From a virus, in IMG/VR virus record IMGVR_UViG_3300022837_000065, positions 1 to 27,950 of that record: 27,950 nt of DNA; one strand, written 5' to 3'. A model generated the notes under the pieces. That model did not search any database, was not told where the DNA came from, and saw only the letters and a program-made list of their open reading frames with translations. Of the stretch, positions 1-27,950 are shown piece after piece. Both the position numbers and the translations under genes were made by a program. Every line of letters begins with the position of its first letter. The stretch's first letter is position 1.

Positions 1-11
1 AGCCACAGGCG

Positions 12-368
12 ATGCGCCAGGTGTCCGCAAAGCGCACGGCAAAGCGGGCAAGCGCGCAGGGGCAGGCGAATCTGGCATACATGGGCCAAGTCCGGTCACT
101 GCCATGCATCATCTGCGATACCTACGGGCTAACGCAGCTATCCACGACCACGGCGCACCACTGCATCATGGATCGTGGTGGCAACCGAAAAACGCCAGAC
201 TCGGATTGCATTCCACTCTGCGATGGATGCCACCAAGGCAACTTTGACACCAGCAAGATTGCGATCCATCGAGAGCCTAAAGCATGGCGCGCAGCATACG
301 GGCCGGATCACGGCCACATCGAAGCAACACGGCGCATGGTCGCCTATATGACAGGGGGACAGCAATGA
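12..368 (+). CDS. HNH-type nuclease / recombination protein (DUF968- or Ref-like)
   Basis: This 118-residue protein has a zinc-dependent HNH layout: a first CxxC (C32, C35), a central His pair (H49, H50) followed by a conserved-looking DRGG, then PLCDGCHQG with C70, C73 and H74. That order and the small size fit phage DUF968/Ref-like nucleases, which act on DNA during phage recombination. The N-terminus is basic (several Lys/Arg in the first 17 residues), as expected for DNA contact. It is the first of three genes joined by ATGA overlaps, so it is co-translated with the next two. The ATG used is the only one before the zinc motif that gives a natural N-terminus; because the window starts 11 bases upstream, a longer form cannot be excluded. 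The fold call rests on motif spacing only. Confidence 0.7.
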   Translation: MRQVSAKRTAKRASAQGQANLAYMGQVRSLPCIICDTYGLTQLSTTTAHHCIMDRGGNRKTPDSDCIPLCDGCHQGNFDTSKIAIHREPKAWRAAYGPDHGHIEATRRMVAYMTGGQQ

Positions 369-739
369 CTGACAAGACAACCCGCGCGCAGAAGCGCCAG
401 CATCAACGCAAGATGGTCAAGGCGGGATACGTACACGTCGCAGGGTGGTGCATGCCGGACGACGTAGACGCCGCGAAGGCGCGCGTGGCTACTGGCGATC
501 CTGTCCGCGCTGATCGCAATGGAGGATTTGGGGTGACTGACACACGCCGCGCCACCACCTTGCCGGAATGGCTGCAATTCCAGCCCGCCGACATCCCGCT
601 GTTGATCGCCAACGCCGCACTGTGCCGTGAACATACGCCGCTAGCATTGCGACAAGCTGCCATAGCGCTTGGGGTGCTGGACGCGATAGACGTCGCTTGG
701 ACGCCTTGGACGCCATGGAACAAGAAAGGCAAAGCATGA
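365..739 (+). CDS. hypothetical protein with ribbon-helix-helix-like N-terminal motif
   Basis: I do not recognise this 124-residue protein. The start is set by an ATGA overlap with the upstream stop; a longer frame opens earlier but would run far into the HNH gene. Residues 8-45 hold a basic helix, then AGYVHVAGWCMP, then an acidic helix. This resembles a pattern (basic arm, AAG[YF], short strand, W-x-P, helix) that recurs in the small gene at 1622. It is reminiscent of Arc/CopG-type folds, but no family assignment is secure. The C-terminal half is Ala/Leu-rich and probably helical, ending in a duplicated WTPWTPW stretch and a basic tail. It lies between a nuclease and a NusG-like gene, so an early or middle regulatory or recombination role is possible; this is inference. 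Confidence 0.6.
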   Translation: MTDKTTRAQKRQHQRKMVKAGYVHVAGWCMPDDVDAAKARVATGDPVRADRNGGFGVTDTRRATTLPEWLQFQPADIPLLIANAALCREHTPLALRQAAIALGVLDAIDVAWTPWTPWNKKGKA

Positions 740-1326
740 CTAAATATCTAGGCTACGTTGCAGGCGGGCAATGCCGCGACACGCATGCACCCGTCGCGAA
801 GGAAGAAGGCAAGCCCGTGCGGGTCAACTGGATCCGCAAGCAGTTCTGGGTTGTCGAGGAACTGCGCCGAATAGGTGTAACCGCATGGTGCGGCAAGCGG
901 ATGGAGTTCAAGCGACTTTCGGGCGATCGGGATTGGACCGCGTTTGACGTGCCAGCCCTGCCGAATTACATCGTAATGGACCTAGACGATCACAACTACT
1001 TTGCGGCCACGCAGATTGATCACCTGTCCAGCACGCTCATGGCCGTGCCTAAGCGCGATCTGATCGGCGGCGATGGCGTTCTTGGCCTGCAAGGGTTTAT
1101 GGATGACGCTGACAGCGCGTATAAGGCTGCTCAGCGCATTAACAGCGCCAGCCGCGATGAGGTCACGCAATACAACGAGGGGCAGCGCCTGCGGGCGATT
1201 GGCGGGCCGCTCAAGGATATGCTGGTGACGTTCGAGCGGATGGTTGATGCTAGCCGGGTTGCGGCAAGGACGGAGCGGGGAATGCCGGTCGTGTTTGACG
1301 CGTTTGACGTAGAGGGGATAAGTTAA
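736..1326 (+). CDS. NusG-like (NGN plus KOW-like) putative antitermination protein
   Basis: The 196-residue protein has the outline of a NusG/RfaH paralogue. Residues 32-58 (from NWIRKQFWVVEEL) match the NGN first strand and helix with an Arg-rich patch. Residues 71-90 contain LPNYIVMDLDD, like the 'PGYVFVEM' strand of NusG, and 90-106 resemble the strand ending in a VPK turn. Residues 147-170 (NEGQRLRAIGGPLKDML) resemble a KOW motif, which normally reads G-x-x-V-x-x-x-x-GP. Such proteins ride on RNA polymerase to suppress pausing or termination. The start is chosen by an ATGA overlap and a GAAAGG ribosome site. A promoter-like sequence lies just downstream, then the late genes, a position like that of lambda Q. 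The family call is by eye and needs a profile search; NusG-like antitermination itself is inference. Confidence 0.5.
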   Translation: MTKYLGYVAGGQCRDTHAPVAKEEGKPVRVNWIRKQFWVVEELRRIGVTAWCGKRMEFKRLSGDRDWTAFDVPALPNYIVMDLDDHNYFAATQIDHLSSTLMAVPKRDLIGGDGVLGLQGFMDDADSAYKAAQRINSASRDEVTQYNEGQRLRAIGGPLKDMLVTFERMVDASRVAARTERGMPVVFDAFDVEGIS

Positions 1327-1349
1327 TTCGTTTCGCATGTCGATTATGC

Positions 1350-1378
1350 TTGCGGCCTGTGTCGCGTAACGCTATAAG
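1350..1378 (+). promoter_or_regulatory. candidate sigma70-type promoter P1
   Basis: TTGCGG, a 17-base spacer and TATAAG give a -35/-10 pair in the only sizeable gap of this region, between the NusG-like gene and the small-gene cluster. The -10 matches the consensus at five of six positions, the -35 at three of six. Transcription would start near 1385 and read the small genes and then the packaging genes. The -35 has the same TTGCG core as the candidate at 1998. Confidence 0.5.
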
Positions 1379-1415
1379 TCATGCATAGCAACGAAGCACA
1401 CACCGGAGAATGACA

Positions 1416-1625
1416 ATGACCGCAGCGCAAAAGCTTATCGCATCTTTTCACTCAGGCTCAACATTCTACACTGACAACGCAGTAAACATGGTCATAATCA
1501 AGGACAAAACTCCAGGAGCTACGGACTACACGTTGACTGTTATTGAGTCTGCAAAGCGCATCATGGAATACAAGCGCATGATAAACCGCATCCGCAAGGC
1601 GCGCGCAGAAAAGGAGGCAGCATGA
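1416..1625 (+). CDS. small hypothetical protein (69 aa)
   Basis: Two in-frame ATGs lie six bases apart (1410 and 1416). The second is favoured because the CCGGAGA ribosome site is then about eight bases upstream. The protein begins MTAAQKLIASFHSG, has a short strand-rich middle (FYTDNAVNMVIIKD, DYTLTVIES) and ends in a strongly basic, helical tail (residues 46-69, many Lys/Arg, ending in KEAA). No family is recognised. Its stop overlaps the next gene as ATGA, with an AAGGAGG ribosome site inside its last codons, so translation of the two is coupled. It is the first gene after candidate promoter P1. The basic tail could bind nucleic acid, which is only inference. Confidence 0.6.
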   Translation: MTAAQKLIASFHSGSTFYTDNAVNMVIIKDKTPGATDYTLTVIESAKRIMEYKRMINRIRKARAEKEAA

Positions 1626-1822
1626 CCGCAGCAGAGCGCAACCGCCGCAAGCGCCGCCTAGAGGCCGCAGGGTTTAAAGCGCTACCTACGGGGTGGGTGC
1701 CAGTGGCATACGCTGCAAAGGTAGCCGCCCAGGTCGAGGCATACGCCGCTGACGTAGACGCCGCAGCCGCCAAGGCCTTGCCACTGGGGCGACCGAAGGC
1801 AAAACAAGGAATCACAGAATGA
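1622..1822 (+). CDS. small hypothetical protein with basic arm and GWVP motif
   Basis: A 66-residue protein preceded by an excellent AAGGAGG ribosome site and joined to its neighbours by ATGA overlaps on both sides. The first 13 residues are basic (RNRRKRR), followed by AAGFKALPTGWVPVAYAAKVAAQVEAY and an Ala-rich helix. The order basic helix, AAGF, GW-x-P, helix echoes the N-terminus of the gene at 365, so the two may share a fold or ancestry. It resembles small phage DNA-binding proteins in general layout, but I cannot name a family. Confidence 0.55.
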   Translation: MTAAERNRRKRRLEAAGFKALPTGWVPVAYAAKVAAQVEAYAADVDAAAAKALPLGRPKAKQGITE

Positions 1823-1992
1823 CAGACCAAGAGCACGCAGACGAAATCAATCGCGCGGTTTACGAACTGAACGAAGCAGTATATTCGGCCCAAGATGATG
1901 GGGTAGGGGTTGAAATCCACAAGATTGACCGTTTCTCTTTTGATCGCGGCTTTTTTGAAAGCGTTTCAGCGAAAATTACCCGAAGGACATGA
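1819..1992 (+). CDS. small acidic hypothetical protein (57 aa)
   Basis: This short gene continues the ATGA-coupled chain: its ATG overlaps the stop of the preceding gene. The product starts MTDQEHADEINRAVYELNEA, an acidic amphipathic helix, then VEIHKIDRFSFDRGF, probably strand and turn, and ends in a basic ITRRT. It is too short for motif recognition and no function is proposed. Coupling to an upstream gene with a strong ribosome site is the main support that it is translated. Confidence 0.5.
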   Translation: MTDQEHADEINRAVYELNEAVYSAQDDGVGVEIHKIDRFSFDRGFFESVSAKITRRT

Positions 1993-2081
1993 CCCGCTTG
2001 CGCACCCTGTCCGCTTGTGGTATTATCGCCGCATTCGCGGGCAGGGATTACCCAGCCGCACTTGTCGCGGTGTCGCGTTAA
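1989..2081 (+). CDS. doubtful 30-residue ORF
   Basis: An ATGA overlap with the previous stop opens a 30-codon frame whose product has a hydrophobic centre (SACGIIAAFAG). It has no ribosome site of its own and covers the promoter-like sequence at 1998-2026, so it may simply be leader DNA. It is listed because the coupling pattern matches its neighbours. Confidence 0.2.
   Translation: MTRLRTLSACGIIAAFAGRDYPAALVAVSR
1998..2026 (+). promoter_or_regulatory. candidate sigma70-type promoter P2
   Basis: TTGCGC, a 17-base spacer and TATTAT form a -35/-10 pair with the same TTGCG core and same spacing as P1. The transcript would start near 2033, leaving a leader of about 130 bases before the methyltransferase start. 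That leader ends in the tandem hairpins at 2124-2161. Confidence 0.45.
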
Positions 2082-2123
2082 TTCGCAGGCAGGCACCGTG
2101 CGTAAGCTATTATGCCAACCGAC

Positions 2124-2161
2124 AGGCGGGATGCCTTAACGATAGCAAAGGCGGGACGCCT
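2124..2161 (+). promoter_or_regulatory. tandem GGGAN-loop hairpins before the methyltransferase start
   Basis: Two four-base-pair hairpins occur 12 bases apart: AGGC-GGGAT-GCCT (2124-2136) and AGGC-GGGAC-GCCT (2149-2161). The second ends one base before the ATG at 2163, occupying the place where a Shine-Dalgarno sequence would be; no other ribosome site is visible. The same arrangement precedes the genes at 3451 and 8729. A translational operator, RNA-protein binding site or transcription-pausing element are all possible. Confidence 0.55.
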
Positions 2162-2162
2162 A

Positions 2163-3413
2163 ATGGCAGACCAGAAATGGCCAGCGGATAAAGTCGAACG
2201 CCGCAATGTTGCTGACTTGATCCCATATGCACGCAACAGCCGGACGCACAGCGCCGAGCAAGTGTCGCAGATCGCAGCCAGCATCAAGGAATGGGGCTGG
2301 ACAGTCTCGGTTTTGATTGAAGCCGATGGCGGATTGATTGCAGGCCACGGGCGGATCTTGGCCGCGCAAAAGCTGGGCATCAAAGACGTGCCTTGCATGG
2401 TCGCCGAAGGATGGACCGACGCGCAGAAGAAAGCCTATGTGATTGCTGACAACAAGCTGGCCCTGAATGCGGGCTGGGATGACGCGATGCTCAAGGTTGA
2501 GATGGGCGAACTGGACGCGCTGGACTTTGACCTGTCGCTGACCGGCTTCGGCGCTGACGAATTCGCGGCGTTTTTTGTTGAGGAAACCGAAGGGCTGACA
2601 GATGAAGACGCGGTGCCAGACGCGCCTGCCGTTCCCGTGACGGTCCTGTGCGACGTGTGGCTGCTGGGGCGGCATCGTTTGATGTGCGGGGACAGCACCA
2701 GAATAGACGTGGTGGAGCGGCTGATGGATGGGCGGAAGGCCGACATGGTTTTCACTGATCCGCCTTATGGCGTTAGCTACACAGGCGGGTTGTCAGACAA
2801 GGGTGGCGGATTAAAAGCCAACGCCAGAGAAATGATAAAAAACGATGACGTAGATTTATATTGCGAAGCGGTCACTATTTCTGCCGCGTTCTGCCTTGGC
2901 CCTGTCTTTATGTTTTATGCGGACACTGTGCCATTCGGGTTGTATGGCGGCGTTCAAGATGTTGGCGGCGATGTCGTCGCCCTTTTGATCTGGCGCAAAA
3001 AAGGTGGTTACGGCGCTCTTGGGGCTTCTTATAAACCGAACCATGAGCCTTGCTTGATCTGGAAGCCAAAAGGAGCAAAGCTAAACTTTATTGGGTTTAC
3101 TACTGAAAATAGGGTTTGGGATGAGGATAAAGACTTTTCTAACAAGCTGCACCCAACGCAAAAGCCGGTAACAATACCAGAGCGTGCAATTCGCAATCAT
3201 AAAGCTGATACGGTTCTGGATTTATTTGGCGGCAGTGGTTCAACACTTATAGCTTGCGAAAAGGTAGGCCGCGATTGCCGCATGATGGAACTAGACCCAA
3301 AGTATTGCGACGTAATCATTCAGCGCTGGCAGGAATTCACAGGCCAGACAGCAACGCTAGAAGCTACAGGCCAGACATACACCGAACTAAAGGTCGAGCG
3401 CCTAGCAGCTTAA
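2163..3413 (+). CDS. ParB-like domain fused to N6-adenine/N4-cytosine DNA methyltransferase
   Basis: A 416-residue two-domain protein. Residues 10-105 are a ParB/Srx-type domain (the IPYARNSRTHS stretch, then GGLIAGHGR and ADNKLA), common at the front of phage methyltransferases. Residues 160-392 are a beta-class amino-methyltransferase: DPPY at 199-202 is catalytic motif IV, HPTQKPV at 330-336 and FGGSGST at 355-361 is the SAM-binding motif, in the order IV then I. It probably methylates phage DNA against host restriction. An ATG 51 bases upstream is possible, but the start at 2163 follows the hairpin pair exactly as at 3451. The target-recognition part (about 2815-3300) is AT-richer than both flanks, suggesting a swapped specificity segment. 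Confidence 0.9.
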   Translation: MADQKWPADKVERRNVADLIPYARNSRTHSAEQVSQIAASIKEWGWTVSVLIEADGGLIAGHGRILAAQKLGIKDVPCMVAEGWTDAQKKAYVIADNKLALNAGWDDAMLKVEMGELDALDFDLSLTGFGADEFAAFFVEETEGLTDEDAVPDAPAVPVTVLCDVWLLGRHRLMCGDSTRIDVVERLMDGRKADMVFTDPPYGVSYTGGLSDKGGGLKANAREMIKNDDVDLYCEAVTISAAFCLGPVFMFYADTVPFGLYGGVQDVGGDVVALLIWRKKGGYGALGASYKPNHEPCLIWKPKGAKLNFIGFTTENRVWDEDKDFSNKLHPTQKPVTIPERAIRNHKADTVLDLFGGSGSTLIACEKVGRDCRMMELDPKYCDVIIQRWQEFTGQTATLEATGQTYTELKVERLAA

Positions 3414-3415
3414 AC

Positions 3416-3449
3416 GGGCGGGAAGCCCTAAAGAAAGGGCGGGACGCCT
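3416..3449 (+). promoter_or_regulatory. tandem GGGAN-loop hairpins before the small terminase start
   Basis: Directly after the methyltransferase stop come GGGC-GGGAA-GCCC (3416-3428) and GGGC-GGGAC-GCCT (3437-3449, outer pair G-U), eight bases apart. One base separates the second from the ATG at 3451. Compared with 2124-2161 the first stem has A-U changed to G-C on both sides, a compensating change. There is no separate Shine-Dalgarno sequence. Confidence 0.55.
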
Positions 3450-3450
3450 G

Positions 3451-3840
3451 ATGACCAAGAAACATACAGGCCGACCGCCTTTCACTTTGAGCGACGAACA
3501 ATTTAAAACAATCGAAGGCATGGCGCGGATTCAATGCACGCAGGACGAAATCTGCGACATCTTTGAGGTGACGGACAAGACGCTGAACCTGGCGCTTAAA
3601 AAGCACAACGGCACTTCTTTCTCCGACCTTATTAAAAAGAATATAAGCCACGGCAAGGCATCGCTGCGCCGAAACCAATGGAAGGCCGCTGAAAAGGGCG
3701 TGCCGTCAATCCTTATTTGGCTTGGCAAACAGCACCTTGGCCAGAAGGATGTGGTCGAAAGTACAGGCGCAGTTGATGTGCATCATTTTGATGGGTGGCA
3801 AATTGACCGCGCGAAACCCGATCCATCTGAGCCTGACTGA
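3451..3840 (+). CDS. terS: terminase small subunit
   Basis: This 129-residue protein has the usual small-terminase size and plan. Residues 8-62 form a helix-turn-helix: LSDEQFKTIEGMAR, the QDEICDIFEV turn with a recognition helix after it, then a Lys-rich segment. The rest is helical oligomerisation sequence (SHGKASLRRNQWKAAEKG, then IWLGKQHLGQKD, a motif typical of TerS tails). It recognises phage DNA and loads the large terminase. It lies directly upstream of the large subunit with a 50-base overlap, and downstream of tandem hairpins that replace the ribosome site, so its translation may be regulated. Identification is from layout and context and is strong. Confidence 0.88.
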   Translation: MTKKHTGRPPFTLSDEQFKTIEGMARIQCTQDEICDIFEVTDKTLNLALKKHNGTSFSDLIKKNISHGKASLRRNQWKAAEKGVPSILIWLGKQHLGQKDVVESTGAVDVHHFDGWQIDRAKPDPSEPD

Positions 3841-5062
3841 ACCGCAAGAACGGTTTCTGTTGTCGGAAGCAAAGCACCCTGCGTTTGTCGCCGGCTTTGG
3901 CGCTGGCAAGTCGGAGGTTATGGTCTGGTCGGCAATTGGTGACGCGGCACACAGCGCAACGGCGTTGATTGGCATGTATGCGCCCACCTACGACCTTGTC
4001 CGCCTGATTACTGCGCCGCGTATCTGCGCCAGGCTTGAACGCATCGGGGTGCCGCACAAGTGGAACAAGTCCGAAAACATCATCTACACCAGCTGGCCAC
4101 GGTTCGGGGACTTTGTCCTGCGCACAATGGACAATCCCGAAAGGATCGTTGGGTACGAGACCTATCGCGCGCACGTCGACGAGCTAGATACGCTCAAGAC
4201 GGAGCAAGCGCGAAAGGCTTGGAACCAGATCATCGCGCGGAACCGGCAAAAGCCCGAAGGCATCAAGCGCCCGTTTAATCGCGTGTCCGCTTACACGACG
4301 CCAGAAGGCTTTCGCTTCGTCTATGAGCGATGGGCCAAGGAACCGACCGAAGGCTACGAATTTTTTCAGGCCCCGACATACAGCAACCCAACTTTGCCAA
4401 CCGACTATGTTGACAACTTGCGCAACAGCTACCCGGCTGGATTGATTGACGCTTACATTGAGGGGCGCTTTGTCAACTTAACATCGGGCAGCGTTTACAC
4501 GTCATATGACCGCGAAGTAAACCGCAGCCGCGAGACGCTGCAACCTGGCGAACCGATCAAGCTGGGGATGGATTTTAACGTCGGCAACATGGCAGCTTGC
4601 GCTTACGTACTGCGCGAGAATGATTGGCACTGCGTTGACGAAATCAAGGGCGGGCGAGACACCCCGGCAATGATTGACACGATCAAAGACCGCTGGGCAG
4701 GGCACCACGTTACGATCTATCCCGACGCCAGCGGCGCTAACGCCAGCAGCAAGGGCGCATCAATCTCTGACATCGGGTTGTTACGCGGCGCAGGTTTTAC
4801 AATCCGCGCCAAGCCGTCGAACCCCCGCGTTAAGGACCGGATATTGTCGGTCAACATGGCGTTTCAAAACAAGCGCGTGTTTGTGAATCCAGATACATGC
4901 CCCGAGACTGCCCGTTGCCTTGAGCAGCAGGCATACGACGCAAACGGCGAGCCTGACAAAAAGACGGGCCTTGACCATCAAAATGACGCAGCAGGATATC
5001 CGCTGGCCTATGAAATGCCCGTCGTGAAGCCCACATTTGAATCTCGGAGTTTACGTTTATGA
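3791..5062 (+). CDS. terL: terminase large subunit (ATPase and nuclease)
   Basis: The packaging motor, about 423 residues from this start. The ATPase half shows Walker A GFGAGKS (35-41) and Walker B with D130-E131 in HVDELD. The RNaseH-like nuclease half shows three acidic positions: D261 in LGMDFNVG, D312 in YPDASGA and D399 in HQNDAAGYP. The length is normal to slightly short for the family. The start is uncertain: the frame is open back to 3722 and no ribosome site is visible. The ATG at 3791 places the 'LTEPQERFLL' opening motif at residue 15 and overlaps terS by 50 bases, so translation is probably coupled. It hands DNA to the portal encoded next, whose ATG overlaps its stop. Confidence 0.95.
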   Translation: MGGKLTARNPIHLSLTEPQERFLLSEAKHPAFVAGFGAGKSEVMVWSAIGDAAHSATALIGMYAPTYDLVRLITAPRICARLERIGVPHKWNKSENIIYTSWPRFGDFVLRTMDNPERIVGYETYRAHVDELDTLKTEQARKAWNQIIARNRQKPEGIKRPFNRVSAYTTPEGFRFVYERWAKEPTEGYEFFQAPTYSNPTLPTDYVDNLRNSYPAGLIDAYIEGRFVNLTSGSVYTSYDREVNRSRETLQPGEPIKLGMDFNVGNMAACAYVLRENDWHCVDEIKGGRDTPAMIDTIKDRWAGHHVTIYPDASGANASSKGASISDIGLLRGAGFTIRAKPSNPRVKDRILSVNMAFQNKRVFVNPDTCPETARCLEQQAYDANGEPDKKTGLDHQNDAAGYPLAYEMPVVKPTFESRSLRL

Positions 5063-6468
5063 CCGCAGTCGCCGCAAGATCAAAAGCTGTCGCACAGATG
5101 GTGGAAGCTTCCGCCCGTGGTCGCGCTTTGATGGGCGGCACGCAGGGCATGCGCCGCAAAGGCACAACTTACCTGCCAAAGTTCACGGCTGAATCGCAAG
5201 AGACATACGACGAGCGCTTGGCTATGTCGTGGCTGTTTAACGGCTATAAAAAAGCAATCCGCGACATGACTGGCCGGGTCTTTCGCAGGCCGGTTGAGCT
5301 TGCCGAGGAAACCCCAGACGACATTGCAGAATGGGCCAAGAATATTGACCTTGCCGGACGGGATTTATCCACGTTTGCGCGCGACGTGTTTCAGGACGGC
5401 TTGTCTGCTGGCATTGCTTATATCCTAGTTGACGCACCGGCGCGGCCTGAGCAGGTAACGCGGGCCGCTGTGGCGTCTATGGGCCTGCGCCCGTACCTGT
5501 CGCACATTCGCGTTGAGGACGTGCTAGGCTGGCGCACAGAGCTTGTCAGCAACGTCACAGTTCTGGCGCAGCTGCGGCTGATGGAGTCCGTCACTGAGCA
5601 AGATCCCAAGGACGAATTCAAAAGCGTCGAAATAGACCAGGTTCGCGTGCTGGACCGGATGGAAGCTGGCGGCGTTATGACCCGGCTTTATCGCAAGCGC
5701 GAAGGCGGCCATGGCGAATATGTGCTTTTCGCAGAGCCGACTATCAGCGACATGGATGACATTACGCTCGTGCCGTTTTATGCCAACCGCACCGGGTTCT
5801 TCACGGGCGAACCTATGCTTGACGACTTGGCCGATTGCAACATCGCGCATTGGCAGTCTCAATCTGACCAGCGCAACGTGCTGCACTTCGCGCGGGTGCC
5901 GATCCTGTTCGGTTCGGGCCGCCAAGACGACGAGCCGATCACAATTAGCGTTGGCCAGATGACCACGGCCAACGACCCGGCGGCTGACCTCAAGTGGGTT
6001 GAGCATAGCGGCAAAGCGATCGACGCCGGACGGCAAGATCTTAAAGACCTTGAATTTCAGATGGAAACGCTGGGCCTGCAACTGACTGTTGCCCGCGTGT
6101 CGTCTGAAAGCGCCACCGGGGCCGCGCTTGATGCCGAAAAAGAAACGTCGCAGCTGTCTATGACGGCTGATTCCCTGCAAGACGCGCTAGAACAGGCGAT
6201 GATCTATATGCTGCAATACGCTGGCCGCGATGACGTAACGCCGACCGTGACAGTCAACAAGGAATTCGCAGCCGGCATGATGTCTGCGCAAGAGATGGCG
6301 GTTCTGTTGCAGGCTGTGCAGTCTGGCAACATGAGCCGCGAAACGTTCCTGCGCGAGCTTGCACGACGCGGCATGGTTGCCAGCGACCTGAACCCGCAAG
6401 ACGAGGCTGACCGCATTGCGTCGGCGTCGCCGATGATTGTAGGCAACCCACTTGGATTGGAGGCATAA
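5059..6468 (+). CDS. portal protein (DUF4055-type)
   Basis: A 469-residue protein of usual portal length, following the large terminase with an ATGA overlap. The N-terminal part (TYLPKFTAESQETYDERLAM, then NGYKKAIRDMTGRVF) and the central DVLGWRTE with a following strand-rich stretch match DUF4055 portals. These dodecamers form the DNA gate at one capsid vertex and the docking ring for terminase and connectors. A long helical stretch with SSESATGAALDAEKETSQL (about 350-375) corresponds to the stem/wing helices, where S-x-x-S-x-A-x-D patterns are common in portals. A Gln/Met-rich C-terminal helix follows. The last codons carry a GGAGG ribosome site for the micro-gene downstream. Confidence 0.9.
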   Translation: MTAVAARSKAVAQMVEASARGRALMGGTQGMRRKGTTYLPKFTAESQETYDERLAMSWLFNGYKKAIRDMTGRVFRRPVELAEETPDDIAEWAKNIDLAGRDLSTFARDVFQDGLSAGIAYILVDAPARPEQVTRAAVASMGLRPYLSHIRVEDVLGWRTELVSNVTVLAQLRLMESVTEQDPKDEFKSVEIDQVRVLDRMEAGGVMTRLYRKREGGHGEYVLFAEPTISDMDDITLVPFYANRTGFFTGEPMLDDLADCNIAHWQSQSDQRNVLHFARVPILFGSGRQDDEPITISVGQMTTANDPAADLKWVEHSGKAIDAGRQDLKDLEFQMETLGLQLTVARVSSESATGAALDAEKETSQLSMTADSLQDALEQAMIYMLQYAGRDDVTPTVTVNKEFAAGMMSAQEMAVLLQAVQSGNMSRETFLRELARRGMVASDLNPQDEADRIASASPMIVGNPLGLEA

Positions 6469-6522
6469 ATGGCATACGGCACAAAGACACCGACAAAGCG
6501 TAAACCCAAGCCAAAGAAGTGA
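6469..6522 (+). CDS. 17-residue lysine-rich micro-gene between portal and head protein
   Basis: A strong GGAGG ribosome site (6458-6462) sits six bases before an ATG that opens only 17 codons: MAYGTKTPTKRKPKPKK. The downstream head gene has only a poor ribosome site of its own, and starts four bases after this stop. Two readings fit: a genuine basic micro-protein, similar in style to short Lys/Pro-rich peptides in other phages' head operons, or a leader peptide that delivers ribosomes to the next gene by coupling. The peptide has eight basic residues and would bind DNA or RNA nonspecifically. Confidence 0.5.
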   Translation: MAYGTKTPTKRKPKPKK

Positions 6523-6526
6523 CCCA

Positions 6527-7609
6527 ATGGCCAGCGTAAACGATGAAATCCTTGACGCTATCACGGGCCGCGCGCTGGACCTGCAACGGCTGACGGCTGG
6601 CCAGCTGCGGGATGCGGCGCGGTTTCTCAAAGAACTTGAGGGCGACATCGTGGCGCAGCTGGCCAAGATTGACCCAACGGGCATTGCGGCCCCATCTCGG
6701 CAGGCGGCGCGGCTGGAAAAGCTGTTGAGCCAGGTCAAGGAAACTATTCGCGCAGCTTACCGCGGCGAAAGCACCCGACTGATCGGTGAACTGCGTGAAC
6801 TGGCAGACGTTGAAAACACTTTTGCCGGATCGTCAATCAACAAAGCGCTGGGCTTTGACTTTATCACAACGTCAATCACGCGCGGGCAGCTTGCGGCGAT
6901 TGTTGACGGCGTGCTGATCGAGGGTGCGCCGGTATCGGACTGGCTATCCCGGCAGGCTGGCGACACGCTGCAACGCTTTACGGACGCTATGCGGCTGGGC
7001 ATTGCCGAGGGGCAGACGAACGCCTCATTAATCCGCGCTGTTCGCGGCGGGACGCAGAACGGATCACCCGTTCAGGGGTTTATGGAGATTTCCCGGCGCA
7101 ATGCTGAAAGCCTTGTGAGGTCGGCAACGCAGGCCGTGTCGCAGAAGTCGCGGCAATCGCTTTACGAGGGCAACGAAGACATCATCAAATCGTTGCAGTG
7201 GGTATCAACAATTGATTTGCGAACTACAGTGCTATGCGCTGTTCGCGACGGGCTGACATACACAGTTGATACGCACAAGCCGATTGAGCATGATATCCCA
7301 TGGGGCGGCGGTCCTGGAAATCTGCACTGGGGATGTCGAAGCACGTCGGTCCCGGTGCTCAAGTCGTTCCGCGAGCTAGGGTTTGACATCGACGAAGTGC
7401 CAGCATCCACGCGGGCAGGCATGGATGGGCAGGTAGCAGCCGACACGACGTTTGAGGGCTGGTTATCACGGCGCGACGTAGCAGAGCAAAACGACAAGTT
7501 GGGCGTAGGACGCGCGCAACTCTGGCGCGATGGCAAGATCAAGTTTCGCGACTTGGTAGACGGCAATGGCCGGGAATTGACGCTTGAAGAATTGAGGGAA
7601 CGCGTTTAA
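6527..7609 (+). CDS. minor head / head morphogenesis protein (SPP1 gp7-like)
   Basis: The 360-residue product starts MASVNDEILDAITGRALDLQRL, a helical segment, and is helical through residue about 200. The conserved C-terminal part carries the family signature of SPP1 gp7 / Mu F proteins: STIDLRTTVLCAVRDGL, then HDIPWGGGPGNLHWGCRS (residues about 225-270), with the Cys/His-rich 'PP-HPNCRC'-like block here as LHWGCRS. These proteins bind the portal and enter the capsid in few copies, helping DNA ejection or assembly. The start is preferred over longer frames because those run through the micro-gene and into the portal. After its stop is an 89-base gap with two small hairpins and then the inserted cargo gene. 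Confidence 0.85.
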   Translation: MASVNDEILDAITGRALDLQRLTAGQLRDAARFLKELEGDIVAQLAKIDPTGIAAPSRQAARLEKLLSQVKETIRAAYRGESTRLIGELRELADVENTFAGSSINKALGFDFITTSITRGQLAAIVDGVLIEGAPVSDWLSRQAGDTLQRFTDAMRLGIAEGQTNASLIRAVRGGTQNGSPVQGFMEISRRNAESLVRSATQAVSQKSRQSLYEGNEDIIKSLQWVSTIDLRTTVLCAVRDGLTYTVDTHKPIEHDIPWGGGPGNLHWGCRSTSVPVLKSFRELGFDIDEVPASTRAGMDGQVAADTTFEGWLSRRDVAEQNDKLGVGRAQLWRDGKIKFRDLVDGNGRELTLEELRERV

Positions 7610-7698
7610 GGTTTGCAAGGGCTAGGCGGATACGCCGAAAAGTTGGTTTCCACCCAACCTGCCCCGTTTTGAAAGTGGATGCCTTGGAGGGCAGGAAT

Positions 7699-8640
7699 AT
7701 GGCTTTAGATTGCGCAGCGCCAAGCGTTGGATATGATACTGACGCAAAGGATGCTTACAGAAAGCAGGTTTGGGCGGCACTAATACCATCATGGGAACTC
7801 AAAAAGCATGATGAAAGATCACACGTATTGATCATGCCGAGCCGTGAAGGGCTGGAGATACCGTTGCTTATATCACTGGGCGTGCCTGAGGATAGGATTG
7901 TAGCAGTTGACAAAAGCGCCGCCGTTATTGCTACATCAAAGTGGCGGAAGTTGTATCCGGGTGTGAAGTTTTTTTCATCAACCATTGGTGAGTGCGGCAA
8001 GAAAATTGAAGCAAAAAAGTGGGTGATTTGTGCCGCAAACCTTGATTTTTGCAGCAACTTTTGCGAAAGTATTATCTCTGAATATAGCGGGTTTTTAAAC
8101 TGCCCTAGGTTTCCAGAAGCAAGGATAGCTATAACTATTGCAAAGGGGCGTGAGGGCAAGGCTTTGGTTGCCATGCTTAGGAGGTTTTCGCAAGAATTAG
8201 TCGGCATTCAGGAGCCTAGGCTCGCTGCCCTTTTGGCATGTAGCGGTCATCAATCAGAGCAAATTGTTTGGGCGCAAGGTAAATATACATCAAACATGAA
8301 CCCAATGGCGTGGTTAGTTTTGTCTAATAATTACGTTAAGGACGCAATGGTTGACGACCACATTCAAGAGTTTTACAGCTTGGATTATGAAGATGCATCG
8401 GCGCGCGTGTATGATTGGTGCGCCACGCTGAGACTTGGCGGGACTGAACGCTTAAGGATTACAAAGTCTGATGTGGGGAATTGGCTTGAAAACACAATTT
8501 CGGCGCCATTTGTTGACATGATTGAGCGTCACGATCAAAATATGACTGTCATAAGGCGTAAGTCTATCGGCATGAAATATAGCGAGCTAGACCGTGCGTT
8601 TACACACGCGCGTAATTCAATATGGAGGGCTATTGATTAA
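7699..8640 (+). CDS. cargo gene (moron): putative Rossmann / SAM-methyltransferase-like protein
   Basis: A 313-residue protein inserted between head genes. A GGAGG ribosome site eight bases upstream fixes the start; an in-frame ATG 30 bases earlier lacks one. Residues 42-52 (HVLIMPSREGL) look like the glycine-poor first loop of a Rossmann fold, D71 in IVAVDKS fits the acidic residue that holds the cofactor, and NLDFCSN (115-121) sits where methyltransferase motif IV would be. The remainder is unrecognised. Composition is visibly AT-richer than neighbouring head genes, and the gene has its own terminator immediately after it, so it looks like an acquired, self-contained cassette. Likely non-structural: a host-modifying, anti-defence or defence role is inference. 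A methyltransferase call is tentative; no target can be stated. Confidence 0.55.
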   Translation: MALDCAAPSVGYDTDAKDAYRKQVWAALIPSWELKKHDERSHVLIMPSREGLEIPLLISLGVPEDRIVAVDKSAAVIATSKWRKLYPGVKFFSSTIGECGKKIEAKKWVICAANLDFCSNFCESIISEYSGFLNCPRFPEARIAITIAKGREGKALVAMLRRFSQELVGIQEPRLAALLACSGHQSEQIVWAQGKYTSNMNPMAWLVLSNNYVKDAMVDDHIQEFYSLDYEDASARVYDWCATLRLGGTERLRITKSDVGNWLENTISAPFVDMIERHDQNMTVIRRKSIGMKYSELDRAFTHARNSIWRAID

Positions 8641-8661
8641 CCCACCACACCACACGACCTT

Positions 8662-8686
8662 AAACCCTGCTTTTGCGGGGTTTTTT
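8662..8686 (+). terminator. strong rho-independent terminator after the cargo gene
   Basis: CCCTGC, a TTTT loop and GCGGGG (one G-U pair), extended by AAA/TTT and followed by six T. It closes the cargo gene and lies inside the otherwise continuous head operon, so downstream expression needs read-through, antitermination or another promoter. Confidence 0.9.
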
Positions 8687-8688
8687 AC

Positions 8689-8723
8689 GTTCGCGGGATG
8701 CGAACCTTAACAGCGGGAAGCTG
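8689..8723 (+). promoter_or_regulatory. tandem GGGAN-loop hairpins before the scaffold start
   Basis: GTTCGC-GGGAT-GCGAAC (8689-8705) and CAGC-GGGAA-GCTG (8711-8723), five bases apart, end five bases before the ATG at 8729. Stems differ completely from those at 2124 and 3416, yet the loop and the closing C-G pair are the same, which is covariation evidence for an RNA structure. No ordinary Shine-Dalgarno sequence is present. Confidence 0.55.
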
Positions 8724-8728
8724 AACCA

Positions 8729-9439
8729 ATGAAAATCGAAATCACTGACGCAACCACGCTCCCGGCGTGGCTTCAAACGCATGTGGCCGATGGCCACCTT
8801 GATCTTGGCGCACTGGCCGCACCTGAAGACGTGGCGGGCCTCAAGACGGCTCTGTCTAAGGAGCGCGGCAACGCAGCGGCCTACAGCAAGTACGGCACCC
8901 CTGCGGAGATTGACGCCAAGATCGCCGAGCTAACCGACAAGGCGAAAGGCAGCGGCAAGGGCGCGGATGACGCGCAAGCCAAGCTGGACGCAATGGCGGC
9001 TGACTACGAAGGCAAGCTGACCGGCGCAAATGACCGGATCAGCAAGATGATGCAGCGCAGCGCGTCGTCTGACCTAAAAGCAGAACTCGCGAAAGCCGGG
9101 TTTAAGCCTAGCGTGATTGACAAAATGGCTCAATTCAACATGGACCGCATACAGTTTCACGAGGACGGGTCGGCAAAGATCCTGACTTCGGACGGAAAGC
9201 CCATGATTGGCAGCGGTGCCGATCACGGTGCGACCTTGGCCGACTTGGCTAAGGAACTTGCGGCGGACGATGACAATTCTGATTTTGTCTTGGCCGCAGG
9301 CAAAGGCGGGGGCGGGAAGCTACCGACAGCGACTGGCGGGACGCCTGACAAGCCAACGGTAACGCGAGCGCAGTTCGACGCAATGTCGCAAAGCGAGCGT
9401 GCTAATCACTCAAAATCAGGCGGCGGCATTCAAGGCTGA
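8729..9439 (+). CDS. capsid scaffolding protein
   Basis: A 236-residue, charged, mostly helical protein directly upstream of the coat gene, the standard scaffold position. It starts MKIEITDATTLPAWLQTHV, has an Ala/Lys/Asp-rich helical middle (about 40-115, coiled-coil-like), then LKAELAKAGFKPSVIDKM, a motif common in phage scaffolds, and a Gly/Thr-rich flexible segment near 190-215 before a short basic end. Scaffolds guide coat assembly and leave before packaging. Its start follows the hairpin pair, so translation may be controlled there. A second hairpin-like pair lies within its 3' part. Confidence 0.85.
   Translation: MKIEITDATTLPAWLQTHVADGHLDLGALAAPEDVAGLKTALSKERGNAAAYSKYGTPAEIDAKIAELTDKAKGSGKGADDAQAKLDAMAADYEGKLTGANDRISKMMQRSASSDLKAELAKAGFKPSVIDKMAQFNMDRIQFHEDGSAKILTSDGKPMIGSGADHGATLADLAKELAADDDNSDFVLAAGKGGGGKLPTATGGTPDKPTVTRAQFDAMSQSERANHSKSGGGIQG
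9311..9345 (+). other. GGGAN-loop hairpin-like pair inside the scaffold gene
   Basis: GGC-GGGAA-GCT (9311-9321, three pairs with one G-U) and GGC-GGGAC-GCC (9335-9345) lie 13 bases apart, close to the spacing of the pair at 2124. They fall in the Gly-rich coding segment and are 118 bases before the coat start, so this copy may be coincidental. Confidence 0.25.
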
Positions 9440-9463
9440 CCCCCACAAAAGGACTAACTGAAC

Positions 9464-10621
9464 ATGGCAAACGTTTTTGACAACCTCGCAGCAGACATCT
9501 ACAAGGCCGCCGACATCGTCGGTCGCGAACTGGTCGGCGTGATTCCCTCCATGACCGTAAACGCTGGCACTGAGCGCGTTGCGTTCGGCGGCGTTGTGCG
9601 GTCTGCGTTTACGCGGGCTTCGCTGGTCAACGAATCTTACACCCCGTCGATGACCATTCCAGAAGGCGACGACCAGACCATTGATAACAAGACCGCAACA
9701 ATCGACAAGGTGGCCAACGTCAAGATCCCGTACACCGGCGAAGACATCTTGAAACTGAACAACGGCGCAGGGTACGAGACCATCTACGGCGACCAGATCG
9801 CGCAGGCAATGCGCGGTATCACTAACAAGATCGAAAACTACGCTGCGCTAACACTCTATCAGGGTGCATCTCGCGCAGTTGGCACCGCTGGCACGACCCC
9901 ATTCGGCACCAACTTTGACGTAATTGCCGAGGCGCGCCAGATTCTTGTCGACAACGGAATGCCGCTGGACGGCCAAGCAACCCTGGCAATCAACACAGCC
10001 GCCGGCACCAAGCTGCGCAACCTGGCCCAGCTGCAGAAGGTAAACGAGGCGGGCGGTGAAGACTTGCTGCGTCGCGGCGAATTGCTGAACTTGCAGGGCC
10101 TGATGCTCAAGGAAAGCAACGGAATCGTGTCGCACGTCAAAGGAACAGCTACAAATGGCCTGACGGCCAGTGTTTTGGCGGTTGGCGATACCACTATTGC
10201 GGTTGATACTGTGACCGCAGGCGCGACCGGCTACAAAGCTGGCGATGTTATTACTTTTGCAGCTGACTCTGCAAACAAGTATGTCGTTGCCACTGGCTTC
10301 GTCGGCGCGTCTGGCAACTTGACGATTCAAGGCCCCGGCATTCGCGTGGCGATTACCGACAACAACGCAATCACAGTCGGCAACAGCTACGTCGGCAACT
10401 TCGCGTTTCACCGCGCGGCTGCCGAGCTGGTTGTGCGCCCGCCTGCCATGCCACAAGGCGGCGACATGGCCGCTGACCGGCTGACCGTGCAAGACCCGTT
10501 TTCTGGTCTGGTCTATGAAATGGCGATGTACAAAGGCTACGGCAAGTCGATGCTGGACATCACCACTTTCTACGGTGCGAAGGTCTGGAAAGGCGATTTT
10601 GTCGCCACGCTGCAAGGCTAA
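9464..10621 (+). CDS. major capsid protein (P22 gp5-like)
   Basis: A 385-residue coat protein. It starts MANVFDNLAADIYKAADIVGRELVG, typical of P22 gp5-like coats, followed by the N-arm and a long helical spine (KIENYAALTLYQGASRAVG). The middle (about 230-300) is a strand-rich insertion (VLAVGDTTIAVD, then VITFAADSANKYVV) as in the P22 insertion domain. The C-terminus contains AFHRAAAELVVRPP and ends in a typical basic strand (GKSMLDITTFYGAKVWKGD). It forms the capsid shell on the scaffold. The start follows the scaffold by 24 bases with an AAAAGGA ribosome site. A UUCG hairpin follows the stop. P22-like coats with long tails point to module exchange. Confidence 0.9.
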   Translation: MANVFDNLAADIYKAADIVGRELVGVIPSMTVNAGTERVAFGGVVRSAFTRASLVNESYTPSMTIPEGDDQTIDNKTATIDKVANVKIPYTGEDILKLNNGAGYETIYGDQIAQAMRGITNKIENYAALTLYQGASRAVGTAGTTPFGTNFDVIAEARQILVDNGMPLDGQATLAINTAAGTKLRNLAQLQKVNEAGGEDLLRRGELLNLQGLMLKESNGIVSHVKGTATNGLTASVLAVGDTTIAVDTVTAGATGYKAGDVITFAADSANKYVVATGFVGASGNLTIQGPGIRVAITDNNAITVGNSYVGNFAFHRAAAELVVRPPAMPQGGDMAADRLTVQDPFSGLVYEMAMYKGYGKSMLDITTFYGAKVWKGDFVATLQG

Positions 10622-10630
10622 TTTTTACAG

Positions 10631-10654
10631 AGGGGCGGGCTTCGGTTCGCCCCT
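10631..10654 (+). terminator. UUCG-capped hairpin after the coat gene
   Basis: AGGGGCG/CGCCCCT plus two G-U pairs and C-UUCG-G closing loop gives a very stable stem of about ten pairs. There is no T-run, so it more likely stabilises the abundant coat mRNA or weakens read-through than acts as a complete terminator. Confidence 0.55.
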
Positions 10655-10690
10655 TCATAAAGGTTATTCTGACAAACAAGGGGCGCTGCA

Positions 10691-11182
10691 ATGGCACTTG
10701 ATACCACCATCGGCGGCGTGACCGCTGACAGCTACGGCACGCTTGCGGGTTATGATTCCTATGCAATTGATCAGGGCTTTACTTTAGAAGCGACAGAAGC
10801 GTCGAACGAAATAAACTTGCGCAAGGCGGCAAAATTTCTTGATCGCAAGTATATGTTTATCGGCTCGCAGCAATACCAGTTTCAGCAACTAGCATGGCCG
10901 CGCTTGGTTAATGACCTTGTAAACGACTGGCCGGTAAACCCTGACTCAATTCCCCAAAAGATTATTTATGCGCAGTTTGAAGTGGCATACATTTTGCAGG
11001 GCGGCATTGAGCCGTTTGCAACAATTGTAAACAGCAGCACAAGTGAAAGCATCAAGGTCGGTCCAATCACAATTGACAGCGAGACATTGCCGACTGGCAA
11101 GCCCCGCATTGTTGCAGTTGATGGCTTGCTGCTTGGGTACATCCGGGGCGGTCCCGGCATGGTCAGCATGAGGCGCGGCTAA
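10691..11182 (+). CDS. head-tail connector (DnaT-like family adaptor)
   Basis: The 163-residue product has the pattern of phage adaptor proteins annotated as DnaT-like: SYGTLAGYDSYAIDQGF, then KAAKFLDRKYMFIG, Q-x-L-x-WPR (QLAWPRLVND), and IPQKIIYAQFEVAYIL. Such proteins sit under the portal and start the neck. The protein follows the coat gene, as is usual for adaptor genes, and its final stop shares bases with the next start (TAATG). Earlier annotations link such families to replication protein DnaT, but position argues for head completion. Assignment is moderately firm. Confidence 0.75.
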   Translation: MALDTTIGGVTADSYGTLAGYDSYAIDQGFTLEATEASNEINLRKAAKFLDRKYMFIGSQQYQFQQLAWPRLVNDLVNDWPVNPDSIPQKIIYAQFEVAYILQGGIEPFATIVNSSTSESIKVGPITIDSETLPTGKPRIVAVDGLLLGYIRGGPGMVSMRRG

Positions 11183-11562
11183 TGGCTACCATTGCAAGCC
11201 ACGTCACAGCGGCGTTTGCCAAGCTGGCAGCTAAACAGCCTGACGCAATCCAGACAGGGACCATTCAGCAGCCGACGCCACAGGCATCTGGCGGCGGGCC
11301 TTCAGACCCAACAGGCGGCACTGCGGGCGTTACACCTGCGCCGGTGTCTGTGCGCATGGCGGTCTTTGAGATTGCCGAGCGGCGCATAGACGGCACCAAC
11401 ATCCGAGCCGGTGACTTCCAAGTAATTGTAGAGCCTGCATCAATCGAGGTCACGCTTAACGACAAAGTAATTTGCGACCGTGGCACACTGACAATCAAAA
11501 TTCTTGGCCGCGTGGCATCGGGTGGGCAGACCGCGCTTTATGACATGGTGTGCAGAGGATAA
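11182..11562 (+). CDS. head-closure / stopper-type protein
   Basis: A 126-residue protein with a helical N-terminus, a Gly/Pro/Thr-rich linker (about residues 27-54) and a strand-rich C-terminal domain. That domain reads AERRIDGTNIRAGDFQVIVEPASIEV, then VICDRGTLTIKILGRV. The pattern 'I-D-G-T-x-I-x-x-G-D' with later strands is typical of phage head-closure proteins that plug the connector after packaging. Its ATG overlaps the preceding stop. The linker is longer than normal. Function is inferred from pattern and gene order. Confidence 0.65.
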   Translation: MATIASHVTAAFAKLAAKQPDAIQTGTIQQPTPQASGGGPSDPTGGTAGVTPAPVSVRMAVFEIAERRIDGTNIRAGDFQVIVEPASIEVTLNDKVICDRGTLTIKILGRVASGGQTALYDMVCRG

Positions 11563-11568
11563 ATTTAA

Positions 11569-12006
11569 GTGGGTAGATTTGAGGACGACATAAACAAGTT
11601 TCAGCGCAAGACGGCTGACAAGATGGACCAGATTGTCCGCAAAGTTGCTTTGGAGCTATTCGCGCGCATAATTTACAAAACGCCGGTTGACACCGGGCGG
11701 GCGCGTTCAAATTGGCAAGTTTCCATCGGAACGCCTGCGGCTGGTACGGTCGAAATTGACGACAAAAGCGGCAAAGCCACAGTATCCCAAGCAACGGCAA
11801 AAAGCGCAGGTTTTAAGGCGGGTGACACAATTTATCTTGCCAACAATCTGCCGTACATCCGCAGGCTTGAAGAGGGCGGTTATGGCGAAGGGCCAAAAAC
11901 TGTTGGCGGATTTTCCCGGCAAGCCCCACAAGGCATGGTTACGCTAACTGTTCAAGAGTTTTCGGCGGTTGTTAAGCAAATTGGTTTGGAGATTCGCAGG
12001 CAATGA
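11569..12006 (+). CDS. HK97 gp10-like neck / tail completion protein
   Basis: Translation probably begins at a GTG after an AGAGGA ribosome site. The 145-residue product has the gp10 signature: an N-terminal helix with basic residues, IIYKTPVDTGRARSNWQVSIG (about 35-55), and LANNLPYIRRLEEGGYGEGPK (about 90-110), ending in a helical segment. The 'TPVDTGRARSNW' and 'LPYIRRLEEG' blocks are diagnostic of this family, which connects the neck to the tail. The stop overlaps the tail terminator start by four bases. Confidence 0.88.
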   Translation: MGRFEDDINKFQRKTADKMDQIVRKVALELFARIIYKTPVDTGRARSNWQVSIGTPAAGTVEIDDKSGKATVSQATAKSAGFKAGDTIYLANNLPYIRRLEEGGYGEGPKTVGGFSRQAPQGMVTLTVQEFSAVVKQIGLEIRRQ

Positions 12007-12410
12007 GTGACATCGACAGCAATATCACGCAGGCGCTAAATGTGCAGGCCGAGGTTATGATTGCCGGGCTTGGTTACACGGCGATATGGCCACGCAAGGG
12101 CGGGGACAAGCCCGCAGGCGAACACCTGACCATACAGCACTTGCGAAACGATGACGTGCCGCTGGGCTTGTCGGATCAAGTTTACACGCGCCAAGGCTTT
12201 TTGATTGTTAACTTGGTTTCTACGCTGGACGGTTACGACATTGTCACCCGCAAGCAGGCCGGTGCAATTTCTGATTATTTCACGCGGGCGCAAATTCTGG
12301 AAGCCAACGGGACAAAGGTCACAATCGTTGGCACCAACATTCGCAGCGGTCGCGAAGAGGGGCAGCGTTGGGAAACACCCATTTACATAGAGTATCGGAG
12401 CCTATCGTGA
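12003..12410 (+). CDS. tail terminator protein
   Basis: A 135-residue protein with the layout of siphophage tail terminators (lambda gpU-like, DUF4128-type): an N-terminal helix with DIDSNITQALNVQAE, a strand that includes IWPRKG, the loop 'EHLTIQHLRNDD', and a C-terminal RQGFLIVNLVSTL strand then TRKQAGAISDYFTRAQIL. It caps the tail tube and sets its end. It lies between the gp10-like gene and the tail tube, the usual place. A GGAG ribosome site near its 3' end serves the next ORF. Confidence 0.75.
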   Translation: MSDIDSNITQALNVQAEVMIAGLGYTAIWPRKGGDKPAGEHLTIQHLRNDDVPLGLSDQVYTRQGFLIVNLVSTLDGYDIVTRKQAGAISDYFTRAQILEANGTKVTIVGTNIRSGREEGQRWETPIYIEYRSLS

Positions 12411-12610
12411 AAAAGTAATACACACCAAGAATTACAAATGACGCAGTGACGGACAAACCGCAGGCGGCACGCTATCCAATGGGCTTGCGCCTAAATGTTT
12501 CTGTCGGTGGGGTGGTTGTTATCATCCATCCTCCTTCAGTTTTGCAGGGCTTTAAAGACGGGTCAGATTGGCGCGTTCCGGTGCGCGCGGAATACGAAGC
12601 CTCTGCATGA
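12407..12610 (+). CDS. small tail-region gene with in-frame TAA at codon 4
   Basis: A GTG overlapping the previous stop has a GGAG ribosome site six bases upstream, yet codon 4 (12416-12418) is TAA. Without that codon the frame continues for over 60 residues of protein-like sequence: YTPRITNDAVTDKPQAARYP, then MGLRLNVSVGGVVVIIHPPS, then a stretch ending in a TGA that overlaps the next ATG. Removing exactly the TAA triplet restores an uninterrupted gene, so it looks like an in-frame stop acquired recently, a recoded stop, or a start-stop leader with re-initiation at GTG 12446 (54 residues). The function is unknown; position and strand-rich sequence suggest a tail-assembly accessory protein. 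A sequencing error is possible. Confidence 0.45.
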
Positions 12611-12759
12611 GTGCCTTGCTTGCTGGGCTGGCCGATGGCCAAAAGCAGGCGCAAAACTTAACTGTGGCCAAGGCCACACAGCCGAAAGGGCAAAGAAATG
12701 AGCACGTCGTATATTGGCTCGAAGGTCTCAATGGTCGCGGGTTCTCCTGCAACTTTTAA
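12607..12759 (+). CDS. short coupled ORF overlapping the tail-tube start
   Basis: ATGA coupling opens a 50-residue frame beginning MSALLAGLADGQKQAQNL. Its first 91 bases would otherwise be untranslated; its last 62 bases overlap the tail-tube gene in a different frame. The N-terminus looks like a helical phage peptide, the C-terminus is dictated by the overlap. A perfect TGTGGCC-AA-GGCCACA inverted repeat (12663-12678) lies within it, just upstream of the tail-tube ribosome site. It might be a leader whose translation controls that hairpin. Confidence 0.3.
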   Translation: MSALLAGLADGQKQAQNLTVAKATQPKGQRNEHVVYWLEGLNGRGFSCNF

Positions 12760-13141
12760 TGAGGCCGGATACAAAGCACAGGTTCACGTCGAAATCAAAG
12801 GCATCGTCGATGTTGGCGAAGTCGGTGACACGCAAAACGACATCACAATTGATACGTTGATCGGGCGCGTTGAGCATGTGAACGGTTCGTCTGATCTGGG
12901 CGAAATTGCTGTCAGCTACGGCTTTATCAGTGATGACGCGGGCCAGATTCTAGTCCGTGCATCCGCTGGCACCAACACCGCGCAGTCGTTCAAGATCGAA
13001 GACGCTGACGGCAAGTTGGCGTTCTTTATGGGCGTTGTCGCAAACGTCCGCGACCGGGCGCGTTCGTCTTCTGAATACAAGGGCGAAACCTTTGTGATTC
13101 GTGGCAACAGCGCAGTTGTTCGCGGAACCGTCACAGCGTAA
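12698..13141 (+). CDS. tail tube (major tail) protein
   Basis: The 147-residue product begins MSTSYIGSKVSMVAGSPATF and is strand-rich throughout (VHVEIKGIVDVGEVGD, DTLIGRVEHVNGSSD, GEIAVSYGFISDD, then ETFVIRGNSAVVRGTV), as in single-domain siphophage tube proteins that stack in hexameric rings. The acidic loop region around residues 70-100 is typical. It sits between the tail terminator and the chaperone frameshift pair, where the tube gene belongs. An AAAGGG ribosome site lies seven bases upstream. A strong hairpin follows the stop, as for many highly expressed virion genes. Confidence 0.85.
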   Translation: MSTSYIGSKVSMVAGSPATFNEAGYKAQVHVEIKGIVDVGEVGDTQNDITIDTLIGRVEHVNGSSDLGEIAVSYGFISDDAGQILVRASAGTNTAQSFKIEDADGKLAFFMGVVANVRDRARSSSEYKGETFVIRGNSAVVRGTVTA

Positions 13142-13142
13142 T

Positions 13143-13193
13143 CTGTCGAGCGACAGTAGGGCAGGGGCGGCTTGTGGCTTGTCGTCCCTGCCC
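13143..13193 (+). promoter_or_regulatory. hairpins with alternative pairing between tail tube and chaperone genes
   Basis: A short CTGTCG-AG-CGACAG repeat (13143-13156) is followed by a stem of about 13 pairs: GGGCAGGG at 13159 pairs with CCCTGCCC at 13186, extended inward by G-U/C-G/G-C pairs to a loop TTGTGGCTT. Part of the hairpin's ascending arm and loop (GGCTTGTGGCTT, 13169-13180) is also complementary to AAGCCACA and AGCC at 13197-13210, just before the next ribosome site. The two folds exclude one another, like an attenuator. No T-run follows. Confidence 0.5.
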
Positions 13194-13225
13194 ATTAAGC
13201 CACACAAGCCACATAGGATAGACAA

Positions 13226-13669
13226 ATGGACTTCACCAAATTTGACAGCCGCGCAGCCGCAGAACAGGGCCGCGACCTTCACCTGCAAAACCCAGCAACG
13301 GCAGAGCCAATCTTTGACGGCGACAAGCCTTGCATCGTGGTTGTTCGTGGAACTGAAAGCCGTGAGGCGCAGGCAGCGCTTGCCAAAATCCGCAAGTTGA
13401 AAATGGCGCAGGATAAAAAAGACGGCAAAGACAGCGGCGATGACGAAGCATCCCTAGAGGATATGCACCAGCGCCTTGTTGAGACAGCAATCCCGCTTGT
13501 GATCGGGTTTAAGAATATCAATCGCGGCGACAAGCCTGCAAAGGCACCAGCGGACGTAGAATGGTTCCTAAACTTGCAGCTAATCAACGGCGTTGAGGGC
13601 GAGCGTTCGTTTGTTGAGCAGGTCGCTAATCACGCCACAAAGCGTTCCAATTTTTTGGGAAACGCCTAA
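13226..13669 (+). CDS. tail assembly chaperone (lambda G analogue)
   Basis: A 147-residue protein with an AGGATAG ribosome site, located between the tail tube and the tape-measure genes as in lambda. Its N-terminal part is strand-rich (PIFDGDKPCIVVVRGTESREA), then helical and charged, with KKDGKDSGDDEASLED in the middle, and a C-terminal helix. Chaperones of this type coat the tape measure and recruit tube protein, but are absent from the virion. The last codons contain two overlapping slippery sequences, so a fraction of ribosomes should continue into the -1 frame. The normal product ends SNFLGNA. Confidence 0.85.
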   Translation: MDFTKFDSRAAAEQGRDLHLQNPATAEPIFDGDKPCIVVVRGTESREAQAALAKIRKLKMAQDKKDGKDSGDDEASLEDMHQRLVETAIPLVIGFKNINRGDKPAKAPADVEWFLNLQLINGVEGERSFVEQVANHATKRSNFLGNA

Positions 13670-14031
13670 GTCAGCTTGAACTTGCGGCGGCACAGATCGG
13701 GCATCTTAATAGCAAGCCCGATCACTGGACCGAAACCCGCGTTGAAAAGCTGATCGCGCAAAAGCGGCAGGTGCCTATGGTGCCTGTCAATGAAGGCCAG
13801 TATTTGCTTGATGCGCTTTTTGAAGTTGGACCCAGCGCAACGGCTGGCATGGGCGCGGAAATTCCTGTATCATGGTCTGAAGTTTGGGCATATGCCCAGG
13901 CTACGCAAAACCTGTCGGACCCGTGGGAATTTCGTGGTATTATGCAAATGTCGAAAGCCTTTGTAAAAGCCCGGCGAGATGGTGAAAGCGTGTTTGCAAT
14001 TCCGCCAATTGAGCAAGTGATCAATGACTGA
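13226..14031 (+). CDS. tail assembly chaperone, -1 frameshift product (GT analogue)
   Basis: The frame -1 to the preceding gene is open from 13630 to 14031 and has no good start of its own: the first in-frame GTG or ATG lies more than 100 bases inside. A -1 shift at the slippery site joins codon 146 of the G-type gene to 122 further residues, giving about 268 in total. The extension starts RLSQLELAAAQIG, carries WTETRVEKLIAQKRQ and PVNEGQYLLDALFE, and ends EQVIND. In lambda the T part recruits tail tube subunits, and the G:GT ratio is critical. The stop overlaps the start of the tape-measure fragment. This reading is inferred from frame, context and slippery sequence; the joined protein was not observed. 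Confidence 0.82.
13651..13663 (+). promoter_or_regulatory. programmed -1 frameshift site
   Basis: TTTTTTGGGAAAC contains two X-XXY-YYZ heptamers in the correct phase: T-TTT-TTG and G-GGA-AAC, sharing a G. The zero-frame stop follows two codons later (13667). G-GGA-AAC is closely like lambda's G-GGA-AAG. A perfect eight-pair stem (GATCGGGC 13695-13702 with GCCCGATC 13716-13723) lies 31 bases downstream, farther than usual for a stimulator. Confidence 0.85.
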
Positions 14032-14296
14032 CTTTGCAACGCTTTTTATAGCAGCAGACACACGCCAGATGAAGCAGGCCGAAAAGGCCATTGATGGCGT
14101 CACTAGGGCTGGCGGCGAGGCTGAAAGAGCAACCGACGCGCTTGGCATGGGTTTTGACGTCAGCGGAAAAAATGCCGAAACCGCAAGAGGCAAGTTTGAC
14201 ACCGCTGGGCGGAGTTTGCGGGGCATGATTGGCGTTGCCTCTGGTGTTGCTGCGGCATTGGCTGCGGCGATGGGCCGCAAACATTTCAAGGATTAA
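14024..14296 (+). CDS. stand-alone 90-residue paralogue of the tape-measure N-terminus
   Basis: The 90-residue product starts MTDFATLFIAADTRQMKQAEKA, matching the tape measure's own start (MADFANLVVGFDTSGLKKGEKA) at M-x-DFA-x-L, DT, K and EKA, with similar Ala/Gly-rich continuation (GGEAERATDAL versus AGAAEGKLRNA). It ends in a hydrophobic Ala-rich helix and KHFKD. The gene lies between the chaperone pair, which it overlaps by eight bases, and the tape measure, which it precedes by three bases. It is best read as a detached copy of the tape-measure head, either a recombination remnant left when a foreign 5' part was acquired or a short protein kept for assembly. Independent function is unknown. 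Confidence 0.65.
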   Translation: MTDFATLFIAADTRQMKQAEKAIDGVTRAGGEAERATDALGMGFDVSGKNAETARGKFDTAGRSLRGMIGVASGVAAALAAAMGRKHFKD

Positions 14297-14299
14297 AAC

Positions 14300-17200
14300 A
14301 TGGCAGACTTTGCAAACCTTGTGGTTGGTTTTGACACCTCCGGCCTTAAAAAAGGCGAGAAGGCTCTAGCAGACACAACAAAAGCTGCAGGTGCAGCCGA
14401 AGGCAAATTGAGAAACGCCAGCGGTCAGTTTTTAAAGGCGGGTGAAAGCGCAGATACAGCATCAAGGTCCCTTGATGGTTTCGGCAGCATAACAGGCGAA
14501 GTTCGTAATCTGGCCTTAGAAGCGGGAAAAGCGGTTGCAGCGCTTGCTATTGGTTTTTTCTCTATCCAAACAGCGCTTCAAGCTTTTGGAGATGCCAACT
14601 CTTTAAACTTAGCTCTTGCTGAAACCAATACTCTTCTTTCTGGCCTTCCTGGTGAAATTGATCTTGTCGCAACTTCAGCTAGAAATTTGGCCGACGCTTA
14701 CGGAACTTCAGACGAGGAACAAGTCAGGGCATTTTATCAGGCATTTAGCGCGGGTTCTAAAGACGCGGCAGAGGCAACCCAACTTTTACAAGCTGCCAAC
14801 ATGCTTGCGATTGGCGGCGTAACCGATGTGACTACCGGCGTTGACGCTCTAAGCACTGTTGTAAACGCCTTTGGATCGGATGTAATTACCGCAGCTGAAG
14901 CATCTGATTCTTTGTTTGTTGCTATGAAGGCTGGCAAAACTACTATTGGAGAACTTTCTGCCAGTCTTGGGCAAATTGTTCCTTTTGCAGCTCGGTCTGG
15001 TGTGTCGTTTGATGAAACGGCTGCTGCTCTTGCGGCACTAACGACTCAGGGCCTTTCTACGTCTACAGCTACAACCGGACTTCGCGCAATTTTGTCGTCA
15101 ATTATTGACCCAACAGACAAAGCTGCAAAAGCTGCAAGCGATCTGAGTCTTGAATTTAGCACCCAGGCAATTAAAGCCAAAGGATTTTCTGGATTTCTTG
15201 ACGATGTTATTGACAAAACTGGTGGCAGCGAAACTGTTATTGCTAAATTATTTGGCTCTGTGGAAGCTCTTGGCGCAGTTCTAGCTTTTTCTGCCGGTGC
15301 AGGGGACAAATTTGCCGATATTCTTGTAGACATGGAAGACAAAGCAGGATCGGCAGCCCTTGCAATGGACACAATCGACGCTTCGGCTGCTGACAGGCTT
15401 GGCGATGCGTTTCAATCTATCTCAAACACATTCACAAGGCTTGCGGAAAACTCTTTGCCAATGGCCGCCGCCGCTGCGGAAGTTCTTGCTAGCTCAATAT
15501 CTTTTGTAGCGGGAAGCGGAGAAGCATTGGTAGCCGTCAGCAAAATACTTGCGGTTGTTTTGGCAGGATTGGCCGTTGGTCAAATCCCAGCGCTGGTTAC
15601 GGGCTTTGTTGCGTTGACTGCAGGCGTGACTGCAACAGGCATTGCTACAACTATATTCACGTCCATAGTCACAGCGGCGCGAATTGCTCTTATCGCACTT
15701 GGAGGGCCGCTGGGGCTTGTCTATGGCATATTGGGCGCGGGCGCTACGGCGTGGGTTCTATGGGGTGATAACGCAAAAGAAGGCGAAACAGCGGCTTATG
15801 ACGCGGCGCTTGGGACTAAAGAATTAAATTCGGCACTTCGAAAGTTTTCGCAAGATGTAACACCCGCAGCGGCGGCTTCTGCCATTGATATGGCAAACTC
15901 GAACCACGAACTTGCAAAGTCTGCTTTTGATGCGGCACGCGGAGAACTGGCAAAAGCGCGAGCTGTTGCAACAGCCGGAAATGCCTTGCTTGACGCAAAT
16001 CCATTAACTGCAGGCGGGGATTCTGGATACTCAATTGCAATGGCTCAAAATGCGGCAACCGCATTGGCGCGAGTCTCAGAAGCCGAGCGCCAATTGGCAT
16101 TGGCTGAACTTGAACGAAAGCGAGCGGTAACAGTGGTTACTGGCGCACTTTCTGAGCAAATGACGCAAACGATTGCAACAATAGCTGCAAATAGCAAATT
16201 GGAAATTAGTCTTGACGCTAGCGTGTCTGGGCTTTCCGATGTTAGCGCTGGAGCTGTCGCCGCAGCAAGCTCAATTGAGGAGTTGACCCCAGCACTGACA
16301 GACGCAGAGAAAGCAGCGCAAAGCTACGCTAGCACCATGCAGGGGTTTGTCGTGGATGGCATCGGCAAGGCCGTGGACAACATGGTTGACCGCTTTACTG
16401 GCGGCTTGAAGTCGATCAATGATATATTTGTTTCCACGATAAAGCAGATGATTGCCTTTGCGATCAAGAACAAGATCATGCTGTCGCTGGGCATGGGCGG
16501 TTCGGGTGCTGGCACAATGGCATCGGCTGGCACTGGCGGCGCTGGTATGCTTGGCAGTATAGGTTCCTTCGCAGGAAGCATTGGTACCGGCGCATCGGTC
16601 ACAATGAATGGATTAATGACTGGTGGCGGCTTTAGTCCGATGATGGGTGCTATTAGCGGCGGGCTTGGGGCCGGTGGCGCGGCAGGCATTGGCACGGCTA
16701 TCGGCGCAGCGCTTCCCGTGATCGGCGCTGTCGTTGCTGGACTGACCTTGCTTTCGTCTATCGCTGCCAAGCGTGCAGCCAAGCGACTTGAGGCGGCAAC
16801 TAATGCCAACAATGCTGCGCTGGAAAATGTTGAGAAAGAGCATAACGCGCGCGTTGCGGAAATAACGACACGGCTGCAAGCCAATGCAGATGCTACGCAA
16901 GCCCTAATCCAGTCGTTGCAAACGCTGGCCCAGATGGAACAAGAGCGCGAACAGGCCGCGCGGGCAATCCTTAATGAGCGTGCCAACCTTGAAATTGAAT
17001 TGCTGCGCCTGCAAAACGACACGGTTGCTTTGCGCGAGCGTGAGATTGCCGCGACAGAGCCGGTCAACCGCCAGCTTCGCCGCTTTATCTTGGCAATGGG
17101 TGATGCGGCAGAAGCTATCGAGGCACAGCGTCGTGCCGTTGAAGGGCTGGCAAGCGCAGGTCGGGGTATTGTTGAATTTGTGCGGGGCATAACTGGTCAG

Positions 17201-18565
17201 GCACAGCTTTCGTTCCGTCAGGACTTGGCGCTAGCGCAGGGCGGCGATGTGGGGGCCTCTGGACGTATCACTGAGTCAGCACAGGGCGCGATTGACCAAG
17301 CTCGCTCACAGGCCCGCACGGGGCTTGAGGTGGACCGTTTTATTGCGCAAACGGCGGCCAGCCTGTTGGCATTGCCCGCAGTGGCAACATTTGAGGAAAT
17401 GCAGATTGATCTGCTTGATGAAATCAGCAGCGGCATTGGCGATCTGACAAAGCTGCAAAGCGACACGCAGCAAAAGATGATGCGAGCAATTAATGATGGG
17501 TTCTTTACCATCGACAGCAACCTTGATGGCAAGCTGACGTTTGCAGAGTTGCAGCGCGGTCTTGGAGATATTGCAACCGATCAAGAATTGCGTGCAATAT
17601 TTGGTTTGCTAGACAAAAACCAAGACGGCGTTATTGACCAATTCGAAAAAATTATTAGCGGGCAAGACGCAAACAACAATAGTCTTGCATCCGTAATCAA
17701 AAATGGTTTTGGTCTTCTAGATAGCAACCTTGATGGCAAATTGACGTTTGCAGAGTTGCAGCGCGGGCTGGGGCATATTGCTACTGATGCTCAACTGCGA
17801 TCTGTGTTTAACGCTGTTGACGCCAACGGCAGCGGCACGATTGACCGGCTGGAAAGCCTCGGCGGTTCAAACGAAAACATCGACGAAAACACGCTGTTTG
17901 CGGCGCGGGAGGCGCTGAACCAGCTTTCAGAACTGAAGCTGATCGCAGGCGAGACGGCCAACAACACACGGCGTGTTATGAATTTGACGACGGCAATTCA
18001 AGATTTAATTTTGTCTCAAAGGTTATCAGCCACATCGCTAGTCTCAAGTTTGGAGGCGCAAAGGGCTGCGGCTCAGAAAACACTGACAAACGCGCAGAAT
18101 GCCATATCAGGCACCCCTAGCACAGTCGTCTTGCAGTCTCGCAAAAAAGGATTTTTGGGCATTGGGAGTCGTCCAGAAATCCGAGGCGCAAATCCCACAT
18201 TCATTGCGCTTGAAGCGGACATCCGCCGCGCGCAGGAAGAACTGGCGTCTTTGGATGCACAGCTTAAAGCCGTTCCTCAGTTTGCCGCCGGCGGCTCTCA
18301 CATGGGCGGTGCGCGCATCGTGGGTGAGCGCGGTCCAGAACTTGAGTTCACGGGGCCAAGCCAAATTCACAGCAATGCAAACACAATGCAGATGCTTTCG
18401 AACGCGCCTGTTGTGTCTGAGTTGAAAGAACTGCGGCGCGAAATGACTGCCATGCGCGATGAGCAGCGCCAGCTTGGCATCCAGACTGCCCGTAACACAG
18501 ATAGAACTTACCGCGTTCTGCGCGAGTTTGATGTAATTGGCCTGCCACCGGAGCGCCCAGCATGA
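14300..18565 (+). CDS. tape-measure protein with EF-hand repeats
   Basis: The longest gene, 1,421 residues, sets tail length and is threaded in the tube. Residues 1-400 are helical; 407-492 are strongly hydrophobic (ILAVVLAGLAVGQIPALV, then IALIALGGPLGLVYGILGAG), suited to inserting in the host membrane. Around 725-830 is a Gly/Met/Ala-rich hydrophobic stretch, then coiled coil (825-920). Residues 1072-1185 contain four calcium-loop EF-hand motifs. The C-terminus (FAAGGSHMGGARIVGERGPEL) is a hallmark of tape measures. The first two kilobases are AT-richer and use other synonymous codons than the rest, with a shift near 16330, suggesting a mosaic origin. The ATG follows a short gap after the N-terminal paralogue. 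Confidence 0.95.
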   Translation: MADFANLVVGFDTSGLKKGEKALADTTKAAGAAEGKLRNASGQFLKAGESADTASRSLDGFGSITGEVRNLALEAGKAVAALAIGFFSIQTALQAFGDANSLNLALAETNTLLSGLPGEIDLVATSARNLADAYGTSDEEQVRAFYQAFSAGSKDAAEATQLLQAANMLAIGGVTDVTTGVDALSTVVNAFGSDVITAAEASDSLFVAMKAGKTTIGELSASLGQIVPFAARSGVSFDETAAALAALTTQGLSTSTATTGLRAILSSIIDPTDKAAKAASDLSLEFSTQAIKAKGFSGFLDDVIDKTGGSETVIAKLFGSVEALGAVLAFSAGAGDKFADILVDMEDKAGSAALAMDTIDASAADRLGDAFQSISNTFTRLAENSLPMAAAAAEVLASSISFVAGSGEALVAVSKILAVVLAGLAVGQIPALVTGFVALTAGVTATGIATTIFTSIVTAARIALIALGGPLGLVYGILGAGATAWVLWGDNAKEGETAAYDAALGTKELNSALRKFSQDVTPAAAASAIDMANSNHELAKSAFDAARGELAKARAVATAGNALLDANPLTAGGDSGYSIAMAQNAATALARVSEAERQLALAELERKRAVTVVTGALSEQMTQTIATIAANSKLEISLDASVSGLSDVSAGAVAAASSIEELTPALTDAEKAAQSYASTMQGFVVDGIGKAVDNMVDRFTGGLKSINDIFVSTIKQMIAFAIKNKIMLSLGMGGSGAGTMASAGTGGAGMLGSIGSFAGSIGTGASVTMNGLMTGGGFSPMMGAISGGLGAGGAAGIGTAIGAALPVIGAVVAGLTLLSSIAAKRAAKRLEAATNANNAALENVEKEHNARVAEITTRLQANADATQALIQSLQTLAQMEQEREQAARAILNERANLEIELLRLQNDTVALREREIAATEPVNRQLRRFILAMGDAAEAIEAQRRAVEGLASAGRGIVEFVRGITGQAQLSFRQDLALAQGGDVGASGRITESAQGAIDQARSQARTGLEVDRFIAQTAASLLALPAVATFEEMQIDLLDEISSGIGDLTKLQSDTQQKMMRAINDGFFTIDSNLDGKLTFAELQRGLGDIATDQELRAIFGLLDKNQDGVIDQFEKIISGQDANNNSLASVIKNGFGLLDSNLDGKLTFAELQRGLGHIATDAQLRSVFNAVDANGSGTIDRLESLGGSNENIDENTLFAAREALNQLSELKLIAGETANNTRRVMNLTTAIQDLILSQRLSATSLVSSLEAQRAAAQKTLTNAQNAISGTPSTVVLQSRKKGFLGIGSRPEIRGANPTFIALEADIRRAQEELASLDAQLKAVPQFAAGGSHMGGARIVGERGPELEFTGPSQIHSNANTMQMLSNAPVVSELKELRREMTAMRDEQRQLGIQTARNTDRTYRVLREFDVIGLPPERPA
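17513..17854 (+). repeat. duplicated EF-hand pair in the tape measure
   Basis: Calcium-binding loops begin at residues 1072 (DSNLDGKLTFAE), 1105 (DKNQDGVIDQFE), 1141 (DSNLDGKLTFAE again) and 1174 (DANGSGTIDRLE). Loops 1 and 3 are identical in protein and nearly so in DNA, with AELQRGLG[DH]IATD following both. The unit is 69 codons (207 bases), so a two-EF-hand block has been duplicated in tandem, recently enough to keep DNA similarity. Oxygen ligands at loop positions 1, 3, 5 and 12 are present in the first three; loop 4 has Ser at position 5. Confidence 0.88.
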
Positions 18566-19458
18566 GAGTTATTGACCCAATCGAAATGACGGATGCGATC
18601 CTCACATCCAGCACGGTGCCAGAAAATGACTTCGACTTGTGGGATGTTGGCACTGCATACGTTACTGGCGACAAGGTTATCGTTCTTAGCACGCACCGCA
18701 TTTATGAAGCGCTGCAAAACAGCACAGGCACCAATCCGACAACGGACGACGAAACAACTTGGCTGGACATTGGGGCCACCAATCGCTGGCGCGTTTTTGA
18801 TGGATCAATCGAAGGGCAGACCACGCAGGCCACGTCAATTGAATACGTTTTTACGGTTGACGGCAACTACGGCGGCTTGGCGTTGCTAAACCTAATCGGA
18901 TCTGCGTTCACTGTTGACATCACAGACGTTGTGGATGGTGCCTTGCCAACAATCACGGTTCCACTTTCTGATTCGTCTGGCGTAATTGATTGGTTCACTT
19001 ATTTCTACGCACCAGTCGTTCAGCGCCGAGAGGTTATTCTTTCTGACCTGCCAATTTATAATGGGGCAATCGTTACTGTTGAATTGACAGGCAGTGGTAC
19101 AGTAGCGATCGGGGAGATTGTCGTTGGCGTTGACAATGAATTGGGCAAATCAACCACTGGCACATCGCTTGGGATTGAGGACTTTAGCACAAAAAGCAAA
19201 GACGAGTTTGGCCGCACGTTTATTCTTGAGCGCGCGTTTGCAAATACAGTCAGCTTTGAGTTTGCGTTTCCAACTGCTACATCGCGCAGGGTTCGTCGCA
19301 TCCTTAGCGATCTGCGCGCCAAGCCCGCTGTTTATTACACCAAAGAAGAACAGATTGACTTCGGCGGCACGGTCTATGGTTTTCCAAGAGATTTTCGTAT
19401 AAACTTGCAAACGCCAACCATTGCGTTTGCCACACTTGAAATCGAGGGCTTGACATGA
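18562..19458 (+). CDS. distal tail protein with carbohydrate-binding-like module
   Basis: A 298-residue protein whose ATG overlaps the tape-measure stop. After a short start, residues 25-70 resemble a CBM5/12 (chitin/cellulose-binding) module: DLWDVGTAYVTGDKVIV, an aromatic-rich strand with YEAL and TNPTTDDETTWLDIG. The rest is strand-rich (VFTVDGNYGGLALLNL, RREVILSDLPIYNGAIV, IDFGGTVYGFPRDFRI). Position between tape measure and fibre fits a distal tail or baseplate protein that touches the cell surface. Similar modules at the front of tail proteins probably bind envelope or capsule sugars. The fibre gene next door carries a related motif. The family is not named securely. Confidence 0.65.
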   Translation: MRVIDPIEMTDAILTSSTVPENDFDLWDVGTAYVTGDKVIVLSTHRIYEALQNSTGTNPTTDDETTWLDIGATNRWRVFDGSIEGQTTQATSIEYVFTVDGNYGGLALLNLIGSAFTVDITDVVDGALPTITVPLSDSSGVIDWFTYFYAPVVQRREVILSDLPIYNGAIVTVELTGSGTVAIGEIVVGVDNELGKSTTGTSLGIEDFSTKSKDEFGRTFILERAFANTVSFEFAFPTATSRRVRRILSDLRAKPAVYYTKEEQIDFGGTVYGFPRDFRINLQTPTIAFATLEIEGLT

Positions 19459-21485
19459 GCATCACACAGCTACCACCAGCGCCAAGTAGGACGGATCCGG
19501 CTACGTTTTCAACGCGCGCTGATACGTTCGTAGCTGCGTTGCCCACCTTTGTGACAGAAGCAAACGCAACAGCCGCAAATGTAACTGCAAGAGAAAACCA
19601 AATTGAAGCAAGCGCGGCGGCAGCGGCAAGCAGCGAGGCGGCAGCAGCGGCAAGCGAAAACCAGGCCCTTGAGTATCGCAATGAAGCGGTGGAGGCTTCT
19701 GGGGCAGTGCTGTGGGTCGCTGGGACATCATACGCGATTGGCGATGGTGTTGTTTCCCCGACTAACTTCAAATCCTATCGCGACAAAGTTGGAGGGGTTA
19801 GCAACACGGACCCTGCTAACGATTTAGCTCGCTGGTTAATCCTTGAGGTTTCGCGGCTAGAAGCAATCGCAACCACCAAAGCTGTCACAGCCGTAGATGT
19901 GTTTGTTTACGACACCAGCAAGGACTCAGACGGTGGTGCATGGCGTAAGCGGTGCCAGCATACGAGCTGGTATAACGAGCCGCTCAACACCACCACGCGC
20001 GGGGCGCGGCGGGAGTTTCCTGCGGTTGCTGTAATTGTGGCTGAGGCGAACAATGTCACGATTTACGATGGTGATGATCCTACGCTGCCTATGTGGATGG
20101 TGTTTACTGTCCTAACTTCATACACCCAAGGTATAATTACTGGCGGTAATTCTCCAAGAACCTTACAGCTTTCTTCCCTAAATGGCCTTATGTCTGTCGG
20201 TGTTGAAAACGGCACGAATGGAAACACTGGAACAAACGGGCTATTTCGGGTGAACTTCATTGCAGATACTGGCCGCAAAACAAGCGGCGGTGTGGACATA
20301 TTGTTTAGGGCTGGCATTGATAAAAGAAACTTAACTGGGTTTGTTAATTATTTAAGTGACCCAAGCATTTCAGCGCAGCGCATTGTTAATTCCAGCGTCA
20401 AAGACGTAGCCATGACCGTCCTGCCCGACGCACCCATCGACCCTGCGACTGGTCTGTCCGTGCCGACTATTGCAGTGGCAACAAGCGGTGGCGTGTCGGT
20501 GATTAAGGACAATGGCACCGTCGTCAGTCTGGTCAACTATGTCACCGCACCCCTGTGGGTTGCATTTGTCGATGTGGGTGGGGTCACAAAAATCTTCACC
20601 ACGTCGCGATACGAAAACTTTGTCAACATCTTCGACATTCCCAGCGCAAACTTTAACACGGGAAACTTCTGGCCAAACTTCTCGATTGCGGGCTTGTCAT
20701 ATGCTCGGCGGTTTTCCGACGGCAAAGATCGGCTGAATATCGGGGCACATAACGGCGTCGTTCAGTATCTGAAAGACGCCAAGCTGACCAACCTTAACAA
20801 CACATCCGCTGGCTTTGGCATCCCGGTTACGAGCTACATCACGACGGGCTACAACACCGGCTGGATGCCTGGCAATATCAAGGGCGCGTTTCTTGCGGAT
20901 ACCGACGACACAGATCTGGTTGGAGGAACTGATGCTGACCGCAGCGTTAATGCTAATCCGCTCACTGTGAATGGAACGATCACCCGCACACCTGTAGCAA
21001 CTGGCGCTGATCTTGTTGGGTACAGCGGGTTCTCCGAGACCAACTATCTCGAAGGCACCGACGCGACCTACGCCGACACGCTCTATGCGCTTGGCTGGGA
21101 GCAAACCGCGGGCGTCTGGGAGTTCAAGCACGGGGTCGTCAGCGCAGCGCCGATTGACGGGCTGACAATCACGGGCACGACGCTCAAGATCGCCGGGACG
21201 AAGCCGAAGGCGCTGGTGCGCGTCACCGCGACCACACCGACGGCCTCCCAGCTTGCCAAGATCCAGGCCGACGAGAAGGTTCTGTTCCAAGACGGGGCGC
21301 AGGCCACTTTGTTCGGGGCATCTGACGCTGTGACGGCCTTGGCTCATGACCCTGTAACTGACTTGCTTCATGTGGGAACCTCGGCAGGACGTTCAGTCTT
21401 CCAAGGTCTGCGTCGGGTATCTAACACAACAACTGCGGTGGGAACTGCAATCAGCGCATCTAACGGATTGGTGGTGGAAGAATGA
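19455..21485 (+). CDS. tail fibre / receptor-binding protein
   Basis: A 676-residue protein starting with an ATGA overlap. It begins MSITQLPPAPSRTDPATFST, a short virion-attachment opening seen in siphophage fibres, then an Ala/Glu coiled coil (about 38-82). Residues 87-131 repeat the GTSYAIGDGVV carbohydrate-binding-like motif of the previous gene. The region 220-470 is strand- and Gly/Asn-rich, perhaps a propeller or spike. The last 200 residues (DTDLVGGTDADRSVNANPL, TGADLVGYSGFSETNYLEG, then VTALAHDPVTDLLHVGTSAG) resemble a C-terminal receptor-binding domain found in other phage fibres. DNA from about 20,400 onwards is GC-richer than the part before it, which suggests exchange of the tip. 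Confidence 0.8.
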   Translation: MSITQLPPAPSRTDPATFSTRADTFVAALPTFVTEANATAANVTARENQIEASAAAAASSEAAAAASENQALEYRNEAVEASGAVLWVAGTSYAIGDGVVSPTNFKSYRDKVGGVSNTDPANDLARWLILEVSRLEAIATTKAVTAVDVFVYDTSKDSDGGAWRKRCQHTSWYNEPLNTTTRGARREFPAVAVIVAEANNVTIYDGDDPTLPMWMVFTVLTSYTQGIITGGNSPRTLQLSSLNGLMSVGVENGTNGNTGTNGLFRVNFIADTGRKTSGGVDILFRAGIDKRNLTGFVNYLSDPSISAQRIVNSSVKDVAMTVLPDAPIDPATGLSVPTIAVATSGGVSVIKDNGTVVSLVNYVTAPLWVAFVDVGGVTKIFTTSRYENFVNIFDIPSANFNTGNFWPNFSIAGLSYARRFSDGKDRLNIGAHNGVVQYLKDAKLTNLNNTSAGFGIPVTSYITTGYNTGWMPGNIKGAFLADTDDTDLVGGTDADRSVNANPLTVNGTITRTPVATGADLVGYSGFSETNYLEGTDATYADTLYALGWEQTAGVWEFKHGVVSAAPIDGLTITGTTLKIAGTKPKALVRVTATTPTASQLAKIQADEKVLFQDGAQATLFGASDAVTALAHDPVTDLLHVGTSAGRSVFQGLRRVSNTTTAVGTAISASNGLVVEE

Positions 21486-21781
21486 CTGTCATAATTGAAA
21501 AACCAGCGGTCAATCTCCGTGAGGAACTGGCCGACCTTCGTAATCAACCCCGATATGTGCAGGAAGTATTCTGGTTTGCAGGTGACGCAAGCGAGACCGA
21601 CTTCGCCCTTGATCGTGGGTGGAAGCCCAAGTTTGTCTATGACGCTGGGGCATTGCAGAAGGAAGGCTCAGCGGACGACTACACGGTCAGCTACGACGGA
21701 TTCATCTACACTGTCGTCTTTTCCACTGCACCTGCCAGCGGCGCTGACGTGGGCATCATCTCTGAGCGGGAGGATTACTGA
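21482..21781 (+). CDS. hypothetical fibre-associated protein (99 aa)
   Basis: A 99-residue protein coupled to the fibre gene by an ATGA overlap. It begins MTVIIEKPAVNLREELADLR, helical, then becomes strand-rich and aromatic (EVFWFAGDASETDFALDRGW, YTVSYDGFIYTVVFS), ending in ISEREDY. The C-terminal part looks like a small beta-sandwich, as in short proteins that decorate or help assemble fibres. I do not recognise a family. The stop shares a base with the next ATG (TGATG). Confidence 0.55.
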   Translation: MTVIIEKPAVNLREELADLRNQPRYVQEVFWFAGDASETDFALDRGWKPKFVYDAGALQKEGSADDYTVSYDGFIYTVVFSTAPASGADVGIISEREDY

Positions 21782-22299
21782 TGACTATCTTTGTAACCAA
21801 AGGCGACCTCCCTCTTACCGCAGCACAGCTTGAAAAGCGGGCGCAGAAGCACATCAATCGTAGCTGGCCTGAGCAAGCCCGTGAGAAGTCCATCCGCCTA
21901 GCTGACGATGCCTTCAATGAATTCATGTCTACATTCTCTGCTGACCATGATGTGAATACGGCTAACAACACTTTCAACTGGCAGCTCCAAGATTACACCA
22001 AGGCAACTTCACGGTTGGCTCGGTATGTCTTGGCTGATGGTCGTCCTGAAGTGTACAAGGATCAGCCTACTGGTGATTACGATCCAGAGACTGGCGAGTT
22101 CCTCACAGAGAGTGTGCTTGTACAGACAGCCATTGATCCTCTGGATGCTCAGGTTGAACAGACTGTCTACGACGACGAGGGCAATGTCACTGGCACCACT
22201 ATGGTTGACAACCCGCTGATCGTTGCTGACGATGCTGAACGTGACGCAGCGCAAGCTGTTGTTGATGCAACCCCGCAGGACGTGAAGGAACTTGACTAA
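21781..22299 (+). CDS. hypothetical tail-region protein (172 aa)
   Basis: A 172-residue protein following the fibre-associated gene by a one-base overlap. The N-terminal 85 residues are helical (LTAAQLEKRAQKHINRSWPE, then SIRLADDAFNEFMSTF), the middle is acidic and loop-rich (DQPTGDYDPETGEFLTESVL), then an acidic strand and helix finish the chain. No catalytic motif stands out. A fibre chaperone or tail-tip component is plausible only from its location. It is the last gene before the lysis set; an octapeptide frame follows its stop but lacks support. Confidence 0.55.
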   Translation: MTIFVTKGDLPLTAAQLEKRAQKHINRSWPEQAREKSIRLADDAFNEFMSTFSADHDVNTANNTFNWQLQDYTKATSRLARYVLADGRPEVYKDQPTGDYDPETGEFLTESVLVQTAIDPLDAQVEQTVYDDEGNVTGTTMVDNPLIVADDAERDAAQAVVDATPQDVKELD

Positions 22300-22367
22300 T
22301 GCATGAACTGGTAAAGACATTTTGACCGCGTCATTGCATTGAGACTTTACACCGGAAAGCTGTTTTA

Positions 22368-22643
22368 ATGTCTGAAGATGCTAGACTTGCGCGCATAGAA
22401 GCTAAGTTGGACCAGATGGGCGAAGCTATTGTCGCGCTGGCGCGTGTTGAGGAACGAATGGTTACTTTGTTTAACCGGCTGGACGCAATCGACAAGGACC
22501 GATCGGCACAGGGCGCGCGGCTGCTAGCAATAGAAACGCAGGCGGGTAGCAACAGGCAGACTCTACGATTTGTTGAACGGGTGTTTTGGATAGTTGTTTC
22601 TGCTGGCATTGCGTTCGCGTTTGCAAAGATGAAAGGTGCTTAG
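22368..22643 (+). CDS. coiled-coil protein with C-terminal membrane anchor (XhlA-like)
   Basis: A 91-residue protein: residues 1-60 form a heptad-patterned coiled coil (ARLARIEAKLDQMGEAIVAL, then VTLFNRLDAIDKD), and residues 69-86 form one hydrophobic span (VFWIVVSAGIAFAF). This layout, a soluble coil with a C-terminal anchor, is that of XhlA-type or holin-partner proteins in lysis cassettes. It stands upstream of the endolysin. A GGAAAG ribosome site lies upstream of the ATG. It could be the actual holin, or a partner of the two-span protein at 23507. Confidence 0.6.
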   Translation: MSEDARLARIEAKLDQMGEAIVALARVEERMVTLFNRLDAIDKDRSAQGARLLAIETQAGSNRQTLRFVERVFWIVVSAGIAFAFAKMKGA

Positions 22644-22645
22644 AT

Positions 22646-22762
22646 ATGCGAGTATTCCTTTCCGTTGCGTTTATTGCGTTTGGGAACTCGTGTCCCCCCG
22701 CTGAAGCGCGTGACCCGTTGCAGATATCTGAGACCCGCAATCGCAGCGGCAAATCCACTTAA
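22646..22762 (+). CDS. 38-residue ORF with signal-peptide-like start
   Basis: Two bases after the previous stop, with AAAGG upstream, a frame opens MRVFLSVAFIAFGNSCPPAE, hydrophobic at the start and then polar. It could encode a small exported peptide in the lysis cassette. It also overlaps an antisense gene fragment at 22671-22856, so its protein-like look may be accidental. Confidence 0.3.
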   Translation: MRVFLSVAFIAFGNSCPPAEARDPLQISETRNRSGKST

Positions 22763-22856
22763 CCCTGACCCCCCGCTTTGGCTCAAAGCTATCATCCCGA
22801 CTGATCACGGTTAAGCGACCGAATTTGCATCCAGTCCTATCAAGAAAGGTTCCCAA
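22671..22856 (-). pseudogene. antisense remnant of an FGRLTVI zinc-ribbon (HNH/AP2-associated) protein
   Basis: Read leftward, 61 codons encode TFLDRTGCKFGRLTVISRDD, then VKWICRCDCGSQISATGHAL and a run-off end at SSQTQ. The order TG-x-x-FGRLTVI, W-x-CRCDCG, L-x-x-G-x-T is the small domain that precedes phage HNH or AP2 homing endonucleases. It normally ends T-x-SCGC, and here the second cysteine pair and everything after are missing. The start would be TTG without a ribosome site. It lies against the transcription direction in the lysis cassette and so is a decayed selfish-gene fragment. A functional short protein is less likely. Confidence 0.5.
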
Positions 22857-22859
22857 TCT

Positions 22860-23495
22860 ATGCCCTCACGCCATGAAATATGTATCCCCCGCACCTTACA
22901 CCATGAAGGCGGTTATGTAAATGATCCGCGCGACCCAGGCGGGGCAACTAATCGCGGCATTACAATCGGCACCTACCGGAATTTCACAAATGCCAAAGGC
23001 ACAGTCGCAGACCTCAAGGCGCTGACCGAAGCACAGGCGGTTGCGGTTTACAAATCTCAGTATTGGGACGCCGTGAAAGCTGACGACCTGCCGGACGGAG
23101 TTGATCACGCTACGTTTGACTTTGCCGTCAACAGCGGGCCGTTCAGATCGGCAACTTATCTGCAAGAAATTGTCGGTGCTGCACCCGACGGCAAGATCGG
23201 GCCAATTACACTGGCCAAGGTTCGCGCGATGGATGCGGCTTGGATCGTCAATCAACTGTGCAATGACCGCATGACATTTCTTCGCCGCCTGTCCACGTGG
23301 TCAACATTTAGCAAGGGCTGGACCCGCCGCGTCCGTGACGTGCGCGCCGCTGCGCTAATGGACGCCACAGCGGCGGTGACGCGCGGCCCTGACGTGCATC
23401 CCGTTGAAGCGGCGGAACTAGCGGCTGAGGAAAGACTTGCCGCCTGCGTGGCCGCTCTGCGCCTGCTGGCGAACGAATACGATCCCGCAACCTGA
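22860..23495 (+). CDS. endolysin (GH108 muramidase)
   Basis: The 211-residue endolysin has the GH108 signature HHEGGYVNDPRDPGGATNRG (residues 14-33), where E16 is the catalytic acid, followed by a helical domain. Residues 82-120 (DHATFDFAVNSGPFRSATYL, then GAAPDGKIGPITL) match the peptidoglycan-binding PG_binding_3 region usually found with it. It cuts the sugar backbone of peptidoglycan. There is no signal peptide or membrane anchor, so release depends on a holin. The start follows GAAAGG nine bases upstream. The tail of about 40 residues is Ala-rich and variable. Confidence 0.93.
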   Translation: MPSRHEICIPRTLHHEGGYVNDPRDPGGATNRGITIGTYRNFTNAKGTVADLKALTEAQAVAVYKSQYWDAVKADDLPDGVDHATFDFAVNSGPFRSATYLQEIVGAAPDGKIGPITLAKVRAMDAAWIVNQLCNDRMTFLRRLSTWSTFSKGWTRRVRDVRAAALMDATAAVTRGPDVHPVEAAELAAEERLAACVAALRLLANEYDPAT

Positions 23496-23506
23496 AAGGA
23501 TAGTCC

Positions 23507-23704
23507 ATGTTTCTAGCAATCCGAATGTCCGTCTATATCGCCGCCGTGCCTGTCGCGGCATGGCTTGGCGGCACCTATGACCCCGCGTCCCACGTAATAA
23601 CGCTCAATGTTGATACCTTGATCGACGTGATCGGCGGCTTGGCGGCGGCTGGCATTGCGTTCGCAACGTCCCGCTATGCGAAGCTGCGCGGCGGCGCAAC
23701 GTGA
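23507..23704 (+). CDS. holin-like two-span membrane protein
   Basis: A 65-residue protein after a GAAAGG ribosome site. Residues 7-20 (MSVYIAAVPVAAWLG) and 38-55 (LIDVIGGLAAAGIAFA) are hydrophobic spans joined by a polar loop, and the C-terminus is basic (SRYAKLRGG). The size, two spans, basic tail and position immediately after an endolysin without signal peptide fit a holin. A GTGA overlap couples it to the spanin gene. No sequence family is recognised, so holin is inferred from topology and context. Confidence 0.65.
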   Translation: MFLAIRMSVYIAAVPVAAWLGGTYDPASHVITLNVDTLIDVIGGLAAAGIAFATSRYAKLRGGAT

Positions 23705-23916
23705 CCGCCTTTATCGTCGGCTGCGTGGTGTCACTGATCGGCATATTTGCGGCGTATATGACTGGCAGATCCAGCAAGACAGACAAAGAGGCGCAATCCC
23801 GCGCCGATACCATTGAAAGGGCGACCAATGCGGACACTGGCAATCCTGACGGCAGCGGCGATCTTGAGTTCTTGCGGCGTCGTGGCAAACGACAGCGCGA
23901 TGACAACGGTTCTTGA
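23701..23916 (+). CDS. inner-membrane spanin (Rz analogue)
   Basis: A GTG overlapping the preceding stop starts a 71-residue protein with one N-terminal membrane span (FIVGCVVSLIGIFAAYMTG, residues 4-22), then a hydrophilic, charged segment (SSKTDKEAQSRADTIERATN) ending basic. This is the layout of an i-spanin, which links the inner membrane to the outer-membrane partner during the last step of lysis. The partner gene is nested out of frame in its second half, a classic Rz/Rz1 arrangement. It is short for the family; the periplasmic helix is only about 45 residues. Confidence 0.72.
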   Translation: MTAFIVGCVVSLIGIFAAYMTGRSSKTDKEAQSRADTIERATNADTGNPDGSGDLEFLRRRGKRQRDDNGS

Positions 23917-24028
23917 ACCGCTGATGACAAACCACGCGGCCAGCCTTGGCAGTGACGACGTGTCAGAGATGCGCCGCACGGGTCGAATACTTATCGCCAC
24001 TTTTGACGCCGCCGCACTCCGACAATAA
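23828..24028 (+). CDS. outer-membrane spanin lipoprotein (Rz1 analogue)
   Basis: The 66-residue product has a lipoprotein signal: MRTLAILTAAAILSSC, with the lipobox LSSC and lipidated Cys16. It starts inside the i-spanin gene in another frame after GAAAGGG and extends beyond it by about 110 bases. The mature 51 residues are polar with DDVSEMRRTGRI. After lipid attachment it would sit in the outer membrane and join the i-spanin, fusing the membranes at lysis. The nested gene is the strongest support. An ATG five codons upstream is possible but lacks spacing. Confidence 0.78.
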   Translation: MRTLAILTAAAILSSCGVVANDSAMTTVLEPLMTNHAASLGSDDVSEMRRTGRILIATFDAAALRQ

Positions 24029-24055
24029 ACCTTGCTTACCGCATGCCAAAAAATG

Positions 24056-24089
24056 CCCCGTCGTCCTTAAATGGGCGGCGGGGTTTTTT
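24056..24089. terminator. bidirectional rho-independent terminator between convergent units
   Basis: An 11-pair stem (CCCCGTCGTCC with GGGCGGCGGGG, two G-U pairs) has TTAAAT in its loop. Six T follow on the plus strand and six A precede it at 24048-24053, giving a T-run for leftward transcription too. It closes the lysis genes and the leftward small-gene operon. Confidence 0.92.
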
Positions 24090-24108
24090 GTTTCAGCCGC
24101 CTATTTTG

Positions 24109-24339
24109 CTAGTGGCGTGCGGCAAGGTCAATAAACGCAATGATTACCAGAACAATAGCGGCGGCGCAGGCGTATGTCAGAACCCTCACGCCTAGCGACA
24201 CAGTCGGCGGGGTAGGCTCTGCCATTTTGCCCGTGCGCAATTCTGCAAAGCGGGCTGGTTCGTCTGGGTTGGCGTGCCAGCGGGTGACGGACCCTGATTT
24301 AAAGATTGGGTTGATCCCCACGACAGGTTGGTAGGTCAT
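24109..24339 (-). CDS. small membrane protein (76 aa), last gene of the leftward operon
   Basis: The 76-residue product has a soluble, acidic-to-neutral N-terminal part (QPVVGINPIFKSG, RWHANPDEPARFAE) and one C-terminal span (VLTYACAAAIVLVIIAFIDL, about residues 53-72). Its ATG overlaps the stop of the upstream HTH gene. No family is recognised; the form is that of a small membrane-anchored phage accessory protein, possibly acting on the host envelope or superinfecting phage, which is inference. Confidence 0.55.
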   Translation of the reverse strand: MTYQPVVGINPIFKSGSVTRWHANPDEPARFAELRTGKMAEPTPPTVSLGVRVLTYACAAAIVLVIIAFIDLAARH

Positions 24340-24695
24340 TTGGTCATTGTGCTTTCTGCATGTGCGTCACGGACAAGTTCTGTGATGTATTCAGCGACGT
24401 CAGCATATTCGTTCTTGCCGACTTCGTTGATGATCCAGTCTTGCTGATCTTTGCTTAGAACCTGCAATATGTCCCCGATGTTTCCAAATTTAATCATGTG
24501 ATTTTGAAAGCGGTCTTTGACTTGCTGCCGAGGCGATGCTTTGATCGTGCGGGGCGGGACGATGCCTGCCTTGCGTGCTATGACGACAGCCCGGACGACC
24601 TTGGTGTAACCAAATCCAGTTGCCTTTTGTATCTCCGCATGGCTGCGACCCGCCCTGTGCATTTCCGCGACGATGTTGATTTCTTGATCTGTCAT
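24336..24695 (-). CDS. helix-turn-helix DNA-binding protein (119 aa)
   Basis: Residues 3-40 form a helix-turn-helix of the resolvase/sigma r4 type: ITVAE-like first helix (QEINIVAEMHRAGRSHAEIQ), then KATGFGYTKVVRAVVIARK as turn and recognition helix. The remainder is helical and charged, ending MTK. It is probably a transcription regulator in the early operon. Start set by ATGA coupling with the upstream gene at 24692; a longer reading frame upstream would overlap that gene fully and is not protein-like. Its stop overlaps the start of the membrane gene. Confidence 0.65.
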   Translation of the reverse strand: MTDQEINIVAEMHRAGRSHAEIQKATGFGYTKVVRAVVIARKAGIVPPRTIKASPRQQVKDRFQNHMIKFGNIGDILQVLSKDQQDWIINEVGKNEYADVAEYITELVRDAHAESTMTK

Positions 24696-24883
24696 GGCCG
24701 TGCCACCGGACGCAGGAACGGGATGCCTGTATCGCGGCAGTATGCGTCCACTTGCTGGCCCCAAAGCGCCTCCAATGCTTCGACCATCGCAGGCATCTGG
24801 TCGCACACTGCAACCGTTTTGCCCGTGATGTGTCCGACCTCCATAGAGCCAATGGCGAAAATTATTAGGTAAATGCTGGTCAT
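24692..24883 (-). CDS. small protein with hydrophobic N-terminus (63 aa)
   Basis: Starts MTSIYLIIFAIGSMEVGHIT, a short membrane anchor or uncleaved signal, followed by a soluble Cys-containing part (VAVCDQMPAMVEALEALWG, AYCRDTGIPFL). The two Cys could form a disulphide outside the membrane. It is coupled by ATGA overlaps to the genes on both sides. The family is unknown. Confidence 0.5.
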   Translation of the reverse strand: MTSIYLIIFAIGSMEVGHITGKTVAVCDQMPAMVEALEALWGQQVDAYCRDTGIPFLRPVARP

Positions 24884-25092
24884 TGTTTTTGCTCCAGTTC
24901 TGCAAAAGTGGTGCGGGCTATATGTGCGGCCCATCCTTTCTTTACGTTTATTTTCTCCAAAGCCTGCAATGCCTTCGCCAGCTTGGCCTCCAGTTCCTCG
25001 ATGCGGGCGGCTTGTGCTAGCATCACTCTCCGCACGTCCGGTGATATGTATTCAGCCAGAAGTTCAACGCTCATTCGGTCAATGCTGGTCAT
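24880..25092 (-). CDS. small coiled-coil protein (70 aa)
   Basis: The 70-residue product starts MTSIDRMSVELLAEYISPDV and continues with a coiled coil (ARIEELEAKLAKALQALEKI, about residues 30-50) then a basic, helical end. It shares MTSI with the next gene, which only reflects a similar start. The ATG overlaps the upstream stop. It is a probable oligomeric accessory protein; function unknown. Confidence 0.5.
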   Translation of the reverse strand: MTSIDRMSVELLAEYISPDVRRVMLAQAARIEELEAKLAKALQALEKINVKKGWAAHIARTTFAELEQKQ

Positions 25093-25634
25093 GCTGCCAC
25101 CGCCTTTTGGCGCTGTGCAAAGTCTGCTACAAGGGCCTCGCAGAACCGCACCATGTGCTCTTTGTCGTCCTCGCCCTGCCGCCATTCCGCTTTGGCTTTG
25201 GCGACCTCGCCGATGTCTTTCAATCTGACACCGCCGTCATAGCTGGCCATAAAGAAGCAGTGTCCGCAGTCCCCGTTGGGCTGTCGCACTTCGCCGATCA
25301 TCCGATGCTGCGGTGTCATCTGCCGAAACGCGGTCATAACGCGCAAGAACCGTTCCGGCACAGACAATTCCGCGACAACGCCCCGATCCTCTTCGATCTC
25401 CGACAAAATTTTGTCGATGTTGCGTGCAGCGTCCTCGTGGGTGAACGGGCTACCGTCACTGCGCGTCGTGTAGCCCGTAAGCTGGCGGTAGCCGTCCAGC
25501 CAGAACACACGATCATGGCCCTTGCGCCGCCCTTGGCTCAAGGAAATTTGTATGCCCAGCGCTTCGGCGCGCTCGACAAACTGCGGGAAGTCCTGCCGAA
25601 AACTGCGGCAGATCGGATTGTCTTTTTTACTCAT
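25089..25634 (-). CDS. hypothetical protein (181 aa)
   Basis: The largest gene of the leftward operon. It begins MSKKDNPICRSFRQDFPQFV with an AGAGG ribosome site upstream. Middle segments include VFWLDGYRQLTGYTTRSDGS and RNIDKILSEIEEDRGVVAEL, and a CGHC pair occurs near residue 123 (GDCGHCFFMASYDGG). The C-terminal 50 residues are helical and charged. No family is recognised; the single CxxC might bind a metal with other ligands. A GC-rich hairpin lies in its leader. Confidence 0.55.
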   Translation of the reverse strand: MSKKDNPICRSFRQDFPQFVERAEALGIQISLSQGRRKGHDRVFWLDGYRQLTGYTTRSDGSPFTHEDAARNIDKILSEIEEDRGVVAELSVPERFLRVMTAFRQMTPQHRMIGEVRQPNGDCGHCFFMASYDGGVRLKDIGEVAKAKAEWRQGEDDKEHMVRFCEALVADFAQRQKAVAA

Positions 25635-25661
25635 GTCGTCATCCTCTCGGTGTGTGGTGGT

Positions 25662-25680
25662 CCCCGGCGCTTGGCCGGGG
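25662..25680 (-). other. GC-rich hairpin in the leftward operon leader
   Basis: CCCCGGC and GCCGGGG form seven perfect pairs around a five-base loop, between the genes at 25695 and 25634. No T-run follows, so it is more likely a processing, stability or pausing element than a terminator. A run of C/A-rich bases precedes it on the transcribed strand. Confidence 0.4.
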
Positions 25681-25694
25681 GTGGGGGTGGGGTG

Positions 25695-25880
25695 TTAGAT
25701 GCGCCCAATTACTGCGCCATCATCAAGGTCAAGCACCTCAATAAAGCAACGGCCCGACCCATTTGGGTCTACGCAGACGGCCAGTTCGCCATCGTCAAAG
25801 CCCAGTGCAGCGACAGCAGTAATTGCAGCAGCTTCGGTGTTAAAGATTTTGTAGGCTCCGGTTTCAATCGTGGCTCGCAT
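25695..25880 (-). CDS. small acidic hypothetical protein (61 aa)
   Basis: Starts MRATIETGAYKIFNTEAAAI, with a GGGAG ribosome site nine bases upstream; a start 54 bases earlier is open but has no site. The rest is strand-rich (VCVDPNGSGRCFIEVLDLDD). The predicted compact alpha/beta protein is strongly acidic, like many anti-host or DNA-mimic proteins of phages, but nothing specific supports that. The leader (GGGAGAACGACA-ATG) is nearly identical to that at 26991. Confidence 0.55.
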   Translation of the reverse strand: MRATIETGAYKIFNTEAAAITAVAALGFDDGELAVCVDPNGSGRCFIEVLDLDDGAVIGRI

Positions 25881-25938
25881 TGTCGTTCTCCCGTTGTGGG
25901 CGTCTGCCCGTTTCCTTGGTATGTCCTGCAACATTTAT

Positions 25939-26127
25939 TTAAAGCCTCCATTCCATGTTTCTGTTCTTGATCTCCTCCAGCAACTCGTCAGCCTTCATGT
26001 TGCCGTGGCGCAAGCAGGTCTTGTAGCAATTCAAAATGTATTCATCGCCCAGCGTGTCAATCCAGATCGGCCCGTCGTGGCTGAACCACTGACCTCGGCC
26101 CACGCGCGCCTGTGGGTCATCAGACAT
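25939..26127 (-). CDS. small hypothetical protein (62 aa)
   Basis: The product starts MSDDPQARVGRGQWFSHDGP and contains IWIDTLGDEYILNCYKTCLR. The end is helical (ADELLEEIKNRNMEWRL). It overlaps the preceding gene by eight bases. No domain is recognised; two Cys and two Trp suggest a compact fold. Gene order and coupling support expression with its neighbours. Confidence 0.5.
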   Translation of the reverse strand: MSDDPQARVGRGQWFSHDGPIWIDTLGDEYILNCYKTCLRHGNMKADELLEEIKNRNMEWRL

Positions 26128-26389
26128 CTCGCATCCTTTTTTCGTTGAGCAGCACCATTGTGCGCTTGGCCGGATCGAGACCAGACATGTAGCGGATGAA
26201 CCACTCAGGGTCGCCAGACTGTACGCGCTCTCCGGCCATTGCGCCGCAGCTGCTGCACTCCAGCGGACCGCTGGCAGCTGTCAGCTGCACGGCGACCCAG
26301 TCGTGCGCGCACTCCATGCACGTCACGTAGCTGACGTCGTGCGGCCGGTGATCATCGAGACGGGTTACGTTGTCATCCATACCAGTCAT
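26120..26389 (-). CDS. small zinc-ribbon protein
   Basis: The 89-residue product carries two Cys pairs, CMEC (about residues 24-27) and CSSC (about 45-48), separated by 17 residues: a zinc-ribbon pattern. After it comes GERVQSGDPEWFIRYMSG and a basic end. The first ATG is chosen because it follows a purine-rich GGCGGAAG; an in-frame ATG nine bases later is equally possible. It overlaps the previous stop by 17 bases. DNA, RNA or protein binding is plausible; a transcription role is inference. Confidence 0.6.
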   Translation of the reverse strand: MTGMDDNVTRLDDHRPHDVSYVTCMECAHDWVAVQLTAASGPLECSSCGAMAGERVQSGDPEWFIRYMSGLDPAKRTMVLLNEKRMRDV

Positions 26390-26684
26390 ACGCTTCCGCC
26401 TTCTCTACGCACAGATCCTCGAGCCGCAGAGCGACAGCCTTGCCCCACGCTTCTCGGACCTCGGACCATGTGTAGCCAGGCCCGTTGATCGCGACCTCGT
26501 CGATGCTGATGTCATCCACCTCGTCCCAGACGGGCGATCCTTTGACGCCGTAGTCGCTGGAGGCAAAGCTGACCGAGGCCCAGCACCAGATGTCCAGTCC
26601 GCCCTCGGCGTCGTACAGCACCGCCAGATCAGGATGATCCGCAGGATCAACGCTCTCCAGAACCTGTATCGTTTCCTGTTTCAT
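26373..26684 (-). CDS. acidic hypothetical protein (103 aa)
   Basis: The product begins MKQETIQVLESVDPADHPDL, continues acidic and aromatic (LDIWCWASVSFASSDYG, VWDEVDDISIDEVAING) and ends AEAYDWYG. It is highly acidic for its size. It overlaps both neighbours: ATGA-type at its start and 17 bases at its end. No family is recognised. A DNA-mimic or inhibitor role cannot be judged from sequence alone. Confidence 0.55.
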   Translation of the reverse strand: MKQETIQVLESVDPADHPDLAVLYDAEGGLDIWCWASVSFASSDYGVKGSPVWDEVDDISIDEVAINGPGYTWSEVREAWGKAVALRLEDLCVEKAEAYDWYG

Positions 26685-26893
26685 CCTCCGACCAACCCCG
26701 CCTGCTTCGCGCCCTTGTACAGGGCCAGCATGTGCCGCATCTCCGCGCGCGTGACGCCGTGGTCGATCAGGCTGTCGACCTCGGCTGCAATATCACACAG
26801 GGCGTCCACAGGCGCCCCGTCCTCGTTCCCCGCAGCGCGCAACGCGGCGTAGGCCGCCTCGTTCAGATCTTGCATCGCTTCTTGGTATGTCAT
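26681..26893 (-). CDS. small helical hypothetical protein (70 aa)
   Basis: The product is almost wholly helical: TYQEAMQDLNEAAYAALRAA, then GAPVDALCDIAAEVDSLID and RAEMRHMLALYKGAKQAG. Helices of this length could form a small bundle or dimer. The ATG overlaps the preceding micro-gene stop; its stop overlaps the next ATG. No family is recognised. Confidence 0.55.
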   Translation of the reverse strand: MTYQEAMQDLNEAAYAALRAAGNEDGAPVDALCDIAAEVDSLIDHGVTRAEMRHMLALYKGAKQAGLVGG

Positions 26894-26991
26894 GACCAGC
26901 CCACCCCATGCCCAAAGATCAGGAAAGCGTAGCCGCCCCCGAAGATTGCGATGGCACCGATCAGATCGGTAAGAAGGTCTTTGATTTTCAT
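26890..26991 (-). CDS. 33-residue membrane micro-protein
   Basis: An excellent AAAGGAG ribosome site and eight-base spacer precede an ATG opening MKIKDLLTDLIGAIAIFGGG, a short basic/acidic head and one hydrophobic span (IGAIAIFGGGYAFLIFG) ending GWS. Its stop overlaps the next gene's ATG, so it also drives translation of the operon. Small single-span phage peptides can act on host membrane proteins; here this is inference. Confidence 0.6.
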   Translation of the reverse strand: MKIKDLLTDLIGAIAIFGGGYAFLIFGHGVGWS

Positions 26992-27011
26992 TGTCGTTTC
27001 TCCTTTGTTAA

Positions 27012-27170
27012 TTAAGCCGCATTCAGCGCGGCGATCAGGTTTTGGCGCGACGCGGCATGGGCGGCGGCACGGGCGGCGGAGGCATATGCGGCACGGGCGG
27101 CATCGGCAGCGATATGCGCTTTTACTTCAGCGAGAAGGGTGTCGTAGTTGCGGGTTAGGATAGTATTCAT
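27012..27170 (-). CDS. 52-residue alanine-rich helical protein, first gene of the leftward operon
   Basis: After a GGAG ribosome site the frame encodes MNTILTRNYDTLLAEVKAHI, then AADAARAAYASAARAAAHAA and SRQNLIAALNAA. More than 40 percent is alanine, with Arg/His every three to five residues, suggesting a continuous amphipathic helix or coiled coil. It is the first gene from the divergent control region. Function unknown; DNA codons are a tandem GCC-rich series, so slippage could alter repeat length. Confidence 0.6.
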   Translation of the reverse strand: MNTILTRNYDTLLAEVKAHIAADAARAAYASAARAAAHAASRQNLIAALNAA

Positions 27171-27256
27171 TGGTTCTCTCCGGTTGATTTGTTCTGTCCC
27201 GACATTTGCACGTCAAAGCGCTTGCGTCAATACAAATGTTATGACAATGTGACGAC
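27171..27256. promoter_or_regulatory. divergent control region with operator-like repeats
   Basis: Between divergent genes, ACATTTG (27202-27208) and CAAATGT (27233-27239) form a perfect inverted repeat. It flanks the palindrome AAGCGCTT (27216-27223) and two direct GTCAA copies (27212 and 27226). TTGACG hexamers read leftward and TTGCAC/TTGCGT read rightward are candidate -35 boxes, but -10 matches are poor. The adjacent ribbon-helix-helix protein is the natural candidate for binding here and regulating both directions. Confidence 0.5.
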
Positions 27257-27412
27257 ATGAGAAAAACATCATACATTCAAGTGCGGGTCACACCCGAACA
27301 GCACGAGCAAGCTCGCCGCCTTGCCGTGGCTACAAATAAGGACATTTCCGCAATCGTGCGGGAAGCCATTGACAAACTAGCAAAGCGCTATGCGCTGAAG
27401 GAGCCGCAATGA
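27257..27412 (+). CDS. ribbon-helix-helix (Arc/CopG-like) transcription regulator
   Basis: A 51-residue protein of Arc/CopG size. Residues 4-11 (TSYIQVRV) form the DNA-contacting strand, TPEQHEQARRLAVATN the first helix, and DISAIVREAIDKLAKRYALK the second, with the usual hydrophobic pattern. Such proteins dimerise and insert their strands in the major groove of repeated operators. The nearest candidate operator is the repeat cluster just upstream, so autoregulation plus control of the leftward operon is likely. No clear ribosome site precedes the ATG, so a short or leaderless transcript is possible. Its stop overlaps the next start. Confidence 0.75.
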   Translation: MRKTSYIQVRVTPEQHEQARRLAVATNKDISAIVREAIDKLAKRYALKEPQ

Positions 27413-27669
27413 CACCGGAAAACAAACTATGGCAGAAAGTTTTAATGCAAGCAATGATCGACGCCACGTTTACCGGCACCACACTGGAAAACTGTCGAGA
27501 AAAAAAAGCGTCTATCAATTGGATAACTAAAGCCGGGAAAGACTTTCACACCGTTTGCAATCTTGCGGGCATGGACCCGGATTTCGTCTGCGATTCGTTT
27601 CTTGCGGGGCGCGTGGACGGCGAACTACTTCGCACCGCGCAAGGCTGGCACAAGAAAGCAACGCTATGA
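27409..27669 (+). CDS. hypothetical protein (86 aa)
   Basis: The ATG overlaps the regulator's stop and a GGAG ribosome site lies upstream. The protein starts TPENKLWQKVLMQAMIDATF and contains KASINWITKAGKDFHTVCNL, then MDPDFVCDSFLAGRVDGELL. It looks like a compact helical protein with two Cys. No domain is recognised, but the pattern resembles conserved early genes near methyltransferases in related phages; that comparison is from memory. Confidence 0.6.
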   Translation: MTPENKLWQKVLMQAMIDATFTGTTLENCREKKASINWITKAGKDFHTVCNLAGMDPDFVCDSFLAGRVDGELLRTAQGWHKKATL

Positions 27670-27872
27670 CCCCCGCAACTCTACGCCCCGCCCCGTTCGC
27701 AATCCCGCCTGCGCCAGTTGCCCGCAGCCGCGCGGCCACCGTGTCGGTTGTTAGCCGCCACGACCGCACGCTGGACGGCATTGCCTGGCGCTCGGATCAG
27801 ATGACAACGTACCAAGTCCCGCGGGCGGATACCGCAGCAGACGTGTTCGACGTGATAGGGGGCGGGGTGTGA
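27666..27872 (+). CDS. small hypothetical protein (68 aa)
   Basis: Starts in an ATGA overlap: MTPATLRPAPFAIPPAPVAR, a Pro/Ala-rich probably disordered head, followed by VVSRHDRTLDGIAWRSDQMT and a polar end (DTAADVFDVIGGGV). The second half could be a small alpha/beta fold. Its stop overlaps a GTG, coupling it to the methyltransferase. The family is unknown. Confidence 0.5.
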   Translation: MTPATLRPAPFAIPPAPVARSRAATVSVVSRHDRTLDGIAWRSDQMTTYQVPRADTAADVFDVIGGGV

Positions 27873-27950
27873 TTGGCTGGACTATGTGCAGCGGCATAGG
27901 CGCACCAGAAGTCGCGGCCGCGTGGGTTGACTGGCGACTGGCTTCGGAGA
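27869..27950 (+). CDS. DNA cytosine-5 methyltransferase, N-terminal fragment cut by window end
   Basis: A GTG overlapping the previous stop starts VIGWTMCSGIGAPEVAAAWV and runs off the window after 27 codons. SGIGAPE is the phage variant of motif I (F-x-G-x-G), the SAM-binding loop of Dcm-type C5 methyltransferases; W-x-x-E-like continuation (VDWRLASE) would be motif II. It would modify phage DNA, complementing the amino-methyltransferase at 2163. No judgement on completeness is possible. Confidence 0.75.
   Translation, partial: MIGWTMCSGIGAPEVAAAWVDWRLASE

What the first reader, a model, noticed from the sequence alone, without database searches (positions are those of the whole stretch)
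2124..3449. Tandem GGGAN-loop hairpins replace the ribosome sites of the methyltransferase and the small terminase
Two pairs of hairpins with the same loop (GGGAT, GGGAC, GGGAA, GGGAC) closed by C-G stand directly before the ATGs at 2163 and 3451; the last hairpin ends one base before each ATG. Stem letters vary while pairing is kept. No other Shine-Dalgarno sequence is visible. The loop GGGA itself could pair with the anti-Shine-Dalgarno region, or be bound by a GGA-recognising protein such as a CsrA-type protein. I know of no named element with this form.
Basis: partly seen in the sequence, partly recalled or inferred. Interest (0 to 1): 0.82.

Follow-up and report, generated by a model that had tools for sequence, protein, structure and literature searches.

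The report
Paired RNA hairpins before phage scaffold genes
Many tailed phages carry two small RNA hairpins with matching loops directly in front of the gene for their capsid-scaffold protein (in this phage group also in front of two other genes), probably a built-in translation switch tied to capsid assembly that, as far as I could find, nobody has described.

Summary
Relatives fetched by protein homology carry the pairs at the same three places, with clear compensatory changes in the stems. The GGGAN loop is only one local version. Across a wide range of Pseudomonadota phages (including Jerseyvirus, Dhillonvirus, Septimatrevirus and many Pseudomonas phages) two hairpins stand right before the scaffold start codon: 34 of 55 non-redundant scaffold genes against 39 of 703 other genes. 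The two loops match each other within a phage (AGG/AGG, GGT/AGT, AGA/AGA, TAAGG/TAAGG, GGGAN/GGGAN; p < 5e-5), and the Shine-Dalgarno letters usually lie inside the second hairpin. Host CsrA is ruled out for this group: the gene is absent from 149 of 149 host-family genomes. Best reading: a translational operator, bound most likely by a phage protein, with the scaffold protein itself the leading candidate (P22 scaffold autoregulation is a functional precedent). The ligand and the repression are inferred. I found no named family, no Rfam match and no paper describing it.

The parts
2124..2136 (+). hairpin 1 of the methyltransferase leader pair, loop GGGAT
   Evidence: same place in relatives L005, L007, L008, L009, L019, L020
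2149..2161 (+). hairpin 2 of the methyltransferase leader pair, loop GGGAC; GGGA lies 6 nt before the ATG at 2163
2163..3413 (+). DNA methyltransferase with ParB-like N-terminus
   Evidence: phrog_498 E 1.5e-126; N6_N4_Mtase E 2.5e-18; relatives begin at the same place after the pair
3416..3428 (+). hairpin 1 of the small-terminase leader pair, loop GGGAA
   Evidence: covariation
3437..3449 (+). hairpin 2 of the small-terminase leader pair, loop GGGAC; GGGA lies 6 nt before the ATG at 3451
   Evidence: covariation
3451..3840 (+). small terminase subunit
   Evidence: phrog_309 E 3e-7
8662..8683 (+). intrinsic-terminator-like hairpin and T run directly before the scaffold leader pair
8689..8705 (+). 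hairpin 1 of the scaffold leader pair, GTTCGC-GGGAT-GCGAAC
   Evidence: covariation; tandem form is the minimum-energy fold
8711..8723 (+). hairpin 2 of the scaffold leader pair, CAGC-GGGAA-GCTG; GGGA lies 10 nt before the ATG at 8729
8729..9439 (+). head scaffolding protein
   Evidence: phrog_206 E 3.7e-16
9311..9321 (+). GCGGGAAGC copy inside the scaffold coding sequence, first of two at 24-nt spacing
   Evidence: present in all 23 distinct scaffolds printed from GGGAN phages; Gly codon GGG 46/46 in the motifs against 30/293 elsewhere
9335..9345 (+). GCGGGACGC copy inside the scaffold coding sequence, second of two

Best explanation
The paired hairpins are an RNA translational operator whose primary site is the leader of the phage head-scaffold gene. 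Two short hairpins with the same kind of loop stand a few nt apart, the second ending a few nt before the start codon; the second usually holds the Shine-Dalgarno letters in its loop and 3' arm. The ligand is most likely phage-encoded, and the best candidate is the free scaffold protein itself, so that assembly of capsid shells, which removes free scaffold, would restart scaffold synthesis. In this Rhodobacterales phage group (loop GGGAN) the same pair was also placed before the small-terminase and methyltransferase genes and, less certainly, inside the 3' end of the scaffold gene, which would put packaging and DNA methylation under the same signal. Shown: anatomy, conservation, covariation, loop matching, association with the scaffold gene, absence of CsrA. 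Inferred: that a protein binds, that binding represses, and that the protein is the scaffold. My separate estimates: translational operator about 0.8; phage-encoded ligand about 0.65; scaffold protein as ligand about 0.45.
For: Pairs before scaffold starts in loci chosen by protein homology: 118 of 148 unique upstream regions against 8.8 expected from shuffles; 34 of 55 clusters against 39 of 703 other ORF starts in the same loci. Matched-loop pairs in whole loci: 31 forward, most of them at the scaffold start, 0 on the reverse strand. Loops of hairpins 1 and 2 agree within a phage: 25 of 29, permuted mean 13.4, 0 of 20,000 permutations; without GGGAN 17 of 20 against 8.8, p = 1e-4. Compensatory changes: scaffold leaders 42 cells against 10.6 shuffled, terS/MTase leaders 30 against 11.3, 0 of 500 shuffles each. 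Pseudomonas phages keep the pair while the sequence upstream of it varies. Loop class follows the scaffold tree: 10 changes against 23.6 shuffled; phages of one host family carry different loop classes (Ruegeria AGA against other Roseobacteraceae GGGAN; two Halomonadaceae NAG and NGG). The scaffold gene is the one gene that carries the pair throughout. All 16 scaffolds tested are phrog_206. No csrA in the host family.
Against: No binding or expression data. Inheritance alone also makes loops follow the scaffold tree. Several phages with homologous scaffolds lack a clear pair (Rosemountvirus, Steinhofvirus, Pappous, Lokivirus Halfdan, a Vibrio phage). The scaffold model shows no recognisable RNA-binding fold and no PDB match. 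The two cited window leaders fold more stably as one merged hairpin. Most loops look like Shine-Dalgarno fragments, so part of the conservation could be for the ribosome.
Confidence: 0.6

Rival explanations
1. Another phage-encoded RNA-binding protein (small terminase, major capsid protein or an unknown small protein) binds the pairs and controls the scaffold gene, and in this group also terS and the methyltransferase gene.
For: Loop matching and loop change between phages ask for a phage-encoded ligand but do not name it. Small terminase carries a pair in this group, and in L083 with the loop type of its own scaffold leader.
Against: An autogenous regulator should carry the pair on its own gene; only the scaffold gene carries it throughout, while most triloop phages have no terS pair.
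Confidence: 0.2
2. No protein ligand: the loops are ribosome landing sites (exposed Shine-Dalgarno fragments or a standby site), and the pair sets a high or temperature-dependent rate of scaffold translation.
For: Loops are mostly purine-rich and Shine-Dalgarno-like, and the second hairpin holds the Shine-Dalgarno letters 5-10 nt from the ATG.
Against: Loops such as AGT/GGT or TGT/TGT are poor anti-Shine-Dalgarno matches but still agree between the two hairpins; in Septimatrevirus the Shine-Dalgarno lies in the 5' arm of hairpin 2; hairpin 1 would have no need of the same loop.
Confidence: 0.15
3. The hairpins are mRNA processing or stability elements (5' end protection or RNase sites) at a segment boundary of the late operon.
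For: A terminator-like hairpin lies directly upstream in the window (8662-8683), and terminator-like sequence is commoner upstream of scaffold genes (8/51) than of other genes (5/625).
Against: Stem sequence is free to vary while the loop is kept and matched, and the pair is always close to the start codon; RNase III or end protection would not require matched loops.
Confidence: 0.08
4. A host CsrA/Rsm-type protein binds GGA in the loops.
For: GGA in the loop of a short hairpin over the Shine-Dalgarno, with two sites in tandem, is the CsrA layout; AGGGA and AAGGA pentaloops bind RsmE strongly (PMC4005645).
Against: csrA absent from 149/149 genomes of the host family, 9/9 alphaproteobacterial genomes and 12/12 phage records; related leaders use AGG, AGA, AAG or GGT loops without GGA.
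Confidence: 0.02
5. The repeats act in DNA, for example as small-terminase packaging sites or cruciforms.
For: Copies lie near terS, and coding copies exist.
Against: Strand-specific orientation (0 reverse), fixed distance to start codons and Shine-Dalgarno inside hairpin 2 fit RNA; most phages have only the scaffold copy.
Confidence: 0.03

Closest known systems
Autoregulation of the P22 scaffolding protein (gene 8), known to me as post-transcriptional repression by unassembled scaffold (own knowledge; no open paper found)
   Same: Same gene function and the same logic: free scaffold would lower its own synthesis.
   Different: P22 gene 8 has no tandem hairpins before its start.
CsrA/Rsm target sites in mRNA leaders
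   Same: Paired hairpins with G-rich loops, the second over the Shine-Dalgarno.
   Different: No csrA in hosts or phages of the window's group; many leaders lack GGA; the best CsrA loop is the ANGGAX hexaloop (PMC4005645).
RNA-phage coat operators (MS2, PP7) and T4 gp43 operator
   Same: Hairpin over the start region bound by a phage protein to repress translation (gp43 operator: PMC3014915).
   Different: Single hairpin, unrelated sequence; here two hairpins with matched loops in DNA phages, before the scaffold gene.
TwoAYGGAY candidate RNA motif (PMC2864571)
   Same: Two hairpins with GGA-type loops (loop sequence from its name; own knowledge).
   Different: Reported from human gut samples, gammaproteobacteria and Clostridiales; different loop; no Rfam family matched any site here.

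Membership tests
CsrA/Rsm target | the organism or phage encodes a CsrA protein | tested here: not met
   0/149 host-family genomes, 0/9 alphaproteobacterial genomes, 0/12 phages; positive controls rang
CsrA/Rsm target | GGA in the hairpin loop, overlapping the Shine-Dalgarno | tested here: inconclusive
   met in the GGGAN group, not in relatives with AGG, AGA, AAG, GGT loops
Any Rfam family | covariance-model match at the leader sites | tested here: not met
   no match at the leader sites in the window (evalue mode) or in 14 related loci (gathering mode)
P22-type scaffold autoregulation | the gene under the element encodes the scaffold protein | tested here: met
   phrog_206 head scaffolding protein in 16/16
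P22-type scaffold autoregulation | free scaffold represses its own translation | not testable with these tools
   needs an experiment
P22-type scaffold autoregulation | the same RNA element in P22 itself | tested here: not met
   no tandem hairpins before gene 8
Phage hairpin translational operator (general kind) | conserved RNA hairpins overlapping the ribosome binding site, with covariation | tested here: met
Phage hairpin translational operator (general kind) | a phage protein binds it and represses translation | not testable with these tools
   indirect only: loop matching and loop change between phages

The most novel reading that the evidence does not exclude
A previously undescribed, widespread family of matched-loop tandem-hairpin operators lets tailed phages sense capsid assembly: free scaffold protein binds its own leader, the recognised loop changes together with the scaffold lineage, and in Rhodobacterales phages the same code was extended to the small terminase, a DNA methyltransferase and sites inside the scaffold coding sequence, making a small assembly-controlled regulon.
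Probability: 0.4. Interest if true: 0.85.

Novelty: new variant of a known kind. Interest (0 to 1): 0.75.

Why it matters
Scaffold proteins are made in large amounts and reused, and how phages match scaffold supply to shell assembly is an old question, with P22 autoregulation as the classic case. This element offers a concrete, testable RNA site for such control in many phages, including laboratory phages of E. coli, Salmonella and Pseudomonas, and a natural series of loop variants from which ligand specificity could be read. If confirmed it would also give new RNA-protein pairs for controlling translation.

Tried and rejected
Host CsrA (gene absent). Phage CsrA. A host-wide regulon with the same pair in Rhodobacteraceae: matches are no commoner than the reversed control outside prophages. 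Known Rfam families. Merged long hairpin as the conserved fold: no covariation. Fold search of the scaffold model for an RNA-binding domain: no match with E <= 0.001. P22 gene 8 as a homologous site: none. The GGGAN covariance model does not find the triloop leaders, so one model does not cover the family. Literature searches for scaffold autoregulation sites or hairpins before phage scaffold genes gave nothing relevant in the open library. Two scaffold searches of viral contigs gave almost no relatives. My own terminator detector missed the window's terminator and was too strict to quantify it fully.

Full report
1. Observation. The window is a virus record with a tailed-phage head module: methyltransferase, small and large terminase, portal, head morphogenesis, scaffold, major capsid. 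Tandem GCGGGANGC copies occur four times on the + strand, never on the - strand and never in the reversed-pattern control; the fourth lies inside the scaffold coding sequence.

2. Relatives of the window. Eighty loci with a related large terminase were fetched by protein homology. Most of those with more than about 53% identity whose contig reaches far enough carry the pairs at the same three places. Named prophages of Actibacterium, Brevirhabdus, Loktanella, Maritimibacter, Leisingera and Roseibacterium carry them too, before the scaffold gene and in several also before terS, so this group infects Rhodobacterales. Stems change with pairing kept: on 30 scaffold leaders 95.9% of pair cells pair (81.2% shuffled) with 42 double-change cells (10.6 shuffled); on 30 terS/methyltransferase leaders 88.1% pair with 30 double changes (11.3 shuffled); none of 500 shuffles reached either value, and slid controls collapse. 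Rows were required to show hairpins of at least 3 bp, so the innermost pairs are not independent evidence; the outer pairs are. A covariance model built only from scaffold leaders gives the four known sites as its best four hits in the window, two of them (2122, 3414) being leaders of other genes.

3. Which fold. Plain folding of the two cited leaders prefers a single long hairpin formed by exchanging arms between the two near-identical hairpins (-16.7 and -20.6 against -9.8 and -12.6 kcal/mol); the scaffold leader folds as two hairpins. The merged fold has no covariation support on the same alignment (score 0.122 against 0.112 shuffled, 103 of 500 as high) while the tandem fold has (0.275 against 0.117, 0 of 500). 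The tandem form is therefore the conserved one; in the window the terS and methyltransferase leaders may be bistable.

4. The element is wider than GGGAN. Looking at scaffold leaders of more distant phages showed two hairpins in the same place with other loops. About 80 Pseudomonas-type phages fetched by scaffold homology nearly all have GCAGGC-AGG-GCCTGC followed by GTCTC-NGG-GAGAC, or a variant with both stems replaced, while the sequence upstream of the pair varies. Annotated phages show the same: SETP7 (Jerseyvirus) TGG/AGG, Envy (Dhillonvirus) TGG/AGG, SCUT-S4 (Septimatrevirus) GGT/AGT, RcSpartan GGT/AGT, Achromobacter ART AGT/GGT, FtMidnight AGT/AGT, Bas74 TGG/AGG. With one fixed rule, 118 of 148 unique scaffold leaders have a pair against 8.8 expected from dinucleotide shuffles. 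After clustering scaffolds at 70% identity, 34 of 55 have it against 39 of 703 other ORF starts in the same loci. Searching whole loci for pairs with the phage's own loop type gave 31 on the coding strand, most at the scaffold start, and none on the other strand; one exception, L083, has the same loop type before its small terminase.

5. Loop matching. Among 29 cluster representatives the core letters of the two loops agree in at least two of three positions in 25, against 13.4 when partners are permuted (0 of 20,000); without the GGGAN group 17 of 20 against 8.8 (p = 1e-4). A few calls in that list are misassigned hairpins (L014, L209, L225), which weakens rather than inflates the result. Loop class follows the scaffold tree (10 changes against 23.6 shuffled) and not the host: a Ruegeria prophage has AGA loops while other Roseobacteraceae prophages have GGGAN, and two Halomonadaceae prophages differ. 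The simplest reading is one ligand that touches both hairpins and whose taste changes with the phage.

6. Not CsrA. CsrA (PF02599) is absent from 12 related phage records, from nine alphaproteobacterial genomes that hold such prophages or a scaffold relative and from all 149 genomes searched in the host family, while the positive controls rang. The host family's genomes show no excess of GGGAN pairs over the reversed-pattern control apart from prophages.

7. Coding copies. All 23 distinct scaffold genes printed from GGGAN phages carry two GCGGGA(A/C)GC 9-mers at 24-nt spacing in the glycine-rich linker, about 100 nt before the end of the gene; scaffolds of phages with other loops carry none. 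The motif glycine is GGG in 46 of 46 cases against 30 of 293 glycines elsewhere in the same region, and the residue after the lysine or threonine may be P, Q or L, all with codons that begin with C. This points to selection on the nucleic acid, though shared descent contributes; stems there are only 2-4 bp in most cases, so these are weaker sites.

8. Mechanism. The second hairpin holds the Shine-Dalgarno letters in nearly all groups (for example CAGGGAGAC, CCAGGGGAC, CAAGGAGTCC, CCAGAGG; in this group GGGA 5-10 nt before the ATG). Binding to the pair would block the ribosome. The only gene that carries the pair throughout is the scaffold gene (phrog_206, 16 of 16), which is what an autogenous regulator would show, and P22 scaffold autoregulation is a functional precedent (own knowledge). 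P22 itself has no such pair. The scaffold model (mean pLDDT 78) has long helices and a flexible glycine-rich linker and no structural match that would reveal an RNA-binding domain. The ligand therefore remains an inference.

9. Novelty. No Rfam family matches; the literature searches found nothing on it in the open library. The general kind, a hairpin translational operator in a phage, is known; the matched tandem form, its tie to the scaffold gene across many phage genera and its spread to terS and a methyltransferase gene are, as far as I could find, new.

Noticed in passing
window 7615-7678 (+); L199 12674-12739: int-alpA RNA-like sequence just after the head-morphogenesis gene; below the curated cut-off in the window (30.5 against 35.8 bits) but above it in L199 at a similar place.
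   Followed up: partly
L039 4812-4848: abiF RNA (RF03085, 38.7 bits, above cut-off) directly before the small-terminase hairpin pair and just after a tRNA gene.
   Followed up: no
window 8662-8683: Terminator-like hairpin with a T run inside the late operon directly before the scaffold leader pair; similar in many relatives, role unknown.
   Followed up: partly
window 7669-8640: 323-aa ORF between head morphogenesis and scaffold genes without any Pfam or PHROG match; probably an inserted accessory gene.
   Followed up: no
L209 13990-14045: Three matched-loop hairpins (GAG, AAG, AAG) in a row before the scaffold gene instead of two; L240 also shows three.
   Followed up: no
L091, L104, L112, L126, L132, L154, L159, L175: GGGAN pairs upstream of phrog_206-like scaffold genes that also have a separate canonical Shine-Dalgarno after the second hairpin: an intermediate form outside the window's group.
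   Followed up: partly
window 27087-27232 (-): Weak S15-leader-like match (24.9 bits, cut-off 39.5), probably chance.
   Followed up: no
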